A DNA stretch of 64,000 bases from Oscillospiraceae bacterium (GTDB lineage Bacteria > Bacillota > Clostridia > Oscillospirales > Oscillospiraceae), in assembly GCA_030625685.1 (NCBI GenBank), contig DAOUQJ010000003.1, positions 124,001 to 188,000 of the forward strand, written 5' to 3'. The notes under the pieces are model-generated. The model was not told where the DNA came from, did not search any database, and was given only the letters and a program-made list of their open reading frames with translations. This document shows positions 1 to 64,000 of the stretch, one piece after another. The position numbers were made by a program, and so were the translations under genes. Position 1 is the first letter of the stretch. Each line of letters starts with the position of its first letter.

Positions 1-551
1 CCTGGAAGACCATCAGTTCTGCTGATAAATTCAGGATCACAACCCAAAATCATTTCACCTGCAAAAGGAATCAAATCAGAAATGGATTCAATGTTTAGCT
101 CTTCGGCAGTTTCACCTCTGACGGATAATACATATGTGTTATTCCAACCTAGAGGATTGAGCCAAGTAACACCATATTCTTCTTCAGAATGATTTTTAAC
201 AAAATCATAGGTTTCTTGAGTTCCGATAATTTCAGTTTGATCAAATAGACCACCATATGCTGTTCCTGTAAATTCGGCATACATGTCAACTTCATCGTTT
301 ACCAAAGCATTCCAACAAAGCATGCTTCCACCAAGTTCTGCAACTTCAGTTTCAAATCCTTTGGAATCTAAATAAACTGATAGTAGTTGACCTGTGATCC
401 TTTGCTCTGTGTAGTTTTTATGCGCAATTTTAATAACGTCAGCATTCGCTTGGTTATCATCACCCTCATCTGTTGCAGCTCCACAACCTGCCATAAAGAA
501 TAGTGTGCCCACAGCTAGTAATAATACGACCAACTTTTTCATAACTTTCAT
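1..551 (-). CDS. Glycine betaine/choline/carnitine ABC transporter substrate-binding lipoprotein (OpuCC/OsmF type), 3' end truncated by window edge
   Basis: Not in ORF track; reverse-strand read MKVMKKLVVLLLAVGTLFFMAGCGAATDEG... with lipobox (MAGC), GGAGG 7 nt upstream of ATG; contains KIAHKNYTEQRITGQLLSVYLDSKG and GWNNTYVLSVR; adjacent to OpuC-like permease and ATPase. Confidence 0.88.
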   Translation of the reverse strand, partial: MKVMKKLVVLLLAVGTLFFMAGCGAATDEGDDNQANADVIKIAHKNYTEQRITGQLLSVYLDSKGFETEVAELGGSMLCWNALVNDEVDMYAEFTGTAYGGLFDQTEIIGTQETYDFVKNHSEEEYGVTWLNPLGWNNTYVLSVRGETAEELNIESISDLIPFAGEMILGCDPEFISRTDGLP

Positions 552-578
552 TTCTTTACCTCCATTTTATATAAAATA

Positions 579-1211
579 TTAATTTAACCCTTTTGAAGTA
601 AGCGCTTTCTCCAGAAGTCCCAAAAGAAAATCTGCTAAAAGTGCAAGAACTGCAGAGAAAATTGCACCCGTCAAAATCATCGGTTGGTTAAACATACTTA
701 ACCCTCTATAGATAAAGTCACCCAATCCGCCTGCCCCAATCATAGTGGCGATTGTTGTAACACCGATGCTTGTAACTGTTGCAATTCTAACACCACCCAT
801 AATAACTGAAATAGATAGTGGAACTTCAACTTTAAACATAATTTGTGCTTGTGACATACCCATACCCGTTGCTGCTTTAATTGTTGCTGGATTCACATTT
901 CTAATACCAATTAAAGTGTTTTTGATGATTGGTAAGAGTGCATATAAAAACAACGCAAAAATAGCTGGTTTAGAGCCTATTCCAAAAATGGGTAACGCAA
1001 AAGCAAATAGAGCAAGTGATGGAATCGTCTGAATGATATTCGCAATATTCAAAACAACATGAGATAATTTTTCGCGTTTTACAATAGAAAACCCTACGGG
1101 AATACCAACAAGACAGGCTAGAAATACGGCGGAAAATGACAAAGTAATATGCTCCATTGTTTTTGCCATGATTTCCGGAAAATTTTCTGTGATATAATTC
1201 AGTATTTCCAT
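579..1211 (-). CDS. Betaine/choline ABC transporter permease (OpuCB/ProW family)
   Basis: 210 aa, hydrophobic, BPD-transporter permease motifs (NIIQTIPSLALFAFALPIFGIG; IGAGGLGDFIYRGL). Confidence 0.92.
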   Translation of the reverse strand: MEILNYITENFPEIMAKTMEHITLSFSAVFLACLVGIPVGFSIVKREKLSHVVLNIANIIQTIPSLALFAFALPIFGIGSKPAIFALFLYALLPIIKNTLIGIRNVNPATIKAATGMGMSQAQIMFKVEVPLSISVIMGGVRIATVTSIGVTTIATMIGAGGLGDFIYRGLSMFNQPMILTGAIFSAVLALLADFLLGLLEKALTSKGLN

Positions 1212-1213
1212 CC

Positions 1214-2353
1214 TTAATACTCCTCACTCTTAGGTATAATTTGACTTAAAACATTAAGAATACTTGTATTAGTTATCATACCAATTAAGTTATCATTTTC
1301 ATCTACAACTGGACTAAATTTGATATCATGTTCGTCACGAATACTAATCACTTCAGACAGAGCCATCTCTTTAGGTATCTTAATGACATCTTTTTTCATA
1401 ATGTCTTTCATTTTAACTGAATGATCTGTTAAACCTGAAAAACGGTTAGAACCAACAATGCCCAATAGCGTATTTTTTTTGCCATCAACTTTATCTACAA
1501 CTGCCACAACGGTTGTGTTACCTTTTTTCATCATTTCAATGGCTTGCATAATAGTACGGTTTGGATTGATCTCAACAACATTTTTGTTCATGATGTCTTC
1601 AGCTTTGAGCATGTCTGGTGTTTTCCAGAGTCTGTCTTTCCCAACAAACTCTTCTACAAATTCATTTTTAGGATTTTTTAGAATATCGTCAGGCGTATCA
1701 AACTGAATAATTTTCCCGTCTTGCATCACAGCAATTCTATCACCTAACTTTATTGCTTCACCAATATCATGTGTGACAAAGACAATTGTTTTATCTAATT
1801 CATCATGCAATCTCAAAAGCTCATCTTGCAATTGACCTCTTGTGATTGGATCAAGCGCTGAAAATGGCTCGTCCATAAGAATAATATCAGGTTCATTTGC
1901 TAGTGCTCTAGCTACACCCACACGTTGCTGTTGACCACCTGAAAGTTCTTTTGGATACCGTTTTGAGTATTGCTCATATGGCAGTCCAACCATTTCCATC
2001 AGTTCAACGGTCTTATTGTGAATATCCGTTTTATTTTTTTTACATAACAAAGGAACAGTGGAGATGTTTTCTTCAATCGTTTTGTGAGGAAATAATCCAA
2101 CATGTTGAATAACATACCCAATATTCCTACGCAGTTCATTTTTATTTACATTTTTTGTGTTTTCACCATTGATTATAATTTCACCTTTTGTCGGTTCAAT
2201 CAATCGATTTAACATCTGCATGGTTGTAGTTTTACCACATCCACTTTCGCCTACAAGTACGATTAATTCGCCTTTTTGAATGGTCATATTTAAATCTTCA
2301 ATAACATTTGTCTTACCATCATATGACTTATAGACATTTCGTAATTCTACCAT
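1214..2353 (-). CDS. Betaine/choline ABC transporter ATP-binding protein with C-terminal CBS domains (OpuCA/ProV family)
   Basis: Walker A GESGCGKTT, LSGGQQQRVGVARAL, ILMDEP, C-terminal CBS-like region. Confidence 0.95.
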   Translation of the reverse strand: MVELRNVYKSYDGKTNVIEDLNMTIQKGELIVLVGESGCGKTTTMQMLNRLIEPTKGEIIINGENTKNVNKNELRRNIGYVIQHVGLFPHKTIEENISTVPLLCKKNKTDIHNKTVELMEMVGLPYEQYSKRYPKELSGGQQQRVGVARALANEPDIILMDEPFSALDPITRGQLQDELLRLHDELDKTIVFVTHDIGEAIKLGDRIAVMQDGKIIQFDTPDDILKNPKNEFVEEFVGKDRLWKTPDMLKAEDIMNKNVVEINPNRTIMQAIEMMKKGNTTVVAVVDKVDGKKNTLLGIVGSNRFSGLTDHSVKMKDIMKKDVIKIPKEMALSEVISIRDEHDIKFSPVVDENDNLIGMITNTSILNVLSQIIPKSEEY

Positions 2354-2871
2354 AGTGCCTCCTTGTTTTATGTTGGAACAGTAAATAAATTAAGTACAAG
2401 CTATTGTCAACATAATATTTTTTGCAACAAAAACAGTGAAATATATCCAACTGTTTAAGAATCAAATTATTGAACTTTATATCTTCAATTACACTAAAAG
2501 TGAATCAAATATTACTCAAAAAACCATACAATTTATTACTTTAAAATTCTATTTGTTATATTTGTTGTCTTTCCTATACCAAACAAAAAGTAACAACATA
2601 ATTATACAGACAAGTTGTTGATTTGTAAAGTTGTTTATGCTTTGTTGTATATTATGCTTTAAAACTAAAATTAATTGATGAATAATTTATTCACTAAAAC
2701 GAATAAATAGGTAATAAATGTAATTGTATAAATTTTTCAGCTAGTTTCTTTTATGTATAATTTTAATTATATAGTTAATAATATAGCGCAGATGACTATT
2801 TTGAGTATGCTACATTTCTCCATAAACTATACTTAATTTTACCGCTGAATCAAACCAAAAAGGAGTCACTT

Positions 2872-3753
2872 ATGAAACAAAAGATAGGCATATTTTTCTT
2901 TGTTGTGCTGTTGTGCCCAATATTATTTCAATGTTGTAATTCAAAGTCTTCAATGCAATGCAATTCTACTACAGAGTATACAAATGAAGTTATATTGGGT
3001 TATGGCAATTGGGCGGATTCTTCTGCTAGTTCGCATTTATTGAAAGCGGTCATAGAAAAATATTATAATGCTCCTGTGCGTTTAGAAGTGATGGATGCCA
3101 ATCAACTTTGGGAAAATGTCGCAAATGGAGAGATTGACTTTATGGCTTCGGCCTGGTTACCCAACACACAAAAAAATTATGCTAGGCAGTTCGCTGATTC
3201 GGTCGTGATTCTAGGTCCTTACTTCACGAATGCAAAAATCGGTTTAGTGGTGCCTTCTTATGTAAACATTGATACCATTTATGAATTGGAAACAGATGCA
3301 GAAAAGTTTGATTATCAAATTGTAGGAATAGACCCTGGCGCTGGAATTATGTACCGTACCATTACTGCGAAATCAGAATATAAGCTTAAAAATCTAACCC
3401 TAATTCAAGGCAGTGATTTAAAAATGACAAATGCTTTGGAAGACGCATATGAAGACGAAAAGTGGATTGTCGTAACAGGTTGGAATCCTCATTGGATATT
3501 TGACAAAATGGATTTAAAGTATCTAGAAGATCCCTTAGGGGTATTTGGCTCATCTGAACAAATCAATATCATAACACAACTACAATTTGCGAGCGAATAT
3601 CCAAAAATCAATAAATTTCTAGAAAATTTCCAATTGAATTCAGAGGAGTACCAATCTCTGATTAGAATGATGGAAGAATACGAAGACAAAAATGAAGCTG
3701 CAAACATTTGGATTGAGAAAAACAAAGATACTGTTGAAAGTTGGATTCGTTAA
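2872..3753 (+). CDS. Orphan glycine betaine-binding lipoprotein (OpuAC/GbuC-like)
   Basis: AAGGAG SD; lipoprotein-like N-terminus; EVILGYGNWADSSASSHLLKAVIEKYY, WLPNTQKNYARQFADSVVILGPYFTNAKIGLVVPSYVNID typical of OpuAC. Confidence 0.85.
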   Translation: MKQKIGIFFFVVLLCPILFQCCNSKSSMQCNSTTEYTNEVILGYGNWADSSASSHLLKAVIEKYYNAPVRLEVMDANQLWENVANGEIDFMASAWLPNTQKNYARQFADSVVILGPYFTNAKIGLVVPSYVNIDTIYELETDAEKFDYQIVGIDPGAGIMYRTITAKSEYKLKNLTLIQGSDLKMTNALEDAYEDEKWIVVTGWNPHWIFDKMDLKYLEDPLGVFGSSEQINIITQLQFASEYPKINKFLENFQLNSEEYQSLIRMMEEYEDKNEAANIWIEKNKDTVESWIR

Positions 3754-3765
3754 TAAAAATACAAA

Positions 3766-3806
3766 AACCTCCCTCACAGCAATGAGCCAAGAGGGAGGTT
3801 TATTAA
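3766..3806. terminator. Bidirectional intrinsic terminator between convergent genes
   Basis: Inverted repeat AAACCTCCCTC ... GAGGGAGGTTT. Confidence 0.8.
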
Positions 3807-3830
3807 ACCCATTATAATGCATTGTAACTA

Positions 3831-4061
3831 TTACACACAGTTGCACCAGCGTTGTTTTTTTGCGCACCAATGAAAATTATAACAACACCAATATTGTCGT
3901 CCTGGATACTTATTATAAACACAACAAATCCAACATCGTCTGCTTTTACAATAATAGTAACAATAACAGCATCGGAAACACGAGCCAATATTCCAGTAAT
4001 AGCAACAATAACAGAAGCACCTATCACTAGGACACCAATATCTTCGCCAACAACAGCGCAT
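3831..4061 (-). CDS. Small Cys/Tyr/Trp-rich protein of unknown function (76 aa; candidate spore-coat-like structural protein)
   Basis: Frame MRCCWRRYWCPSDRCFCYCCYYWNIGSCFRCCYCYYYCKSRRCWICCVYNKYPGRQYWCCYNFHWCAKKQRWCNCV; GGAAAGGAGGG SD 6-7 nt before ATG; terminator downstream; competing frames lack SD. Confidence 0.7.
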   Translation of the reverse strand: MRCCWRRYWCPSDRCFCYCCYYWNIGSCFRCCYCYYYCKSRRCWICCVYNKYPGRQYWCCYNFHWCAKKQRWCNCV

Positions 4062-4115
4062 AGTATACCCTCCTTTCCTGGATATGTATAGCTATGTCTG
4101 TCTTGTAGATAGTTT

Positions 4116-4146
4116 AGTATATGCTCTGAAACGGATTTAGTGTCAA
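4116..4146 (-). promoter_or_regulatory. Candidate promoter for the Cys-rich ORF
   Basis: Reverse strand TTGACA - 19 nt - TATACT, overlapping CATATACTA, which fits a sigma-K-like -10 (CATANNNTA). Confidence 0.4.
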
Positions 4147-4406
4147 GGTATTATTGGGGAACTATCATTGTTAATTCATTTCAAAAAGTCACTAAAACTT
4201 AATTAATTCATATTTTTATTGCAATCACTACAATTAAATATTTGATTTGTCGATTTTAGATTCCACTTAGAAAATCTGTTTTCACCATGCTTCTTTACAA
4301 CCATTCCGTCATCACAAGCAATTGTAATTTTCATGAAGCGAATTTCTTTTTGCTATACTAACAGCTTGCCCTATAAATCTATATTTTGAAGCATGTGCAT
4401 AACAGA

Positions 4407-5231
4407 TTATATGCTAATCACACGCCCAGTCGATAGATATTGAATCTGATTTCCCATTAAAGTCTCCAGCCGTGTGAAAGATTCCATTCCTGTACAGTGA
4501 CAAGTGTAATATTGTGCACCAGTTTGTTTGAGATGTTTTGCTAAGCTTTCTATAAATTCAGAAGATTCATTCGCATTGGTTGAACGATTATATAAATGAA
4601 ATCCTCCAATAACGTGCGTTGGATAGAAGCCAAATTTATGTTTAAAGTGCTCAACAATATTAACAATTCCCTTATGTGCACAACCAGCTACTAGAATAGT
4701 GTTCTTATTCTCTATTATCACTAAATTCTGTTCATGCGTAAAATCATCTAGCGCAAGAACACCATCAACTTCTTTAAATAAAAATTGATTTCCAGTTGGA
4801 TTCAGCTGTTTGGATTCTACTTTTGAAAAGAGAAATAGTTCATCGTCAATTTGCATTTCTTTTCCAACGAATTGAAATCTACTGTTCGGTAGTAAGTTTT
4901 TATTCAAACCAATGTACTGCTTTTTACCATCCATCTTTTCAGAATAATAATCTCCAAATGCATGCTCATTCATATAGATTGATGCAGTTTGGTTAAGCGC
5001 TAAAAACTCTTTCAAACCACCTCCGTGGTCATAATGCCCATGAGAAAGAATAGACAGATCAATGTCTTCCAATCTAACATCCATATTGCGTGCATTTTCT
5101 TTGAATAGCGCACTAGCTCCAGTATCAAATAAAATTTTATGGTTTGAAGTCTCAATATACAAACTAAGTCCATGCTCACAAGAAAGGGTTTCGAAAAGAC
5201 TGGTATTTTCAACTAAGGTTTTAATAATCAT
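4407..5231 (-). CDS. MBL-fold metallohydrolase
   Basis: SHGHYDHGGGL metallo-beta-lactamase motif; GCAHKGIVNIVEH; VIGGFHL. Confidence 0.88.
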   Translation of the reverse strand: MIIKTLVENTSLFETLSCEHGLSLYIETSNHKILFDTGASALFKENARNMDVRLEDIDLSILSHGHYDHGGGLKEFLALNQTASIYMNEHAFGDYYSEKMDGKKQYIGLNKNLLPNSRFQFVGKEMQIDDELFLFSKVESKQLNPTGNQFLFKEVDGVLALDDFTHEQNLVIIENKNTILVAGCAHKGIVNIVEHFKHKFGFYPTHVIGGFHLYNRSTNANESSEFIESLAKHLKQTGAQYYTCHCTGMESFTRLETLMGNQIQYLSTGRVISI

Positions 5232-5358
5232 AATTTTGTTTGTATGCTCCTTCAGTTGTCATTCATATTTTAAATTTACTTATTCATTAAGTGGGATTTA
5301 TCATGAATAAACTATAAACCTATTCTCTCAACAATTCAATAACAAATGTTATAATCAT

Positions 5359-5400
5359 AAAAAGAGAGCACTACTAATTCTCAAGTAGTGCTCTCTTTTT
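5359..5400. terminator. Intrinsic terminator
   Basis: AAAAGAGAGCACTACT / AGTAGTGCTCTCTTTTT hairpin overlapping the end of the ABC-2 permease gene. Confidence 0.85.
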
Positions 5401-6556
5401 GCATCTTAGTATTTAAAGAAAGTTTATCATGATTATTATCATATGCTCTTTTATATAACCGAGCACCTATCACTAAATAAATACAACCATAGAGTGTAAT
5501 GTGTAATATGGAAGGGATCACAGTATAAATATCCCTTCCTTTCACAAGGATTTCTTGTAGTGGTTTAGCATAGCTGATTAGTGGCCATGTAAATTTTATA
5601 AAAAACACAAAAAGATCTGGCATTTGACTGACGGGCCATACGCAACCACTGGCAACAAAAGTAGGTAACGACAACATAAAAGAAAATTGTGTGTACCGTT
5701 CTCTGTTTTTTGTTAACGCTGCTAGAATAAGCGTTGGTCCTGTGAGCGAAAAGAGAAATAATATGCTAAAGATTAAAGGAAAGAAAATGTTCCCCTGTAT
5801 TGGAACGTGATAAGCATAGCGCACCGTAATAAAGCAAAAAAGAAAAGACGGAAGAAATGTTGTAATAATTGATGCTGCAACTGCTAATGATTTCATTCTT
5901 ACATTTTCTGTAGATAAATAATGGTGTTCTTGCGTTAGCATTGAACCCATACCCGACAAAAACAGTTGCTGGAAAAAGACGGCTACAAAACATATAATCA
6001 AATAGCTCATATAAGTCATGAGTGGGTCAAATAGCATTCTATCCCCAATATTAATTATTTTTGCAATTTGTGTAGAAGTATAAGGCGTCAAACCTTTGGC
6101 TTCTAACAATTTTATTTCTACTCCCGCAGAAACGGTTTTAATAATAGATGCTGCTTGAGCATATGCATTATTTGCCATGACCAAATTAGTACCATCAGTG
6201 ATAAATAGAACATTAATAGATTGAGAACGTCTCACATTCTTTTCTAAATCTTTCGGAATGATTATACCAGCACTAACTTGACCTGATTCTATTAATGCTA
6301 AGAGGTCATTTTTGGTATTGGGGTAATTTGATACTATAAATCGCTCATTTGTTGCAAAGTAATCTACAATCATTCTACTCGTTTGCGTGTTATCCGCATC
6401 AATTACTGCAATTTCTATGTCTTTTACACTGTCATTGACATAGACACCACCAATAAACACCGTAAGAAACATTGGTCCAATAAACACCAAAATCAATAGA
6501 CCTCGGTTTTTAAAAATTGATGGAAAAAGTCTTCGGTAAGCGTCAAAAAACTTCAT
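5381..6556 (-). CDS. ABC-2 family transporter permease (YhhJ/YbhR-like)
   Basis: 391 aa, N-terminal TM, large extracytoplasmic domain (IAVIDADNTQTSRMIVDYF), C-terminal TM bundle. Confidence 0.88.
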   Translation of the reverse strand: MKFFDAYRRLFPSIFKNRGLLILVFIGPMFLTVFIGGVYVNDSVKDIEIAVIDADNTQTSRMIVDYFATNERFIVSNYPNTKNDLLALIESGQVSAGIIIPKDLEKNVRRSQSINVLFITDGTNLVMANNAYAQAASIIKTVSAGVEIKLLEAKGLTPYTSTQIAKIINIGDRMLFDPLMTYMSYLIICFVAVFFQQLFLSGMGSMLTQEHHYLSTENVRMKSLAVAASIITTFLPSFLFCFITVRYAYHVPIQGNIFFPLIFSILFLFSLTGPTLILAALTKNRERYTQFSFMLSLPTFVASGCVWPVSQMPDLFVFFIKFTWPLISYAKPLQEILVKGRDIYTVIPSILHITLYGCIYLVIGARLYKRAYDNNHDKLSLNTKMQKESTT

Positions 6557-7697
6557 TCATTTCATTCCCATTCTCTTTTTTATCTGTAATATAAATTACC
6601 AGTTCACCTAGGATAGTAAAAGCAGCTCCAAATCCTATCAAGTATAAAATATCAGAAGAGAAATCTTGCACTGTAATGCCTTTTAAATAGATATCTCGAA
6701 ATTGGTTCACAAAATGAGCAAAGGGAACATATTCCGCAAACGCCCTATATCCTACAGGCATAGAAATGAGGGGCCAAGTGCTACCAGCCATGATGGAATT
6801 TGGAATAAATGCTATGCCACATGCCACAACTGCAATTTGTTTACTTGGAAACAACAAAGATATAATTAATCCAAAGGAAGAAACCGCAATGCATAGCGAA
6901 GCAATTAAAATAAGTGCGTCTATAATACTACCTTCAAATGGTAGACCAAACAAAAACACCTGAAAAAACATGCAAATAAAAAAAGATGCAATTCCCATTA
7001 CACTATATGCCAGTACTTTTGAAGTGAAATACCCTTTTCGTTTGATTCTATCAAGCATATAGATGTTATGGTCGATTCCTAAAGCGACTGAAAGAGCCAA
7101 AGCAGATTGAATACAGCCAGCTAAAAAAATAGGTGCTAGAAATTTTTCATAACTTTTATTTTCATTATATAAGGAGACATGTTGAAAAGAAAACATATTC
7201 AAAATTTTTAACGCATTATCTTCTGAAATTCCTAAACGAGCAGAGATTTGTTTCATAGATATCGCTGCTTTATAGGTCAGTAATATTTCTGTTGCTTTTG
7301 ACTTCGCAGTTCCTGTAAGTGACATATGTGACCCGTCATATACCATGAGCACTGAGGGTGATTGCATGGTGACAATATCTTCGTAAAAACCCTCGTGAAT
7401 GACTAATCCCATGCGTACTTTACTATTTTTCATCATTTCTTCTAATTCCGTTTCTGTATTCAGATATTGGGTTACAGAAAATATTTCATTACTATCAAAT
7501 GACTCAATCAAATCTCGGCTCAACTCTGAATTGTCACGATCAATCACAGCCATAGGAATGTTAGTAAGTGTTTCATCGTTCAATTCAATTCCAAGCATAA
7601 AGGTTACAAAAAGAGGTAATATGAACAATATGATAAGTACCATGATGTTACGTTGAAAGAGTGATTTTAGTTCATTTTTAAATGTTTTTTTTAACAT
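6543..7697 (-). CDS. ABC-2 family transporter permease (YbhS/YhhJ-like)
   Basis: 384 aa, same architecture (IPMAVIDRDNSELSRDLIESF), overlaps next permease. Confidence 0.88.
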   Translation of the reverse strand: MLKKTFKNELKSLFQRNIMVLIILFILPLFVTFMLGIELNDETLTNIPMAVIDRDNSELSRDLIESFDSNEIFSVTQYLNTETELEEMMKNSKVRMGLVIHEGFYEDIVTMQSPSVLMVYDGSHMSLTGTAKSKATEILLTYKAAISMKQISARLGISEDNALKILNMFSFQHVSLYNENKSYEKFLAPIFLAGCIQSALALSVALGIDHNIYMLDRIKRKGYFTSKVLAYSVMGIASFFICMFFQVFLFGLPFEGSIIDALILIASLCIAVSSFGLIISLLFPSKQIAVVACGIAFIPNSIMAGSTWPLISMPVGYRAFAEYVPFAHFVNQFRDIYLKGITVQDFSSDILYLIGFGAAFTILGELVIYITDKKENGNEMNEVF

Positions 7698-7707
7698 AAG
7701 TCACCTT

Positions 7708-8973
7708 TTATTTCAGTGTTACTATTGCATTCATACCAGGTCTAAATTGTTGCTTAGAATTATCCAACTGAATTTTCACTCCATAAGATATGATATCAAG
7801 CTTGCCATTTTGACTCGCTGCTTTTTTTACAGCAAAATCAGGATTTGCATTAATAGTTGTAATTTTTCCAGTAAACTCTTCATTTGTAAACGCTAAAAAT
7901 TCTAAATTACATTCATCCCCAAAGTTGAGTGTTCCAATTTCTGTCTCATCCACATTAATTTGTACCCAACAATCATTTAAATCTGAAACTGTGCCAATAC
8001 TCATACCTGTAGAAATTAGCTCACCTTCATCAACATACAAGCCGGTTACCACACCATCCATAGGCGCCGTTAATACCGTATCATTTAAATAGACTTCAAC
8101 TTCCATAAGTCCAGCTTTGGCTTGTTCTAATTGCCCTTCTGCAGCTACCAATCCCTCTTGAGCTTGATTGACTTGTAACATGGCAATATTGGCAGCATCA
8201 AGCGCTTGATTGAGTGTAGCTTGACTTGCAGTTACTCCAGCATTTGCAAGCGAAACTTGTGCGCTTGCTGCCATCTTATCCTCATATCTAGCACCTTCTA
8301 GTGCCATAGATAGCGTTTCATTTGCAACATTTTTCTGCGCTTCAATTTCTTCCAGTTTTTGAAGAGAAATCGCTCCACCATCGTATAAGATTTTTGCTCG
8401 TTCATATGTAGCATTCCACAAATCAGCAGCGCTTTGTGCCTGAATGACTTCTTGTTCTCTGGCTCCGTTGGTGGCCTTTTCATCCATTGCACTAGCCATA
8501 TTTTTTTGGCTTTGACTTGCCGCAACCCCTGCACGTGCTTGATTCACTCGTTCATTTGACAAATCGTAATTAGATTTCGCCATCTCAACAGTAAGTTTTG
8601 CAGCTTCAACTCCAGCTGTTGCTTGGGCAACTGTAGCTTCTATCTGCAACTTCTTTGCCTCTAACTCTTCGCTTGAAATCTTTACAAGCGCATCTCCTTT
8701 TTTTACACTCTGACCTTCCTCAACATAAAATTCCTCTATTTTACCTGGAATCTTGGTGTTTAAAGAGACTTCCTTAACACTTACAGTTCCCACTATACCA
8801 TTAGAAATCGATTGATTCCGATTGATATTCATAGATGAACGAATGATAAATACACTGGCAATCAATACAATGAGTGCAATTATTATGTAATTAATATGTT
8901 CTTTGAGAAATTGCTTTTTGTCAATTTCTTTCAATTTTTGTTCATAATCATTAAATTTCGTCTTCAGTCCCAT
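7708..8973 (-). CDS. HlyD-family secretion periplasmic adaptor / membrane fusion protein
   Basis: N-terminal TM, lipoyl half-motifs (GKIEEFYVEEGQSVKKGDALVKI; APMDGVVTGLYVDEGELIS), long coiled coil; start chosen at MGLKTKF with GGGAG SD, internal to listed ORF 7708..9033. Confidence 0.9.
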   Translation of the reverse strand: MGLKTKFNDYEQKLKEIDKKQFLKEHINYIIIALIVLIASVFIIRSSMNINRNQSISNGIVGTVSVKEVSLNTKIPGKIEEFYVEEGQSVKKGDALVKISSEELEAKKLQIEATVAQATAGVEAAKLTVEMAKSNYDLSNERVNQARAGVAASQSQKNMASAMDEKATNGAREQEVIQAQSAADLWNATYERAKILYDGGAISLQKLEEIEAQKNVANETLSMALEGARYEDKMAASAQVSLANAGVTASQATLNQALDAANIAMLQVNQAQEGLVAAEGQLEQAKAGLMEVEVYLNDTVLTAPMDGVVTGLYVDEGELISTGMSIGTVSDLNDCWVQINVDETEIGTLNFGDECNLEFLAFTNEEFTGKITTINANPDFAVKKAASQNGKLDIISYGVKIQLDNSKQQFRPGMNAIVTLK

Positions 8974-10576
8974 TATTGTCTCCCTGTTTCTCAAAATAGA
9001 GAATTTGATTTTCATTGAACATCGCTGCATCATTATAATATTTGCACTTTGCTAGCACATATTTATGGCGTATATTTTCTACATTGGTTTTAACCAAAGC
9101 TAGATTTTCTTCTGCTGCGATTAATTCCAATATAGTACCCGAACTAGATTCTAAATTTAAGTTCGCCAATAGTGCATTACTCGCTCCCATGCCTTGCTCA
9201 TATTTAAGCTGAGCAATCTTTACAACTTCCTCAGCTTCTTCAACAAGAAACTGTGTTGATATTAGCATGTCTGCTGTTGCCGTCATAAGTTCATACGATG
9301 TGTAAATTTCATTTCTTACCTTATCCTTGGTTTTGTTTAAATTTAGATTAGCTTGATCTAAAAGCAATTTCGCTTCATCTTTATTATAATCTTCTACATT
9401 ATGTGTTTTATTAACAAGACTGACATTGAGTTCGTTGATGGAAATAGCACCCAAACACTGCTGAATTTCTAAGCGCTTTAACAATCCGCTTTCTACAGAA
9501 GCATCTAAATCTTCTTCAGTTATTAGCCACTCATCCATATCAACTAAGTTAATTTTAGAAGTAATATCCATCCCCATATTTGTTTTGAGTGTATAAATTG
9601 CATTATTATAATCACTCTCAGCAAGTCTATATTCCGATTCAACTGAACTATAATAAATTTTCGCAAGCAAATAATCGTCTTTTGCCTTCATTCCATTTTC
9701 GTAAGATAATTTCACAATATCTAATTGCTTGGATGCTCGTTCGAAAGACTTCTCTTTCAATAGCATTAGATTTTGTTTATGTAATGCATCATAAAAATTA
9801 CTTCTAATCAGCATAGCGATTTGATTTTTATAGATATCACTTGCATAGCTTGTAACAAGAAAATTTACTTTTCCCATTCGTAACATCAGCGTTTCTATAC
9901 TGCTTGCTGATAACTCTATGTTTGATTTATATCCCAGTAGACTTTCTACTTCTCTAGAAGCATCTTTAATTACGCCGTTATATTCCGCTTCGCTAGCTTT
10001 TAATATACTTTCCCCTGCAATCAACTTTGCTTCGTTTTCCTCAATTTCTCTGGCGTTTTCATCGAGTTCATTTTGAATTTGTATCTTAATTTCTTTCGTT
10101 ATCTGTTTAGCAGCGTCTTCATCAGGCACTGCGGCAAAAACAATAGTGAATATATGATCACCCTGACTGATTTTAATACCATTGGCATTTAAATCAACAG
10201 GTGAATAGCCTGCATTTAATGCAGTTTGCGCCTCGGAAAGCTGTGATTTAGCAGCTTTTAACTTACTTTTGTTATCCCATAACAAGGTGTAAGCATCGTT
10301 TATATCTTTATCTGCTTCCGCAATTCGTTCGCCAACTTTTTTGGCATTTGTAACTGAAACTTCTGCAAGTAAAATTTGATTTTCTAAACTCATTAAATCA
10401 ATGTTATGAGAAAGGGCATATTCTATTGCATCCTCAACCGTTAAAGTCGTAATTTCTCCTGTTTCTAACTGTGAGTTTTCAACCTCATACGTAAAGGGTG
10501 TTTCGGCAGCCAACGAAATAATTCCTTGATTGCTTAAAAACAAACACACACAAATTATCATAATAAATTTTTTCAC
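8951..10576 (-). CDS. TolC-family outer-membrane-efflux-like protein
   Basis: GTG start after AGAGGTG SD; signal-peptide-like VKKFIMIICVCLFLSNQGIISLAA; TVEDAIEYALSHNIDL, KAKDDYLLAKIYYSSVESEYRLAESDYNNAIYTLKTNMG repeats. Confidence 0.82.
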   Translation of the reverse strand: MKKFIMIICVCLFLSNQGIISLAAETPFTYEVENSQLETGEITTLTVEDAIEYALSHNIDLMSLENQILLAEVSVTNAKKVGERIAEADKDINDAYTLLWDNKSKLKAAKSQLSEAQTALNAGYSPVDLNANGIKISQGDHIFTIVFAAVPDEDAAKQITKEIKIQIQNELDENAREIEENEAKLIAGESILKASEAEYNGVIKDASREVESLLGYKSNIELSASSIETLMLRMGKVNFLVTSYASDIYKNQIAMLIRSNFYDALHKQNLMLLKEKSFERASKQLDIVKLSYENGMKAKDDYLLAKIYYSSVESEYRLAESDYNNAIYTLKTNMGMDITSKINLVDMDEWLITEEDLDASVESGLLKRLEIQQCLGAISINELNVSLVNKTHNVEDYNKDEAKLLLDQANLNLNKTKDKVRNEIYTSYELMTATADMLISTQFLVEEAEEVVKIAQLKYEQGMGASNALLANLNLESSSGTILELIAAEENLALVKTNVENIRHKYVLAKCKYYNDAAMFNENQILYFEKQGDNNGTEDEI

Positions 10577-10659
10577 ATTGTTCACCTCTTCTGAAAAATG
10601 ATAATCAATAATGATGTCACAAATTTGAACTGATAAAGAACAATTGTGAACAACGCATA

Positions 10660-10706
10660 AAAAAGACTTAGCAAAAAGAAATATATCCTTTTTGCTAAGT
10701 CTTTTA
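10660..10706. terminator. Intrinsic terminator between histidine kinase and TolC genes
   Basis: AAAAGACTTAGCAAAAAG / CTTTTTGCTAAGTCTTTT hairpin. Confidence 0.85.
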
Positions 10707-12443
10707 CTAAAATATATCAAGTGTAAATGTAAATTTGGTGCCTTTTGATAATTCACTTCTGCAATAAATCTGTTCATGCATTATGGTCAATATCTCGTTT
10801 GCAATTGATAATCCTAACCCAGTGCTTTTGGTTGTCCTAGATGTGTCACTTTTATAAAAACGATTGAAAATGTGAGGAATGGATTCCGAATCAATTCCAT
10901 TACCAGTATCACTTACACTCACCAGAATTTTTTGATTTTGAATTTTTGTATCAATTGTGATTACATCGCCCGCGTCCGTAAATTTAAAGGCATTGTCAAG
11001 CAAAATAACCAACACTTGCATAATACGGTCTTTGTTACTATAGACAAACGGCAACGCTTCACATTCATAAACTAGTAACTTGTCATTTGTATACATTTTA
11101 TACTGTTCAAATACATTTTCTAAAATTTCATCTAGTTTCAATTTTTCTTTTTCAATTTGAATTTGACTTGTCTGCAATCGTGATAATTCCATAATATCAT
11201 CAATAAGTCGAGATAGCCTTCTGGTTTCCCGATAGATAATGCCATAATACCGTTCTTTATCCGTTTCATCGTGCACAATACCATCTAATAATGGTTCAAT
11301 CAATCCTTGAATAGATGTCAACGGTGTTCTCAATTCGTGCGAGACATTTGCAACATAATTTTTTCTTGTCAGCTCAAGCTTTTCATGTTCTGTAATATCT
11401 CGCAATATCAAAACGGCCCCAACAATTTCTTTTTTTTCGTTGTCAATTGGATGAATCGTTTTACTATAAATAAGTCCTTGATAATTAACTGTGTCGTGAA
11501 TAGAATGACCGTGATGTAAAACCTCGGTTAAATCATCTATCATTTCACTCACCAAAGGAATTTGTGAAAGTTGCAAATTCCCCTCAACTGGCTCCAATTG
11601 AAAACTATTGTATAAACGATTATTCACATGTGTAATATTAAGATTTTTGTCTACAGACAAGATGCTTTCTTCAATGCTATCTAAAACATGTCCCAAACGC
11701 TTCTTTTCAACATATAAATGCGATACATTTAAATACAAATCTTTAGACATTTCATTTAATGTATTGCTCAAAAATCCTATTTCACCCACCAAGGACTCAT
11801 CAGACACAACTGAAAAATCCCCTTCTGAAACTGCCAGTGCAACATTCACAACATTACTGATTGGTTTGGTAATCCTTTTGAAAATGAATATTGTAGCACT
11901 TGTAACAAATAGAACTACAATTAAAATAGTAATCAAAATTGATTCAAGAAACATAGAAATTACTTCTTGATAATCATAGATGGGGCTCGTTATAAACACA
12001 TACCCTTCTACCTGGTTGCCCTTCATTATAACACTACGCGAAATTTGCAAATGATTGTTTTCATATTCAAACATATGTATATCATCATTGACAAAAGCTT
12101 TATGGTTTGATGCGCTTAAGTCTGATTGTATCTCCTGAATAATATCCAGAGGAAAGTTTACTGACTTCAATATCACGTCACTATTATCATTGAGGATAAG
12201 ATAGCTTTCTAACGTCTCTTGATCATGTAGGATTCTTTCATATGTCTGTGTCGAGATTTCCCCCTCTATATATTGCTGCGTCATGTTGGTAACAACGGCT
12301 AATTCCGATTTGTCCTTATGATTGATTATAAGCAAAATCGAATCTTTTGACATAGAAAAACCCAACCACAGTATTAAAATTGATGTCAGTATGATTGAAA
12401 TTGTGATAAGTAGAATAATTCTTTTGACGATGTTTCTTTTCAT
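10707..12443 (-). CDS. Sensor histidine kinase (PhoR/ResE/WalK-like: TM, HAMP, PAS, HisKA, HATPase)
   Basis: NYVANVSHELRTPLTSIQGL, VILLDNAFKFTDAGD, VSDTGNGIDSESIPHIFNRFYKSDTSRTTKSTGLGLSIA. Confidence 0.95.
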   Translation of the reverse strand: MKRNIVKRIILLITISIILTSILILWLGFSMSKDSILLIINHKDKSELAVVTNMTQQYIEGEISTQTYERILHDQETLESYLILNDNSDVILKSVNFPLDIIQEIQSDLSASNHKAFVNDDIHMFEYENNHLQISRSVIMKGNQVEGYVFITSPIYDYQEVISMFLESILITILIVVLFVTSATIFIFKRITKPISNVVNVALAVSEGDFSVVSDESLVGEIGFLSNTLNEMSKDLYLNVSHLYVEKKRLGHVLDSIEESILSVDKNLNITHVNNRLYNSFQLEPVEGNLQLSQIPLVSEMIDDLTEVLHHGHSIHDTVNYQGLIYSKTIHPIDNEKKEIVGAVLILRDITEHEKLELTRKNYVANVSHELRTPLTSIQGLIEPLLDGIVHDETDKERYYGIIYRETRRLSRLIDDIMELSRLQTSQIQIEKEKLKLDEILENVFEQYKMYTNDKLLVYECEALPFVYSNKDRIMQVLVILLDNAFKFTDAGDVITIDTKIQNQKILVSVSDTGNGIDSESIPHIFNRFYKSDTSRTTKSTGLGLSIANEILTIMHEQIYCRSELSKGTKFTFTLDIF

Positions 12444-12445
12444 GA

Positions 12446-13117
12446 TTATCCCTCAAGTTTATACCCTACACCATAAATTGAATGTATGGTTATGACATCT
12501 TTTGGCAATTTTGAACGAATTCTTCTAATATGTGTGTCTACTGTTCTTGAATCACCATAGTAGTCAAATCCCCAAAGTTCTTTAAGGATAAGCTCACGAC
12601 TCAAAACCTTGCCTTTTTGACTGGCAAGCAAATGCAATATTTCAACTTCACGAGGCGTTGAAATTATTGTTTCACCTTTATAATTGACTTCATATTTTTT
12701 GAGACTAATTTCAAGATGGTTTAGTATAATAACCTCTACACCCTCTAATGTTTGATTATCGCTCATTCTTCTTGAAATGGCTTTGATTCTTGCTACAACT
12801 TCTCTTGGGCTAAACGGTTTTACTATATAATCATCTGCTCCAATTTCAAGCCCTAATATTCGGTCAATCTCTTCCCCTCTTGCCGTTAACATTAAAATTG
12901 GAATGGTACTAAATTTTCTAATCTCTTTGCACACTTCCATTCCACTGATCTTTGGCATCATTACGTCTAACACGATAAAATCAGGGTTTACATTTTTCGT
13001 CATTTGCAGTGCTTCTAAACCATTGAAAGCAGATACGGTTTCGTAACCTTCTTTCTCTAAATATATATTCAAAGATTCATGTACGATAGGATCATCATCA
13101 CATATCAAAATTCTCAT
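12446..13117 (-). CDS. OmpR/PhoB-family response regulator
   Basis: MRILICDDDPIVHESL, LDVMMPKISGMEVC, winged-helix DSRTVDTHIRRIRSKL; start at MRIL with AGAGGAGG SD. Confidence 0.95.
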   Translation of the reverse strand: MRILICDDDPIVHESLNIYLEKEGYETVSAFNGLEALQMTKNVNPDFIVLDVMMPKISGMEVCKEIRKFSTIPILMLTARGEEIDRILGLEIGADDYIVKPFSPREVVARIKAISRRMSDNQTLEGVEVIILNHLEISLKKYEVNYKGETIISTPREVEILHLLASQKGKVLSRELILKELWGFDYYGDSRTVDTHIRRIRSKLPKDVITIHSIYGVGYKLEG

Positions 13118-13237
13118 ATTTGTCCTCCTCTCGAATACAGTCGTATTATACCACAATTTTCTACTTAGCTGCATAGATAATTTTAATTGTGATCGACTAT
13201 TAGAGGAGTATATTATTATATATTAAAATTTTCAAAT

Positions 13238-13313
13238 AAAAAATTTTTGATATGAATATTGACTTCGATATAATCCTATGCTATTCTTAACACATAAAAA
13301 ATTTTTGATTTGA
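13238..13313 (+). promoter_or_regulatory. Promoter flanked by two near-identical 18-bp direct repeats
   Basis: AAAAAATTTTTGATATGA (13238-13255) and AAAAAATTTTTGATTTGA (13296-13313) flank TTGACT-17-TATTCT (13259-13287). Confidence 0.55.
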
Positions 13314-13322
13314 GGAGATAAC

Positions 13323-13340
13323 ATGGCATCATTTTGTTAA
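13323..13340 (+). other. Candidate 5-codon leader ORF (MASFC*)
   Basis: GAGGAG SD at 13312-13317, 5 nt before ATG GCA TCA TTT TGT TAA. Confidence 0.35.
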
Positions 13341-13456
13341 ATAAGAGTGGGTGACTTAGTCCAACGATTCCCCCACTAAATTTGTTAAACCTTGATGTCT
13401 ATATTAGCAATAGAAAAAATACTTTTAACTATCTCAATCATAATAAAGGAGACTTT

Positions 13457-14470
13457 ATGAACGCAATTCAATCAACTTGGAACTTTATACAATATCAAGT
13501 GCTCGGTATGAAGTGGCTTGATGCTCTAGTGGAAAATATGCTCACAGCAATAGGACTGGATACCTCTAGTCGTATGATTGCAAGTTTGCAATTTTTCATC
13601 TATGATGTCATTAAAATCACAGCTCTGCTTTGTTCGTTAATTTTTATCATTTCATATATACAAAGCTATTTCCCACCTGAGCGAAGCAAAAAAATTCTCA
13701 CTCGTTTTCATGGCATAGGCGCAAATATTGTTGCAGCTCTACTTGGAACAATCACACCATTTTGTGCCTGCTCTTCAATCCCTTTGTTTATTGGTTTTTC
13801 TAGCGCAGGTTTACCTCTGGGCGTCACTTTTTCTTTTCTCATATCATCTCCCATGGTGGATTTAGGCTCTTTGGTTCTACTCATGAGCATATTCGGGCCC
13901 AAAATTGCGTTTGTGTATGTCATTGTTGGTCTAATTATTGCAGTTCTTGGTGGAACATTGATTGAAAAACTTAAACTTGAAGATCAAGTAGAGGCTTTTA
14001 TTCGTAATGCCAACAGTATTGATATCGATTCACCAAATTTAAATAAAAAAGATAGACTCCACTATGCAAAAGAACAAGTCATAGAAACCTTTAAAAAGGT
14101 ATTTGTATTTATATTAATTGGTGTTTCTATTGGTGCTGTCATTCACAACTGGATTCCACAAAATTGGATTGAAGGTGTCTTAGGCACTGACAACCCTTTC
14201 TCTGTAATACTTGCCACTATAGTCGGAGTACCTATTTATGCTGATATTTTTGGAACAATACCAATTGCAGAGGCGCTCTTTTCAAAAGGAGTACAAATCG
14301 GAACTGTCTTGGCTTTGATGATGGCTGTGACTACACTTTCTCTACCTTCCCTCATTATGCTAAGGCAAGCAGTCAAACCAAAACTCCTTGGAGTTTTTAT
14401 TTCTGTATGTACTATTGGTATTATTATTGTAGGATATATTTTTAATTATTTTGCACATTTAATTATTTAA
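13457..14470 (+). CDS. UPF0718 / YraQ-like permease (putative metalloid efflux permease)
   Basis: AAAGGAG SD before MNAIQSTW; FCACSSIPLFIGFSSAGLPLG and SLPSLIMLRQAVKPKLL motifs of the family. Confidence 0.85.
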   Translation: MNAIQSTWNFIQYQVLGMKWLDALVENMLTAIGLDTSSRMIASLQFFIYDVIKITALLCSLIFIISYIQSYFPPERSKKILTRFHGIGANIVAALLGTITPFCACSSIPLFIGFSSAGLPLGVTFSFLISSPMVDLGSLVLLMSIFGPKIAFVYVIVGLIIAVLGGTLIEKLKLEDQVEAFIRNANSIDIDSPNLNKKDRLHYAKEQVIETFKKVFVFILIGVSIGAVIHNWIPQNWIEGVLGTDNPFSVILATIVGVPIYADIFGTIPIAEALFSKGVQIGTVLALMMAVTTLSLPSLIMLRQAVKPKLLGVFISVCTIGIIIVGYIFNYFAHLII

Positions 14471-14484
14471 GGAGATTTACGATT

Positions 14485-14820
14485 ATGGGATTATTCAATT
14501 TTGGTAAGAAAAAAGCTATAACTACATGCGCAAACGGATGTTTGGAATGCGCAAACGACCACAACTCAGATAATGCATCCATTTTAATTCTTGGGGGAGG
14601 TTGCAAAAAATGTGATGAGTTAGAAACCAACACAAAAACTGCACTCAAAAATCTTGGAATTGCCGAACCTGTAGGACATGTGAGAGATTTTAATAAAATT
14701 GCTGAATACGGAGTTATGTCAACACCTGCACTAGTAGTGGATGGTAAGGTTGTGAGTTTTGGCAAAGTCGTAAAACCAAATGAAATTGTTGAACTAATTA
14801 GAAAAGAAAAAAACATCTAA
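14485..14820 (+). CDS. Thioredoxin-like small redox protein (TM0996-type)
   Basis: ILILGGGCKKCDELETNTKTAL ... GVMSTPALVVDGKVVSFGKV. Confidence 0.85.
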   Translation: MGLFNFGKKKAITTCANGCLECANDHNSDNASILILGGGCKKCDELETNTKTALKNLGIAEPVGHVRDFNKIAEYGVMSTPALVVDGKVVSFGKVVKPNEIVELIRKEKNI

Positions 14821-14974
14821 AACATGTAACTCTGTATTCTTTCCTGCGTTAATTCAATTGCAATAATAGTTTTTTACAAAAAAGTTCGTTAAAAACCATC
14901 CGAAATATAACCAATCCTAGTCTTGTTCACTGCAATAAGATGCAAGCATGAATTCAATAACAAAACTATAGTTT

Positions 14975-15018
14975 AAATCCCCACTCTAATACGAATTGTA
15001 TAGGAGTGGGGATTTTCT
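14975..15018. terminator. Intrinsic terminator
   Basis: AAATCCCCACTC / GAGTGGGGATTT + T run. Confidence 0.85.
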
Positions 15019-15095
15019 AAATCTTAATAGTTTAATATTAAATAAAAAATCTAATTTTAAAAAAATGCTGTTTTACAGAAAGTAAAATTTATTTT

Positions 15096-15431
15096 TTAGT
15101 TATGCGTATAGTCAATAATCTTAATATTTTCACCAAGATCCGCTTGAATCAGTGATTTCATTTTATGAGCAAACGGACAAGGATAACCAATTGGATTTCC
15201 TTTTTGAATACAAGATGCAAAAACAATGGTATCAGCGCCTTTTTGAACCAATTGTCTGGCTCGCAAAACTGACTTCTTACCTGGACAACCTCCACAATTA
15301 ATAAAACCAATGATTTCGATATCTTCTTTTATCCCTTCGAAAGCTTCTTCTCTATTTCGTATTACTTGAAAATCTCTAGTTCCTGGACAGAAGTCTTCTG
15401 TTTGCATACATCTGATAATACCTATTTTCAT
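15096..15431 (-). CDS. CGGC-domain protein (putative metal-binding)
   Basis: MKIGIIRCMQTEDFCPGTRDF ... GFINCGGCPGKKSVLRARQLVQKGADTIVFASCI. Confidence 0.85.
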   Translation of the reverse strand: MKIGIIRCMQTEDFCPGTRDFQVIRNREEAFEGIKEDIEIIGFINCGGCPGKKSVLRARQLVQKGADTIVFASCIQKGNPIGYPCPFAHKMKSLIQADLGENIKIIDYTHN

Positions 15432-15630
15432 CTAATCCCTCACTAAATATTATAATTATTTCTTAGATTTCTATTATACACCCAAAGACTTTATTGTCAA
15501 CTTTCTCACTTAAGGATACTGAATATGATTTATAATTAACTTTAATATTTTGATCATAAAAATAATTACATAAGAGTCTACAAATTTTGTTAGACTGAAA
15601 TGATTTTATTATAGTTATGGCGGATCTTAT

Positions 15631-16230
15631 ATGCATAATTCTACACAACAAAACGAAACTATCACATTTCCACTCATTGGCGATAAAGCCCTCTCTTTTA
15701 AAGCTATCACAACACAAGTTAATATCTCTTTTCCTGAAGATTATGAAGGAAAATGGGTTATCTTGTTTAGTCACTCAGATGACTTTACGCCAGTTTGTAC
15801 AACACAATTTCTGACCTTTGTAAGCATGCAAGAAGAATTCAAACCAATCAACATAGAATTAGTCGGTCTGTCCGTTGACTGCTGTACACACAATACAAGA
15901 ATAAATAATATTAAAGGCATGAAGAATGGTTAAGATACTTACCTCTCATTGAAGACATCAAAATGGATGTTGCAAATAAATTTAAATTTGATTCAACCTG
16001 ATTCTTCTACAGAAGCAGTTCGTGCTGTATTTATCATGGATCCAAATGCAATTGAGAACAATTTTAATTAATTCTGCTTCAACAGGACAGAATTTTGATG
16101 AAATCAAAGCATTATTATCACACTACAAAAATGCTATAATGAAGCAAATGCGACACCTTCTAACTGACAACCTAGCGATTATGTATTATTCCATCTGTAT
16201 GCTCTTGCTCAAATTATATATGCATTAATT
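15631..16230 (+). pseudogene. Degraded peroxiredoxin (AhpC/TSA, 1-Cys Prx6-like)
   Basis: N-term FPLIGDKALSFKAITTQVNISFPEDYEGKWVILFSHSDDFTPVCTTQ intact, then frame breaks; downstream fragments IEDIKMDVANKF, DSSTEAVRAVFIMDPNAI, RTILINSASTGQNFDEIKA and ATPSN*QPSDYV lie in different frames/with stops. Confidence 0.88.
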
Positions 16231-16551
16231 AAACACTCTAAGCATTCCTTATAGAGGATTTTAAATTTTTATAATCACATGCTGATATTACAATAATGAA
16301 TATTTTTCCATAAATCAACGATACTTTTCTTCAATTCTAATAAAACAAAGTGTCACCTTTTTGAAAGCAAATTCATATTTTGTATATCTATCTCTATCAG
16401 CATTATAACAAAAATATATTTTTTTGTAAAAAAAACCAAATTAATGTTGCAAAATGACGGATTGTATGTTATATTTCTAACATAAATTGTGCATTATTTC
16501 CCGGTTGATGCTCAATTAAATACTATTTATATGTGAGAAAGGTGGATTTTT

Positions 16552-16992
16552 ATGCCAGGTTTAGTGCCAAGAGCGAGCGACGAATTGCGCTACGTATTTC
16601 ATGATCATTTAACCGACCCATTTGATGACTATTTTCACTCCAGTTTCCCAAGACTACATGCCATCGCGAGAAAAGCATTCAAGATGGATGTTAAGGAAAA
16701 AGAAACCGAATATCTAGTAGAAGCAGAACTACCAGGAATTGCAAAAGATGATATTAAGATTGAGTTTGACGACTATACTCTTAAAATCATGGTTGCTAAA
16801 AATGAATCAGCCGAAGAATATCAAGAAAGCTACATATGTAAAGAAAGATATCATAGTTCGATGCAACGCACTGTCTATCTTCCATATGCGAAAGCAGATG
16901 GAATCAAGGCTACATTGACTGATGGTATACTTTATCTAACGATTCAAAGGAATCAAAAAACAAATACATCTATACCTATTAGCATTGATTGA
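16552..16992 (+). CDS. Hsp20/alpha-crystallin family small heat shock protein
   Basis: AFKMDVKEKETEYLVEAELPGIAKDDIKIEFDDYTLKI; YLPYAKADGIKATLTDGILYLTI. Confidence 0.92.
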   Translation: MPGLVPRASDELRYVFHDHLTDPFDDYFHSSFPRLHAIARKAFKMDVKEKETEYLVEAELPGIAKDDIKIEFDDYTLKIMVAKNESAEEYQESYICKERYHSSMQRTVYLPYAKADGIKATLTDGILYLTIQRNQKTNTSIPISID

Positions 16993-17017
16993 TTTTGATT
17001 TTACCTCTTTCTTTTCT

Positions 17018-17052
17018 CAAAAAGCCCGCAACTTTTGGTTGCGGGCTTTTCT
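17018..17052. terminator. Intrinsic terminator
   Basis: AAAAAGCCCGCAAC / GTTGCGGGCTTTTC. Confidence 0.88.
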
Positions 17053-17097
17053 TATTCGTATAATCATTCGTGATTGTATTAGATACTGTCATCGCAA

Positions 17098-18537
17098 CTA
17101 TATTACTTTTCTAATTCCAGCTTTCATAATGAAGAAATCTGCTTTTTCATATTCTGGCGCTGTTATTAAACTCATAGAAATATAAACTACGATAGATAAT
17201 GACACTCCAATCAATACTTGCTGGGCTGATTGTGGCTTCCAAACACTTGGTAAATCAAACCCTAAACTAATGAGCAAATTATAAATGCAGAAAATAAATC
17301 CTACCACCATGGAAGAAATTGCTCCTACACTATTGCCTCTTCGCCACAAAAAACCTAAAACAAGCGGAATAAATGCACCAGTTGTAATAATATCAGATGC
17401 AATCCATGATACTTCTAATATTGAACGAATATTGAGGGCTATTATGAGTGCGATCATGGTAACAATAATAGTTGACCACTTAGAAAACAACAATTGCGCT
17501 TGTTCGCTTTTTTTTCTGCCACTCAAATCAACAGCCATAGTCAATGCCCCAGTATTGATAAGGGAGTCCATTGTAGACATAATCGCAGCTGAAATACCAA
17601 TAAATACTAGCACAGCAAATGCAGGCGACATATATTCAGTCACAATAGCAGTCACTACTCCACCGCTAGGAAGCTCATCAAATAAAGCAATGGCAGCCAT
17701 CCCGGTAAAAACTACAATTAAGTAAAGTGGAATGTATGCAAAAAAACTCATTATTGTCATTTTCTTAGCATCCTGATCATCTTTCGTCGCTGATATCCTT
17801 TGCCACACATTCGCTTGAATCATCCATGCACAGCCAAATGTGACCACATACATCATATATTTCGAAGCTCCAGCAGATAAGCTCATATAATCTGTTTTTC
17901 CTAATGAAATGGCTGTTGAATAAATATTTTCAACGCCTCCACTATGCATCATAGCCGTAACGAAAACAAGAATAGCTGATAATAATAACAACACAAATTG
18001 AATTATATCTGTAAACACGACGCCACGAAAACCTCCAAACAGCGAATAGATCAGCACCATACTAGTGCCAGCAAGCACTGCAATCTCATAATTAAGCCCC
18101 ATATATGTTCCAAAAAACATTCCAATACCAACCATTTGCGAAGCGGCAGTAAAAATCATAAATACAAGAATCAACAAAGATAGCATTTTTGACACTACTT
18201 GATTATACCGTGCTTCCATCATTTTTCCCTGCGTCATATAACCTACCTTGCGAATTGCTTTCGCGCCTAGAATCATAAGAAATGTAGAAATTAAGACAGG
18301 AACACCATAATACCAAAAAGAACCTAGTCCATCAGCATACGCAAGATCTGCAGTTGATAGTGCTGACCCTGCTCCCCACCAAGAAGCAATAAATGTGATC
18401 GAAAGGGCCCAAAATGGTAAATCTCTCCCAGCAAAAAAATACTCTTCAACTGTATTACTTTTTTTCTCTCTTATAATGACAATCATAAGTACTGCAAAAT
18501 ATATGAGCAATCCAACCATGGACAAAACTTTTGACAT
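17098..18537 (-). CDS. Sodium:solute symporter (SSS) family protein
   Basis: 479 aa multi-TM; EEYFFAGRDLPFWALSITFIASWWGAGSAL; SSS fold pattern. Confidence 0.9.
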   Translation of the reverse strand: MSKVLSMVGLLIYFAVLMIVIIREKKSNTVEEYFFAGRDLPFWALSITFIASWWGAGSALSTADLAYADGLGSFWYYGVPVLISTFLMILGAKAIRKVGYMTQGKMMEARYNQVVSKMLSLLILVFMIFTAASQMVGIGMFFGTYMGLNYEIAVLAGTSMVLIYSLFGGFRGVVFTDIIQFVLLLLSAILVFVTAMMHSGGVENIYSTAISLGKTDYMSLSAGASKYMMYVVTFGCAWMIQANVWQRISATKDDQDAKKMTIMSFFAYIPLYLIVVFTGMAAIALFDELPSGGVVTAIVTEYMSPAFAVLVFIGISAAIMSTMDSLINTGALTMAVDLSGRKKSEQAQLLFSKWSTIIVTMIALIIALNIRSILEVSWIASDIITTGAFIPLVLGFLWRRGNSVGAISSMVVGFIFCIYNLLISLGFDLPSVWKPQSAQQVLIGVSLSIVVYISMSLITAPEYEKADFFIMKAGIRKVI

Positions 18538-18714
18538 CTTATCTCCCCACTTTTACAAATAGTTTATCTGCTATACATCTCATGCACGGTTAAAGAAGTT
18601 TTGCTTTGTTTTGCAAGTTTTTAATACACTCAAAAATTAACAATAATAATTCACTGCTATATTGTCCGCTTCACCGAGGTTTAATTTGCTTTCAAACTTC
18701 TAATCATTCATTTA

Positions 18715-20145
18715 TTAGAATGTCGAAAATCCTGTTTTCTCTTGAACTTTATATATTAACGATTTCCAACTACTATCTTCTTCATAGATGGAATAGTCTC
18801 CTGTGTATACTCCTTGTTCATTATTCCAGATGCGATCAAAATAGGCTAGCACTTCCAATACAATTTTATTATTTGATTTCGCTATAATCATAATGTCAGC
18901 TTCCATATTATAATTATCTAGATTTCTACGAGTAAAATTAGCAGAACCTCCAATTATAATAGTTTGTTCTTGAGTGTGTATTGCAATGATTTTTGCATGA
19001 AATTGCTCACCATTCGTTAGATACCATCGCAACTCAATATTTCCATTAGACTCTTCTAAAAGTTCATTTGCGACTTGTCTGTTAGGAATTCCATTCTTTT
19101 TAAATCCGAAGGCATCTTTATTGGGGTCTAAAATAACTCGAATAGAAACATTACGTTCAGATGCAGCGATGAGTTCTTCAATGACTTCTCTATGAGATAG
19201 ATAAAACATACCTAGATCAATACGATCTCCATCCTTTGTATTTTTAATATGTTTGAGTAATTCATTTAATATTTTATCCTCTGTTAGGACATGTAAAGTC
19301 GTCTCAGATAAAACTTTTGAAGAAGTTGATTCATAAGCAACATCTTGAATTTCTACTCCTGAGAATTTTGCAATTGCTTTTTCAGCTTCCAGCAAATAAG
19401 ACACAGCTTCTCCACTAAATTGAAATGCAATATTAGAATGGTGAGAACTTGCATCGTGTGGATTTGATGAACTGACCATTCCCTCATTTTCAGTTATCAG
19501 AACTTTACGATGATTTGCCTTAAAATTGAGCAATTTTAAGTAATTTCTAATTCCTACCTCAGGTCCATTGTCTCCAAAAGGATTATTCATCCAACCTATC
19601 TCTGGTGTTTTAAAATGCTGTATATAGGTTCGATAAAAGCCTGCATATAGTGGATTAGAATCTCGAATTTTACTTGAGTCTGTTATAATAACTTCAATAT
19701 CATTCTCTTTTAACTGTAATAACTGATTGTTTAAAACAGGTCCGTAACTGTTATTAATCTCATCTGTGATAAGATATACTTTTAAATCAGGGTATTTCTT
19801 CTTTTGTGTGATGAAAGCATCTGTTAAGAGTTGTGTTGAATTCGGAAAGTAAAAAGTCTCTGTGTTGTAATAATCATTGTATAAAAACAAATCGGCTACA
19901 ATAAAGCGCTCTGCATTTTCAATCATTTTTAGCTGTTCTGAAAAGATCGAATGTTCATGGACGAGTTCTTCATCTTTTGTATATGTTAAATCATATAAAA
20001 ACTCTAAATTCGTAACTGTTGCAGCAGGGCTCATATATGAAGTGCCTTCTGGTGTTTTGGTTGAGAACCCAAAATAAAGCGGAACAATAAGCAAACCTGC
20101 TAACACAAGGGGTTTAATAAAACGCTTTTTGCGTATGGACTTCAT
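18715..20145 (-). CDS. Phospholipase D-like domain protein with variant HKD motifs
   Basis: N-terminal TM; two HKD-like motifs NHRKVLITENEGMVSSSN and HAKIIAIHTQEQTIIIGGSAN. Confidence 0.85.
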   Translation of the reverse strand: MKSIRKKRFIKPLVLAGLLIVPLYFGFSTKTPEGTSYMSPAATVTNLEFLYDLTYTKDEELVHEHSIFSEQLKMIENAERFIVADLFLYNDYYNTETFYFPNSTQLLTDAFITQKKKYPDLKVYLITDEINNSYGPVLNNQLLQLKENDIEVIITDSSKIRDSNPLYAGFYRTYIQHFKTPEIGWMNNPFGDNGPEVGIRNYLKLLNFKANHRKVLITENEGMVSSSNPHDASSHHSNIAFQFSGEAVSYLLEAEKAIAKFSGVEIQDVAYESTSSKVLSETTLHVLTEDKILNELLKHIKNTKDGDRIDLGMFYLSHREVIEELIAASERNVSIRVILDPNKDAFGFKKNGIPNRQVANELLEESNGNIELRWYLTNGEQFHAKIIAIHTQEQTIIIGGSANFTRRNLDNYNMEADIMIIAKSNNKIVLEVLAYFDRIWNNEQGVYTGDYSIYEEDSSWKSLIYKVQEKTGFSTF

Positions 20146-20245
20146 AAAATAACTCCTTAATCATATGTAAATCAAAATCAATCATTTCATTGGTTTAACC
20201 ATTACAATATAACATATTCTGCCGAAATAAGGAAATACTTATCAA

Positions 20246-20286
20246 AAAAAGATTGGAGACACAAGCGGTATCTCCAATCTTTTCGT
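20246..20286. terminator. Intrinsic terminator
   Basis: AAAGATTGGAGA(C/T)AC ... GTATCTCCAATCTTTT hairpin. Confidence 0.75.
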
Positions 20287-20304
20287 CAGTTGAACTTTAT
20301 AAAA

Positions 20305-20757
20305 TTACTTATATGCAACAAATTGCCCCTCAAATTTTGCCAAAAGAGTCTCCCCTTCATAACAGAAAATCTCTAAAACCTGTTTGCCTTTATTATGCCT
20401 TCTGTACATATCCTTCAAGTGAACTAATTTACTTTCATCTTGTAGATTGCACTCTGCTACAAAATCATGTTTGATGGGATGATAGTATTCAATACTACTT
20501 CTTTGTATCACAATATGAGCGGTTGGATCTATCTCTTGAAAAATTGCATTCATCATAGACCAACCACATGTAACCATCAAACAGTTGATGCTACCACCAA
20601 AAGCGGTTTGCATATGATTGGCATTTGGCGCAAGCTCTGCCGTAATTCTCACTTTCAAAGAAGAAAATTCGAGAACATGAAAAGCCATCGCCTCAGTAAT
20701 TGGAATTTTTTCATGAAGCATTTTTTCAAACGTTACACTATCCATCGTCGTCTCCAA
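20305..20757 (-). CDS. YiiD-C-like / hotdog thioesterase domain protein
   Basis: ELAPNANHMQTAFGGSINCLMVTCGWSMMNAIF; thioesterase fold pattern. Confidence 0.75.
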   Translation of the reverse strand: METTMDSVTFEKMLHEKIPITEAMAFHVLEFSSLKVRITAELAPNANHMQTAFGGSINCLMVTCGWSMMNAIFQEIDPTAHIVIQRSSIEYYHPIKHDFVAECNLQDESKLVHLKDMYRRHNKGKQVLEIFCYEGETLLAKFEGQFVAYK

Positions 20758-20776
20758 TATAAAAATTACTATAAAA

Positions 20777-22369
20777 TTAAGAATTCAATTTTCGTTCTAG
20801 ATATTCATCATAAGTGGATACATAATCGAGTTTCCCATCTGGATGGAGTTCAATGACTCGATTTGCAATTGTTTGAATGAACTGATGGTCATGTGATGAA
20901 AAGAGAACAATACCCTTAAAGTCAGTCAATCCATTGTTGAGTGCAGTAATTGATTCCAAATCTAAGTGGTTGGTTGGCTGATCCAATACCAGTACATTAG
21001 AACCACTCATCATCATTCTCGCAAGCATACAACGCACTTTTTCGCCACCAGAAAGGACGTTAACAGGCTTAAATACGTCATCTCCTGAAAAGAGCATTCT
21101 TCCTAAAAATCCACGAAGATATGACTCTGATTTATCTTTAGAGTATTGTCTAAGCCACTCAAGAATCGTATCGTCGCAATTTTCGAAATAACTGGAGTTG
21201 TCTTTTGGAAAGTAAGACACCGATGTGCTAACGCCCCAACGTGTTTCCCCTTCTTCTGGTTGAATTTCTTCCATCAAAATTTTGAAGAACGTTGTATTGG
21301 CAATATCATGTCCACCAACAAAAGCAATTTTATCTTCTTTATTGACACGGAATGAGATGTTATTGAGAACTTTTTCACCATCAACAGAATGGCTCACGCC
21401 ATCGACTGCTAATATTTCTTTTCCAGGTTCACGGTCCATTTGATATCCTACATAAGGATATCTTCTAGAAGAGGCTGGCATTTCTTCAATAGAAATGGAG
21501 TCCAATAGTTTCTTTCTTGATGTAGCTTGTTTTGATTTAGATTTATTGGCAGAGAAACGTGCAATAAATGATTGCAATTCCTTTGCTTTTTCTTCCCTTT
21601 TTCTGTTTTGCTCACGCATCAAACGTTGAATGAGCATGCTAGATTCATACCAGAAATCATAGTTACCAGTGTACAGCTTGATTTTACCGTAGTCGATGTC
21701 AACGGTATGTGTACATACTGTATTGAGAAAATGTCTGTCATGAGAAACTAGAATTACGGTTCCTTCATATTCTAGTAAAAAGTCTTCTAACCAGTTGATT
21801 GATTGGACATCAAGATTGTTGGTAGGTTCGTCCAACAAAATAATATCTGGTTGACCAAAGAGTGCTTGTGCAAGCAAAACTTTCACTTTCTCACTACCTG
21901 TTAGCGTCTCCATGAGCGAATACTGAATATCCGTATCTAGACCCAAACCTTGCAATAGTTTTGCCACTTCAGTATCTGCTTCCCATCCATCGAGCTCTGC
22001 AAACTCTGCTTCAAGCTCAGATACCAAAATTCCATCTTCTTCAGAGAAATCTTCTTTGGCATACAAAGCATCTTTCTCTTGCATAATTTGGAATAGACGC
22101 GCATTGCCTTGAATGACTGTATCTAACACAGTGAACTCATCATACGCATAGTGGTCTTGTTTGAGTACAGACATCCGTTCTTCTTTTCCAATGGAAACTT
22201 CACCAGTCGTTGAATCCAATTCGCCGGACAAAATTTTTAAAAAAGTTGATTTACCAGCACCATTTGCACCGATAATACCGTAGCAATTTCCTGGCATAAA
22301 CTTGAGATTAACATCACTAAATAGTTTTGCACCAGAAAAGCTGAAACTGAGATTTGTTATAGTAATCAA
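20777..22369 (-). CDS. ABC-F family ATPase (YbiT-like)
   Basis: Two ABC domains, GANGAGKSTFLKILSG, LLDEPTNNLDVQSINWLEDFL, LSGGEKVRCMLARMMMS. Confidence 0.93.
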   Translation of the reverse strand: MITITNLSFSFSGAKLFSDVNLKFMPGNCYGIIGANGAGKSTFLKILSGELDSTTGEVSIGKEERMSVLKQDHYAYDEFTVLDTVIQGNARLFQIMQEKDALYAKEDFSEEDGILVSELEAEFAELDGWEADTEVAKLLQGLGLDTDIQYSLMETLTGSEKVKVLLAQALFGQPDIILLDEPTNNLDVQSINWLEDFLLEYEGTVILVSHDRHFLNTVCTHTVDIDYGKIKLYTGNYDFWYESSMLIQRLMREQNRKREEKAKELQSFIARFSANKSKSKQATSRKKLLDSISIEEMPASSRRYPYVGYQMDREPGKEILAVDGVSHSVDGEKVLNNISFRVNKEDKIAFVGGHDIANTTFFKILMEEIQPEEGETRWGVSTSVSYFPKDNSSYFENCDDTILEWLRQYSKDKSESYLRGFLGRMLFSGDDVFKPVNVLSGGEKVRCMLARMMMSGSNVLVLDQPTNHLDLESITALNNGLTDFKGIVLFSSHDHQFIQTIANRVIELHPDGKLDYVSTYDEYLERKLNS

Positions 22370-22639
22370 GGTTCCTCCAAAAATATATATAAAATTTCAA
22401 GTTGAAATTATATACTAATTACTGCAAATATGCAATCAATTCAAAGAATAATCAATGAAACGCATAAAAATCAAAGAGATTTTATCATAATTTTGTGTGA
22501 AAAGCATTTCCTCTAACAAACAATATATTTTATCATTACACTTTGATTCAATATTTTGCAAAACGAATATCTTTTTGAAGGATACCTTAAAACCAATACA
22601 TTTTATCTATAAATATCATTTAATCAAACATATTCTTCA

Positions 22640-24421
22640 TTATTTCTCTTTTTTCACATTCTGTTTTCTTAGTATTTTCGCGATTTGTTTAGAAATTTTA
22701 CTTCTGGTATTCATTATCCACTCTTCATCATAAGAGAAACCAAGTGCTTTTGAACATGAATAATACAAATTCACTCTCTGATAATATACTTCATATTCTG
22801 CCGATGTTTGACATGCAACCTGTGGCTTTTCTAATTCAGTACACTTGGCACGAAAAGAAGTGTTCATATAGTCAGTAAATTGCGCCAATAACACAGGGTT
22901 TCCTGTATCAAATGGCACTTGCATCAGTTTCCATTGCAACTTTTCAGGCAACTGATATTCTTTCAATAAATCTAAAATCAATAAATAGTTACTAATGTCT
23001 TTTTTGCGATAGTAAGACAATGTTACAGCTTCATTTGACCAAAGCGCCAATTTCTCTTGTAGCGGCAACAACCCTATTTGCAGTATTGATTCACTAGGCC
23101 CTATGACTGCTTGCTCAATTCTTTCGTCTTTAGCGTTTAGTTGCTGATAAATAAAATCCATGTTGTTGTCTTCTAAACAAGAGACATATCCAACAGGATA
23201 AATACCAATTCTTCCAGCACGACCTGCGATTTGCTTTACCTCTTGACTTGTAAGCAGTCGCACTTCTTCCCCATCAAATTTACTAATCTCACTGAAAATT
23301 AGTCGCTCAATCGGCAAATTGATTCCCATCCCAATTGCATCTGTTGCAATGAGTATCGGATGCGTACCATTAACAAACAGTTCATACTGTTCTCGCCTTA
23401 CTTCAGGAGGTAAATCACCATATATAACACTACTTAGTATTCCAATCCGTCTATAATACTCTGCATAGGTCAATACACTACGTTTTGAAAATGCAACAAG
23501 TGCATCTCCTTTTTTAACCTCTTTGATTTTTACTGGTTTTTCTTCTACTTCTAATGGCACCAAACGAGTGTATTCTTTAAACTCATATTCATCTCCGCAA
23601 TCTTCTATCATTTGAATCAATTGCTGTTTTGCTAAGGCTGCACCACATAGATGAATTTCTGCGCATTGTATTCCCAAAATAGCTTTTGTCCAAGCATCAC
23701 CTCTTTGCATATCAGCCAATAGCTGCACTTCATCTATCACCGCAACTTGATAACGTTTACTGATATCTAATTTTTCTACCGTGCAAGAACTATGTTTTGC
23801 ATCTTGAATCAATATCTCTTCTTCGCCTGTCAGCAAATTGCACAAAACGCCTTCGTTGTTGAGCCGTTCATAGTTTTCAAGAGCTAAAATTCGCAAGGGA
23901 GCAAGATAGACACCTTGTTCTGATTGCTTTAAGCGCTGCAATGCTTCATAAGTTTTTCCAGTGTTTGTGTCACCTAAGTGGAGGAAAAACTTCCTCTTGT
24001 TACGGCGCGTTTCTCTGTATTCTTCAGATGGATTTTCAGGTAAATAGCGCTGAAACTCTACAGACATCATCTTGGGAATATGACTAGTAATAAGAACCGA
24101 TAATATTCCTGACTTTAAATACCCATTATAATCAGATGAAATGATGTCAGTAAATAAATAATCCGTTTGATTTCTGGTATTATACTGTGATAACAATTTT
24201 TCTGACACTTCATCTAATACGGAAACATAATTCGCCAATAATTGCTCGTAGCCTGAGATATGTTGATATTGAAACCCTTTCACATCTCTGATGAGTTTTC
24301 GAATGATTACTTCATGGTGAAATAAATTACGTGCTTTTACATTTTTGAGGCCATTTTTAACCTTCGGATAGCGTTTTTTCAAACGCTCAAACGCTTGTCT
24401 CATTTTTTGTTCTTTTTTCAT
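22640..24421 (-). CDS. SUV3-like DExH RNA helicase
   Basis: HLGDTNTGKTYEALQRLKQSEQGVYLAPLRILALENYERLNNEGVLCNLLTGEEE, AVIDEVQLLADMQRGDAWTKAILG, ATDAIGMGINLPIERLIFSE, QIAGRAGRIG. Confidence 0.85.
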   Translation of the reverse strand: MKKEQKMRQAFERLKKRYPKVKNGLKNVKARNLFHHEVIIRKLIRDVKGFQYQHISGYEQLLANYVSVLDEVSEKLLSQYNTRNQTDYLFTDIISSDYNGYLKSGILSVLITSHIPKMMSVEFQRYLPENPSEEYRETRRNKRKFFLHLGDTNTGKTYEALQRLKQSEQGVYLAPLRILALENYERLNNEGVLCNLLTGEEEILIQDAKHSSCTVEKLDISKRYQVAVIDEVQLLADMQRGDAWTKAILGIQCAEIHLCGAALAKQQLIQMIEDCGDEYEFKEYTRLVPLEVEEKPVKIKEVKKGDALVAFSKRSVLTYAEYYRRIGILSSVIYGDLPPEVRREQYELFVNGTHPILIATDAIGMGINLPIERLIFSEISKFDGEEVRLLTSQEVKQIAGRAGRIGIYPVGYVSCLEDNNMDFIYQQLNAKDERIEQAVIGPSESILQIGLLPLQEKLALWSNEAVTLSYYRKKDISNYLLILDLLKEYQLPEKLQWKLMQVPFDTGNPVLLAQFTDYMNTSFRAKCTELEKPQVACQTSAEYEVYYQRVNLYYSCSKALGFSYDEEWIMNTRSKISKQIAKILRKQNVKKEK

Positions 24422-24530
24422 GTTGGTATCACCCAGTTTTTAGATTTATTTCATAGGTTTGCTCATTTACTGAAATATGATGCAGAATATATAACACAAA
24501 AGCTGAAATACTATTGTTGGAGGTGTTATT

Positions 24531-24641
24531 ATGGCTAATTTAAAGCAATCGGAAAAAGAAAATATGAAAGCGAATCCAAGAACTGAAAACAAAGAGTTTA
24601 ATACTAAAAAGCAAGCTCTTGGAGTAAACACAAAACGATGA
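24531..24641 (+). CDS. 36-aa hydrophilic small protein
   Basis: MANLKQSEKENMKANPRTENKEFNTKKQALGVNTKR; GGAGG SD at proper spacing; stop overlaps start of next CDS (ATGA); not in ORF track. Confidence 0.7.
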   Translation: MANLKQSEKENMKANPRTENKEFNTKKQALGVNTKR

Positions 24642-25270
24642 CGATATCAGAACGGTATATCCAAATCACAAAACACTTATGTCAAGATAAAAACCCTTCA
24701 ACCTTTTTGAATATGCTTATGGCAGAAGGTGCATTTTCGTGCTATCCATTTTATATGTTGACTGATATGCAAAAGACACCTCAATCACCCATCTATCATC
24801 CTGAAGGAAACGTTTGGAATCACACATGCCTTGTAGTGGACGAAGCTGCAAAAATGAGAGAGCAAAGTGCAAACCCAATTGTCTTTATGTGGGCTGCTCT
24901 ACTTCATGATATTGGTAAACCAAGTACAACTAAAAAGCGTCGTGGTAAATATACTTCATATGATCATGAAAAAGTTGGTATGCAGTTAACTGTAGAATTC
25001 TTATCCGTACTCACTGAAGACATTGAATTCATTCAACAAGTAAGTCAGCTTGTCCGTTTTCACATGCAACCGTTATTTGTCCTCAAAGATTTACCGTTTG
25101 CAGAACTTGATTATATGGTCAAACAAACAAACGTGGACGAAATTGCATTGTTAGGATTTTGCGACCGGATGGGCAGAGGAAATAGTAACTATGCCAAAGA
25201 AAAATCAAACAAGCAGGCATTTCTGAATAAATGTAATGCACATGAATATAGGCACCAACCAACAATGTAA
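24638..25270 (+). CDS. HD-domain phosphohydrolase (HDIG type)
   Basis: HPEGNVWNHTCLVVDEAA ... ALLHDIGKPSTT ... YTSYDHEKVGMQ. Confidence 0.88.
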   Translation: MTISERYIQITKHLCQDKNPSTFLNMLMAEGAFSCYPFYMLTDMQKTPQSPIYHPEGNVWNHTCLVVDEAAKMREQSANPIVFMWAALLHDIGKPSTTKKRRGKYTSYDHEKVGMQLTVEFLSVLTEDIEFIQQVSQLVRFHMQPLFVLKDLPFAELDYMVKQTNVDEIALLGFCDRMGRGNSNYAKEKSNKQAFLNKCNAHEYRHQPTM

Positions 25271-25312
25271 TCTAAGCAAAAATTAATTTCAAGTTATCTA
25301 TATTATACTGAT

Positions 25313-25353
25313 AAAAGAAGAACGTTTCAAATTAAGTGAAACGTTCTTCTTTT
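25313..25353. terminator. Bidirectional intrinsic terminator
   Basis: AAAAGAAGAACGTTTCA / TGAAACGTTCTTCTTTT. Confidence 0.88.
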
Positions 25354-25355
25354 CT

Positions 25356-25523
25356 TCAGTGTTTTGGTGGTACTGATTGAATCTTTGAATACGCTTCTAG
25401 CTCTTCATCATCTGTGGGGATAGATGGGGTGATTCCTGTCATACCTGTGGCTGAGGCTACTGAATTCAAATCATAAACCTTATCAAATACTTCTTGCCTA
25501 AACTTATTTTTATATTCACTCAT
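25356..25523 (-). CDS. Small protein of unknown function (55 aa)
   Basis: MSEYKNKFRQEVFDKVYDLNSVASATGMTGITPSIPTDDEELEAYSKIQSVPPKH; GAAAGGAA SD before MSEYK; internal to listed ORF 25356..25622. Confidence 0.65.
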   Translation of the reverse strand: MSEYKNKFRQEVFDKVYDLNSVASATGMTGITPSIPTDDEELEAYSKIQSVPPKH

Positions 25524-25731
25524 AATTAAATTCCTTTCATACATATGAACAACATTAGTATGCACCAAATCAAATGAAATATGAGACAATTCGAATATTA
25601 AGATTTTTAATTCCTTTTCCATGGAAACTTATAACACAAATGATTTTTCTGTATCCTAAGTATAGTCAAATAAAGAAAAAAGTAAGAGATGCCCCATGTA
25701 GAGCACCCCCTTACTTTTAATTTAACAGTCT

Positions 25732-26352
25732 TTAGTTTCTAATAAACATTTGTGTCCAATATAATGTGCCATTCGCACTTTTTGCGACACCAACACCAAT
25801 TTGGTTAAACTTTGCACTCAAAATGTTTTCACGATGTCCAGTAGAATTCATCCATGCATCCATAACTTCCTTTGGAGTGCGCTGTCCATACGCTATATTT
25901 TCACCAGCAGCAGTGTAACGTATGCCAAAGTCTTGCATCATTTTAAACGGCGATCCATACGTTGGAGATGTGTGTGAAAAATAGTTTTTATCTATCATAT
26001 CTTGAGATTTATATCGAGCAACTCGAGCAAGTTCCCAATTTGATTGAAGAGGATTTAGTCCATATCGTGCTCTTTCCTCATTGACCAAATCAACAACCTG
26101 TTGCTCAATACTCTTTACTTCATCTTTATTTGGTACGCTTATTTTATCTCCAGGATAAATGAGTGAAGGATTTTTAATGTGCGGATTTGCACTAATAATT
26201 TCACTCAACCCAACTTCATACTTCACAGCAATTTTCCACATGCTATCTCCACGTACAACTACATGTGTATCATTCGCCGCAAGCACTTGCATTGGCGCAC
26301 AAACAATTGTTAAAACAAAAACGATTCCAATTAATTTCTTTAGTAATTTCAT
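25732..26352 (-). CDS. LysM + CAP/SCP domain secreted protein (YkwD-like)
   Basis: Signal peptide; LysM VVVRGDSMWKIAVKYEVGLSEIISANPHI...YPGDKISVP; CAP VNEERARYGLNPLQ, HTSPTYGSPFKMM, AGENIAYGQRTPKEVMDAWMNSTGHRENIL. Confidence 0.93.
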   Translation of the reverse strand: MKLLKKLIGIVFVLTIVCAPMQVLAANDTHVVVRGDSMWKIAVKYEVGLSEIISANPHIKNPSLIYPGDKISVPNKDEVKSIEQQVVDLVNEERARYGLNPLQSNWELARVARYKSQDMIDKNYFSHTSPTYGSPFKMMQDFGIRYTAAGENIAYGQRTPKEVMDAWMNSTGHRENILSAKFNQIGVGVAKSANGTLYWTQMFIRN

Positions 26353-26525
26353 GATTATCCTCCTTACAGTAAGCTAGAGTCAGCTTACCATAAATCACAA
26401 AACAATTCTAAAGTTAAATATTGTGAAATTTCCGAATTTGTAGAAATATCCACTGATATTTTATAAATATTAACTATAATACCTTATATTTATTTCAAAA
26501 TTCATTACACATACTGAGAAAACAA

Positions 26526-27845
26526 TCAATTCAAAAAGTCTTTCAATCTTTTGGAACGACTTGGGTGGCGCAGTTTTCTCAAAGCTTTTGCTTCAATTTG
26601 ACGAATACGTTCTCTGGTTACATTAAACTCTTTTCCAACTTCTTCTAGTGTACGTGTACGACCATCTTCAATCCCAAAACGCAGTTTAAGTACACGCTCT
26701 TCTCTTGGTGTTAAAGTACTCAAAACTTCCACCAATTGTTCTTTGAGCAATGTAAAGGAGGCAGCTTCAGAAGGTTCAGAAGCTTCTTCGTCTGGAATGA
26801 AATCACCTAGGTGTGAATCTTCTTCTTCACCAATCGGAGTTTCTAAGCTCACGGGCTCTTGCGCAATTTTAAGAATTTCGCGCACTTTGTCTACAGGCAT
26901 ACCCATCTCTTCTGATATTTCTTCAGGAGATGGATCATGTCCCAATTCTTGTAACAGCTGTCTTGATACACGAATAACTTTATTGATGGTTTCAACCATA
27001 TGCACTGGAATACGAATCGTTCTTGCTTGGTCTGCAATCGCTCTTGTAATTGCTTGACGAATCCACCATGTTGCATAGGTAGAAAACTTATACCCTTTGT
27101 TGTAATCAAATTTTTCAACTGCTTTAATAAGCCCTAGATTTCCTTCTTGAATTAAATCCAAAAACAGCATACCACGTCCTACATAACGCTTTGCGATAGA
27201 AACCACCAAGCGCAAGTTAGATTCTGCTAGACGTTGTTTTGCTAAATGTCCTTTTCGAACCATTCTTTTTAGTTCTATTTCTTCTTGTGTACGTTCAGAA
27301 TGATCGTCATTTTGTTCTCTTATTTCATTGAGCTCATCGAGTTTGATTTTTGCTTCTGCTCCAAATTCCATCGCTTTCGCAAGTAAAATTTCTTCGTCAG
27401 ATGTAAGCAAATTGACTTTACCAATCTCTTTTAAGTACATGCGGACTGGATCATCAATACCAAATGAATCAACCAAAGTTTTAGGATCAATGATTTCCTC
27501 TTCAGGAAGTTCTTCTAACTCCTCTGCAGGAGGGTCTATCGTTTCATTCAGATCAGGAAGATATGCATCCGTCGTAGTCTCTATTCCTAGATTTTCTAGC
27601 GCGTCATAGATTTTATCCATATGCTCTGACTCAAGGTCCATTTCTTCTAAAACATCCATTAATTCAGATGCACTCAAGTTACCCTTTTTTTGTCCTTTTT
27701 CAATCAGATCGCCTAGCTTCTCAACCCCTTGAACTGCTGGGATTATTTTAATAATTTCTTCTCTACCACGCAACGTTACTTGCTCTGTCTCTTGCTTTGT
27801 GCCTTCTTCTAGTAAAACTTCATCTTTTGTTTTATTCTCGTCCAT
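26526..27845 (-). CDS. rpoD: Primary RNA polymerase sigma factor
   Basis: Regions 1.1-4.2: [75 protein letters not shown]; start at MDENK with GGGAG SD. Confidence 0.98.
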
Positions 27846-27847
27846 GT

Positions 27848-29599
27848 TCACATCTCCCATGATTTTTTCTTTTGGTAGTTTTCTCGTGCGCGCAAGAGTA
27901 TATCATCATCACTCAATCCACCGCTTGCGATATATTCTGATTCTATAATAGATATATATTCTTTCAACGTTTCACTGCTACGTTTGAGACTTTCGGGTTT
28001 ATTTAAAACCGACACTAGGTGCGACATTTCCTCAGAAGATAACATTGACGTAAGTGAATCGAAACTCAACTTTCTTCCATCTTTATTTTGCTGACAAAAT
28101 TCTTCAAACACTTTTCCTAAAAAAGGAGAACTAAATGATTGGCTTTTCATGTGGTCAACATTTTGAAAAAGAGAGTTATCTAACATCAACAGGCGAATGA
28201 CGCCTTCTTCAGCCAAAGCAGACCTGACATTTTCATACCGCAATTGTCTCGACTTTGGTTGAGCATCTTGAGTTGGCACAGCTATTTTTCGCTGTTGTTT
28301 TTTCTTAATCTTTGATATATTGATTTTATAAGCCCGATTGACATCCTGCATCACTGCATCTTTTGCAATATCAGTGATCATGGAAATTCGCCCTGCATAT
28401 ACTTCACGTTCCATTGCACTTGGCAACGTGGCAATCATTTGTGATGTTTCTTTGGCAAATTCAATCTTTTGCATGGGTTCTGCTAAATCATATTTTCTTT
28501 GAATGTGTGCAATCTGATAATCAATATGATTTTCAGAATCATTGAGCAGTTTTTCAAATCGCTCTTTTCCAAATTTTTTGATGAATTCGTCTGGATCTTT
28601 GGCGCCCTGCATTTGAAGTACTTTTACCTTAAGACCAGCTTTTTCAAGAAAGCTTATTGCTCTATTTGCAGCGGCAACTCCAGCATCATCTGAGTCAAAG
28701 GCTAGTATTACTTCTTTGGTATATTTAGATAGCAGTGTGGCATGTTTAGCTGTAAAAGCAGTTCCTAAACTTGCGACGGCACCATCAAATCCCGCTTGGT
28801 GCAGAGCTATCGTATCCATGTATCCTTCTGTCAAGATTAGTTTATCCATTTTACTTTGTTTTGCAAAATTGAGTGCGTATACATGTTGACTTTTGTTAAA
28901 TAGAATGGAATCAGGTGAATTGAGATACTTTGGCATAGAATCATCTAAAACACGTCCACCAAAGCCAATCACATCACCCCGCACATCAATGATCGGAAAC
29001 ATCACTCGATTTCGAAATCGATCATAAATTCGTCCATTTTGAGCACTGGTTGCTAGACCAGCATCCAAAAGTTCCATTTTGCTGTACCCCAACTTGATCA
29101 TGGCTTGCAACAAATGATCCCATCCGTCTTGTGCAAACCCTAGTCCAAATCGTGTTATGGTGGCTTTTGTGATTTTTCTATTTTGTAAATATGTCAAAGC
29201 TACTTGTCCACCATAGTCATATAGTGACATATAAAAAAATCGAGCAGCTTCCTTATTCAGAGCCAATAATCTTTGCTTTTTTTTAATAAAGGAATCATCC
29301 GCATTATTCTCTGGTATCGTTACACCAACTTTTTTAGCCAATACATGTATAGCGTCAATAAACGGGATTTGTTCGACTTCCATAATAAAAGAAATTACTC
29401 CGCCACCTTTCCCGCACCCAAAACAATGGTACATTTGCCGATCCGGCACAACATGAAACGACGGTGTATTCTCACCATGAAATGGACATAGGCCCCAATA
29501 ACTATTTCCTTTTTGATTGAGAGACAAATAATCGGAAATGATATCAACAATATCACACCTTGCAATAATTTCATCAATAACTTGTGGTGCAATTGCCAA
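27848..29599 (-). CDS. dnaG: DNA primase
   Basis: Zn finger [62 protein letters not shown]. Confidence 0.98.
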
Positions 29600-29620
29600 T
29601 ATTCTCTCCTCCTTATGCTA

Positions 29621-30625
29621 TTACTTCACACCCCAAGACTCTGGGATAAACAATTTGCTATATACTTGTACCGCATAATTATCAGTCATGCCACTGATAT
29701 AATCGCAAATTGCTCTATTAGTGCCTTCTTCCTTGCGAATATATTGAAAATCCTCTGGCATTTCATCGGGATGCTCTTGATAATACTGAAAGATCATTTC
29801 AATCATACGCTGTGCTTTGGATTCTTCTCCTTTGGCAATCGGGCTTCGATACACGTTTTCAAACATAAATTCACGAAGCTCCAACATCATATTACCAATC
29901 TTCTCAGATTGTTTTATTCTATCCTCACCTTGGCTGTTTTCTATGATATCCACAACTAAAGTGTTGATTCGCTGACCATGTGTAAAGCCCAAACACTGAG
30001 ATATATTGATGGGTATATCTGTAGGGTAAATAATTTTCCCCCTAAGTGCATCATCAATATCATGATTAATATAGGCAACTCTATCCGAAATCTTTACTAT
30101 TTGCCCTTCTAGTGTATAAGGATCTTGTTCCCCAGTGTGACAGAAGATCCCATTTCTCACTTCATGGGTGACGTTTAATCCTTCACCATTGTTCTCCAAC
30201 CGATCTACTACACGAAGAGACTGCCAATTGTGATGAAAACCCTCTGGCATAATTTCATCTAACACTCGTTCGCCTGCGTGTCCAAATGGTGTGTGACCCA
30301 AATCATGACCCATCGCTATCGCTTCGGTTAAATCAACATTAAGATTGAGGGCGGCTGCAATGGTTTTTGCAATACGACTGACCTCTAATGTATGTGTCAT
30401 TCTTGTGCGATAGTGATCGCCTTCAGGCTTAAGAAAAACTTGCGTTTTGTGCATTAATCTTCTAAATGTTTTTGAATGCACGATGCGATCAATATCTCTC
30501 TCGAAACTTGTTCTAACTTTGCATTCACTAATCGGGTTTAATCGACCTTTTGAATTTACAGCGCAACACGCAAATGTAGAAAGATTAGCCAGTTCCATCT
30601 TTTCTTTTCTTTCCCTTATTGTCAC
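29621..30625 (-). CDS. dgt: Deoxyguanosinetriphosphate triphosphohydrolase (dGTPase, HD family)
   Basis: RDIDRIVHSKTFRRLMHKTQVFLKPEGDHYRTRMTHTLEVSRIAKTIA...AIAMGHDLGHTPFGHAGE; likely GTG start with AGAAAGGA SD. Confidence 0.93.
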   Translation of the reverse strand: MTIRERKEKMELANLSTFACCAVNSKGRLNPISECKVRTSFERDIDRIVHSKTFRRLMHKTQVFLKPEGDHYRTRMTHTLEVSRIAKTIAAALNLNVDLTEAIAMGHDLGHTPFGHAGERVLDEIMPEGFHHNWQSLRVVDRLENNGEGLNVTHEVRNGIFCHTGEQDPYTLEGQIVKISDRVAYINHDIDDALRGKIIYPTDIPINISQCLGFTHGQRINTLVVDIIENSQGEDRIKQSEKIGNMMLELREFMFENVYRSPIAKGEESKAQRMIEMIFQYYQEHPDEMPEDFQYIRKEEGTNRAICDYISGMTDNYAVQVYSKLFIPESWGVK

Positions 30626-30729
30626 AATATCTGAATCCTTTCTACAACAATCCAAAGTAATCCAAATGATTTTTGCCTATAAAGTCATATACGCTATAAA
30701 ATACGAAAAACCCTTTATTTTTTTCAAAT

Positions 30730-31365
30730 TTATTTATTTTTTCTTGGAACAGCTCGAAATTGCGTTCCAAGTTTATCAATTTGTGCAGTGGCTGCAGTCA
30801 TCTCAGTGAGATTCTTTCGAAATATATCTAACTTATTTTCCGAAAACAAGGCTTCCATTCTCACATCGGCCCCATACTCCATATCAACAATCAAACCTTC
30901 TTGTGCTTCTATTTCAAGTTTTAATTTTTCAAACTGTGCATAAGAACAGCGAACAGCTACATGAAGGAGTTCTTGTACAATAGAAATTCCACTTGCATCT
31001 AAAGCAAGTTTTGCCCCACGCGTATAAGCCCGTAAAAGACCACCAGCACCCAATAAAATCCCACCAAAATATCGAGTCACAACACAGCATACATTTTCAA
31101 CTCCCTCACGCTTCAATACTTCAAGCATGGGTTGTCCTGCTGTTCCTTGTGGCTCTCCATCATCAGAATATCGCACAATTCCACCATCATGCAAAATATA
31201 ACACCAACAATTATGTCGTGCATCATGATGTTTTCGTTTGATTTCATCCACAAAAGCTTTCGCTTCTACTTCAGTTTCGACTGGCTTTATATATCCAATA
31301 AAACGAGAACGTTTTTCTGTGAATTCTTCATGCGCACTATCTGTTGGCATTAAATAATCATTCAT
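30730..31365 (-). CDS. YigZ/IMPACT family protein
   Basis: EFTEKRSRFIGYIKPVETEVEAKAFVDEIKRKHHDARHNCWCYIL; DDGEPQGTAGQPMLEVL; GGAGG SD before MNDYL. Confidence 0.93.
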   Translation of the reverse strand: MNDYLMPTDSAHEEFTEKRSRFIGYIKPVETEVEAKAFVDEIKRKHHDARHNCWCYILHDGGIVRYSDDGEPQGTAGQPMLEVLKREGVENVCCVVTRYFGGILLGAGGLLRAYTRGAKLALDASGISIVQELLHVAVRCSYAQFEKLKLEIEAQEGLIVDMEYGADVRMEALFSENKLDIFRKNLTEMTAATAQIDKLGTQFRAVPRKNK

Positions 31366-32665
31366 CCAAAAACGCCTCCGTTTTTTCAGATTGATTACTC
31401 TGATATTGTTCAACTTGTCGCATAATTTTTTCAGTGCAAATAACTTCTACTTCAATCATTTCAGCATAGTCAACTTTGTTAACTTTTGCTTCTCGATAGA
31501 GCATATCTAAAACACCGCCTTGATCATATGGTATTTTTAAAAATACACTATGATATCCGGTATCTAAATAGTCACCGATTCGTAATACCAGTTTATCAAT
31601 ACCCTCTCCTGTTTTGGCAGAAATACGAACAGTATTATCACCGATTGGAAGAATATCATCTGATATAATATCAGCTTTGTTATACACATCAATTCGTGGT
31701 GTTTCATGAGCACCCAACTCTGAAATGAGTTTTTCTACAATTTCCATGTGCTCTCGCCACTCACCACTAGAAGCATCAATGACATGCAAGAGTAAATCAG
31801 CATACTTTAGCTCTTCTAAGGTAGCTTTGAAAGCATCCACAAGATGATGCGGTAATTTTCTTATAAACCCTACGGTATCGGAAATGAGCACCACACAAGT
31901 ATCTGAAATCTCAAGGGTTCTTGTTGTTGTATCTAGCGTATCAAACAATCGATTGTTAGCTGGAATATCTGACCCCGTGAGCTGATTGAGGAGCGTAGAT
32001 TTTCCTGCGTTGGTATACCCTACAATTGCCACCACAGGCAATTCATTTTTGATTCTTTTTTGGCGCTGAACAGAACGAACTCTTCGCACTTCTTCGATTT
32101 CTTCTTTCAGTTTCGAAATTTTGCGTCTGATGTGCCTTCTATCCGTTTCCAATTGGGTTTCCCCTGGGCCACGGGTTCCAATGGGCGCTTTACCACCTGA
32201 TGCAGTTTGTCTTACAAGGTGTCCCCACATACCAGTAAGTCTTGGGAGTAGATACTGAAATTGTGCCAATTCAACTTGCAATCGTCCTTCTCGAGTTTTT
32301 GCTCGCTGCGCAAAAATATCAAGTATTAAACCTGAGCGGTCCATTACTTGCACACCAATTTCTTTCGTTAAAACCCGCATTTGTGATGGAGACAGCTCAT
32401 TGTCAAAGATTACAAGATCAGCTTCTTCAGCTTCACAAAGCATTTTCACTTCCTCTACTTTGCCCTCGCCAATGAAAGTGCGTGCATCTGGTGCATGTCT
32501 ATTTTGCAAGACAGTTGCAACGCAAGTACCTCCAGCCGTTTCTAATAAGGCTTGGAGTTCTTCTAAACTTTCTTCACTTGCGCTCCATTCTTCCCTATAA
32601 TTATTAGCGTTGAGACCAACCAAGACAGCTTGGTTGATCTCTTTTCTTTCTTTTTTATCAATCAT
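31358..32665 (-). CDS. hflX: GTPase HflX
   Basis: GPGETQLETDRRHIRRKISKLKEEI; VAIVGYTNAGKSTLLNQLTGSDI; DTVGFIRKLPHHLVDAFKATLEE. Confidence 0.97.
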   Translation of the reverse strand: MIDKKERKEINQAVLVGLNANNYREEWSASEESLEELQALLETAGGTCVATVLQNRHAPDARTFIGEGKVEEVKMLCEAEEADLVIFDNELSPSQMRVLTKEIGVQVMDRSGLILDIFAQRAKTREGRLQVELAQFQYLLPRLTGMWGHLVRQTASGGKAPIGTRGPGETQLETDRRHIRRKISKLKEEIEEVRRVRSVQRQKRIKNELPVVAIVGYTNAGKSTLLNQLTGSDIPANNRLFDTLDTTTRTLEISDTCVVLISDTVGFIRKLPHHLVDAFKATLEELKYADLLLHVIDASSGEWREHMEIVEKLISELGAHETPRIDVYNKADIISDDILPIGDNTVRISAKTGEGIDKLVLRIGDYLDTGYHSVFLKIPYDQGGVLDMLYREAKVNKVDYAEMIEVEVICTEKIMRQVEQYQSNQSEKTEAFLDE

Positions 32666-32693
32666 AGTAACTCCTTTATCGAAGTCAAATAAC

Positions 32694-33194
32694 TTATTTT
32701 ACAAATGCTTTTGTAATTTCACCGATATATATACGATGATAATCTTGCTTTGCATAAAAATCATGAATAGTAGGATCGACAAAACCTTCTGGATTTATAT
32801 CTTGGAAATATAACTTTTTGCACACCAAAACCAGTTCGGCTTCTTCAAATGCTGGTGCATGTTCGTCAATCATGCAAGTTGTCAAACCATCTACATTCAT
32901 TTTATCTATATCACGACCACTTTTACTACCAAAAAGTTTAAGCTGGTCTCTATATTCTTCTCCGAAAAAAGAAAGTGTAAATTCATCTTTATTTTCAATA
33001 AACTCATAGGTATAGCGCTGAGGTCTTACATAAATTGTGGCTACTGGTTTGTGAAATAAAACACCCAAACCACCCCAACTTGCTGTCATAGAGTTATATT
33101 TTTCTTCTTCCCCAGCTGAAATTAACATCCACTGATCTCCAATGAGAGAAAACACATTCTGATCGAGTTCTTTCGGATTCACTTGTTTAAACAT
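32694..33194 (-). CDS. Flavin reductase-like (FMN-binding split barrel) protein
   Basis: WMLISAGEEEKYNSMTASWGGLGVLFHKPVATIYVRPQRYTYEFIE; GGAGG SD before MFKQ. Confidence 0.85.
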   Translation of the reverse strand: MFKQVNPKELDQNVFSLIGDQWMLISAGEEEKYNSMTASWGGLGVLFHKPVATIYVRPQRYTYEFIENKDEFTLSFFGEEYRDQLKLFGSKSGRDIDKMNVDGLTTCMIDEHAPAFEEAELVLVCKKLYFQDINPEGFVDPTIHDFYAKQDYHRIYIGEITKAFVK

Positions 33195-33254
33195 AACCAT
33201 ACCTCCAAAATTTAAGTCTATTCTATCATATGCCATTCAACAAAAAATAAAACA

Positions 33255-33293
33255 AGTAAAAAACCCGTGCCACATTGACACGGGTTTACACTT
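33255..33293 (-). terminator. Intrinsic terminator of rpmE
   Basis: AAACCCGTGTC / GGCACGGGTTT hairpin. Confidence 0.8.
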
Positions 33294-33300
33294 ACAATCA

Positions 33301-33504
33301 TTAAGCGTCCATACCAAACTTCTTGTTGAAGCGGCTGACACGTCCGCCAGTATCCACCATCTTCTGCTTACCGGTGAAGAAGGGGTGACACTTAGAACAA
33401 ACCTCTACTCTAATGTCCTTACGTGTTGATCTTGTTTCAATCACATTACCACAAGTACATCTGATTGTTGTTGGTTCATAATTTGGATGAATACCGTCCT
33501 TCAT
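33301..33504 (-). CDS. rpmE: 50S ribosomal protein L31 (zinc-binding, C+ type)
   Basis: [27 protein letters not shown]...[31 protein letters not shown]. Confidence 0.97.
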
Positions 33505-33610
33505 GCGTGCTCACCTCTTTTCAGTATACAGGATTTGTTTACATAATATTTCATATCTAGTAAACGCTCCTAGTATAATACCATTTAATTTCAGTAATTG
33601 CAACTCTTTT

Positions 33611-36600
33611 TTATATTTTTTTCATACTATGATCTGAAAATATTTCAACTCCACAACTTGCTGTAAGAAACCATAATACTCGATGGGCTACATTTTTCTT
33701 CGTCATCTCTTCGAGTGCATAGGAATATGCATCCATTTGATCAAAATATGTTTTTGCAACCTCCAGCGCTTTTCCCTCAGATATATTGTTGCTTTTAAAA
33801 TCAAGTAGAACAATTTCATTGTTATATTCAAACCAACAATCAATGACACCTTGCAATAAAACAGACTCTTGCTTGTCTTCAATTTCATAATAGTTTGTTG
33901 CAGGTACTAGTACTGAAAACGGATACTCTCTATGAAGTGTTTCAGCGTTCTTCATTTGTATCCCTATTGATGAAGTGAAAAACTGTAATATATCGTGCGC
34001 GGAAATGACATCCATTTCTTCTCGTTTAATGAATCCACAATTTACAATTCGAACAATTTCTTCTTGAATTTCTTTAATATTATTTGTCTTAGACAAATCT
34101 ATTCTTTGAAATACTGAGTGATAAATATTACCTTTTTGGATTGCACTGATCTCTTTTTCGCTATTAAAGTTAGGTTTTTTAAATGCGATAAAATCAGAGG
34201 TACTGTCATCTTTCTTCATAGACATAATTTGTGTCGCAGTCAATTGTGCAGGTAAATGAGCCAATGCTTCATGTGGATATTTCCAAGTGAGAGTTTTCCA
34301 CAACTGCTCTAGTTCTGCTTGCTTATCATCCGCATTTTCATCAATGAAAGAACCTTCCGTGAAACTTGTTTCCACACTATCTCCATGATGATAAAACACT
34401 TTCCAAGGATATGGACTTACTTTTACATCTTGAAAGTCTTCAACATTGGCATACTTTCTTAATATTGCAGCTTCAGAACGTTTCAGCACAGATAGCAACA
34501 ACCATTGCCCCATATGATCGCTATGAAATAAGACATTGGGATCTATATGGTCTGAAAGAAACGCAGCTGTATTACATAGGGTGCTTTCTCCGTACGGAGG
34601 GAAATAGGTCATAATTAATTTTTCTTTTGCTCTCGTCATCGCTACATACAATAGGCGCATCTCTTCAGACAAAAGTTCGCGTCTTTGCTCAAGTGCCAAC
34701 GCTTTCCTAGGTAAAGTATCAAATTTAGTCATGGTATCGGAATCTATCGCTCGAATTCCTATTCCCCATTTATTGTGTACGATAACATCTTTTCTCAAAT
34801 CATCTACATTGAATTTTTTCTTCAAGTTTGTGAGAAATACAACAGGATACTCTAAACCTTTCGAGCGATGAATACTGAGAAGTTTGACACCGCCTGCATC
34901 TTGGGTGACTTGACGCGTGACTGCGCGATCATTTTCTTGTAATTTTCTCAGATGCACCAAAAACTGAAATAACCCTTGGTGCTTACTTTGCTCAAAGTAA
35001 CATGCCATTTCATAAAACGCGATTAGATTCTCTTCTCTCACTTTTGCATTTGATAAGTTCATAAATACTTCTATAGCATTCGTTTTCTCATAAAGCTTTG
35101 CAATAAGCTCGTGACAGTTGATTTCACCTGCTTCAAATCGGAGTTCTGCAAGTTCTTGCAAAAATATGTCACATTTTTGATCTACTTTGGCACGTTCCTT
35201 AAGTGCCAAATATAAATCATCTTTAGAAGCTAACCTTATTTTTGCAAGTTCCTCTGCAGTAAAGCCATACAGAGGAGATTGCAAAACGGAAACCAATGGT
35301 ACATCCTGCCTTGGATTGTCGATGATTTGCAAAAAAGAGAGAATAATTGATACTTCTGTGGTTTCCAAGATATCTTCTTGTGCATCCATCGTGCAAGGAA
35401 TAAATTGTTTTTTTAGTTCATTTAAATATATTGCGCTCACACTTTTAGGTGAACGCATCAATATTGCAATATCTTCTGCAATAATTGGTCTAGTCCCACC
35501 AGCACCATCTGATACATAAAAAGGTTCTTGTAGTAGTTTAGCAATTTCTTTGGCAACAAATCTCGCTTCTAAGGTATCTTTACTTACTCTAAGTCCAAAG
35601 TCATCCTCATTTGCATCAATTACATTGAGGACATGAAATTCTGTCTCATAATTCTCACCGTCTGGATAGCTAGCGCCTGGATATAATGCTTCCTCAGCTG
35701 TATAATTAAGCTCACCCAATTGCTCAGACATAATGTCATAAAATACTTCATTGGTTGCAGCCAATATTTGAGGACGTGAGCGAAAGTTTTGTGAAAGCAG
35801 AATTTTTCTATCCTCTCCAACTTTCGCTGTTTTATAAGATTGGAAACGATGATATTTTTCTAAGAAAATAGTGGGGTCAGCAAGTCGAAATCGATAAATT
35901 GACTGTTTGACATCTCCTACAAAAAACAAGTTTTTCTCGTCATCTGATAAAGCCGATACAATAATATTTTGCACCAAGTTTGTATCTTGATATTCATCAA
36001 CCATAATTTCATGAAATCGCGAGCCAATTTGATGAGCGATTTTCGTTTTTTCTCCATCTTGGTCAACAAACATCGTGACTGCTTCATGTTCTACATCAGA
36101 AAAATCTAAAAAACCTCGTTTGCGTTTCACTTCTTGATATCGGGTTGAAAAAGCATCCACTAAATCAAGTAAAGCAATCATAACTGGTTTTGTTTCTTTA
36201 ATATTATCCAAAACAATGGTGTTCTCAGCCATGAAATCAATTGCTATTTTGCCTATCTGTTTTTTACAATTATCTCTAATAGTTTTCACGGTTTCTTTCA
36301 AAGCATCATTCTCACAATTTTTGACTGCTTTGAGTCTTGGAAATTCAACTGCTATGGCTTCTGACATATGAGACCAATCTTCATCACATGCTTTGTTTAA
36401 TCTTTCAAGGTCAGAAAGTGTCTTAACTAGGCTTTTACTATACACATATAATTGCGCATCAAGCTGCACTTGCTCCAATATATCACTCAATTCATTCATC
36501 CAATACGTAGAAATTTGAGCAACATAGTTCATGATGATTTTTCCCCACAAAGTTTCACCTGCATCAGAAAATTGCCCTATTAGTAATTCTTCTTTTTGAT

Positions 36601-37189
36601 TTTGAATCCATTTTTGCGGATTTGGATGACTTTGAATGTTTCTATGAACTTCTAATATGACTTGAACCAACGCGCTATCATCTTTTCCAGCCGATAACAT
36701 AGAAAGCAGTTTAGGAAACTCCAGATTACCTTCCATATTTTCATAACGTTCTTCAAGCAATTCATCTAATGCTTGTTGTTTAATGAGCGCAGCGTCGTCT
36801 TCATCTAAAATCACAAAATCTGCAGGCAGATTCACACTGTGACCAAACTCACGCAATATCGTCGTGCAAAAAGCATCTATGGTGCAAATTTGCGTGTGAT
36901 ATAAAAGCACCATTTGTTTCTTGAGATGCACATGGTCTGGCTGTGCTAAAATTGCCTTTTGCAGATCACTGGCTATTCGGCTTCGCAGTTCTTGCGCTGC
37001 TGCCTTTGTAAAGGTAATGATCAGAAACTCATCGATTCTACGTCCATCTTTAATAACTTTCTGAATGACCCGTTCGACAAGAACACTCGTTTTCCCAGAT
37101 CCTGCTGCTGCTGAAACAAGCAATGTGCCACCTCGATTGTCAATGACCGCTTGTTGATCTTTGGTTCTAGTCATTTTCATCGAAATCAC
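33611..37189 (-). CDS. addA: Helicase-exonuclease AddAB, AddA subunit
   Basis: UvrD-like AAAGSGKTSVLVERVI, VDEYQDTN, LSIHRSKGLEYPVVFL, nuclease VLLDFKSN; partner addB overlaps upstream. Confidence 0.96.
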   Translation of the reverse strand: MISMKMTRTKDQQAVIDNRGGTLLVSAAAGSGKTSVLVERVIQKVIKDGRRIDEFLIITFTKAAAQELRSRIASDLQKAILAQPDHVHLKKQMVLLYHTQICTIDAFCTTILREFGHSVNLPADFVILDEDDAALIKQQALDELLEERYENMEGNLEFPKLLSMLSAGKDDSALVQVILEVHRNIQSHPNPQKWIQNQKEELLIGQFSDAGETLWGKIIMNYVAQISTYWMNELSDILEQVQLDAQLYVYSKSLVKTLSDLERLNKACDEDWSHMSEAIAVEFPRLKAVKNCENDALKETVKTIRDNCKKQIGKIAIDFMAENTIVLDNIKETKPVMIALLDLVDAFSTRYQEVKRKRGFLDFSDVEHEAVTMFVDQDGEKTKIAHQIGSRFHEIMVDEYQDTNLVQNIIVSALSDDEKNLFFVGDVKQSIYRFRLADPTIFLEKYHRFQSYKTAKVGEDRKILLSQNFRSRPQILAATNEVFYDIMSEQLGELNYTAEEALYPGASYPDGENYETEFHVLNVIDANEDDFGLRVSKDTLEARFVAKEIAKLLQEPFYVSDGAGGTRPIIAEDIAILMRSPKSVSAIYLNELKKQFIPCTMDAQEDILETTEVSIILSFLQIIDNPRQDVPLVSVLQSPLYGFTAEELAKIRLASKDDLYLALKERAKVDQKCDIFLQELAELRFEAGEINCHELIAKLYEKTNAIEVFMNLSNAKVREENLIAFYEMACYFEQSKHQGLFQFLVHLRKLQENDRAVTRQVTQDAGGVKLLSIHRSKGLEYPVVFLTNLKKKFNVDDLRKDVIVHNKWGIGIRAIDSDTMTKFDTLPRKALALEQRRELLSEEMRLLYVAMTRAKEKLIMTYFPPYGESTLCNTAAFLSDHIDPNVLFHSDHMGQWLLLSVLKRSEAAILRKYANVEDFQDVKVSPYPWKVFYHHGDSVETSFTEGSFIDENADDKQAELEQLWKTLTWKYPHEALAHLPAQLTATQIMSMKKDDSTSDFIAFKKPNFNSEKEISAIQKGNIYHSVFQRIDLSKTNNIKEIQEEIVRIVNCGFIKREEMDVISAHDILQFFTSSIGIQMKNAETLHREYPFSVLVPATNYYEIEDKQESVLLQGVIDCWFEYNNEIVLLDFKSNNISEGKALEVAKTYFDQMDAYSYALEEMTKKNVAHRVLWFLTASCGVEIFSDHSMKKI

Positions 37190-40100
37190 CTACCTTGCTT
37201 CTTTCACTCTCTTCAAGATGTAACCAAAACTCTTTGTTGGATTGTTCTTTCATCCAAATAATATGTTCATTTCTCAATGTTTCTTCAAAATGACAGGCAG
37301 TCTTATATGGACAATACATACAACTATTCTTATTTTCGTTGTTCCACACAGGATTTGCCTTTACAATGCCACTTTGTAATCCAACACAAAACTCAGATAA
37401 AATTTCATCGATTCGCACTTTCAGTTTCTGAATGTGCTCTGCACTAACAAGTCCATCCCCTGAAATTGTTTGTGTCTTCTTAGTAAATTTAATTGGTAAA
37501 AAACGAAAATCGTTTTCATCAATCATTTCCATTGCTTCAATAATATCTTTTTCATCTAAAAGAATTCCTTTTCGTTTGAGTTCTTTGTCGATTTCTTTTT
37601 GTCTTGCTTCCTTACTCATAGTACGATCACCAGACAAAATGATTTGTTTGGCAGGTAGATACAATACACCAGCTGGAACTGCATCTGAAATGCCCAATTC
37701 GTCTGATTTCTCTACAAGAGCAAACAAATACAAGAGCATTTGAAGTCCAATACCATTCCAAACATCAGACAAGCGGAATTCTTTTCCTCCCGTCTTGTAA
37801 TCTACAACTTTTAGATAGGTTTTCCCCTCATTCTCCCAAGCATCTACTCGATCAATCGTCCCTTTCAGCAGTAAAGTCATCTCTCCACTTTGCTTTGAAA
37901 TTAGTGGCAATTCTTTGCCTTCTCCAAAGGAAATCTCAAAAAATAAAGGATCAAATTTCGAATGTTGGATTTCATCTAAGACATTTTTCACAACATCAAA
38001 CACAGTTGATTCTAGTCTCAAAAACAAATACCGAAACCGCGGTGTTTGCCATTCAAGCCCACCTAAGTAGTCTTTAATATATGATTCAATGGCTTCTTTT
38101 GAAAGATCACGCAAGACATCTAATGGCAGTGTTTTGATATCCCCCATATCTTTCCCTTTTTGTAACACGTACTCCAACACGTAATGTACAAAAGTGCCGT
38201 ATTCTGGTGCACGAAACCCCGCTCCTTTTCGCTCTTTTGCATGCAAGCCATATTGCATAAAAAAAGCAAACTGGCAACTTCGATATTTTTCTAAACTGGA
38301 TGGTGACGCTGTCAACGTGGTTCCATACAAGTTATTAAGCACATCATGAGAAAGATTGCCTCTCTCCCAATTTTTCACATGACGAAATCGCATAGCAAGC
38401 ATTGATAAGGAATCATCTTTTTCCATTCTATCTCTTAAAATATCATTTTCATAAGATTTCATTTTTAGAGAAACTGGATCATACTTCAAGCTGAGCTGTG
38501 TATTTTGATTGCTTTCAGGAAAAATTTTTCTCACTGCACGAAATAGAAATGATGGTTCACACTCTGCATCTGCAACCAATGGATAACTCATGTATAGTTT
38601 TTCTGTTGGCTGAGTGCAAGCTTCATACAAAATCATAAATTCTTGCTTCATTTTTTCTTCTGGATAGTGGGACAACTCAATATCATTATCCAAAAGAAAG
38701 TCTCTGTCCTCTTGATTGAAAAGTCCAGGCGCTGGCATAACTTGTGGAACTTCACTTTCTTGGACACCTAACATAAACAACGCGCTCATTTTTCGGTTGA
38801 GTAATCGCGGCATATCTCCCGCAATCACTCGATCAAGTGATGCAGGAATTGAACCCACTTCATATTGCGAGAAGAGAAGTTTCATAAGCCTTGAAAAATC
38901 ATCTAACGTGATCGGTGTATCTCCCATAATGGCTACATATTGTTCTAATGCTCCACAAAAGATATCCCACAGTTGCCGATATTCCATAGCAGCCTCAGGC
39001 TCACCTTTTTCCAATAGAAAGGTCGCTCTCTCTTCTAACTTCTTTGGGAGTGAAATATTTTCCATGAACTCATATAACAGTTGGGCTATATTTGTATCAG
39101 ATTTTCGGAATCTCTCCTGAAACATTTCAAACGGTGCCATAAAACGCTCACGAATCTGATTGAGATTACTTAAGAGTTCTTCGTCGCGTTGTGTCAGATC
39201 TTTTTCGTATCCTCTCGGATGTTGAGAAAAGCTAGACCACATATTTCCACGTATGCTCCATAGTAGCACATAATTTTCTAACATATCACTTTCTTCAATC
39301 GATATATTGCTCAACCCAGTCTTCAAATAACGAAAAACATCTTCATATGCAAAATGTCCAGATAAAATTTCTAATACAGAAGTTATGAGCGTAAAAATAG
39401 GTTTATTTAAAATCGAATCCATACGAGATTGAAACAATGGAATCTCATAACGAGCAAATATATTTTCTAATATATCTCGATAAGGTGTCATATCTCTTGC
39501 TGTAATGGTAATATCTCGATATCTCATTTGACCTGACTGCACAAGTTCAGATATTGTTTCGGCTACATAAATCACTTCACTGCGACGATTTTCAGCTTCC
39601 ACTAGGTGAATAGCATCAAGACTGGATTTTGTATACACTGTTGGGTTATTTAAAAACAGTTCTCGTTCAAGATGTAATAGCGGATGCATTACTTCATCAG
39701 TTTCCATAATCTCAATGGTATACTGAATTTTATGTTTATCTGCAAGTTGCATGAGTTTGTTGGCTGTTTTTCTTGTAAAGTCGAATACTTCGTCTGCTTC
39801 ATTTGATTTTTCTACCGTATCACAAGTCAAAGATACGGTCACAGAGTGAGAAACTTTGATTAACGCTTCAATAGCTCTATATTCTTGTGGTGTAAAATGC
39901 ATAAACCCATCGATATATATATCTTTGTTTGCAACAAATTGGTAAACATTCTGATTTTCTTCCAAAAGCTCAGTCACACGATTCAATTGATCTTTGGGGT
40001 CAAGTGAGCCTTGATTTGTCAGATGGTCATAGGCTGCGTAAATCAGTGATAAATCTCGTATTTTTTGTGCACTTAAGCCATCACCATACTCGGCAATCTC

Positions 40101-40508
40101 TACTAACTTTTCGGGAGAAACACAGTATCCTTTTAGTTCATCAATTGTAGCAATGAGTGCAGATAAGATTTCAGGTTTTTGTGACGGTGGTGAAAATGCT
40201 ACTAGACTACTTGAAGCCTTTCTAAGTGCTGTATACATAGTCAACACTCTACCACCATCATCTAACACCAGATGCTCAGCTTCACCCGCCATAGATGAAA
40301 TACGTTTTTGAAAATTGGTAAAGGAAAACACTTCGGCATAACGAGACGATTCATTGCCATTACATTCACAAAGCCTCCGCTCAGTTTCATAGGAAGATTG
40401 TTCTGGCACAATCAAAATTTGATTTCTTTCATACCCTTCTTTTTTAATTATATTGAGTATTTCTGTTGATTTTCCACTCCTGGCTCGACCAATCATGATA
40501 TGCAGCAT
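37167..40508 (-). CDS. addB: Helicase-exonuclease AddAB, AddB subunit
   Basis: GRARSGKSTEI; nuclease VVDYKTGGKEF; Fe-S cysteines CMYCPYKTACHF. Confidence 0.95.
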   Translation of the reverse strand: MLHIMIGRARSGKSTEILNIIKKEGYERNQILIVPEQSSYETERRLCECNGNESSRYAEVFSFTNFQKRISSMAGEAEHLVLDDGGRVLTMYTALRKASSSLVAFSPPSQKPEILSALIATIDELKGYCVSPEKLVEIAEYGDGLSAQKIRDLSLIYAAYDHLTNQGSLDPKDQLNRVTELLEENQNVYQFVANKDIYIDGFMHFTPQEYRAIEALIKVSHSVTVSLTCDTVEKSNEADEVFDFTRKTANKLMQLADKHKIQYTIEIMETDEVMHPLLHLERELFLNNPTVYTKSSLDAIHLVEAENRRSEVIYVAETISELVQSGQMRYRDITITARDMTPYRDILENIFARYEIPLFQSRMDSILNKPIFTLITSVLEILSGHFAYEDVFRYLKTGLSNISIEESDMLENYVLLWSIRGNMWSSFSQHPRGYEKDLTQRDEELLSNLNQIRERFMAPFEMFQERFRKSDTNIAQLLYEFMENISLPKKLEERATFLLEKGEPEAAMEYRQLWDIFCGALEQYVAIMGDTPITLDDFSRLMKLLFSQYEVGSIPASLDRVIAGDMPRLLNRKMSALFMLGVQESEVPQVMPAPGLFNQEDRDFLLDNDIELSHYPEEKMKQEFMILYEACTQPTEKLYMSYPLVADAECEPSFLFRAVRKIFPESNQNTQLSLKYDPVSLKMKSYENDILRDRMEKDDSLSMLAMRFRHVKNWERGNLSHDVLNNLYGTTLTASPSSLEKYRSCQFAFFMQYGLHAKERKGAGFRAPEYGTFVHYVLEYVLQKGKDMGDIKTLPLDVLRDLSKEAIESYIKDYLGGLEWQTPRFRYLFLRLESTVFDVVKNVLDEIQHSKFDPLFFEISFGEGKELPLISKQSGEMTLLLKGTIDRVDAWENEGKTYLKVVDYKTGGKEFRLSDVWNGIGLQMLLYLFALVEKSDELGISDAVPAGVLYLPAKQIILSGDRTMSKEARQKEIDKELKRKGILLDEKDIIEAMEMIDENDFRFLPIKFTKKTQTISGDGLVSAEHIQKLKVRIDEILSEFCVGLQSGIVKANPVWNNENKNSCMYCPYKTACHFEETLRNEHIIWMKEQSNKEFWLHLEESERSKVGDFDEND

Positions 40509-40696
40509 AGTATCACCTCTTTCTAAAAATTATCACAAATATTTTCTTTCTATTATACCACAAAATATGACAATTTACAGTGTTAAACTATCTTTTCTAA
40601 TGGACTAGCCCACTTTTGAAACTTGTTGCATAAGATAAAATAACAGCAAAAATCTAAAGTATTTGATAATTTATGTTTTTCTAAGGAGGAATTATT

Positions 40697-41158
40697 TTGG
40701 ATCATTCCAATACTTCCCCAAAAGACAATTGTTACCATAGTGACACATTAGGAAAGCTGCCACCTTGCGGACATATTGCAAGCCCTTATGTCCCCAGTCA
40801 AGAGCCAGTGCCTGAAAAATATACACATGCCGAAGGGTTTAAGCATGGTACATTATTTCCATCACTAAACCTTCCATTTCATTTAAACGTTTACGCAAAA
40901 AATGCGCACGATGCACCACTCAACGAATTACAAGCTTTGTCTTTTGTTATTTTAGAACTGGGACTATATTTAGATACCCATCCTGAAGATGATGAGGCTT
41001 TTTACCTCTATCAGCAGTATGTAAAGCTTGAAGAAGAAACACGAAAGAAACTCGCTGACTCAGGGCATTCCTATCAATTCTATCAAACCGAATCAGCACA
41101 CAATGATAGTTATACTTGGATCAATGATCCGTGGCCCTGGAATCACAGCGAGCGCTAA
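40697..41158 (+). CDS. Apparent CotJA-CotJB fusion spore coat protein
   Basis: AAGGAGG SD 7 nt before TTG start; CotJA-like EKYTHAEGFKHGTLFPSLNLPF followed in frame by CotJB-like ELQALSFVILELGLYLDTHPEDDEAFYLYQQYVKLEEETRKKL...DPWPWN. Confidence 0.82.
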   Translation: MDHSNTSPKDNCYHSDTLGKLPPCGHIASPYVPSQEPVPEKYTHAEGFKHGTLFPSLNLPFHLNVYAKNAHDAPLNELQALSFVILELGLYLDTHPEDDEAFYLYQQYVKLEEETRKKLADSGHSYQFYQTESAHNDSYTWINDPWPWNHSER

Positions 41159-41170
41159 GGAGGCATATCT

Positions 41171-41776
41171 ATGTTTGTTTATGATAAAAAGTTAATGTAC
41201 CCAGTAAATATAAAAAATCCGAACCCAAAACTTGCCTCCATGGTTATCGCACAATTTGGAGGACCAGATGGAGAACTAGGCGCAGCATTACGATATCTAT
41301 CACAGCGCTATGCCATGCCATACGAAGAAATAAAGGCATTGCTCACTGATGTAGGTATGGAAGAACTCGGTCACCTGGAAATGGTGGCAACACTAGTTCA
41401 TCAATTAACAAGAAATTTAACCGATGAAGATATTCAAAACAACCCCTCTTTTGCACCCTATTTCATCGACCATACCACTGGTATATATCCTGTATCAACA
41501 GCTGGAGTTCCTTTCAATGCCGCTGCGTTCGCAGTGAAAGGTGATGTACTTGCCGACTTAAGTGAAGATATGGCTGCTGAACAAAAAGCACGTGTCACCT
41601 ATGACAACATTCTAAGAGTATCTGATGACCCAGATGTTTCCGATGTCATTCGTTTTCTACGCGAACGTGAAATCGTTCACTTCCAGCGTTTTGGAGAAGC
41701 CGTTTCCATCGCAAGAGACAAAATGAATCAAAAAAATATTTACTTTATGAACCCATGCTTCGACAAACCACAATAA
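41171..41776 (+). CDS. cotJC: Spore coat protein CotJC / manganese catalase family
   Basis: MFVYDKKLMYPVNIKNPNPKLASMVIAQFGGPDGELGAALRYLSQRYAMP; GTEELGHLE-like VGMEELGHLEMVATLVHQL. Confidence 0.94.
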   Translation: MFVYDKKLMYPVNIKNPNPKLASMVIAQFGGPDGELGAALRYLSQRYAMPYEEIKALLTDVGMEELGHLEMVATLVHQLTRNLTDEDIQNNPSFAPYFIDHTTGIYPVSTAGVPFNAAAFAVKGDVLADLSEDMAAEQKARVTYDNILRVSDDPDVSDVIRFLREREIVHFQRFGEAVSIARDKMNQKNIYFMNPCFDKPQ

Positions 41777-41818
41777 GAAATCGCCTTGGAGGTTTTCTTC
41801 CAAGGCGATTTCTTTACT
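41776..41818. terminator. Intrinsic terminator
   Basis: AGAAATCGCCTTGGA / TCCAAGGCGATTTCTTT. Confidence 0.88.
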
Positions 41819-41895
41819 TATTTATTTCTTGTTTAATAAGTATGCATATGCTATAATTCGTTTCGCATTTAATAACACAAAGCGAGGTGTTTTCA

Positions 41896-43068
41896 TTGCT
41901 GCTTAGTTTAGCGCTTATCTTTTTAATTGGTATGATTTTAGGTTCAATTTTTGAAATGATTAAATTGCCACGATTAATGGGCATGTTAATTGCAGGTATT
42001 ATCTTAGGTCCGTATGCACTAAACTTTTTGGATGCAAGCATACTTTCCATCTCTCCAGAATTGCGTAAAATCGCTTTAATTATCATCTTAACAAGAGCTG
42101 GGCTCAACTTAGATATTGATGCACTCAAAAAAGTAGGAAGACCCGCAATCTTGATGTGCTTTGTCCCAGCTTCTATTGAAATATTAGCCGTGGTTTTACT
42201 AGGACCGAAATTATTCAATATCTCAGTATTAGATGCCGCAATTATGGGGTGCGTGGTTGCTGCGGTTTCTCCTGCTGTCATTGTTCCAAAAATGCTGAAA
42301 CTGATGGAACTCGGATATGGTAAAAAGAACTCGATTCCACAACTTATCATGGCTAGCGCTTCTATAGATGATGTGTTTGTCATTGTATTGTTTACATCAC
42401 TATTGGGTTTAGCTCAAGGTGGTGAGATTTCCTCAATGCAGTTTTTTGAAGTACCTATCTCCATCATTACAGGTTCCTTCATTGGATTTTTATTCGGGTA
42501 TTTGCTAGCCAAATTCTTTGAAAAAGTGCATTTGCGTGACAGTGGAAAAGTCGTCATTTTCATCAGTATTTCATTTCTGTTTGTCTCAGCAGAAGATTTC
42601 CATTTACCCATCGCATATTCTGGATTAATTGCGGTTATGGCATTGGGTATTGCACTAAAAAAATATCGCCCTTCTGTATCAATCCGTTTATCAAAAAAAT
42701 ACGCAAAAATTTGGGTGCCATCAGAAATATTGCTTTTCGTTTTAGTCGGTGCCACAGTAAACATTTCTTATGCTCTCAACGCTGGCATGTTGGCCATAGT
42801 CTTGATTGTAGCTGCGCTCTTCTTTCGGATGCTTGGCGTTTTTCTCTGCCTTATTAAAACAAAACTCTCAAAGTATGAACGTTTCTTTTGTATGGTATCC
42901 TACTCACCAAAAGCTACGGTACAAGCTGCCATTGGTTCGATTCCACTCACTGCTGGGCTCGCAAGTGGTGAATTAATATTGACAGTTGCGGTCTTAGCCA
43001 TTTTAATCACTGCACCACTGGGTGCATTTTCCATCGATCTGATGTATAAACGATTACCTAATCGCTAA
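41896..43068 (+). CDS. Cation:proton antiporter (CPA family)
   Basis: Multi-TM; LPRLMGMLIAGIILGPYALNFL; SPAVIVPKMLKL; ASIDDVFVIVLFTSLLG; probable TTG start with GAGGTG SD. Confidence 0.88.
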   Translation: MLLSLALIFLIGMILGSIFEMIKLPRLMGMLIAGIILGPYALNFLDASILSISPELRKIALIIILTRAGLNLDIDALKKVGRPAILMCFVPASIEILAVVLLGPKLFNISVLDAAIMGCVVAAVSPAVIVPKMLKLMELGYGKKNSIPQLIMASASIDDVFVIVLFTSLLGLAQGGEISSMQFFEVPISIITGSFIGFLFGYLLAKFFEKVHLRDSGKVVIFISISFLFVSAEDFHLPIAYSGLIAVMALGIALKKYRPSVSIRLSKKYAKIWVPSEILLFVLVGATVNISYALNAGMLAIVLIVAALFFRMLGVFLCLIKTKLSKYERFFCMVSYSPKATVQAAIGSIPLTAGLASGELILTVAVLAILITAPLGAFSIDLMYKRLPNR

Positions 43069-43071
43069 ATG

Positions 43072-43110
43072 CAAAAAAAAGAGCAAGACTAATGTCTTGC
43101 TCTTTTTTTA
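43072..43110. terminator. Intrinsic terminator
   Basis: AAAAAAGAGCAAGAC / GTCTTGCTCTTTTTT. Confidence 0.9.
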
Positions 43111-43842
43111 TACATCCTTAAAAAACGAAATACCATCTCGTTTATGTTGACTGGTTCTATGATAACGGTCAATAATCGCGATATCTTCAGCAGAACCTTT
43201 TCCTGTTTCTATATACTCATCAATTGCCTTGTATGTGACACCCATTTCGTCCTCGTCTGTTTGCCCTTCAAATAGGCCAGCAGATGGCGCTTTATCAATG
43301 ATACTCATTGGTGCATTCAAAAAGCGAAGAAACTCAAAAATTTCCGTAGCAGTCAAATCACTAATAGGATTAAAATCACAGGCACCATCACCCCATTTTG
43401 TGAAGTAACCCATATAGCGCTCACTACGATTTCCAGTGCCTGCAACCAAACGGTGTTCACTAGCGCCAATTGCATATAAAGTCATCATACGCAGTCTTGG
43501 TGCAATGTTTTTGCTTGCTTGATCATTGAGTGTTGTAATGGTTGCTAGGTTTTCCATCGCTTGAGCTCGCTGCGCAGTCAAATCAATCACACGCGTTTCA
43601 ATTTGAAACTGATCGGCAACATCTTTTCCATCATCCATATCCATGGTAAAGTTTCGTTTTGAATCACATGGCATAATAATACCAACTGTATTTTCACAAG
43701 CCATTTTGCATAGTATGCCAACTAGAGCAGAATCTTTACCACCACTGTTTCCAAACACAATGCCTTTTACTCCAGATTCTTCTATCAATGATTTAATATA
43801 CTGGACTCTGTTTTTGAGTTCAACTTCATAATCTCTCAACAC
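43108..43842 (-). CDS. nadE: NH3-dependent NAD+ synthetase
   Basis: GIVFGNSGGKDSALVGILC; VAGTGNRSERYMGYFTKWGDGACDFNPI; PSAGLFEGQTDEDEMGVTY. Confidence 0.96.
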   Translation of the reverse strand: MLRDYEVELKNRVQYIKSLIEESGVKGIVFGNSGGKDSALVGILCKMACENTVGIIMPCDSKRNFTMDMDDGKDVADQFQIETRVIDLTAQRAQAMENLATITTLNDQASKNIAPRLRMMTLYAIGASEHRLVAGTGNRSERYMGYFTKWGDGACDFNPISDLTATEIFEFLRFLNAPMSIIDKAPSAGLFEGQTDEDEMGVTYKAIDEYIETGKGSAEDIAIIDRYHRTSQHKRDGISFFKDV

Positions 43843-43867
43843 ATATTCTCCTTCGAGTATATTTTAT

Positions 43868-45694
43868 TTATTCTACCGTCACAGACTTTGCAAGGTTTTT
43901 GGGTTTATCAATATCACAGCCATTTTCCAAGGCGACATAATACGAAAAGAGTTGCAAAGGTATGATTTCAGCAATAGGAACAAACAGAGGATCAATATTT
44001 GGCACTGCAATCACATGATCTGCTTCTTTGAAGATTTCACGATTGTCTTCGAGCGCCACACCTAGAACACATGCCCCTCTAGCTTTAACTTCTTTTATAT
44101 TACTCATCATTTTATCAAACAATCTTTCATGACATGCAAGCGCAATCACAAGTCTCTCATCTTCAATTAGCGCAATCGTTCCATGCTTGAGCTCTCCGGC
44201 AGGATACGCTTCTGAGTGAATGTAAGATATCTCTTTGAGTTTGAGTGAGCCTTCCAAAGACACTGCGTAGTCAGAGTATCTACCAATAAAGAAAATACTA
44301 TCTTTTTGGGCATATTGTTTTGCCACTTCATGAATATTCGTATTCAAATCAATAGAGCGTTGTACCAAAGCTGGCATTTGTCTGATTGAATGAATAAGCT
44401 CTACATATCTTTCATCTGAAATTGTCTCTAATTGCTTAGCCATATAAACCGCTAACAAATCTATCGTAGCAACTTGTGTGGTATAGCCTTTTGTCGTTGC
44501 AACTGCAATTTCAGGACCAGCCCAAGTATATATGACATAGTCAGAAAGTTTTGCAATGGTACTTCCCACAACATTCACAATAGAAAGTACGGTTGCACCA
44601 CGCGCTTTGCACTCCTTCATAGCAGCAATTGTATCCGCAGTTTCGCCTGACTGAGAAACAGCAATCAGCAATGTGTTTTCATCAATCAAAGGATTGCGAT
44701 ATCGCAGTTCACTCGCCAAATCCATCTCAACAGGTATTTTGCATAGTTCTTCAATGATATACTTACCTTGACAGCCAGCATAATACGCCGAACCACAGGC
44801 TGTAATTACAATTTTATTGATTTTTTTAAGCTCATTGGCACCAAATGCAAGATCATCTAACACAATCTCATCATTTTGAATTCTAGGTTCAATGGTTGCT
44901 TTGATGGCATTTGGTTGCTCAATGATTTCTTTGAGCATAAAGTGGTCATATCCACCTTTTTCAGCTGCTTCAATATCCCATGCAATGCGGGTAATGTTTG
45001 CTTCAACTTGACTACCCACAGCATTAAATACACTAATATCATCCGCTGTTATATGAGCAAATTGTCCATCTTCCAAATAAATTACATTTTTCGTGTTGGC
45101 CACCAAAGCCGTTACATCAGAAGCAAAATAATTTTCTTCCACGCCAACACCTAAAATAAGAGGTGCATTTTCCCGAACTGCATAAATCTCACCAGGATGT
45201 TCGGCACATAAAACGCCCAAAGCATAAGATCCTTCCAGTCGCGCAATGGTTTTCATCACCGCTATTCTAAAATCTCCTGTGTAATAATGATCAAGCAAAT
45301 GAACAATTACCTCAGTGTCTGTTTCACTTTGAAATTCATAGCCGAACTCTCTGAGTTCTTCACGCAATTGAGAATAGTTTTCAATAATTCCATTATGTAC
45401 AATGGCAAATGATTCATCTTTATTGAGATGAGGATGAGCATTTTCATCCGTTGGTGCACCATGTGTAGCCCAACGTGTGTGTCCGATCCCCGCTTTTCCT
45501 TCTAGCGTTGCACCATCATTGGTTTTTTCCACGAGTTTATTGATTGCACCACATGTTTTGTCCATTTGGATACCCTGCTCGCCTGAAACTGCAATGCCTG
45601 CAGAGTCATAACCTCGATATTCGAGCTTTTTCAATCCATCAAGCAAAACCGAAGATGCATTTCTATTTCCAGTAAAACCAACAATTCCACACAT
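43868..45694 (-). CDS. glmS: Glutamine-fructose-6-phosphate aminotransferase
   Basis: MCGIVGFTGNR; GIGHTRWATHGAPTDENAHPH; two SIS domains; C-terminal KPKNLAKSVTVE. Confidence 0.98.
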   Translation of the reverse strand: MCGIVGFTGNRNASSVLLDGLKKLEYRGYDSAGIAVSGEQGIQMDKTCGAINKLVEKTNDGATLEGKAGIGHTRWATHGAPTDENAHPHLNKDESFAIVHNGIIENYSQLREELREFGYEFQSETDTEVIVHLLDHYYTGDFRIAVMKTIARLEGSYALGVLCAEHPGEIYAVRENAPLILGVGVEENYFASDVTALVANTKNVIYLEDGQFAHITADDISVFNAVGSQVEANITRIAWDIEAAEKGGYDHFMLKEIIEQPNAIKATIEPRIQNDEIVLDDLAFGANELKKINKIVITACGSAYYAGCQGKYIIEELCKIPVEMDLASELRYRNPLIDENTLLIAVSQSGETADTIAAMKECKARGATVLSIVNVVGSTIAKLSDYVIYTWAGPEIAVATTKGYTTQVATIDLLAVYMAKQLETISDERYVELIHSIRQMPALVQRSIDLNTNIHEVAKQYAQKDSIFFIGRYSDYAVSLEGSLKLKEISYIHSEAYPAGELKHGTIALIEDERLVIALACHERLFDKMMSNIKEVKARGACVLGVALEDNREIFKEADHVIAVPNIDPLFVPIAEIIPLQLFSYYVALENGCDIDKPKNLAKSVTVE

Positions 45695-45735
45695 ATAATT
45701 ATGTCCTCCTACGTTTCTTAATATCTTATTCTATC

Positions 45736-46449
45736 TTATGAACGATTTTCAGAAACGCGACGAATCACTTCTTGATAAGCATCTTCAACATTTCCTAGAT
45801 CTCTACGGAATCGATCCTTATCCATTTTTTCACCTGTTTCACTATCCCAGAAACGACAAGTATCAGGAGATATCTCATCAGCAAGCACAATAACACCATC
45901 GGTCGTTACACCAAATTCAAGTTTGAAGTCAACCAATGTAATGCCAATATCCTTGAAGAAATTTTTCATCACATCATTGATTTTAAATGCCATGTCCTTA
46001 ATAAGTGCAATATCCTCAGCTGTTGCAAGTTTCATTGCAAGTGCGTGATAGTCATTGATGAGTGGATCACCCAAATCGTCATCTTTGTATGAAAACTCAA
46101 TTGTAGGACTGTCAAATTTTGTGCCTTCTTCCACACCATAACGTTTTGAAAAACTACCTGCTGCGATATTACGGATAATTACTTCAAGTGGAATAATGTT
46201 CACTTTTTTGACCACAGTTTCACGCTCGGATAACTCTTCCACATAATGCGTAGGAATGCCATATTCCTCTAGCAAACGCATCATCAAATTTGACATTTGA
46301 TTGTTTATAACGCCTTTACCTGAAATAGTACCTTTTTTTAATCCATTAAATGCTGTCGCATCATCTTTATACTGAACAATATATTGCGCATCATTGTCCG
46401 TCGCATATACTTTCTTGGCTTTGCCTTCATAAAGCATTTCTTTCATCAT
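45736..46449 (-). CDS. purC: Phosphoribosylaminoimidazole-succinocarboxamide synthase
   Basis: [30 protein letters not shown]. Confidence 0.97.
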
Positions 46450-46719
46450 CATATGTCACACTTCCTTATATCTAATAGTAGTTTTGTTTCTGAAATATTT
46501 TTTGAATCAGATACATTCTCCCACAAAATTGGCAATATTGCAATGCTTCAAACTATATTTTATAATCTGTTAAATCTTTTGAAAACACAATCGAATAATT
46601 ATGTTATATTTGTTTAACACATTCCTCTCGAATATGCCAAACAAACACCACTTTGGCTATGAATTTCTCAACGTTTTGTAGAATAATATTCTCTATCCCT
46701 GCTTTTTCCTCTTTCTCCC

Positions 46720-46800
46720 TTGACAGAAATTAAATTGAATTTTATACTTAGCAAAAAGAGTTACAAGGCAAGAGAGACTAAACAAACACTCACTTGCTTT
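46720..46800 (+). promoter_or_regulatory. Candidate glnA promoter and leader
   Basis: TTGACA-17-TATACT (46720-46748) followed by a GCAAG...CTTGC hairpin and T-rich tract. Confidence 0.5.
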
Positions 46801-46834
46801 ATTTTTATTGTATAGCTGAAAGGAGCTCTCCATT

Positions 46835-48169
46835 ATGAGTAATTATACAAAAGAAGACATCCTTCGCCTAGTGAAAGAGCAGGAAATCAACTTCATTAGA
46901 ATGCAATTCATCGATATCTTCGGACAGATGAAAAACGTTGCCATCACTAGTTCTCATATGGAGAAAGCCCTCAACAATCAGTTGACCATTGATGGTAGCT
47001 CCATAGAAGGATATACAAGAATTCATGAATCAGATCAATTTCTTCATCCTGATTTAGACACATTTTCTCGTGTGTCATGGAGCATCGGACATGGGAAAAT
47101 TGCTCGTATGTTCTGTAATGTATATAATCCAGATGGTACTGCTTTTGTTGGCGACCCCCGTCAAATTTTAAAAAACACATTGGCTCGTGCTGAAAAGCTC
47201 GGCTACACGTTTAATGTCGGACCAGAATGTGAATTCTTCCTGTTTGAATTAGACAAAGATGGCGCGCCAACTGTGACTACTAGAGATGAAGCTGGTTATT
47301 TCGACCATGGTCCTACAGATCACGGTGAAGCCACTCGTCGTGAAGTTTGTCTTGCACTGGAAGATCTCGGTTTTCAAATTGAAGCTTCTCATCACGAAGT
47401 TGCTCCAGGTCAACATGAAATTGGTTTTAAATACAGCTATGCTTTGAATGCTGCTGACAATATCATGACCTTTAAACAAACCGTCAAAGCCATTGCGCAT
47501 CGCAATGGCCAACATGCTACATTCATGCCTAAACCGCTCTTTGGTATTAGTGGCTCTGGTATGCATACCAACATGTCTCTATTTGATCAAGATGGAAATA
47601 ATGTTTTTTACGACCCAAATGATGAACGCAAACTATCTGAAAAAGCATATCAGTTCATTGCTGGACTACTACATCACATGAAAGCACTTACTGCCATTAC
47701 CAATCCACTAGTCAATTCATATAAAAGACTAGTACCTGGTTATGAAGCACCTTGTTATCTGGCTTGGTCTGCTTCCAACCGTAGTGCACTCATTCGAATT
47801 CCAGCAGCGCGTGGTCAATCCACTCGTGTTGAACTTCGCTCCCCTGATCCATCCTGCAATCCATATTTGGCTATGGCTGTTTGTCTTGCCGCTGGATTGG
47901 ATGGTATTGAAAAAGGTATGACACCTCCTCCTGAAATTACGGAAAACATTTATCATATGGATGAAAAATGTCGTGCCGAAAATGGAATTGAAGATTTGCC
48001 AAGTGATTTAAATGAAGCACTCAAAGCATTCAAAGAAAGTCAACTAATGCGTGATACACTGGGCGAACATGTATTTACTCAATTTATCATCGGCAAAGAA
48101 AAAGAATGGAATGATTATTGCACACGCGTCAGCAACTGGGAGCTTTCCAAGTATCTTGTAAAATACTAA
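46835..48169 (+). CDS. glnA: Glutamine synthetase type I
   Basis: VGPECEFFLFELDKDG; HHEVAPGQHEIGFKY; MPKPLFGISGSGMHTNMSLF; NRSALIRIPAARG. Confidence 0.97.
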   Translation: MSNYTKEDILRLVKEQEINFIRMQFIDIFGQMKNVAITSSHMEKALNNQLTIDGSSIEGYTRIHESDQFLHPDLDTFSRVSWSIGHGKIARMFCNVYNPDGTAFVGDPRQILKNTLARAEKLGYTFNVGPECEFFLFELDKDGAPTVTTRDEAGYFDHGPTDHGEATRREVCLALEDLGFQIEASHHEVAPGQHEIGFKYSYALNAADNIMTFKQTVKAIAHRNGQHATFMPKPLFGISGSGMHTNMSLFDQDGNNVFYDPNDERKLSEKAYQFIAGLLHHMKALTAITNPLVNSYKRLVPGYEAPCYLAWSASNRSALIRIPAARGQSTRVELRSPDPSCNPYLAMAVCLAAGLDGIEKGMTPPPEITENIYHMDEKCRAENGIEDLPSDLNEALKAFKESQLMRDTLGEHVFTQFIIGKEKEWNDYCTRVSNWELSKYLVKY

Positions 48170-48174
48170 TACAA

Positions 48175-48210
48175 TCACAGCCGTTCAAGTCTATTGAACG
48201 GCTGTCGTCT
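48175..48210 (+). terminator. Intrinsic terminator of glnA
   Basis: CAGCCGTTCAA / TTGAACGGCTG hairpin. Confidence 0.82.
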
Positions 48211-48230
48211 ATATTTTAATTTGAAATCAC

Positions 48231-48259
48231 TTGCAATTAATGTAATTATGTGATATTAT
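48231..48259 (+). promoter_or_regulatory. Candidate sigma-A promoter of the rimP-nusA-infB operon
   Basis: TTGCAA-17-TATTAT. Confidence 0.6.
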
Positions 48260-48284
48260 ACTAAGAGATAGATGATTGCAAACT

Positions 48285-48314
48285 AGAGTGAGGCGTGCCT
48301 CACTCTTTATTTTG
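48285..48314 (+). terminator. Terminator-like leader hairpin upstream of rimP (possible attenuator)
   Basis: AGAGTGAGG CGTG CCTCACTCT followed by TTATTTTG. Confidence 0.65.
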
Positions 48315-48355
48315 TTCAAATTTCGCAATCATTTTCAAAAAGAAAGGAGCCTTTC

Positions 48356-48811
48356 ATGTCTAAAATCACTGATATTGTTACCGATTTGGCAACCCCTTTT
48401 GTTCAAGAGCAAGGCTGCACATTATGGGATGTTGAATATCTCAAAGAAGCTGGCAGCTGGTTTTTACGTGTGTATATTGATAAGGATACTGGCGTTACAA
48501 TTGACGACTGCGAAAAAGTTAGTCGCTCGTTATCTGATCTATTAGATGAAACAGATCCCATTTCTGATGCATACACGTTTGAAGTTTCTTCTGCTGGTGC
48601 AGATAGAGTGCTCAAAAAGAAAGAGCATTTTGAAAAATACTTTAATGAACCAATCGAGGTTCGATTATACAAACCATATAACGGGACAAAACTATTGATT
48701 GGCAAACTTTCTTCTTATAATAATGGTGATCTTAGTATAATTGTAGAAGACAATGAACTACAATTTACAAAACAAGATATAGCGCAAGTTCGCTTACATG
48801 TGAGCTTTTAA
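48356..48811 (+). CDS. rimP: Ribosome maturation factor RimP
   Basis: LWDVEYLKEAGSWFLRVYIDKDTGVTIDDCEKVSRSLSDLLDETDPI; synteny with nusA. Confidence 0.97.
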   Translation: MSKITDIVTDLATPFVQEQGCTLWDVEYLKEAGSWFLRVYIDKDTGVTIDDCEKVSRSLSDLLDETDPISDAYTFEVSSAGADRVLKKKEHFEKYFNEPIEVRLYKPYNGTKLLIGKLSSYNNGDLSIIVEDNELQFTKQDIAQVRLHVSF

Positions 48812-48828
48812 TAAAGGAGTATAAAGTT

Positions 48829-50001
48829 ATGGCTAAAAGAGCTTCTAAAGCAACAAAATCCAACGAGTTGGATGGAAAAGAGTTTTTTGCCGCAATTTCG
48901 ATGATTGAAAAGGAAAAAGGCATTCCAAAATCTTATATGCTTGACAAAATCACACAAGCTTTACTTTCAGCGTATAAGAGAGACAACGAAGGTGTTCAAG
49001 ATAATGTATATATTGAAGCAAATGAAAACACCGGCGATGTTAAGATGTTTCTAAAAAAAGATGTAGTAGAAACAGTAGATAATCCTGCAACTGAACTTTC
49101 ATTGGATGAAGCCAGAGCAAAACTCCCTACTGCACAAATAGGAGACGTCATCCGCAGCGAAATCAAACCTAGAAACTTTGGACGTATCGCAGCGCAAACT
49201 GCACGCCAAGTCATTATTCAAGGTATGCGCGAAGCAGAACACAGCATGGTTTATGATGAATTCACTTCCAAAGAACATGAAATGCTCGTGGGTACGGTCA
49301 CACGGATAGACCCAAGAAATGGCGCTGTTTCTGTCCGAATTGGTAGCGGTTCAGAAGTCATTGATGCATACCTCTCCCCTTCAGAGCAAGTTCGCACAGA
49401 GTCCCTACACGAAGGCGACCGTATCAATGTTTACGTTGTGGAAGTACGCCGCACCAATCGTGGTCCACAGATACTGATTTCTCGTACACACCCTGGTCTA
49501 GTCAAACGCCTATTCGAACGTGAAGTGCCTGAAATTTATGATGGAACAGTTGAAATTCGTTCCATTGCACGCGAAGCTGGAAGTCGTACAAAAATCGCTG
49601 TATGGTCTGAAGATAGCAATGTTGATCCGATTGGCGCATGTGTGGGCCCAAAAGGCGCCAGAGTAAATAGTGTCACAAATGAATTAAAAGATGAAAAAAT
49701 TGACATCATTCAATATAATGATGACCCTGTTATTTATGTCGCAGCTGCCCTTTCTCCTGCTGATGTCATCTCAGTAAAAACCATTGATGACGGAAAGAAC
49801 TGTCAAGTCGTTGTTCCTGATGACCAACTTTCTTTGGCAATTGGTAAAGAAGGTCAAAATGCTCGCTTAGCCGCGAAACTCACTGGACTCAAAATTGACA
49901 TCAAACCAGAAAGTGCTGCACATGAATTTGAACAAAACTCAGTAGCAGAAGACATCGACAATTCCGATGTTGATTCTGAAGAAGTCGAAACTTTGGATTA
50001 A
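48829..50001 (+). CDS. nusA: Transcription termination/antitermination protein NusA
   Basis: S1/KH domains; GACVGPKGARVNSVTNELKDEKIDIIQY; LAIGKEGQNARLAAKLTG. Confidence 0.98.
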   Translation: MAKRASKATKSNELDGKEFFAAISMIEKEKGIPKSYMLDKITQALLSAYKRDNEGVQDNVYIEANENTGDVKMFLKKDVVETVDNPATELSLDEARAKLPTAQIGDVIRSEIKPRNFGRIAAQTARQVIIQGMREAEHSMVYDEFTSKEHEMLVGTVTRIDPRNGAVSVRIGSGSEVIDAYLSPSEQVRTESLHEGDRINVYVVEVRRTNRGPQILISRTHPGLVKRLFEREVPEIYDGTVEIRSIAREAGSRTKIAVWSEDSNVDPIGACVGPKGARVNSVTNELKDEKIDIIQYNDDPVIYVAAALSPADVISVKTIDDGKNCQVVVPDDQLSLAIGKEGQNARLAAKLTGLKIDIKPESAAHEFEQNSVAEDIDNSDVDSEEVETLD

Positions 50002-50027
50002 TCCCTTTCCTTAAAGGAGGTAGCATT

Positions 50028-50303
50028 GTGCCTAAAAAAATCCCACTTCGCCAATGTTTGGGTTGTCGTGAAATGAAACCGAAGCCTGAACTTATTCGAA
50101 TTGTCCGCGCAAAAACAGGTGAAATTTCTTTGGATTTCCGTGGCAAAATGCCAGGAAGAGGTGCCTACCTTTGTCAAGATCCAAACTGTTTAAAGCGTAT
50201 TATAAAAGCAAAATCATTAGAGCGGGCTTTTTCTACCCAAATTCCCGCAGAGGTTTATGAAGCTTTAGAAGAACAGTTACAAAGAGGAGATACAAATGAA
50301 TAG
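50028..50303 (+). CDS. YlxR/RnpM family protein
   Basis: PLRQCLGCREMKPKPELIRIVR; GRGAYLCQDPNCLKR; nusA-infB synteny. Confidence 0.95.
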   Translation: MPKKIPLRQCLGCREMKPKPELIRIVRAKTGEISLDFRGKMPGRGAYLCQDPNCLKRIIKAKSLERAFSTQIPAEVYEALEEQLQRGDTNE

Positions 50304-50706
50304 AGTAGTTTCCTTTCTTGGTTTGATTCGCAAAGCAGGAAAATTAGATGTAGGTGAAGAACCAGTCGGTTCAGCAGCAAGAGCAAAATCGGCAAAACTC
50401 ATCATACTTGCAAATGATACAACAGACAACACCATACGCAGAGCAAGTCATTTTGCTTCCGTTGCAAAAGCACCTTATGTTTCAGTTCCACTTACCAAAA
50501 CTGAATTGGGTTCAGCTATAGGTAGGCCTCCCTGCGCTATGATTTCTATAAATGATATCGGTCTTGCAGCAAATCTAGTAGGGAAACTCGTCCCATCAAA
50601 CCCCGAATTATATACTGAACTTTACGAAGAACTAAATATAAAAGCTGAAAAAACGCTGAAACGAAAAAAACAAACAAAACCGCGAAAACACACAAAAAGA
50701 CAATAA
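50296..50706 (+). CDS. L7Ae/L30e-family YlxQ-like ribosomal protein
   Basis: FLGLIRKAGKLDVGEE; LIILANDTTDNT; Lys-rich C-terminus; synteny. Confidence 0.92.
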   Translation: MNRVVSFLGLIRKAGKLDVGEEPVGSAARAKSAKLIILANDTTDNTIRRASHFASVAKAPYVSVPLTKTELGSAIGRPPCAMISINDIGLAANLVGKLVPSNPELYTELYEELNIKAEKTLKRKKQTKPRKHTKRQ

Positions 50707-50779
50707 CATTGATAATTATTTCAATTATATCATTACTACTACTCGATGATGAATGAAAACACTTACGGAGGTGGCTTAT

Positions 50780-53110
50780 TTGAGTTTAGTTAAATATCGT
50801 GTCCATGAAGTAGCCAAAGATTTTGGAAAGACTACAAAAGAAATTACTGAGATTCTTACCAAATACGCAACTGCACCCAAAAATCACATGCAGGTACTTG
50901 AAGATAAAGAATTATCTATCATTTTCGAATACCTAACACAAAACAATCAAATTGATACTCTTGAAAGTATTTATGCAGAAGCTGCAGCTACAGAAACAAA
51001 ACCTGCTCCTAAGGCAGAAAAGCAAGCTCCTGCAAAAAAACAACCACAAGAGAAAGCAAAAAACCAAACTGCTCCACAGGCAAAATCTTCTGAAACAGCA
51101 AAACCTGCTGCTTCAAACTCAGCAACCCATTCCCGTGTGCCAGAAAAGAAAATTGTTGACACACGTAAAGCTAGCAATGTTAACCTAGACCGTTATGACG
51201 AACGCTTGGAAAAACTAGCACCACAACGTGCTGATAAAATGCAAACTGGCAAACAAAAGTTCAACAATAGAAACAACCAGAAAAAAGGAAATTTCGGAAA
51301 CAAACGCAAACAAGAAGAGCAAGAAAAACTACGTCGTTTACAATTAGAAATCATCAAACAAACACCGCTTACTGTTAAAATTCCAGATGAAATCAGTGTT
51401 GGTGAACTAGCGTCAAGAATGAAAAAGACAGGTGCCGAAGTTGTCAAACAACTCATGAAAATGGGTATTATGGCCTCTCTTCCTGAGGTAATCGACCACG
51501 ATACAGCTGCACTCGTTGCAATGGAACTAGGCTGCAAAGTTGAAAAAGAAGTTGTTGTTACTATTGAAGAACGACTCATCAATACAGAAGAAGATAAAGC
51601 AGAAGACCTTGAAGCACGTGCTCCTATCGTTGTAGTTATGGGTCACGTTGACCACGGTAAAACTTCCCTGCTTGACCGCATTCGTAGTGCGAATGTAGCT
51701 GATGATGAAGCAGGCGGCATTACCCAACATATTGGTGCTTATCAAGTCGAAGTCAATGGCTCACCTATCACCTTCCTTGATACACCTGGCCATGAAGCTT
51801 TTACCGCTATGCGTGCTCGTGGTGCCATGGTCACAGACATTGCTATTTTGATAGTCGCTGCTGACGATGGTATCATGCCACAAACCATTGAATCCATCAA
51901 CCATGCAAAAGCTGCCGAAATTCCAATTATTGTTGCCATCAACAAGATGGATAAACCTGGTGCAAACCCTGACCGTATCAAACAACAACTCACCGAACAT
52001 GAGCTTGTTTCTGAGGAATGGGGCGGTGAGACTATCATCTGTCCTATTTCAGCAAAAACTGGTGACGGAGTTAAAAAACTGCTTGAAATGGTCGTCTTGA
52101 CAGCTGAAATGCAAGAACTCACTGCAAACCCAAATCGTGCTGCGCAAGGCACCGTTATTGAAGCTCGCTTAGATAAAAGCCGTGGTCCTGTTGCTACAAT
52201 GCTCATTCAAAAAGGAACACTACATCAAGGTGATGTTATCATCGCTGGCACAGCTGTTGGTCGTGTTCGCGCAATGACTGATGCAAAAGGCAATAAAATT
52301 ATGGAAGCTACTCCTTCCGTACCTGTTGAAATCATCGGTATGAGTGAAGTTCCTGGTGCAGGCGACGACTTCCATGCTGTTGAAGATGAACGTATGGCAA
52401 GAGAGCTTGCAGAACAACGCAAACATGAAAACAAAATGCTTGCAAATAGCAACCAAAAAGTCACTTTAGAAGACCTCTTCTCTCATATTCAGTTGGGTGA
52501 ACTAAAAACACTGAATATCATCGTAAAAGCTGACGTACAAGGTTCTGCAGAGGCACTAAAATCATCTTTAGAAGAGCTAACCAATGAAGAAGTACGCGTT
52601 CGTGTTATTCACTGCGCTGTTGGTGCCGTCAATGAATCTGATATTATGCTTGCATCTACATCCAATGCGATTATCGTAGGCTTCAACGTTCGTCCTGACG
52701 CAAATGCAAAAGAATCTGCTGTTCGTATGTCTGTTGATGTTCGTATGTATCGTGTTATCTATGACTGTATTTCTGAAATCAAAGATGCTATGAAAGGCAT
52801 GTTGGATCCTAAATTCAAAGAAGTTACACTTGGCACTGTTTCTGTACGTGAAGTTTACAAAATAACAGGTGCAGGCATCATTGCAGGTTGTTATGTCACA
52901 GATGGAAAAGTTACCCGCAATGCACAAATTCGTCTTGTACGTGACGGCATTGTTGTGCATGAAGGAGTTATCGCTTCTTTGCGTCGCTTTAAAGATGACG
53001 TCAAGGAAGTTGCACACGGATACGAATGTGGTATTTCCATTGAGAAATACAGTGACATCAAAGCTGGTGACGTTATTGAAGCCTTTGTAATGGAACAAAT
53101 TGAAAATTAA
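50780..53110 (+). CDS. infB: Translation initiation factor IF-2
   Basis: [35 protein letters not shown]; likely TTG start with GGAGGTG SD, internal to listed ORF. Confidence 0.98.
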
Positions 53111-53142
53111 TCACTTCATTAGCAATAAGATTGGAGGTCACT

Positions 53143-53478
53143 ATGGCAAATAAGCGCATTGGTCGCATCAATGAAGAAATTCAACGAGAACTAGCAAACT
53201 TAATTCGCAACTTAAAAGACCCACGTGTACACGGTTTGGTCTCTATCACTGCAGTCGAAACTACACCTGATTTGCGTTTTGCAAAAATTCATGTGAGCGT
53301 TTTGGATCAAAGTGACGTGCGTGAGGTCATCAAAGGTCTAAAATCTTCTGCTTCATATCTACGTCGTGAATTGGGTCATTCACTTTCGCTTCGATATACA
53401 CCAGAGTTGCAGTTTATTGAAGACGATTCTATCAACAAAGGTGCACATATATTAAAACTACTCAACGATATTGATTAA
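53143..53478 (+). CDS. rbfA: Ribosome-binding factor A
   Basis: RIGRINEEIQRELANLIRNLKDPRV; GGAGG SD before MANK. Confidence 0.96.
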   Translation: MANKRIGRINEEIQRELANLIRNLKDPRVHGLVSITAVETTPDLRFAKIHVSVLDQSDVREVIKGLKSSASYLRRELGHSLSLRYTPELQFIEDDSINKGAHILKLLNDID

Positions 53479-53488
53479 GAGGTGTATT

Positions 53489-54439
53489 ATGAATTTCAAT
53501 GAAACTGCCCTACTTATAAAAGCGAATGACAATATTTTAATATTGACGCACGCAAGACCCGATGGGGATACTGTTGGTTCTGCTAGGGCATTGTGCTTAT
53601 CCCTTCGCGCAATAGGCAAAACTTCCTACGTTTTTCCTAACGAAGAAGCACATGAACTCTTCACCCCTTATATGGATGATTTGCTTCCACCGAATTCATT
53701 TACGCCTAACTTTATCATTGCCGTTGACACCGCATCCACTGAGCTGTTGACTCCTTCCGCTCAGTTTATGAGTGCAAATATTGATCTTGCAATAGACCAT
53801 CATGGTTCCAATACGAGCTATGCAAAAAATATCTGTCTAGCTGCGCATTTCGGCGCTTGTGGGGAATTGATTTACTTTATCATTAAAGAACTCGGTGAAA
53901 TATCGAAGCAAATGGCAGAAGCACTATACATCGCCATTGCCACTGATACAGGTTGTTTCTCTTTTTCGAACACATCACCACAAACTCATCAAATCGCAGC
54001 TATACTCATAGAAATCGGTTGCAATTTCAATCACATCAACAAAGTGTTTTTCAGAACAAAATCAAAAATTCGTTTGCAAATTGAAAGCATGCTCACAAAC
54101 GATATGTTAAGTTTAGATGACGGAAAACTTGCCATTGTTGCATTGACGAACGAAATGATTGCCTCTGTAAATGCTGGAGAATCGGATCTTGAAAATATCG
54201 CGTCTTTTCTTGAAATTGTCGAGGGTGTTGAAATTGCTGTCACAATACGAGAAATTGAAACAAATCGCTTCAAAATATCTTTGCGCACCAACGAAACGCT
54301 CAATGCTTCTAAAGTCTGCGAAAAGCTTGGTGGGGGTGGGCATCCAGCTGCAGCTGGGTGTAAGGTATCTGGCACACTTCCAGAGGTAAAAGATATTATC
54401 ATAAAAGCAATCGAAGATACGAGAGCTGAATCAAACTAA
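53489..54439 (+). CDS. DHH/DHHA1 family phosphoesterase (NrnA-like bifunctional oligoribonuclease/PAP phosphatase)
   Basis: ILILTHARPDGDTVGSA; IDHHGSNTSYA; GGGGHPAAAGCKV. Confidence 0.93.
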   Translation: MNFNETALLIKANDNILILTHARPDGDTVGSARALCLSLRAIGKTSYVFPNEEAHELFTPYMDDLLPPNSFTPNFIIAVDTASTELLTPSAQFMSANIDLAIDHHGSNTSYAKNICLAAHFGACGELIYFIIKELGEISKQMAEALYIAIATDTGCFSFSNTSPQTHQIAAILIEIGCNFNHINKVFFRTKSKIRLQIESMLTNDMLSLDDGKLAIVALTNEMIASVNAGESDLENIASFLEIVEGVEIAVTIREIETNRFKISLRTNETLNASKVCEKLGGGGHPAAAGCKVSGTLPEVKDIIIKAIEDTRAESN

Positions 54440-54458
54440 CCATTTCGAGGTGTACTAA

Positions 54459-55328
54459 ATGGCAAACGGAATTCTGATTATTGATAAACCAAAAGACTGG
54501 ACATCTCATGATGTAGTTGCCAAGCTGCGTGGTGTTTTTCATGAAAAACGCATTGGTCATGCGGGAACATTAGATCCAATGGCAACGGGTGTTCTCCCAA
54601 TTTTCATGGGACGTGCCACCAGAGCTGTTGAATTCGCATCACAAGGTGATAAAGAATATACAGCTGTCATACGTCTCGGACTAGTTACAGATACACAAGA
54701 TATCACTGGTAACACGCTACAATCAAACCCAGTCTACTACACTTCAGAGCAATTGAGTGCCATTTTGCCTCAATTTCAAGGATGTATTGAACAAATCCCC
54801 CCCATGTATTCTGCGATAAAAAAAGATGGTAAAAAGCTTTATGAATTGGCAAGAGCGGGTAAAGAGGTGGAACGCAAACCTAGACCTGTAACCATTTATT
54901 CTTTAGATTTAGTAACACAATTATCTTCCACTGATTTTGTTTTGAAAATCAAGTGTTCCAAAGGTACATATATTAGAACACTGTGTCATGACATAGGTGC
55001 TATCCTTGGCGGTGGAGGCTGTCTATATTCGCTTCGACGCACCAATGCTTCTAACTTTAACATCGATGATAGTGTTCCACTATTGTCTCTTTTATCATCA
55101 ACAAATCCATCCGAATATCTATCAGCAGTCGATACATTATTTTCTGAACACCCTTCCCTCACCGTTAATATTGAGCAAGAGAAAAAAATTCGAAATGGCG
55201 CACAATTTCCTATCACAGCTTCCAATGGAATATATCGTGTTTATAGTCAATCCAATGATTTTCTCATGTTGGGTCGAGCGGAAAACAATAATATGATTAC
55301 TATAAAGAGTTTTTTCGAGGTATCTTAA
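54459..55328 (+). CDS. truB: tRNA pseudouridine(55) synthase TruB
   Basis: GILIIDKPKDWTSHDVVAKLRGVF; GHAGTLDPMATGVLPI; KCSKGTYIRTLCHDIG. Confidence 0.97.
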   Translation: MANGILIIDKPKDWTSHDVVAKLRGVFHEKRIGHAGTLDPMATGVLPIFMGRATRAVEFASQGDKEYTAVIRLGLVTDTQDITGNTLQSNPVYYTSEQLSAILPQFQGCIEQIPPMYSAIKKDGKKLYELARAGKEVERKPRPVTIYSLDLVTQLSSTDFVLKIKCSKGTYIRTLCHDIGAILGGGGCLYSLRRTNASNFNIDDSVPLLSLLSSTNPSEYLSAVDTLFSEHPSLTVNIEQEKKIRNGAQFPITASNGIYRVYSQSNDFLMLGRAENNNMITIKSFFEVS

Positions 55329-55329
55329 A

Positions 55330-56241
55330 TTGAAACAGAAAAAAAGAGTTTTTGCTTTGGGTTTTTTTGACGGTGTACATCGTGGACATGCTGCGCTGCT
55401 AACAAAAGTTGTTGAACGTTCTAAAGAACTGGATGCAACGCCATCAGCTTTTACCTTTGACCCTCATCCCAAAAGCCTAATCTTAAGAAAAAAAATATAT
55501 TTGCTCACCTCTCCTGACGATCGCGCAGACTTAATGCATCGCTATTATGGGATTGAAGACGTCATAGTCAAAGAGTATAATAAAGAAATCATGAAACAAC
55601 CATGGGATGACTTTATTCGCACTACCCTAGTAGAAGAACTGGGCGCTGTCCATTTGGTCGTCGGTCATGATTATCACTTTGGCTATAAAGCTGTCGGCAA
55701 CCCAAGTCGACTCAAAGAGCTTTGTGAAGAACTCAATATTGGTCTTGATATCATTGATCGCGTAGAACGTGATACCATCACTGTTTCTTCAACCTATATT
55801 AGAACACTCGTAGCGCAGGGAGAAATGGCACGTGCCAATGAGTTTTTAGGTCACCCTCACACCATTAGCAATGTAGTTTCGCATGGTAAAAAACTAGGGA
55901 CAACCATTGGGTTTCCAACGGTAAATCTAAAGCTCAAGAATAACGTTTTATCTCCTGCTCTCGGTGTCTATGCGACTTATATTTACTTGGAAAACGGAGA
56001 AAGACACATTGCCGTCACAAATATCGGTAAGCGTCCTACCATTGATGATGGAGAAGAAATATCAATTGAAGCGTTTATCTTAGACTTTTCAGGTAATTTA
56101 TATGATCAAAAAGTACGAATTGAGTTCTTTGAGTTTTTAAGACCTGAAAAGAAATTCCCTTCATTAGAAGCATTGACAAAAGAAGTTCTTATCAATGCAG
56201 AACAAACAAAGCAATATTTTTTAAATTATGCTGACAATTAA
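55330..56241 (+). CDS. ribF: Bifunctional riboflavin kinase/FAD synthetase
   Basis: ALGFFDGVHRGHAALL; FDPHPKSL; GRPT-like motif GKRPTIDDG. Confidence 0.95.
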   Translation: MKQKKRVFALGFFDGVHRGHAALLTKVVERSKELDATPSAFTFDPHPKSLILRKKIYLLTSPDDRADLMHRYYGIEDVIVKEYNKEIMKQPWDDFIRTTLVEELGAVHLVVGHDYHFGYKAVGNPSRLKELCEELNIGLDIIDRVERDTITVSSTYIRTLVAQGEMARANEFLGHPHTISNVVSHGKKLGTTIGFPTVNLKLKNNVLSPALGVYATYIYLENGERHIAVTNIGKRPTIDDGEEISIEAFILDFSGNLYDQKVRIEFFEFLRPEKKFPSLEALTKEVLINAEQTKQYFLNYADN

Positions 56242-56265
56242 ACAATTGATTATCTATCAAAAAGT

Positions 56266-56313
56266 AAAAACCCTTGTAATTACTAGAAATCTAGCAATTA
56301 CAAGGGTTTTTGT
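56266..56313. terminator. Intrinsic terminator of ribF operon
   Basis: AAAAACCCTTGTAATT / AATTACAAGGGTTTTT. Confidence 0.9.
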
Positions 56314-56399
56314 GACAATTGAACTATACGCGTATTTTAAGCTTAGTTATGGATTATAATGAATAAATAAATTGCTGGTTCTATTTCTTAATTGTGCGC

Positions 56400-56438
56400 A
56401 AAAAACCAGGAGATAAGACTCTATCTCCTGGTTTTAAA
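56400..56438. terminator. Intrinsic terminator of the convergent lipoprotein gene (bidirectional shape)
   Basis: AAAACCAGGAGATA / TATCTCCTGGTTTT. Confidence 0.85.
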
Positions 56439-56494
56439 CTGCTTTTTTAGAGAAGTGCATCTCCTCTATCCAAATTCAACGAAACATTCAAATA

Positions 56495-57547
56495 TTAATA
56501 TTGCATATCTTCAGTGATCATGTCTTCAGTAAACATATCTTCCATTGAAAAAGAATTTTCATCCGTCAATACGGGAAAAGTAATATCAATTGCCTCGTTG
56601 ATATCCCAAATATCAGTAGTTATGTTAAATCCGAACTTCACATCCGTAGGAATTTCAAATTCTACGTTTTCTTTCACTGTAACATCAATATCAATTTCAG
56701 AACGGAGAGCATTGTTATTATCATCTAAATAATAAACTATATTAAATGCATCAAATACTACTAAATCATCAAGCATATTCATGCTTTCTTCAATAGAAGC
56801 CCTTGTTTCCGCAAAGTCTGCTTCAATTTCTTCTTCCGTTAACTCTTCACCTATCATCTCTGATTGCATTTTCATTTGATTGATAAGTGTAGTTCTCATT
56901 TGTTCATTATCGAACATCATCAAAAATACTTCTTTTATTAAGTCTTTCACTTGTGCATCATTAAGTTTAATCTCAATTGGTGTTACTGTCATGTCTCCAT
57001 TTGGCAAAGTAACAGTTGTATCATCTAAAGCTACGATCACATCATCACTGAATAAATCAAGCATTTTATCATTCATTTCTTTAGCCAATGCTTTGAATTC
57101 ATCAGTATTTCCGAGATAATTATTAATTTCTTCCGCCTGTTCATTATCCTCAGTGAGATCATAAATCGTCATATATTGTCCTATGATTGGAACTTTAACG
57201 ATATATTTTTCGGGTGTAAAGTATAATTCAGTTTCATATACCATTCCTTGTAAATCTACTTTTGCAGTACCAGAGAAATTCATATTTTCTTGATCCAATT
57301 GAATTTCACCTGATAACATAACGTTTTGTAACATTGCTAAGAACATATCTAATTCTGGATCGTTCGTTGGATTATCCATTTCAAGATTCATAGACATTTC
57401 AAAGTTTTGTTTTAATGTTTTATAGTCTTGTGATTGTTCAACAGCTTCTGCCACTCTTTCTTTCGGAGTTTGTTCCGCTTTACCACAACTGGTCAATAAA
57501 GAAAATACCAAAATCAAACCCAAAAAACTTGCCACATATTTTTTCAT
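56495..57547 (-). CDS. Secreted lipoprotein of unknown function
   Basis: Lipobox LLTSC in MKKYVASFLGLILVFSLLTSCGKAEQT; acidic 350-aa body. Confidence 0.85.
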   Translation of the reverse strand: MKKYVASFLGLILVFSLLTSCGKAEQTPKERVAEAVEQSQDYKTLKQNFEMSMNLEMDNPTNDPELDMFLAMLQNVMLSGEIQLDQENMNFSGTAKVDLQGMVYETELYFTPEKYIVKVPIIGQYMTIYDLTEDNEQAEEINNYLGNTDEFKALAKEMNDKMLDLFSDDVIVALDDTTVTLPNGDMTVTPIEIKLNDAQVKDLIKEVFLMMFDNEQMRTTLINQMKMQSEMIGEELTEEEIEADFAETRASIEESMNMLDDLVVFDAFNIVYYLDDNNNALRSEIDIDVTVKENVEFEIPTDVKFGFNITTDIWDINEAIDITFPVLTDENSFSMEDMFTEDMITEDMQY

Positions 57548-57734
57548 TTTACCACCTCAAAAATTATTATAGATAAGATATGCTTCATGATGTTAACATA
57601 TCTTTTAGAATAATGCAAATTTTGTTAGATATAGGGAGAATAAATCGTTATTTCACCATTACTGCCGTCATAAATCTATGTTATTTCAAACGCAATGAAT
57701 TAAACTTTTCCAATATACATAAGGATATATATAT

Positions 57735-58379
57735 TCAGAAAAGATGTGAAACATTCGCAAATGATTCAATATAAATATCAGAGAGTGCCATCAACTGCTG
57801 TTGATGTACCATACTCCCTTCATCATAAACGCCCGCCAATAAAAATCCTGCGTTTTTCACTGTTTTCGCTGCATGAATCGCATCTTCAAAAACCCATGTC
57901 TTATTTGGGTTTGTCTGCATGAATTTGCACGCCTGCAAATAAATATCAGGACTAGTTTTGTTCAAACCCACCTCAGAACAAGTAAAAATACCATCAAACA
58001 AATTGAGTATATTTATCCGTTTTAACACACTTTCGACAAGCTCTCTATCGGTTGCTGTCGCTACTGTCATTGGCACATTGGTCGTATGAAGTTTTTGTAA
58101 CAACGTAATTACACCATCCTTTGGTACTACTTCTTCTTCATAACTCTTACGCATGATTTCATTGACACCCAACTTAATTTGATTAATAGATAAGTTGATT
58201 TTATATTGATTCTTAAGAAATTCTGCCCCTTCCTGCATACTCATAGGAAAGATTGTTTTACCAACATTCGGCTCTGGACTAACACCTAATGTTTGCAGAT
58301 ATCGCTCTCCTGCTTGCATCCACATGCTGGTAGAATCTAAGATTGTGCCATCTAAATCAAAAATTGCAGCTTCAATCAT
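57735..58379 (-). CDS. HAD-family hydrolase (beta-phosphoglucomutase-like)
   Basis: AIFDLDGTILDSTSMW; PMTVATATDRELVESVLKRINI; WVFEDAIHAAKTVKNAGF. Confidence 0.93.
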   Translation of the reverse strand: MIEAAIFDLDGTILDSTSMWMQAGERYLQTLGVSPEPNVGKTIFPMSMQEGAEFLKNQYKINLSINQIKLGVNEIMRKSYEEEVVPKDGVITLLQKLHTTNVPMTVATATDRELVESVLKRINILNLFDGIFTCSEVGLNKTSPDIYLQACKFMQTNPNKTWVFEDAIHAAKTVKNAGFLLAGVYDEGSMVHQQQLMALSDIYIESFANVSHLF

Positions 58380-59029
58380 CCAATGAACACCTCACGGCAA
58401 ATTTCTTTTAACTCTCTCGTCGCGTCAGCTACGTCTAATGACGCAAGAATAGCACTCACCACTGCAGCACCATTGGCATTAGAATCACTTAAATTTTTCA
58501 CATTGTCCTTCGTGATACCACCAATTGCTACAACTGGAATTGACACCGATTCACAAATGTCGCGAAGCATATGAATATTCAAATTCTTTGCTTCAACCTT
58601 TGTTGTTGTTGGAAAAATTGCACCAACACCTAAATAGTCAGCCCCATCCTTTTCAGCTCTTATTGCTTGCTCAACCGTTTGGACTGACACCCCCAAAATC
58701 TTATCAGTTCCTATCATCTTTCGTACTTCACTTACATCCATATCATTTTGTCCCACATGAACTCCATCTGCATCAATCTCCATAGTAAGGGCAACATAAT
58801 CATTGATGACTAAAGGAACATGCTTTTCTGTGCATATTTTCTTTAATTTGATTGCTTCTTCTTTAAGTGAAGTGTAATCCATATCTTTATCTCTCAACTG
58901 TACAAATGTGACTCCAGCATCGATACAAACTTGCACTTCTTCAGACAAATCTTTTCCATTTAACCAACGTCGGTCAGTTACCAAATATAATAATAAATCA
59001 TTTTTAGAGAATTTCATATTTTGCTCCAT
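58376..59029 (-). CDS. thiE: Thiamine-phosphate synthase
   Basis: VTFVQLRDKDMDYTSLKEEA; VPLVINDYVALTMEIDADGVHVGQNDMD; GADYLGVGAIFPTTTK. Confidence 0.96.
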   Translation of the reverse strand: MEQNMKFSKNDLLLYLVTDRRWLNGKDLSEEVQVCIDAGVTFVQLRDKDMDYTSLKEEAIKLKKICTEKHVPLVINDYVALTMEIDADGVHVGQNDMDVSEVRKMIGTDKILGVSVQTVEQAIRAEKDGADYLGVGAIFPTTTKVEAKNLNIHMLRDICESVSIPVVAIGGITKDNVKNLSDSNANGAAVVSAILASLDVADATRELKEICREVFIG

Positions 59030-59822
59030 TTTCTAATTTTTCTGGATTCATGTTATAAATCGCATCAATAATATAATTTCGATATGTTGAATTGCCATCT
59101 TCTGTCTCAAGTCGAGAAAATCCAATTTCCCCTGCCAATCCCATCATACAAACCGCTGTCGCAGCTGCTTCCAGTTTACGATCTTGATTGGCTACCACTA
59201 ACGCCGTGATGAGAGCCGAGAGCTGACAACCAGTTCCTGTGATATCTCCCATTTCTCGTCGACCATTGTGAATCACATAACAGCGCTCAGCATCCGCAAC
59301 AAAATCAGTAGCTCCTGTCACAACAATGATAGAATTAAGCTGCTTAGCATATTTTTTGAGATATACCACAGTTTCATCTAAATTGTCTTCTGTGACAGCA
59401 TCTGAAATGTCAGCATCTACTCCTTTGACATTACCATTTCCATGAATCAAAGTTTTGATTTCAGATATGTTGCCACGAATCACTGAAAACTGACAGGACT
59501 CAATTAAATCAAGTGCTGTTTGTGTACGCAGTTTGCTTGCTCCAACTCCAACTGGGTCTAACAAAACTGGATGACCAAGTTCATTTGATTTTTTACCTGC
59601 TAAAAACATTGATGGAATACTATGTTCGTTGAGTGTTCCAATATTGATACAAAGACCACCACAAATGCTTGTAATCTCTTCTACTTCTCTTGAATCCTGA
59701 GCCATAATTGGGCTTGCTGATGCAGCAAGTAAAATGTTCGCGACATCATTAACGGTAACGTAATTTGTAATATTGTGAATCAAAGGTCTATTTTCTCTCA
59801 AAGCCTTCAAACAATTTTTCAT
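59004..59822 (-). CDS. thiM: Hydroxyethylthiazole kinase
   Basis: RPLIHNITNYVTVNDVANILLAASASPIMAQDSREVEE; GDITGTGCQLSAL. Confidence 0.97.
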   Translation of the reverse strand: MKNCLKALRENRPLIHNITNYVTVNDVANILLAASASPIMAQDSREVEEITSICGGLCINIGTLNEHSIPSMFLAGKKSNELGHPVLLDPVGVGASKLRTQTALDLIESCQFSVIRGNISEIKTLIHGNGNVKGVDADISDAVTEDNLDETVVYLKKYAKQLNSIIVVTGATDFVADAERCYVIHNGRREMGDITGTGCQLSALITALVVANQDRKLEAAATAVCMMGLAGEIGFSRLETEDGNSTYRNYIIDAIYNMNPEKLENGAKYEIL

Positions 59823-60038
59823 AAATTTTCCTCCACGATTTATTTGAAATGTTGGGTACCTCAGTCGTTATATTTTAATATATAAATTCATCTAAAATCA
59901 TGTATCTTTTACGCATCGTATTGTCAGTACTTATTCATAAAATGATGTATATATACAAGGCTAAATATAACAAATATCAATTTGATAGTCAAGAAAAGCA
60001 GAATGTGATATAATCAAAGAAAACGCAAAGGTGATTTT

Positions 60039-60665
60039 ATGTCCTCTACCCCACAATGTCATATCATTTCAGCTGGAGATTTTCATGGGATTTCTATCCC
60101 AATACAACAAGACGACTACGTCATTGCTGTCGACGGTGGCTATTTATATTGCAAAGAAAACAACATTATTCCAAACTGCCTCATTGGTGATTTCGATTCT
60201 CTTATAAAATCAAATATTCCTAACGATATCCCTGTATACTCTCATCCTAGTGAAAAAGACGATACTGATACCATGCTTGCTGTAAAAGAAGCCTTGTCAC
60301 TTGGATATAGAACGATACATATGCATGCTTGTACTGGGGATAGATTAGACCATACTATGGCTAATATGCAAACCCTTCTATACATTTCAAAGCAGAACGC
60401 AAAAGGGTATTTATATGCGAAAACAGAGTGCTTTACTGTCGTAACAAACAGTACGCTCAAGTTACCAGCTAGCGATCAAGGAATTTTTTCTGTTTTATCC
60501 ATAAGTGATGTGTCGACAGGAGTATGCATAAAGGGTGGTAAATATGAAGCCATCAACACCACTCTTCGCTCTCAAATTCCGCTGGGTGTTCGCAATGCCT
60601 TCATCGGAAAGGAAGTGCATATTTCACTAAAAACTGGTTCACTTCTGATTTCGTGGGACTATTAA
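60039..60665 (+). CDS. Thiamine diphosphokinase
   Basis: VIAVDGGYLYCKENNIIPNCLIGDFDSL; KDDTDTMLAVKEAL; ACTGDRLDHTMANMQTL. Confidence 0.94.
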   Translation: MSSTPQCHIISAGDFHGISIPIQQDDYVIAVDGGYLYCKENNIIPNCLIGDFDSLIKSNIPNDIPVYSHPSEKDDTDTMLAVKEALSLGYRTIHMHACTGDRLDHTMANMQTLLYISKQNAKGYLYAKTECFTVVTNSTLKLPASDQGIFSVLSISDVSTGVCIKGGKYEAINTTLRSQIPLGVRNAFIGKEVHISLKTGSLLISWDY

Positions 60666-60674
60666 TCATAAATA

Positions 60675-60711
60675 AACAAAGCACAATGCAATTTGCATTG
60701 TGCTTTAATAT
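60675..60711. terminator. Bidirectional intrinsic terminator
   Basis: AAAGCACAATGCAA / TTGCATTGTGCTTT. Confidence 0.88.
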
Positions 60712-61502
60712 TACATTAAACGTGATGTAAAATACACCGCCATAATAAATAACCATGCCATTGTAATTAAAATGGAATAATATGCAAAAGTTACACCAAA
60801 CACGGCAGTCATTAGTAGTAAGACAGCCACAAAAGCACAAGTAGCCCATACGGCAGTATACTTAGCATCTTTTTTTAGCATTGGAATGGTTTGATCTTTC
60901 CACACAAAATTACCACCATTTCGTTTTAACTGAAGCGTTGCATAAACCATAGCGATGATTACAACTAACATAAATATTACATAAGCATAGAAGTACTCAA
61001 TACGCTGCATGCCAATAGATCTTAATATCCAAAAACCAAAGATACCCAAGCAAGACAATGCAGAAAGCATGAAAAATTCTTTTTGATATATGTAATATAC
61101 AATAATCAAAGCTGCGCAAGTTGGAATAGCCGTCAGCATCAATGTTACTGCTCCATCTCCTGAGAATAAAAATAAATAACTAATTAGTGATATTGCAAGA
61201 AAGAAGCCAGCTGAAGCACTCAAATACAAAATATTTTTACCATTTTTTTGTGCAATAAATGTCAAAACTATGAAGATTACACCAAGTACCAGCCCACCAT
61301 ATTGTAAAACGCTTAGCACATTTCCAACTGCTAATTGAAATCTTTCAATTTCACTGGTGAGTAGATGTACATAATATCGATTTGCTAATAACACAAATAT
61401 TTCTAGAAATACAGCAACAACAATCCAAGTTAAGATTTTTCTATATACGTTTAATTCTTCTTCCTTACGCAACTGTTGCATTTCTTTTTCAGCTTTATTC
61501 AT
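60711..61502 (-). CDS. Multi-pass membrane protein of unknown function
   Basis: Start at MNKAEKEMQQL with AGGAG upstream; about eight hydrophobic stretches. Confidence 0.75.
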   Translation of the reverse strand: MNKAEKEMQQLRKEEELNVYRKILTWIVVAVFLEIFVLLANRYYVHLLTSEIERFQLAVGNVLSVLQYGGLVLGVIFIVLTFIAQKNGKNILYLSASAGFFLAISLISYLFLFSGDGAVTLMLTAIPTCAALIIVYYIYQKEFFMLSALSCLGIFGFWILRSIGMQRIEYFYAYVIFMLVVIIAMVYATLQLKRNGGNFVWKDQTIPMLKKDAKYTAVWATCAFVAVLLLMTAVFGVTFAYYSILITMAWLFIMAVYFTSRLM

Positions 61503-61661
61503 AAAATGAAACGCTCCTATATCTCTTTTCCTATAAAACCTAACTTTTATTGACTTAATAATTGCATCAATAAATACTCGAATAATGGTAACACAATTTT
61601 TTACAAATTGCAAGATAATGTGCGTCAATAAATGTCGTTTTCATCAATATCTTGCTGTTTT

Positions 61662-62084
61662 TTATACGCTTTCGGCTTTTGTCTCACAATATATACATCG
61701 ATATATTCCATTTTCTCGATCTGTTAGACGAAACTCATGAGGTAGCTCTTGCTCAGTCGTTGTAATACAACGAGGATTTTTACAAAAAATGAGATTCACA
61801 AGAACTTCAGGGACTGTTGGACACACTTTTTCAATCACTTCTCCATTTTTAATGATGTTAACAGTGATATTGGGATCAATGAACCCAAGGATATCATAAT
61901 TCAAATCTAGCGTTTCATTCACTTTAATGATATCTTTTTTCGCATGTTTTTTGCTATCTGCATTTTTAATCAGTACAACATGACAATCAAGTTTATCAAG
62001 TTTTAAATCCGTAAATAACTCCATGCCTTTTCCCGCAGGAATATGATCGATAACAATACCATTATCAATTTTACCGACAATCAC
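61662..62084 (-). CDS. pyrI: Aspartate carbamoyltransferase regulatory subunit
   Basis: [19 protein letters not shown]; Zn motif [12 protein letters not shown]...YRCIYC. Confidence 0.95.
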
Positions 62085-62998
62085 AAAGACACCCCCATTA
62101 GCATCAAAATGAGCGCCATTCTAATATATTTCCCATACAACGTTTGTCTAAAATAAGAAGCACGAGGATCATCGTCAACAGCAACTGAAATTTCATTCAC
62201 TCTAGGCAGTGGATGCAATATTCGCATATCCTCTTTTGCCAATTCTAATTTTTTTGGTGTTAGAATATAGCTATCTTTCAAACGGATATAATCTGCTTCA
62301 TTGAAAAAACGTTCTCTTTGTACACGAGTCATATATAATATGTCTAACTTACCTAATACTGCTTCTAAATCTGTTGTTTCTTCAAATGTGACATTCCCGT
62401 GTTTCAAAATATCTTGTTTTACATAATCAGGCATTCTCAATTCGTTTGGTGAAATCATCACAAAATGCACGTTTTCGTATCGTGAAAGTGCTTCAACTAG
62501 TGAATGAACGGTTCTGCCAAATTTTAAATCACCACAAAGACCAATTGTCAAGCCCTCAAAATGTCCTTTTTCGCGCTTGATTGTAATTAGATCTGCCAGA
62601 GTTTGTGTTGGATGATTGTGTCCACCATCACCTGCATTGATAATAGGTTTTGAAGTTTTCATAGAAGCAACCAAAGGGGCTCCTTCTTTTGGATGACGCA
62701 TGACAATAACATCAGCATAGCCACTGACTACTTTGATAGTATCGGAAACACTCTCACCTTTCGCTGTGGAAGAACTTCCTGCTTCTGAAAAACCAAGTAC
62801 ATTACCCCCCAACTCATACATAGCAGCTTCAAAACTAAGACGTGTACGAGTGGATGGTTCAAAAAATAAAGTGGCTAGCTTTTTGCCTTTGCATATTTCA
62901 GCATATTTTTCAGGAAACTCAATGATGTCATTTGCCGTATCAATTAATTGATCAATTTCTTCTTTAGATAAGTCTAATATACTAATCAGATGACGCAT
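62081..62998 (-). CDS. pyrB: Aspartate carbamoyltransferase catalytic subunit
   Basis: [31 protein letters not shown]; start at MRHLISI with GGAGG SD. Confidence 0.97.
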
Positions 62999-63000
62999 AA

Positions 63001-63633
63001 TTAGCCTCCGATCCAACTTTCGTCTGAAGGATTATCACGAAACGCAATCAATCGTTTAATATCATCTCTTGAAATATCTCCATTTTCTGCTGCAACTTCA
63101 ACAACTGCATCGAAATTGCTCAAGCTGATGTTTTTCACATTCGCTTCCTGCATTCTATCAATGCCCTTTTTCATGCCATATGTAAAAATACTCACGATAC
63201 CTAAAACTTCAGCTCCAGCTTCACGCAGTGCATCAACAACTTCTAAAACACTGCCACCAGTAGAAATAAGGTCCTCAATAACAACCACTTTTTGTCCTGG
63301 TTGCAATTTACCCTCAATTCGATTTTGACGACCATGTCCTTTAGAACCTGAGCGAACATATCCCATAGGCATGTTCAAAATATGGGCTGCAATCGCTGCA
63401 TGGGCAATGCCAGCTGTGCTTGTCCCCATCAGAACATCACAATCTGGATACTCTTTTTTCACTGTCTCTGCGATTGCTGTTTCAACTTGTAGACGCACTT
63501 CTGGAGCAGTCAAAATAAGTCTGTTATCACAATAAATAGGGCTTTTGATTCCACTTGCCCATGTAAACGGTTCGTCTGGACGCAAAAAAACTGCTTCAAT
63601 TGATAATAGTGCTTTTGCAATTGTTTTTTCCAT
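63001..63633 (-). CDS. pyrE: Orotate phosphoribosyltransferase
   Basis: [46 protein letters not shown]. Confidence 0.97.
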
Positions 63634-63634
63634 A

Positions 63635-64000
63635 TTATATCTCTCCTACAAATTCATTCATACAACGGGTATACGCAGCTACTGGGTTTTCTGCTTTGGT
63701 GATGGGTCTTCCCACAACAATATAATCTGACCCCATTTGATTTGCCATCTGTGGTGTTGTCACACGAACTTGGTCATCCATATTTCCATCAGAAAAACGG
63801 ACACCTGGTGTTACTGTCAAAAATTCTGTGCCGCAAGTTTTTTTGACTCCTTCTACTTCTAGTGGTGAACATACGACTCCATCAAGTCCTGCATTTTTTG
63901 AAGTGAACGCATAATGTGACACAACTTCTTCTAGAGATTTATCAATTAGTAAATCTTTCTGCATTCTTTCTTCACTTGTAGAAGTGAGCTGAGTTACCGC
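63635..64000 (-). CDS. pyrF: Orotidine 5'-phosphate decarboxylase, N-terminus beyond window
   Basis: Frame stays open to 64000 (AVTQLTSTSEERMQKDLL...); LTVTPGVRFSDGNMDDQVRVTTPQMANQMGSDYIVVGRPIT. Confidence 0.95.
   Translation of the reverse strand, partial: AVTQLTSTSEERMQKDLLIDKSLEEVVSHYAFTSKNAGLDGVVCSPLEVEGVKKTCGTEFLTVTPGVRFSDGNMDDQVRVTTPQMANQMGSDYIVVGRPITKAENPVAAYTRCMNEFVGEI

Follow-up and report, generated by a model that had tools for sequence, protein, structure and literature searches.

The window analysed here is a stretch of 64,000 nucleotides from an Oscillospiraceae bacterium (contig DAOUQJ010000003.1), and it carries on its reverse strand a short open reading frame (ORF) whose predicted product is dominated by cysteine and aromatic residues. 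The following features were located at this ORF and in its close surroundings, all on the reverse strand:

3831-4061, reverse strand: ORF for a 76-aa Cys/Tyr/Trp/Arg-rich protein (MRCCWRRYWCP...), from translation, with a third-position excess of differences relative to paralogue P2
4068-4078, reverse strand: Shine-Dalgarno sequence (SD) GGAAAGGAGGG, read from the sequence, 6 nt before the ATG
4059-4101, reverse strand: conserved leader hairpin element, from an RNA model match
4096-4086 (CAUAG-c-UAUAC) and 4068-4059 (GUAUA-CUAUG, including the start codon), reverse strand: arms of the leader helix in the predicted fold
4116-4141, reverse strand: sigma-K-type promoter with -35 AC at 4141-4140, a 16-nt spacer and -10 CATATACT at 4123-4116, its motif arrangement conserved among leaders
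3765-3801, reverse strand: terminator-like hairpin followed by U residues, common to this ORF and the convergent gene 2872-3753 (fold -23.6 kcal/mol, z -4.5)

Translation of 3831-4061 reproduced exactly the ORF and the residue counts given by a sequence-only reading of this DNA, namely 20 Cys, 12 Tyr and 7 Trp in 76 residues. When the 550 open segments of at least 40 codons within the window were ranked by their combined fraction of Cys, Trp and Tyr, the 86-codon open segment of this ORF came first with 0.48, and the runner-up reached 0.33. Among 5000 dinucleotide shuffles of the ORF DNA, 23 were still open, with a maximum of 18 such residues, and none yielded an open frame with the observed 39. 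The ORF is very probably not a product of chance and represents a real gene. The terminator that had been claimed downstream is present as a strong hairpin with U residues at 3801-3765, although it is missing from the list produced by a strict terminator scan, and it also faces the convergent gene 2872-3753.

When the same genome and its relatives were searched at the DNA level, the leader and N-terminus turned up once more on the same contig, and a pattern search placed the leader ahead of three more genes of this genome (P2, P3 and P4). This leader was also detected ahead of genes v1, v2 and v3 in another species of the genus, [Clostridium] viride DSM 6836, and ahead of a LysM gene, truncated by the contig end, in a third genome (G014). 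The predicted products are as follows:

P2, own genome: 19 aa, MRCCCRRWWCPRRRRWCYC
P3, own genome: 52 aa, MRCYCRICWCPRRCRWYCCCYYWCPRRCRWYCYCYYWCPRRCCWRRCSWPRG, with WCPRRCRW-type repeats
P4, own genome: 102 aa, Cys/Asn/Gly-rich
v1, C. viride: MCGACCRTRCRWCWCPCRCCWMCCCWCPHRCCWVCR
v2, C. viride: MCCFCGIIQCLFGCCNRCNHCNRCNACNRCRR
v3, C. viride: 62 aa, C-terminal end CNRCRCCCCGCCNRCR

A WCP core is common to the window protein, P2, P3 and v1, and the spacing of Cys residues is not kept between paralogues. The upstream regions of P2 and P3 (G000:C12, about 14650-14751 and 35450-35549) resemble each other well past the leader and so point to a recent duplication, and P3 contains internal tandem repeats of its coding unit. 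From these comparisons, the window gene is one of an undescribed, dispersed set whose products are unlike each other, nearly always Cys-rich, and preceded by one common leader (the leader set). Searches of Pfam, NCBIfam and PDB gave no match for the window protein or its relatives, nor did any named-family match place them with CdeC/CdeM, CsxA or ExsY/CotY/CotZ, and a literature search for Cys-rich spore proteins of Oscillospiraceae found none described. The earlier statement that no named family could be assigned was correct, and an undescribed gene set was found instead. Database models miss the genes of this set because they are so short and compositionally biased.

Short Cys-rich ORFs would also be expected of RiPP precursors, that is, ribosomally made and modified peptides. 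The copies are, however, dispersed single genes, and the neighbours that were read (betaine transport, an MBL-fold hydrolase, a prophage remnant and GNAT) include no modification enzyme, and with no match in NCBIfam either, a RiPP precursor is hardly to be expected here. The prophage remnant lies directly upstream of P3 (L054, G000:C12:25000-44000; 8792-10421) and comprises HNH, a Terminase_4 small subunit and broken large-terminase-like pieces. As the window protein found no match in phage and viral collections, this remnant is not evidence of phage origin.

The Cys frame is overlapped by a hydrophobic Val/Ile/Ala/Gly frame (MIGASVIVAITGILARVSDAV..., window 3812-4027, reverse strand) that likewise stays open, both in the window and in the paralogues, and one might suppose that the Cys frame is the shadow of this frame, or that the true product is a frameshifted remnant. 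Over 18 codons, the window gene and P2 differ at 4, 3 and 11 sites in Cys-frame positions 1, 2 and 3, respectively, and when these differences were pooled with those among the internal repeats of P3, 14 of 23 fell at position 3 (p = 0.006). Comparison of v3 with its G014 orthologue gave 5, 3 and 16 differences (p = 0.0009), corresponding to 12 synonymous and 7 non-synonymous codons. The third-position excess is absent in some pairs, as seen for the window gene and P3, a less similar pair (4, 7 and 11 differences), and for P2 and P3 (1, 4 and 3). In every leader gene, SD and ATG serve the Cys frame, and P2, v1 and v2 are short Cys-frame ORFs that close before terminator-like hairpins. Because it is the third codon positions of the Cys frame, and not those of the Val/Ile/Ala/Gly frame, that take most of the substitutions, the hydrophobic frame was ruled out as the product, and a shadow origin of the Cys frame seems scarcely credible. 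We conclude from the aligned sequences that the Cys frame is the coding one and that the hydrophobic frame is a by-product of TGY, TAY, CGN and TGG codons. Homologues were thus found among both paralogues and orthologues, and it is the Cys frame that they preserve.

The sequence-only reading had mentioned a promoter-like sequence upstream of the gene; the element that is conserved in relatives can be specified as sigma-K-like, AC-N16-CATATACT, at 4141-4116. In seven of the eight leaders first collected, AC-N16/17-CATAnnnT is found with its -10 at 57-65 nt before the ATG, in keeping with the 16-18 nt spacing of AC and CATAnnnT and the fixed place expected of a sigma-K-dependent gene, and base shuffles never produced this arrangement in more than two of eight. 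The same motif stands at 60-64 nt in three later finds from the genus, which had been detected by RNA structure alone. Sigma-K promoters of C. difficile likewise have AC at -35 and a CATA-type -10 (PMC3789822), whereas in the leader genes such a promoter comes together with a conserved hairpin leader. A sigma-70 promoter was rejected, with 7 sites in the region versus 4.4 expected, and CATAtccTA beside the SD was dropped as a -10 box because AC-N16/17-CATAnnnT was found 57-65 nt upstream. The own genome has a single intact copy of a sigK-type gene, scoring slightly below the family cut-off (G000 C28:67983). We infer that the leader genes are transcribed by sigma-K late in the mother cell. In C. 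viride (G006), the sigK-type gene is in two halves about 10.7 kb apart (C2:426548-426859 and C2:437555-437908), resembling a skin-like element inserted in sigK, and half-matches to sigK also occur in G013 and G014.

Downstream of the promoter, the leaders share the consensus CAUAG-n-AUAC...GGAGG-GUAU-n-CUAUG. Folding of the 5' UTRs indicates that CAUAG-n-AUAC pairs with GUAU-n-CUAUG, with the start codon inside the helix, and shows a possible pairing of UCC with the SD. For the window leader a fold of -11.5 kcal/mol was predicted with a probability of 0.99 that the AUG is paired; when the upstream part was shuffled 1000 times, only 4 of the shuffled versions paired as well. The SD described earlier as strong does exist 6 nt before the ATG, but with both SD and ATG predicted to lie hidden within the conserved hairpin, this label is misleading. 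Across ten leaders, every one of the 90 helix 1 cells is paired; of the nine pairs of this helix, five vary, in each case to G-U and never on both sides. P2 alone among the folded leaders favours an alternative hairpin, CAUAGGAU-ACAU-AUCCUAUG (L089, 1506-1525), which would free the start codon, suggesting that its leader has two competing folds and may switch between them. Judging from the predicted folds, the start-codon hairpin probably delays or meters translation.

Hairpins in 5' UTRs that sequester SD or start codon occur in RNA thermometers and in type I toxin mRNAs, whose stems contain the AUG and part of the SD as does the leader hairpin. The window gene might accordingly be taken for a type I toxin gene, encoding a small cationic peptide from an mRNA that hides its SD and start codon, as the start codon is occluded in the predicted fold, several copies exist, and one of them, P3, adjoins the degraded terminase region. 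Unlike in those systems, the leader hairpin is shared by dispersed, Cys-rich genes of sporulation type, and no Rfam match was obtained at 4059-4101 up to an E of 5. The same leader drives 100-aa-class Cys/Asn/Gly-rich proteins as well as a LysM protein, the promoter is of sigma-K type, and searches with the window protein gave no match in PADLOC or PHROG, all of which makes a toxin very unlikely. Both the toxin and the RiPP readings fit less well than a product at the spore surface.

In order to search for the leader by structure, a first covariance model was built from six leaders, the window copy being left out. The window leader was recovered with 37.9 bits and an E of about 2.3e-6, and at its paired ATG begins the Cys-rich ORF; the v1 leader was recovered with 37.5 bits without training on v1. 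Three new copies were obtained in this way, two in G014, ahead of the v3 orthologue and of MGCLGSGSCFSNSTCNSCNN..., and one in the own genome ahead of MGCCGNWCNACCPRRSYNPCYCC..., the last being weak by score (E 0.2). The further genes found by the covariance model are nearly all Cys-rich. A match in G004 (L092), which has an ordinary lipoprotein-like gene downstream, was left out of the count.

A second model, applied to 401 genomes of the family, detected two strong copies in G197, which belongs to another genus, with 48.7 and 42.5 bits, and weaker matches in G197, G187 and G194. Copies in G197 stand ahead of MCNNCDRDNDRDRD...CFRRCFRCCRNRCNRRCNRCC, MCNNDFDDFDW...RRCFRRCFRRCLRRC and MCDRNNNF...FRCCRNRCNRCCNRRCF, and the copy in G187 ahead of MFCRCCCRCWRCGWVWNGRCWRCCCGPVCR. 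By score alone the G187 and G194 matches are weak (0.002-0.012 per genome over 401 genomes); in G187 the arms (CAUAAGGUAU/GUACCUUAUG) and in G194 those of a 14-bp stem differ on both sides with pairing kept. In an alignment widened by the G197, G187, G194 and weak own-genome copies, which was fitted to the structure and contains one antisense row, three pairs have both-sided changes and the covariation score exceeds those of all 500 shuffles. The G194 hairpin (L112, about 1512-1539) is nearly perfect and extends over both SD and start codon of an ORF of 209 aa that has no Pfam match; its architecture is like that of the leader hairpin, its sequence is different, and the product is not Cys-rich. 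In its exact form, the leader is present in 3 of 16 genomes of the genus, several of the 16 being incomplete, and a window-type protein is credible only in the own genome and C. viride among the 401 family genomes. Matches to the leader pattern in other genera have ordinary genes downstream, and weak protein-profile matches there (E 0.005-0.04) are unrelated readings or broken by stops; both were rejected.

The ORF, its translated frame, the paralogues and relatives, the shared leader and its pairing potential were established at the level of sequence, and the reading of protein function builds on composition, promoter type and analogy. With moderate confidence, we interpret the window gene as a late mother-cell (sigma-K) gene for a Cys-rich coat or exosporium mini-protein with hairpin-gated translation. 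Sigma-K would transcribe the monocistronic gene late in the mother cell, the 5'-UTR hairpin, which spans the start codon together with part of the SD, would delay or meter translation, and the very small product would enter the spore coat or exosporium, where cross-linking of its many Cys residues by disulfides is plausible and Arg and aromatic residues would help packing. That the window protein is located at the spore surface we infer by analogy. The coat or crust component proposed by the sequence-only reading gains indirect support from the sigma-K-type promoter, from the leader shared with other Cys-rich coat-like genes, and from a CotJB gene within the window at about 40919, whereas the dityrosine cross-linking proposed with it is unsupported because the relatives that carry this leader in C. 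viride (v1, v2 and v3) have zero Tyr and use Trp, Arg and Asn instead. The many CC and CxC pairs and the very small size of the protein would also suit a metal-binding or redox-buffering, metallothionein-like peptide without a structural role. We consider this unlikely, as no metallothionein family profile matched, Cys spacing varies between paralogues, the leader set looks sporulation-specific, and the heavy Arg/Trp/Tyr content better suits a packed or cross-linked layer.

Cys-rich proteins form part of the armour of many spores. In the cited sections of one study, CdeC and CdeM are Cys-rich, repeat-bearing, lineage-specific exosporium proteins of C. difficile for which disulfide cross-linking is proposed, the CdeM repeats being CNCCNCCRK (PMC6101409); the leader set resembles them in these traits, with disulfide cross-linking as a prediction. 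CdeC and CdeM have 405 and 161 aa and ~9% Cys, compared with 19-118 aa and 12-44% Cys in the leader set; there is no sequence-family match between them, and those sections do not report a start-codon hairpin such as that predicted for the leader set (PMC6101409). CsxA of Clostridium sporogenes and ExsY/CotY of Bacillus are unrelated Cys-rich proteins proposed to build disulfide-linked protective spore layers, a principle that the leader-set proteins may have in common with them (PMC7333573), but they are ordered lattice proteins, while the leader-set proteins are far shorter, with no homology found between the two. The leader set is best read as analogous to, and not homologous with, CdeC, CdeM, CsxA and ExsY.

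The shared leader provides a handle to find Cys-rich genes without protein similarity, and the idea that late coat synthesis is timed translationally by an RNA hairpin, on top of the sigma-factor cascade, is now testable. We advance only tentatively, and with some doubt, the wider proposal that the leader represents a new class of cis-acting RNA switch, in which self-assembling, Cys-rich spore proteins of a sigma-K regulon present in several Oscillospiraceae genera would have their translation held by a shared start-codon-occluding hairpin until a late cue. If so, the cue might be redox state, temperature, a protein or a small RNA, and synthesis of the cross-linkers would wait until the spore surface is ready. 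Convergent with v3 in C. viride (L003 1893-2441, reverse strand) lies a gene for a 170-182 aa Cys-rich, repeat-like protein without a Pfam match (MSCNYQSFCCSNRNQCGCLCNN...), possibly another spore-surface protein.
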